Assembly (NCBI GenBank): GCA_016215705.1
Contig: JACRIR010000208.1
Coordinates: 1 to 9,600 of the forward strand
DNA length: 9,600 nucleotides
Direction of reading: 5' to 3'
Source of the DNA: Candidatus Poribacteria bacterium
Lineage (GTDB): Bacteria > Abyssobacteria > SURF-5
A program made the position numbers and the translations under genes. Position 1 is the first letter of the stretch; the number at the start of each line of letters is the position of its first letter. The notes under the pieces were generated by a model that worked only from the letters and a program-made list of their open reading frames with translations, did no database searches and had not been told where the DNA came from. Shown here one piece after another: positions 1 through 9,600 of this stretch.

Positions 1-14
1 GCGAAAAGTGTGGA

Positions 15-605
15 GTGACGGAGACCAAGGAGGCTCGCAACTACAGCATCAGGCCGGGTTTGATTGACCGGAAAGTGACCCTCCTGGTCGCGGCAGGGTC
101 GGCGATGGCAGCCAACTGCGAAGCCTGCCTGAAGAAAATTGTTCCCGAGCTCAAAGACGCAAAAGCGACCGATGATGAGATACGCAGGGCGATTGTAACG
201 GGCCAGTTTGTGAAAGATCGAGGGGCTGCCATTATGAAGGAATTGGCAGACACGTTGGCGGGCACAAGCCTGGCCGGAGAGTCCGCGGTGGACCTTTGTC
301 CGGGCGATCAGATGAAAAAAGATGCGGGCTATAAAGTGATGATGCTGATTGCGGCGGGGTCAGCGATGGCTGCGAACTGCGAGTTCTGCCTCAACAGGAT
401 TGTCCCCGACCTGATAGAAGCAGGGGTTTCTGAGGCGGACATGCGCCGCGCAGTGGAAATCGGCCAGTTCGTGAAGGACAAGCCTGCTGCCATCATGAAA
501 GAGGCGGCTGACGTGCTGACGGGAAGCAAGCTGTCAGGGAAGTCTCCATCGTCGGAAGAGTGTCCGGCTGATAAAATGAAGCAGAGCTCCGGCTGCTGCA
601 GTTGA
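15..605 (+). CDS. Tandem AhpD/CMD-like (carboxymuconolactone decarboxylase family) protein, two CxxC motifs
   Basis: The 196-residue product consists of two copies of one ~87-residue unit. Each has the block AAGSAMAANCE-x-CL (CxxC at C35/C38 and C122/C125), then a helix ending in P-[ED]-L, an E/D-[IM]-RRA turn and a QFVKD-x-x-AAIMKE-x-AD segment. This order matches the AhpD-like fold of the CMD family, whose CxxC pair serves in peroxide or disulfide redox chemistry. The His usually found four residues after the second Cys is Ile in both copies, so ordinary AhpD proton-relay chemistry is doubtful. The tail is Cys-rich (ECPADKMKQSSGCCS). No signal peptide is visible, so it is probably cytoplasmic. 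The GTG at 15 has no properly spaced ribosome site, and its frame is open to the left edge, so the true start may lie upstream. A small membrane protein follows 39 nt later and may be co-transcribed. Family is fairly sure; substrate unknown. Confidence 0.8.
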   Translation: MTETKEARNYSIRPGLIDRKVTLLVAAGSAMAANCEACLKKIVPELKDAKATDDEIRRAIVTGQFVKDRGAAIMKELADTLAGTSLAGESAVDLCPGDQMKKDAGYKVMMLIAAGSAMAANCEFCLNRIVPDLIEAGVSEADMRRAVEIGQFVKDKPAAIMKEAADVLTGSKLSGKSPSSEECPADKMKQSSGCCS

Positions 606-644
606 GTTCTGATTTGTGCTTTGAACTGCGGATGGAGAACGAAT

Positions 645-1076
645 ATGATTACGAACAAGGACGATGTTCCGGCAATGGCAGGGCAACGGCCTGACGCCGC
701 CATATCCGAGGAAACCGGACAAACAGAGAACGGCATGTGCCGGTCTGATTTCTGGAAGTGGCGCAAGGGATGGCGTCGAGAAGACAGGAACATCGGACTC
801 CCATTCGGGGTTTCCCTGATCGCAATGGGCATGTTGTGGCTTGCTACCGTTGCCGGATGGTTCAAAGAAGATTATTTCTGGCCAACCGTTCTCAGTGGCT
901 TCGGCGCCTGGATGGCTGCACGCCATATCATTTGTGGGATTCCGTTGATCGTGGGCGGCTTACTCTGGCTTGGTGAGATTTTCAAGTTGTTTGAACCGGC
1001 CTATTATTGGCCGCTGTTCGTTACGATCGTCGGTACATGGATTGTTGCCCTTAGACTCGTAAGAAAGAGAGGGTAG
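645..1076 (+). CDS. Small membrane protein with two LiaF/DUF5668-like transmembrane units
   Basis: The product has 143 residues. The first ~48 are polar, with a basic, Trp-rich stretch (FWKWRKGWRRE). Two similar hydrophobic units follow, at about 50-94 and 97-139. Each runs GxP, a hydrophobic helix with G-x-LWL, a short aromatic/acidic linker, [FY]-WP, then a second helix containing G-x-W and a closing Arg. This resembles the transmembrane region of LiaI/LiaF-type proteins (DUF5668), here duplicated, which predicts about four membrane helices. I chose the ATG at 645 because TGGAGA lies at 633-638, six nt upstream; a TTG at 621 in the same frame has no such site. It follows the CMD-like gene by 39 nt and converges on tsaB. 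Function unknown; LiaF-like proteins are often tied to envelope-stress sensing, but nothing here proves that. Confidence 0.7.
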   Translation: MITNKDDVPAMAGQRPDAAISEETGQTENGMCRSDFWKWRKGWRREDRNIGLPFGVSLIAMGMLWLATVAGWFKEDYFWPTVLSGFGAWMAARHIICGIPLIVGGLLWLGEIFKLFEPAYYWPLFVTIVGTWIVALRLVRKRG

Positions 1077-1119
1077 CGCTTGCGGGCTTTGCGAAACTGC
1101 GGGTTATTGGAGGAACGGA

Positions 1120-1815
1120 TTACCGGTCAATGTCCTTGGGCTTTCTAGTAAGAGCCTGTAATTCGCGGATGTAGAGCGGTTCAAGTTCGTCGATATTGGG
1201 GATATCTCCTCGTTTCACTTTTTCGGCGGCGAGGAAGCCCACTATCGAGGCGTCGGCGCCATCGGTTTCAGGCCATGCGAACTTCGCATGGCCTTTTGCC
1301 GTTCCTGCGATTTCCTCACGGTATCTCTGTGAGCCGGAACCGAAGAACACGGCATCCTCGCCCAGGTCTTTAAGAAGATCTGACACGGGAAGCACCAAAT
1401 CCTCTGACAGGCGCATTATTCTGCCATCTATCGCCCTGAACCATGCTCCATACACTTCTTTCATACGCGCATCGATGAGCGGGCAGATCAGGCTCGGGCA
1501 ATAGGGAAACCGCCACGCCATCGCTTCGAGTGTCGAGATGCCCACGACCGGTTTCGAGGCGGCCACAGCCAGCCCCTTCGCAGTGGACATTCCGATGCGG
1601 AGGCCCGTGAACGAACCTGGACCGAGCGCGACTGCAAAACCATCGAGGTTGGCGGGCGCGACTCCGACCGTTTTCAGCACGTAGTCGACGGCGGGCATCA
1701 ATTGAGCCGAGTGAGTCTCCTCGACGTGAAGTGTAAGCTCGCAGAGGAGGTGGGCGTCGTCAACCACCGCAACGCTGCCCATCAGCGTCGATGTTTCAAT
1801 AGCCAGTATCTTCAT
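1120..1815 (-). CDS. tsaB: tRNA threonylcarbamoyladenosine biosynthesis protein TsaB
   Basis: This 231-residue protein matches the TsaB (YeaZ) family in length and sequence. It opens with [10 protein letters not shown], the ASKHA-fold phosphate-1 strand, and carries the family block [19 protein letters not shown] at about residues 66-84, followed by GISTLEAMA and [11 protein letters not shown]. TsaB is the inactive Kae1/TsaD-like partner. With TsaD and TsaE it transfers threonylcarbamoyl from threonylcarbamoyl-AMP to A37 of ANN-decoding tRNAs in the cytoplasm. The ATG at 1815 is preferred to an in-frame TTG at 1824: it gives the canonical N-terminus, and AAAGAGAA lies about 8 nt upstream of it but directly abuts the TTG. 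The gene stands alone on the minus strand, convergent with the small membrane protein and divergent from the activase; tsaD, tsaE and rimI are not in the window. Confidence 0.95.
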
Positions 1816-1860
1816 CGGAAACAATTCTCTTTGTGATCAAAGGTATGGAGCACCTGCATG

Positions 1861-1890
1861 ATATTAATGGCTGACGGCGCTCTTTGTCAA
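1861..1890 (-). promoter_or_regulatory. Sigma-70-type promoter for tsaB
   Basis: Read on the minus strand, a perfect TTGACA -35 lies at 1890-1885. Sixteen nt on is ATTAAT (1868-1863), and at an 18-nt spacing TAATAT (1866-1861); each matches four of six -10 positions. Transcription would start near 1854, leaving a leader of about 40 nt before the tsaB ATG. Prediction from consensus only. Confidence 0.5.
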
Positions 1891-1900
1891 TGAGAATCCG

Positions 1901-1924
1901 GGACATACCTGCGCCAAATTGTCC
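1901..1924. repeat. Inverted repeat GGACA-N14-TGTCC in the divergent spacer
   Basis: GGACA (1901-1905) and TGTCC (1920-1924) form 5-bp arms around a 14-nt centre. The element lies just upstream of the tsaB -35 and about 30 nt upstream of the activase -35. It could be an operator shared by both promoters or the remains of a dispersed repeat. The short arms make chance possible. Confidence 0.25.
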
Positions 1925-1955
1925 TAAACCGGCATATTAAGGACGTTTACAACGC

Positions 1956-1985
1956 TTGACAGGCTGCTCGAACCGATGCTATTAT
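1956..1985 (+). promoter_or_regulatory. Sigma-70-type promoter for the activase and probably the downstream operon
   Basis: A perfect TTGACA -35 at 1956-1961 and TATTAT at 1980-1985 (five of six -10 bases) are separated by 18 nt. Transcription would start near 1992, only about 9 nt before the ribosome site. The -35 coincides with an in-frame TTG that would otherwise pass as a start codon. The downstream genes follow with gaps of 22 and 72 nt and one overlap and no clear terminator, so this promoter may serve the whole 2016-9493 run. Confidence 0.6.
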
Positions 1986-2000
1986 CATGATTGTCTCATT

Positions 2001-2008
2001 AGGAAGGA
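2001..2008 (+). promoter_or_regulatory. Ribosome binding site that fixes the activase start
   Basis: AGGAAGGA ends 7 nt before the TTG at 2016. It is the only strong purine-rich site in the leader and is the reason for choosing 2016 rather than the in-frame TTG at 1956. Confidence 0.65.
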
Positions 2009-2015
2009 ATACGTT

Positions 2016-2924
2016 TTGGGCAACAATAAAGCCACTATTTTCGATATTCAGCGCTACTCCGTCCATGACGGCCCCGGCATACGCACGCTTGTATTCTTCA
2101 AAGGGTGTCCGCTCCGCTGCAGGTGGTGTCAGAACCCTGAGTCGATTGACAAGGAGTGCGAAATCGCTTTTTCTGCGAGCAAGTGCATTGGCTGCGGCGA
2201 GTGTGCGAAGGTGTGCCCCAAGAGCGCCATTGACTACGAGAATCCGAAACGCATCGACCGCTCTCTTTGTGATCGTTGCGGCAAATGCGCCGAAGTCTGT
2301 TACGCGGAAGCGCTGACAGTCATCGGCAAGACTTATGACGTTTCCACTCTGCTTGATATTGTCGAGCGCGACCGGCCCTTCTACGAACAGTCGCGCGGCG
2401 GGGTCACGGTTTCAGGCGGTGAGCCCACACTTCAATTCGATTTTCTGCTGCGGTTTCTGCAAGCGGCCAAAGAAGCCGGATTGAACACGGTGATAGAAAC
2501 GTGCGGCGCCTTTGCGTGGGAGAAGTTTCGGGGTCTCCTTCCTTATCTTGATCTCATTTATTTTGACCTCAAGGTAATCGACGAAAGCGAGCATAAGCGT
2601 CTGACCGGCTCCAGCAACAGCCGGATTCTGGCGAATGCCCGAAGATTGGTAGAATCGAGTCAAAAGGTCGTCTTCCGGGCGCCGCTCGTGCCGGGAATGA
2701 CCGATACCGAGAAGAATGTATCGGACATCATCAATCTGCTTGGTGAGATGGGGAGAAAAGAGGTTCATTTGCTTCCGTATCACCGCATGGGCGAATCGAA
2801 ACTCGGGAGGATCAATTCTCCGCTTGAACCGCTCGGTCTGGAAGCGCTTTCCGAAGAAGAGATCAATCGCATCAAATCCCGATTCGAGCGAGCTGGAATC
2901 AGGGTGTCAGTTGGTGGTGGATAG
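2016..2924 (+). CDS. Glycyl-radical enzyme activating protein (radical SAM, PflA-like, two extra 4Fe-4S clusters)
   Basis: The 302-residue product is a complete activase. DIQRYSVHDGPGIRT leads into the radical-SAM motif CPLRCRWC (C31, C35, C38), which binds the 4Fe-4S cluster that cleaves S-adenosylmethionine. An inserted ferredoxin region has two CxxCxxCxxxC motifs (C57/60/63/67 and C85/88/91/95). VSGGEPTLQ at about 132-140 is the SAM-binding GGE motif, and YFDLK and the LLPYHRMGESK region are also typical. Such enzymes abstract an H from a conserved Gly of a partner glycyl radical enzyme. The ferredoxin insert is typical of activases for HpdB, GldB, CutC and alkyl- or arylsuccinate synthases rather than short PflA. 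No partner lies in the window, so the substrate is open. Translation starts at TTG 2016, 7 nt after AGGAAGGA. The chemistry is oxygen-sensitive, which argues for anaerobic growth. A membrane glycosyltransferase-like gene follows after 22 nt. Confidence 0.9.
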   Translation: MGNNKATIFDIQRYSVHDGPGIRTLVFFKGCPLRCRWCQNPESIDKECEIAFSASKCIGCGECAKVCPKSAIDYENPKRIDRSLCDRCGKCAEVCYAEALTVIGKTYDVSTLLDIVERDRPFYEQSRGGVTVSGGEPTLQFDFLLRFLQAAKEAGLNTVIETCGAFAWEKFRGLLPYLDLIYFDLKVIDESEHKRLTGSSNSRILANARRLVESSQKVVFRAPLVPGMTDTEKNVSDIINLLGEMGRKEVHLLPYHRMGESKLGRINSPLEPLGLEALSEEEINRIKSRFERAGIRVSVGGG

Positions 2925-2946
2925 AGGTCAGAAAGGGATTTCATAA

Positions 2947-5616
2947 CTGATATCCGCGCTCATAAATCACAAAGGAGCCACCTGTCTCGCTCCGGGAATC
3001 TTTTTTGTTTTTCTTCTGCTCTGTCTTCACTGCATTTTCGACTATTCTCCGACCTATGATGAAACGAAGTTTCTCCGCGTCGGAGAGAGTCTCGCCTCGG
3101 GAGACGGATGGCGGACCGAGATGAGCGTCGTTCACGCGCCGTTGTCCTTTTATACACATGGACTGATCCTGAAGCCGTTCAAGTTTTCGAATGACACGGC
3201 AAAGCTCCGCTGGGCGCGAGCAACCATGCTCGTATACACGCTCGCGCTGGCCGGAGTCGTATATGTCTGGGCGAAAAAGCTCTTTGGCGCATGGGGCGGT
3301 CTCACAGCGCTCGCAATGTACTGCTTCAACTCCAATATCATCGCGCACTCGTCACTCCTGACAACTGACGTTATCTACGCTTTCTTCAGTCTCAGTCTGC
3401 TTTACTCTTATTGGCGATATACGATGCAGTACCGGACGAGATGGCTAGTGGCTTCAGGCATAAGCCTTGGGCTCGCACTGCTGTCCAAATACCCGGCCGT
3501 CCTCTGGTTCTTCCTTCTGCCCGTCATTGCCGGAACATTACTCATAACTGAGGCAAGAAGCGGCGAAACCGACGACAAGTCCTTGCTTCGGCGGGTTATT
3601 GGAACCGTCGGCGCTGTGGCCGCAATTTTTCTTCTGGCGATTCTTGTAATAAACATCGGCTACGGATTCTCGGGGACGTTCAGTCGCCTGGGCTCAAATC
3701 ATTATCAGAGCCATTCTCTTGCCATGCTATCTGAAAATCCGTTGACCTCCCGGATTCCGATTCCCTTGCCATATCCTTTCTTGATAGGATACGACGTGCA
3801 GAAGACCATTTCAGAAGTCGGACATCCCACTTTTCTTGCGGGTATGCGTTCGACGAGAGGCTGGTGGTACTACTATCTCGCATGCTTTTTCCTGAAAATG
3901 CCGGCTGCTTTCTGGCCCATACTGATATGGGCTTGTGTCGGCATATTCTCTCCTAATAAACCTGCATCCGTTTCCCTTAATCGGGGACACCATGCTGCAT
4001 GGTGTCCCCGATTAAGGCTGTTTCTTCCACAATCAACCACGCCGCCGGCATGGTCGGCTGCCCAGAGGGCCAAGAATCAGCGCAACGCGAAAGTTATGTT
4101 AATTCTTTCATTTGCTGCGCTCACAACCGCAAGCAGTTTCTTGAGCAGAAGTCAGGCTGGTTTTCGGTACGTCCTTATGACTCTGCCTCCTCTATTCATT
4201 CTCTCAGGCTCAGTGGCCCAAAACGTCGGCAATGGGCTCAGGAGGTTTGCGCTTGCGGCGCTGCTTTGCCTATATATGGCGTCTGCGCTCATGGTTCATC
4301 CGCACCATATTGCTTATTTCAGCGCGTTTGTCGGCGGCCCGGAAAACGGGTACAAATGGCTGTCGGACTCGAACCTTGACTGGGGCCAGGACCTCGAGCG
4401 CGCCCGCGATTACGTTCGCAAATCGAATGTCCCAATAACCGTAAACCCCGGCATCATGCCGGTCAGCGACCGGATTCTCATCAATGCTACGACGCTTCAG
4501 GACACTTTTGTGACATACGATATCCATGGTTGGCTCCGAGGGTTCAAACCTATTGACTACATCGGCTATTCCTGGCTGGTCTTCGACATCACCGAGGAGA
4601 CTCTCAAAGACAGAGTGCTTGTTCCGGATGCTCTGCCCGAGAACTACTATCGAGGCGCGTTCGAGTATGAGCGCGACCATCTCCGGGAGGCTTCGAGGCT
4701 GGCCGCGTCGCTTCTGACCGAAAGCCCTGCGTTGCCGGAGGCTCTATATCTCGGGGGGCTCTGCGAAATGGGCCTCGGGAAACTTGACGAAGCGGAGGAA
4801 ATATTCGGCAAAATTCCTATGTCACATGCGCTTTACGTGGAAGCGCGAAATAATATGTCGTTCCTTGCAGCGGTGCGCGGGAACAGTGAAGCGAGCAAGA
4901 CCTACAGAAAGCAGTCGATGCTCGAAGATACTCTCAGGGCTTATGCCCGACGGCCCGCGCTGATCACGGACGAGTCGCCGGACGCGTCTGCCTTGACGTC
5001 CGCCGGCTGGAGATTACTCAACAATATCGGCGTGTCGGAGTGGTCGCGAGGAATGCCACGCGAGGCCGAGAAAAGCATCCGGTCGGCTCTCGCCATTCAG
5101 CCGAACTTTGTTGAGGCATATGCTAACCTTGCAGTCGTGCTCGAGGATCAGGGGCGTTTCGATGAAGCTCTTCGTGCGCTCGATGAATACGAAGCCAATA
5201 TGCTGCTTTTGAGAACGACTCCGTACAGGGATTACCGCGTGTATTATCAGGATACACGGGTGATGATGGGCGATACTCTGGAGTTGTTTCCGAAACCCGA
5301 TCCACAGGTGTTGAGGCTTGAATCCCATTTAGCCCGCTTTCCTGCGGATGTTCCCGCGATGAACCAGTTTGCAGTCGCGCTCATGAAGCAGGGCCGCTTC
5401 GGGGAGGCATTTGAGACGTTGAGACGGGGACTTGCCGATTACCCGCGCTCCAGCGCTCTCCACACAACGCTGGCCGTGCTATATACGGAAAAGAGGATGT
5501 TTTCACAAGCTCTCTCAGCGTGCGAGCAGGCAGTTCGGATTGATCCCGGGAATGCGTCGGCTGCGGAACTGCTTTTGTCCATTCAGAAGAAGTTGGCGGA
5601 GTCGGTTTCCTCTTGA
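2947..5616 (+). CDS. ArnT/PMT-like GT-C membrane glycosyltransferase with C-terminal TPR repeats
   Basis: The N-terminal half resembles the PMT_2/ArnT group, which moves sugars from polyprenyl-phosphate donors on the outer face of the inner membrane. From 2947, helix 1 is at about 17-31, then the PTYDE motif (D38-E39, the expected catalytic acidic pair), LSKYPA near 179, GWWYYYLACFFLKMPAAFWP near 305-323, QAGFRYVLMTLPP, and WLSDSNLDWGQDL near 471-483. TPR-like repeats fill about 570-889. The start is unusual: the first in-frame ATG (3121) lies after helix 1 and the DE motif and would remove them. The frame is open back to a TAA at 2944-2946 with no ATG, GTG or TTG before 3121. CTG at 2947, 8 nt after GAAAGGGA, is used here as a best guess; a sequencing error is the alternative. 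A repeat palindrome is read through at residues ~344-357, in a loop between membrane helices. First of three GT-C/TPR genes in a row. Confidence 0.75.
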   Translation: MISALINHKGATCLAPGIFFVFLLLCLHCIFDYSPTYDETKFLRVGESLASGDGWRTEMSVVHAPLSFYTHGLILKPFKFSNDTAKLRWARATMLVYTLALAGVVYVWAKKLFGAWGGLTALAMYCFNSNIIAHSSLLTTDVIYAFFSLSLLYSYWRYTMQYRTRWLVASGISLGLALLSKYPAVLWFFLLPVIAGTLLITEARSGETDDKSLLRRVIGTVGAVAAIFLLAILVINIGYGFSGTFSRLGSNHYQSHSLAMLSENPLTSRIPIPLPYPFLIGYDVQKTISEVGHPTFLAGMRSTRGWWYYYLACFFLKMPAAFWPILIWACVGIFSPNKPASVSLNRGHHAAWCPRLRLFLPQSTTPPAWSAAQRAKNQRNAKVMLILSFAALTTASSFLSRSQAGFRYVLMTLPPLFILSGSVAQNVGNGLRRFALAALLCLYMASALMVHPHHIAYFSAFVGGPENGYKWLSDSNLDWGQDLERARDYVRKSNVPITVNPGIMPVSDRILINATTLQDTFVTYDIHGWLRGFKPIDYIGYSWLVFDITEETLKDRVLVPDALPENYYRGAFEYERDHLREASRLAASLLTESPALPEALYLGGLCEMGLGKLDEAEEIFGKIPMSHALYVEARNNMSFLAAVRGNSEASKTYRKQSMLEDTLRAYARRPALITDESPDASALTSAGWRLLNNIGVSEWSRGMPREAEKSIRSALAIQPNFVEAYANLAVVLEDQGRFDEALRALDEYEANMLLLRTTPYRDYRVYYQDTRVMMGDTLELFPKPDPQVLRLESHLARFPADVPAMNQFAVALMKQGRFGEAFETLRRGLADYPRSSALHTTLAVLYTEKRMFSQALSACEQAVRIDPGNASAAELLLSIQKKLAESVSS
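3975..4017. repeat. Perfect 43-bp palindrome (REP-like) inside a coding region
   Basis: The left arm contains CTTAATCGGGGACACCATGC (3976-3995), extended by one C at 3975; the right arm (3997-4017) is its exact reverse complement; one T at 3996 separates them. A half copy sharing AATCGGGGACAC and ATGC lies at the right edge (9581-9600), so it looks like a dispersed family. It is translated in frame as about 14 residues of the glycosyltransferase (LNRGHHAAWCPRLR). No T-run follows it, so it is not an ordinary terminator. Palindromes of this kind are often moved by REP-associated tyrosine transposases, but none is present here, so the mechanism is inferred. Confidence 0.85.
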
Positions 5617-5647
5617 AAAACCGGATGCGACGGGGTGATGTTTTATC

Positions 5648-5669
5648 ATTCCCGCGAAGGCCGGAACCC
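5648..5669. repeat. ATTCCCGCGAA-type dispersed repeat, imperfect palindrome
   Basis: ATTCCCGCGAAGGCCGGAAC, followed by CC, lies between two genes. TTCCCG (5649-5654) and CCGGAA (5661-5666) pair with one mismatch. It resembles the widespread CATTCCCGCGAA-xGCGGGAA-CC intergenic repeats, whose translations give HSRE-GRNPA-type peptides, as this one does. This is why the upstream GTG/ATG codons (5635, 5638) are unlikely starts for the next gene. Recognition is from memory of the repeat class, not from a search. Confidence 0.5.
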
Positions 5670-5688
5670 AGCTTCTGAGAGGAACTCA

Positions 5689-7338
5689 GTGGAGAACAGC
5701 ATACACAGCAACACCTTGCGGCAATGCCCGAGGCGAATCCATGTATTGTTCCTGCTAATACTCGTGGCCGCAGCGTTGCTCGCATACTCGAACAACTTCA
5801 CGGCTGGTTTTGTCTATGACGATTATCCCTTCATACTGGAGAATCCGGCGGTACGGACGCTCTCAAACCCAGTCCGGTTCTTCACCAGCCGCGAAGCTTT
5901 TTCGGAGAAGGGACAGTATGTGATATACCGTCCGCTAGCCACCCTCAGTTTTGCGCTCAACTACAGGTTGAGCGGGTACAATCCGGCTTTGTTCCACACG
6001 GTTAACATCCTTCTCCACGTCGCCGCAAGCGCGACCCTGTATGCGCTTTTGTTCTTGACATTTGGCGAAGCGGTTTTTGCTTTTTTTGTGGCGCTTCTAT
6101 TTCTCCTCCATCCGGCGCAGACCGAGGCTGTCTCATGGATCGCCGGGCGCGGCAATCCGATGTTCCTCACGGTCTTCTTCCTTGCAATGATCTGCTATGA
6201 GAAATGGAAGAGAGAAAGTAGTCGGGCTTATTACGGACTGGCTCTGCTGTTTGCGGCATTATCGCTTCTGTCAAAGGAAATGGCGGTTGTCCTGCCGGTT
6301 TTGCTGGTCGTGGTCGAGTTGACTCTCCCTCGGCCGGACGCGCGCCCGGATCGCACGAAGCATCTCGTCGCGGTCATCCCGTTTGTCGCGCTCTCGATAG
6401 GCTACGTGGTACTGCGACATTTGGCCCTGGGCGAGACCAGGCAGATGGGATACTGGGGCGGCGGACTGTGGCCGACCCTCCTGACCATGACGAAGGGATT
6501 CGTGTACTACGTCCGCCTGCTGTTTGTCCCGATGCCGCTCATGGTCGAGTATGTCATTCCGATTGCGAGGTCGCCGCTGCAGCCGACGGTCCTCGTTTCT
6601 TTACTGGTGTTGGCGTTTCTTGTGCTCGCATGCGTTATGAGCTACAGACGGGCGCCGGTAGTGTGTTTTGGGATCGCATGGTTCTTTGCGTCGCTTCTGC
6701 CGGTGTCAAATGTGGTTCCTATGGAGGCAGTCATCAATGAGCGGTTTCTTTATTTGCCATCGATAGGGTTCTGCGCAATACTTGCGGCGCCACTGCTAGC
6801 GGCGAAGGCGGCTTCGAGAAAGAGGGCGGCCGTGGGCGTGATTATCGCGCTCGCTCTGATCGGTTCGTGTTACGGCGCTTTGACTTTCAACAGAAACCGG
6901 GATTGGCGCGACTCGCTTTCACTGTGGACCGCGTCGGTGAAGGCCTCGCCGGCCGGCCCGACGTCGCAATACAACCTTGGCCTGGAGCTTTTCAAGCGCG
7001 GCCGATATGACGAAGCTATCGAACATCTCAAGATCGCTTGTCGGCTCCAGGAGAGCTTCCCTTATGCGCATGCCGCACTCGGTAACGCCTATTTCGCAAA
7101 GGGAAGTTTTGAGGCCGCGATAGAGGAATACACAATCGGTGTGCGCCAATGGCCGACCGATAAGAATTTGAGGCATAACCTTGCAATGGCCTGGTTGGAG
7201 AAAGGTAAGATACATTCGTCTCAGGGCGAGACAGGGTTGGCCGCGCAATGCTTTCTGAATGCTCTCAAGTTCGAGCCGGGTCTTGAGCCTGCCATGCAGG
7301 CGCTCAGACAACTGAGCGGAGTTGACGAACGTGGATAA
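5689..7338 (+). CDS. TMTC/DUF1736-like GT-C membrane protein with C-terminal TPR repeats
   Basis: The 549-residue product has a polytopic membrane half (to about 400) and a TPR half (about 425-545). Family-like marks in order are: helix 1 at 18-33; FVYDDYPF with the acidic pair D44-D45; the block HPAQTEAVSWIAGRGNP at 141-157; LLSKEMAVVLP; PVSN followed by NERFLYLPSIG (350-360); and NRNRDW at 401-406. These are hallmarks of the TMTC/DUF1736 group. Eukaryotic TMTC1-4 have the same GT-C plus TPR layout and are linked to O-mannosylation of cadherins. The bacterial role is not established; transfer of a sugar from a lipid carrier on the outer face is the natural guess. GTG 5689 is chosen because GAGAGGA (5677-5683) lies 5 nt upstream; earlier in-frame starts run through a dispersed repeat. 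Its stop overlaps the next gene's start by 8 nt. Confidence 0.8.
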   Translation: MENSIHSNTLRQCPRRIHVLFLLILVAAALLAYSNNFTAGFVYDDYPFILENPAVRTLSNPVRFFTSREAFSEKGQYVIYRPLATLSFALNYRLSGYNPALFHTVNILLHVAASATLYALLFLTFGEAVFAFFVALLFLLHPAQTEAVSWIAGRGNPMFLTVFFLAMICYEKWKRESSRAYYGLALLFAALSLLSKEMAVVLPVLLVVVELTLPRPDARPDRTKHLVAVIPFVALSIGYVVLRHLALGETRQMGYWGGGLWPTLLTMTKGFVYYVRLLFVPMPLMVEYVIPIARSPLQPTVLVSLLVLAFLVLACVMSYRRAPVVCFGIAWFFASLLPVSNVVPMEAVINERFLYLPSIGFCAILAAPLLAAKAASRKRAAVGVIIALALIGSCYGALTFNRNRDWRDSLSLWTASVKASPAGPTSQYNLGLELFKRGRYDEAIEHLKIACRLQESFPYAHAALGNAYFAKGSFEAAIEEYTIGVRQWPTDKNLRHNLAMAWLEKGKIHSSQGETGLAAQCFLNALKFEPGLEPAMQALRQLSGVDERG

Positions 7339-9493
7339 CACCTCACCGGACAGAGAACGCCCCTCATGGGCGCCCAAACTTCTCAGGCGGTTCGCCGGCC
7401 TTGCGATTCTCCTCCTCGCGCTCTCGCTGTTTGCCAACAAGATTGCTGATACCGATATCTGGTGGCACCTGCGGACGGGTAGATACATCATCGAGAATCA
7501 TGTTATTCCCCGCGTCGACATGTACTCATATACGGCCGGTGGAAATAGATGGATTGACCTCCATTGGTTGTTCCAGGTCATCGTGTACGCAACCTTCAAC
7601 GCGCTCGGATCATACGGGCTGTCGCTCTTGTTCATCTCCGTTTTTGTTTTCTCTTTCCTGCTGCTCCGGTCCGCATGCCTGCCACAAAGAAACTACCTGG
7701 CGGCTATTATTCTGTTCGCCCTCGCTATCATGGCCGCCAGCGGGCGTTTCCTTGCCAGGCCCGAAGCTTTCACGTTTCTGATGATTGCGGCCTACATGGC
7801 GATACTATGCCGATACGAACGAGGAGGAGCTAATCGTCTTGTCTATCTCCTGATCCCACTTCAGATACTCTGGACGAACATGCAGGGGCTTTTCATCATC
7901 GGCCCATTCCTCATCTCTGCATATATTCTCGATCGCGGAATCAGGCGGTTTGTTTCCGGGCCGGAGTCTCGTGAGTCCGAGAAGCGCAGCAAAGGATTCC
8001 GGACTCTTCTTGTTGTGCTCATCGGGTCGCTCTTTGCGTGTCTCATCAATCCTTATGGTTTTAGTGGGTTGGCGTTTCCATTGACGCTTTTCACGCGCGT
8101 CGGCGGTATGCAGAACGTATTTGCCGCGTCGATTGCGGAGTTTCAGCCGCCATTCTCGGGTTACAATCTCACAGGCAGCATCAGATGGTTCGGAGTATTC
8201 ATGGTCATCTCAGCGCTCGCCGTGGCTGCGGATTATAGAAATATCAAAATAAGTCACGTTGTCATCTTCCTCGGGCTGGGATATCTTGCGCTGAACGCGA
8301 GGCGCAATATTCCGCTATTTGTGCTCGCGACTCTTCCCCTGTCGGTCGAGCATGCCGGCAATCTTGTCGTACGGTTAGGCGACTCCAAAGGCGGGAAATC
8401 GGCGCTATGGGTGAAGAGATTGGAATTGACAGGTTGCGCAGCGCTGATTCTACTTATTCCTTTTCAGATTTGTCGGGTAGTCAATGGCCGATACTATGTT
8501 TCCGACCGGCGAGCCGAGAGATTCGGGTTCGGCTTCAAGGAACAACTTTTCCCTCGCGGCGCATTCGTTTTCATCAAGGAGAATGGGATTCATGGTCCGC
8601 TTTTCAACAACATGGACATCGGTGGCATGTTCATATACGAGATGTATCCCATGGAGAAGGTCTTCATAGATGCGAGGCTTGAGGTGAACTCGGCTGAGCA
8701 TCTTGTTGAGTATCGCCGCGTGACGGCTGACCCCGTCGCCTTCAGGCGTCTCGCGTTGAAACATGGATTCAATGCCGCAGTTATAGCACACACGTCCCAG
8801 GACGCGCTCTACCTTATGCCCGTCCTGTATTTCTCGCCCGACTGGGCTCTTGTGTACCTTGATCCGATTGCTGCCGTCTTTGTGCGGACTGTTCCGGAAA
8901 ACGAAGTCATCATTCGTTCTGATAGAATAGACATTGGCCGGCGTCAAGTCCCGCTCATTGCGCCCGACGACACATTGAACGACAGCGGACCGATTTTCCT
9001 GCGAGCATTCCTCGATGCGATTACTCCTTCGGCGACGACGGACAGCGAGGCTCACAATTGGTTCAATCTCGGGCTCGTCTATCTGGTCATGGGTCAGAAT
9101 GCCCGCGCGGCAGAGCACATGAAGTCGGGGTTGAAGCTTATGCCCTTCTCATCGGAGGCTGAATATAACCTCGGACTCGCATATGATCGGATGGGAGAGA
9201 AGGGGATGGCCCTGCAACATTACGGAAAGGCCATCGTGCTGAACGCGCGCCATGCCCGCGCGCACGCGAACATTGGAAGGATATATGACGAGCGCGGCCT
9301 CAAGCGTGAGGCCGAACAGGAATACAATCTGGCGCTCAGATATGGAGGAGAAAACCCGATTGTGCTTTACAACCTGGGGGCGCTTTCATACGAGCGCGGC
9401 GAATATGAGACCGCACGCGAATGGTGGCAGCGCGCATTGAAGGAAGATTCCGCTTTCCAGCCTGCGATCGAAGCGCTGAAGAAGCTGAATTGA
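7331..9493 (+). CDS. Polytopic membrane protein with D-x-D-WWHL motif and four C-terminal TPRs (GT-C-like)
   Basis: The 720-residue product has helix 1 at about 20-35, then IADTDIWWHLRTGRYI (D40, D42) and IPRVDMYSYT, the first-loop pattern of a common bacterial membrane family distantly like GT-C transferases. About eight to ten helices follow to ~380. A soluble middle domain includes GPLFNNMDIGGMFIYEMYP and VFIDARLEV (420-452), usual in this family. Four complete 34-residue TPRs run 574-607, 608-641, 642-675 and 676-709. I chose GTG 7331, 9 nt after GGAG (7318-7321); a TTG at 7322 directly abuts that site. The start lies inside the previous gene, an 8-nt overlap suggesting translational coupling. 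A glycosyltransferase role is inferred from the motif, topology and neighbours; a flippase- or ligase-like role on the same carrier is possible. Confidence 0.75.
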   Translation: MDNTSPDRERPSWAPKLLRRFAGLAILLLALSLFANKIADTDIWWHLRTGRYIIENHVIPRVDMYSYTAGGNRWIDLHWLFQVIVYATFNALGSYGLSLLFISVFVFSFLLLRSACLPQRNYLAAIILFALAIMAASGRFLARPEAFTFLMIAAYMAILCRYERGGANRLVYLLIPLQILWTNMQGLFIIGPFLISAYILDRGIRRFVSGPESRESEKRSKGFRTLLVVLIGSLFACLINPYGFSGLAFPLTLFTRVGGMQNVFAASIAEFQPPFSGYNLTGSIRWFGVFMVISALAVAADYRNIKISHVVIFLGLGYLALNARRNIPLFVLATLPLSVEHAGNLVVRLGDSKGGKSALWVKRLELTGCAALILLIPFQICRVVNGRYYVSDRRAERFGFGFKEQLFPRGAFVFIKENGIHGPLFNNMDIGGMFIYEMYPMEKVFIDARLEVNSAEHLVEYRRVTADPVAFRRLALKHGFNAAVIAHTSQDALYLMPVLYFSPDWALVYLDPIAAVFVRTVPENEVIIRSDRIDIGRRQVPLIAPDDTLNDSGPIFLRAFLDAITPSATTDSEAHNWFNLGLVYLVMGQNARAAEHMKSGLKLMPFSSEAEYNLGLAYDRMGEKGMALQHYGKAIVLNARHARAHANIGRIYDERGLKREAEQEYNLALRYGGENPIVLYNLGALSYERGEYETAREWWQRALKEDSAFQPAIEALKKLN

Positions 9494-9563
9494 AGCTGTG
9501 TCCCGGAAACGCTTTTTCAAATCCTATCTCGGCGCTGACGGGTCTTCCGGATACCTGGCTCAT

Positions 9564-9600
9564 AAAATCGGGGAGTAGAAAATCGGGGACACGATGCCGC
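9564..9600. repeat. Second copy of the ATCGGGGACAC repeat, cut by the window edge
   Basis: AAAATCGGGGA occurs at 9564-9574 and again at 9579-9589, a 15-bp pitch. The second copy continues as AATCGGGGACACGATGCCGC to the window end, matching the left arm of the 3975-4017 palindrome except for one base (CATGC to GATGC). If it is the same kind of element, the reverse-complement arm should follow just outside the window. GTGTCCC at 9498-9504 can also pair with GGGACAC here. The 107 nt after the last gene hold no recognisable gene or T-run terminator. Confidence 0.6.

Follow-up and report, generated by a model that had tools for sequence, protein, structure and literature searches.

Palindromic repeats that are translated as part of host proteins have already been described in several bacteria. 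Repetitive extragenic palindromes (REPs) occur inside open reading frames of several species, where they mostly encode 20-30 residues that are absent from homologues (Di Nocera et al. 2013, PMC3733652), and the same work describes the terminal inverted repeats (TIRs) of IS200-like tyrosine transposases, which share a common GGGGWSAS motif and make up dispersed, often dimeric families. A third group, the Rickettsia palindromic elements (RPEs; Ogata et al. 2000, 2002, summarised in PMC10969869), are ~100-150 bp long and interrupt unrelated protein genes without shifting the frame, nearly half of them being intragenic with a conserved peptide.

Here we describe a clean new example from an uncultivated deep-subsurface lineage, a relative of Candidatus Abyssubacteria that is only distantly related to Rickettsia and to the remaining species with described intragenic palindromes, in which the mobile palindrome can be compared with clean empty sites. 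The window, that is, the whole stretch of DNA analysed, comprises 9,600 nt and is identical with contig C149. We read the locus, with a probability of roughly 0.9, as a gene for a membrane glycosyltransferase into which a dispersed REP-like element of ~111 bp inserted between two hydrophobic segments, keeping the frame and adding 37 residues. The features are as follows.

3121-5616, + strand: host gene, encoding a membrane glycosyltransferase of the PMT/GT39 type with TPR repeats at its C-terminus (open reading frame; Pfam PMT_2/PMT and TPR; frame open back to 2947)
3946-4056, + strand: element read as inserted, 111 bp or 37 codons, each end uncertain by a few bases (37 residues missing from both same-family orthologues; other copies align over ~3949-4057)
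3975-4017, no strand: perfect palindrome with GGGGACAC (inverted repeat, 100% complementary; fold energy)
4036-4054, + strand: degenerate second small hairpin (consensus of longer copies and its fold; one mismatch in this copy, none in the consensus of the family, ACCGCGCC-GCA-GGCGTGGT)
5635-7338, + strand: multi-pass membrane protein that has TPR repeats, co-transcription possible (open reading frame, Pfam)
7322-9493, + strand: membrane protein that has TPR repeats, co-transcription possible (open reading frame, Pfam)
9581-9600, no strand: half of another copy, of the GACACGATG subfamily, cut by the contig end (repeat search)

The palindrome consists of two 21-nt arms (3975-3995 and 3997-4017) separated by 1 nt, each containing GGGGACAC, and an inverted repeat of this kind is expected by chance ~2e-9 times per 9600 nt. 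The inverted-repeat search agreed with the initial annotation, which had described it as perfect around a single T, and a frame check likewise agreed that two of the + strand frames are closed by a TAA, at 3978 and at 4013, and that the gene uses the only open one. Folded as RNA, positions 3946-4068 formed a very stable hairpin with a minimum free energy of -50.9 kcal/mol (z -5.6), and Rfam gave no match across 3800-4200. Such a hairpin could possibly slow ribosomes on the mRNA; that it ends transcription ahead of the two downstream genes is less likely. An intrinsic terminator was considered and rejected, as the hairpin scored terminator-like but its T tract is broken and shuffled sequences averaged 0.4 such sites.

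The extent of the insert was estimated in two independent ways. A translated comparison with the orthologues of two genomes from the same family, G001 and G002, left a single 37-residue gap at 3946-4056 with both sides conserved, while other copies in the same genome matched the window well past the palindrome, and the two estimates of the ends differed by only a few bases. The insert begins ~29 bp upstream of the palindrome, and its exact ends and any target duplication are unreadable because the orthologues are 52-57% identical. Neither same-family genome has the repeat or the 37 residues, in keeping with the insertion proposed in the initial annotation. The extra stretch which that annotation had sought at residues ~335-380 is real and 37 residues long, but its extent had to be redrawn: the foreign part had been thought to reach perhaps to ~4075, as the peptide AKNQRNAK looked foreign, whereas in the orthologues this peptide has counterparts of like charge, such as REKDRKRRS, and is therefore native, placing the end of the insert near 4056.

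Within the protein, the insert parts a hydrophobic segment ending in ILIWACVGIF from one beginning with KVMLILSF, so that it does lie in the loop before the helix near VMLILSF, where it had been placed. Its charged residues are four K/R, with D/E absent, and a K/R-rich stretch lies next to it; under the positive-inside rule the loop that bears it is probably cytoplasmic. An AlphaFold2 model built from two sequences had a mean pLDDT of 43 and was unusable, and its rendering of residues 276-312 as coil carries no weight.

The palindrome proved to be the central part of a repeat that is scattered through the genome in well over 100 further copies. Neither of the outcomes that the initial annotation had named as refuting an insertion was thus observed, as the homologues lack the residues and other genomic copies exist. 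The exact core CGGGGACACCATGCNGCATGGTGTCCCCG occurred at 58 places genome-wide, and AATCGGGGACAC and GGGGACACCATG gave 188 and 234 strand-matches, respectively, against 0 for each reversed control. None of 385 other genomes, the two same-family genomes among them, contained a 33-bp form of the core, and among viral contigs there was one exact 16-mer match, which is not above chance. The second family copy reported at 9581-9600 is a genuine match (90% over 20 nt), but it belongs to a sister subfamily, with arms in ...GACACGATG rather than ...GACACCATG, and is truncated by the contig end at 9600; that the contig ends within a repeat copy is expected, because the assembler stops at repeats.

In the consensus of 30 longer copies, the palindrome is preceded by the left flank CTCCTAAGAAACCGGCGACTGTTTCCC and followed by a right flank containing the second hairpin. 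Several arm types occur (CCATG, CGATG and CCTTG), and the arms differ between copies yet match within each copy. Among the longer copies the flanks deviated from the consensus at ~28% of positions and the two arms of a copy mismatched at <3%, the latter rate being partly forced because the search pattern demanded an intact GGGGACA...TGTCCCC. Even so, the hairpin appears better preserved than the flanks, whether through selection, because perfect copies spread, or because one arm corrects the other. At the end of contig C90 (L101:2540-2638), a palindrome copy adjoins a perfect tandem array with 4.7 repeats of the 21-bp unit CGCCGGTTTCTTGGAGTCCCT, a unit that resembles one end of the longer repeat.

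To place the copies relative to genes, we predicted genes from codon usage in the 604.5 kb fetched around copies, a part of the genome in which 139 hairpin cores were placed. Four of the 139 cores lay within predicted genes and 135 outside, although ~74% of the sampled positions were coding; this count comes from a method that cannot recognise copies splitting genes out of frame, and it leaves out the long open frames across many other copies, which were mostly antisense or N-terminal extensions. The premise that REP-like elements avoid genes is thereby borne out, and the family shows REP-like behaviour with rare in-frame survivors. Among the 125 intergenic copies having both neighbours predicted, 24 lay between convergent genes, somewhat more commonly than gene gaps of at least 60 bp in the same stretches (34/293).

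Besides the glycosyltransferase gene, three genes carry copies in an open frame. A DUF58 gene (L131:1929-3437, contig C231, - strand) contains a repeat copy and two degenerate half-copies in frame and has 23 residues more than its G001 orthologue. A GH127-family gene (L201:1182-3158, C108) contains one whole and one half copy in frame, with 26 residues that are missing from both same-family orthologues. In a gamma-glutamyltranspeptidase-family gene (L179:487-2502, C57, - strand), the copy lies in frame a short way ahead of the part that aligns with the conserved DTTYF region, and the members used for comparison are considerably shorter there; these were distant family members only, with which an exact empty site is not demonstrable. 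The two intragenic copies of the CCATG type are read in different frames and encode different peptides, LNRGHHAAWCPRLR and NPGTPCRMVSPDLQ.

These properties place the element close to the intragenic REPs (PMC3733652), which are likewise dispersed palindromes, mostly intergenic as a family, that lie in frame in open reading frames and encode residues missing from shorter homologues. The repeat has many copies that are mainly extragenic, and it occurs in frame within an open reading frame of at least 120 aa without a counterpart in homologues. However, the described REPs are shorter and GTAG- or CGTC-tagged, whereas the present element adds 37 residues and neither the window copy nor the 30-copy consensus has a GTAG or CGTC tag at the stem foot; because it has no tag, it is not a GTAG/CGTC REP. 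It resembles the RPEs (PMC10969869) as a palindromic repeat in frame in unrelated genes, but only 4/139 cores are intragenic here and there is no conserved peptide, so it is not an RPE either.

In sequence, the element matches the TIR families of the TIRYT/TIRtron type (PMC3733652). GGGGACAC fits the GGGGWSAS motif and such families are often dimeric, and the palindrome is therefore read as two TIRs joined head to head, without a GTAG tag. Elements of the IS200/IS605 type move as single strands through a Y1 tyrosine transposase, and IS200-like tyrosine transposases are also present in the same genome, where contig C225 carries the gene for a REP-associated tyrosine transposase that scores above the NCBIfam cut-off and contig C28 encodes two Y1 transposases, the tested one of which fell below that cut-off and is bounded by inverted CGGGGACATAATACCTATTT. 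In a departure from the TIRYT/TIRtron families, many copies have their own longer flanks and no transposase gene flanked by the exact repeat of the palindrome was found in the assembly, which is 92% complete and breaks at repeats; the C28 and C225 transposases are flanked by related but different TIRs. Within the fetched stretches, a search for separated half-repeat pairs at transposase-sized distances (300-2500 bp) returned one pair only, which was unrelated. On this analogy, it is somewhat probable that the palindrome is mobilised by the RAYT-type or Y1 tyrosine transposases of this genome. The C225 transposase (L031:56-1030) is fused to a DnaA-like C-terminal helix-turn-helix domain and bounded by inverted GGGGTCAGGTCTTGAA... 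repeats.

Taking these observations together, we propose that the family is non-autonomous, consisting of TIRs joined head to head plus flanks in the IS200-like class (RAYT/TIRYT), and that it would be mobilised in trans by tyrosine transposases. One such element of ~111 bp most probably entered the glycosyltransferase gene between two hydrophobic segments. Since its length suits the codon phase and the palindrome can be read through in one frame, the downstream part stayed in frame, giving 37 extra residues in a presumably neutral loop. Copies that break genes would be removed by selection, and the rare in-frame copies would persist.

The insertion could instead have crippled the gene, leaving a young pseudogene whose frame is open only for lack of time. 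The very stable hairpin within the insert would fit such a history, as would the start of the gene: a conserved N-terminal segment (DYSPTYDE...), present in the G001 orthologue, is encoded in the same frame ahead of the first ATG (3121), and no ATG, GTG or TTG precedes it in 2947-3121. Since no canonical start lies upstream, the functionality of the gene is not assured; this feature is independent of the insert, and a CTG at 2947, behind AAAGGG, is a possible start, the other possibility being that the start was damaged or lost. Against decay, the 519 codons past the insert still form an open frame and are no less conserved than the preceding part (65.6% identity to G002 after the insert vs 56.3% before). 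In addition, the flanks of this copy already depart from the family consensus, so the insertion must have some age, and the gene has nevertheless acquired neither a stop nor a frameshift. We therefore regard a young pseudogene as unlikely.

It is very improbable that the repeat made the assembler join two unrelated pieces. The genome is in 270 contigs and C149 itself ends in a repeat copy, but the flanks together make up a single conserved gene without a change of frame, the orthologue alignment resumes at once, the DUF58 and GH127 genes show the same pattern, and ordinary read pairs can span a 111-bp repeat. An ancestral or ordinary variable loop merely resembling the repeat deserves almost no credence, for although the site is a variable inter-helix loop, its DNA belongs to the genome-wide repeat beyond the palindrome itself and the loops are short in both same-family orthologues, which already contradicts this reading.

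The in-frame insertion of a dispersed element, which we prefer, ties translated palindromes to a GGGGWSAS-type repeat family without the usual REP tags, and shows how repeats that are strongly depleted within genes may nevertheless lengthen a protein, given a suitable frame and loop position. It is improbable that the repeat in addition keeps supplying this lineage with new protein loops and that one or more of the four segments it encodes have gained a function; candidates would be, for example, the glycosyltransferase loop or the segment next to the DTTYF-aligned region of the gamma-glutamyltranspeptidase-family protein. In L066 (C128) and L083 (C229), one end of the longer repeat has the sequence TTAGGAG or TAGGAGG directly before an ATG and thus looks like a ribosome-binding site provided for the gene that follows.
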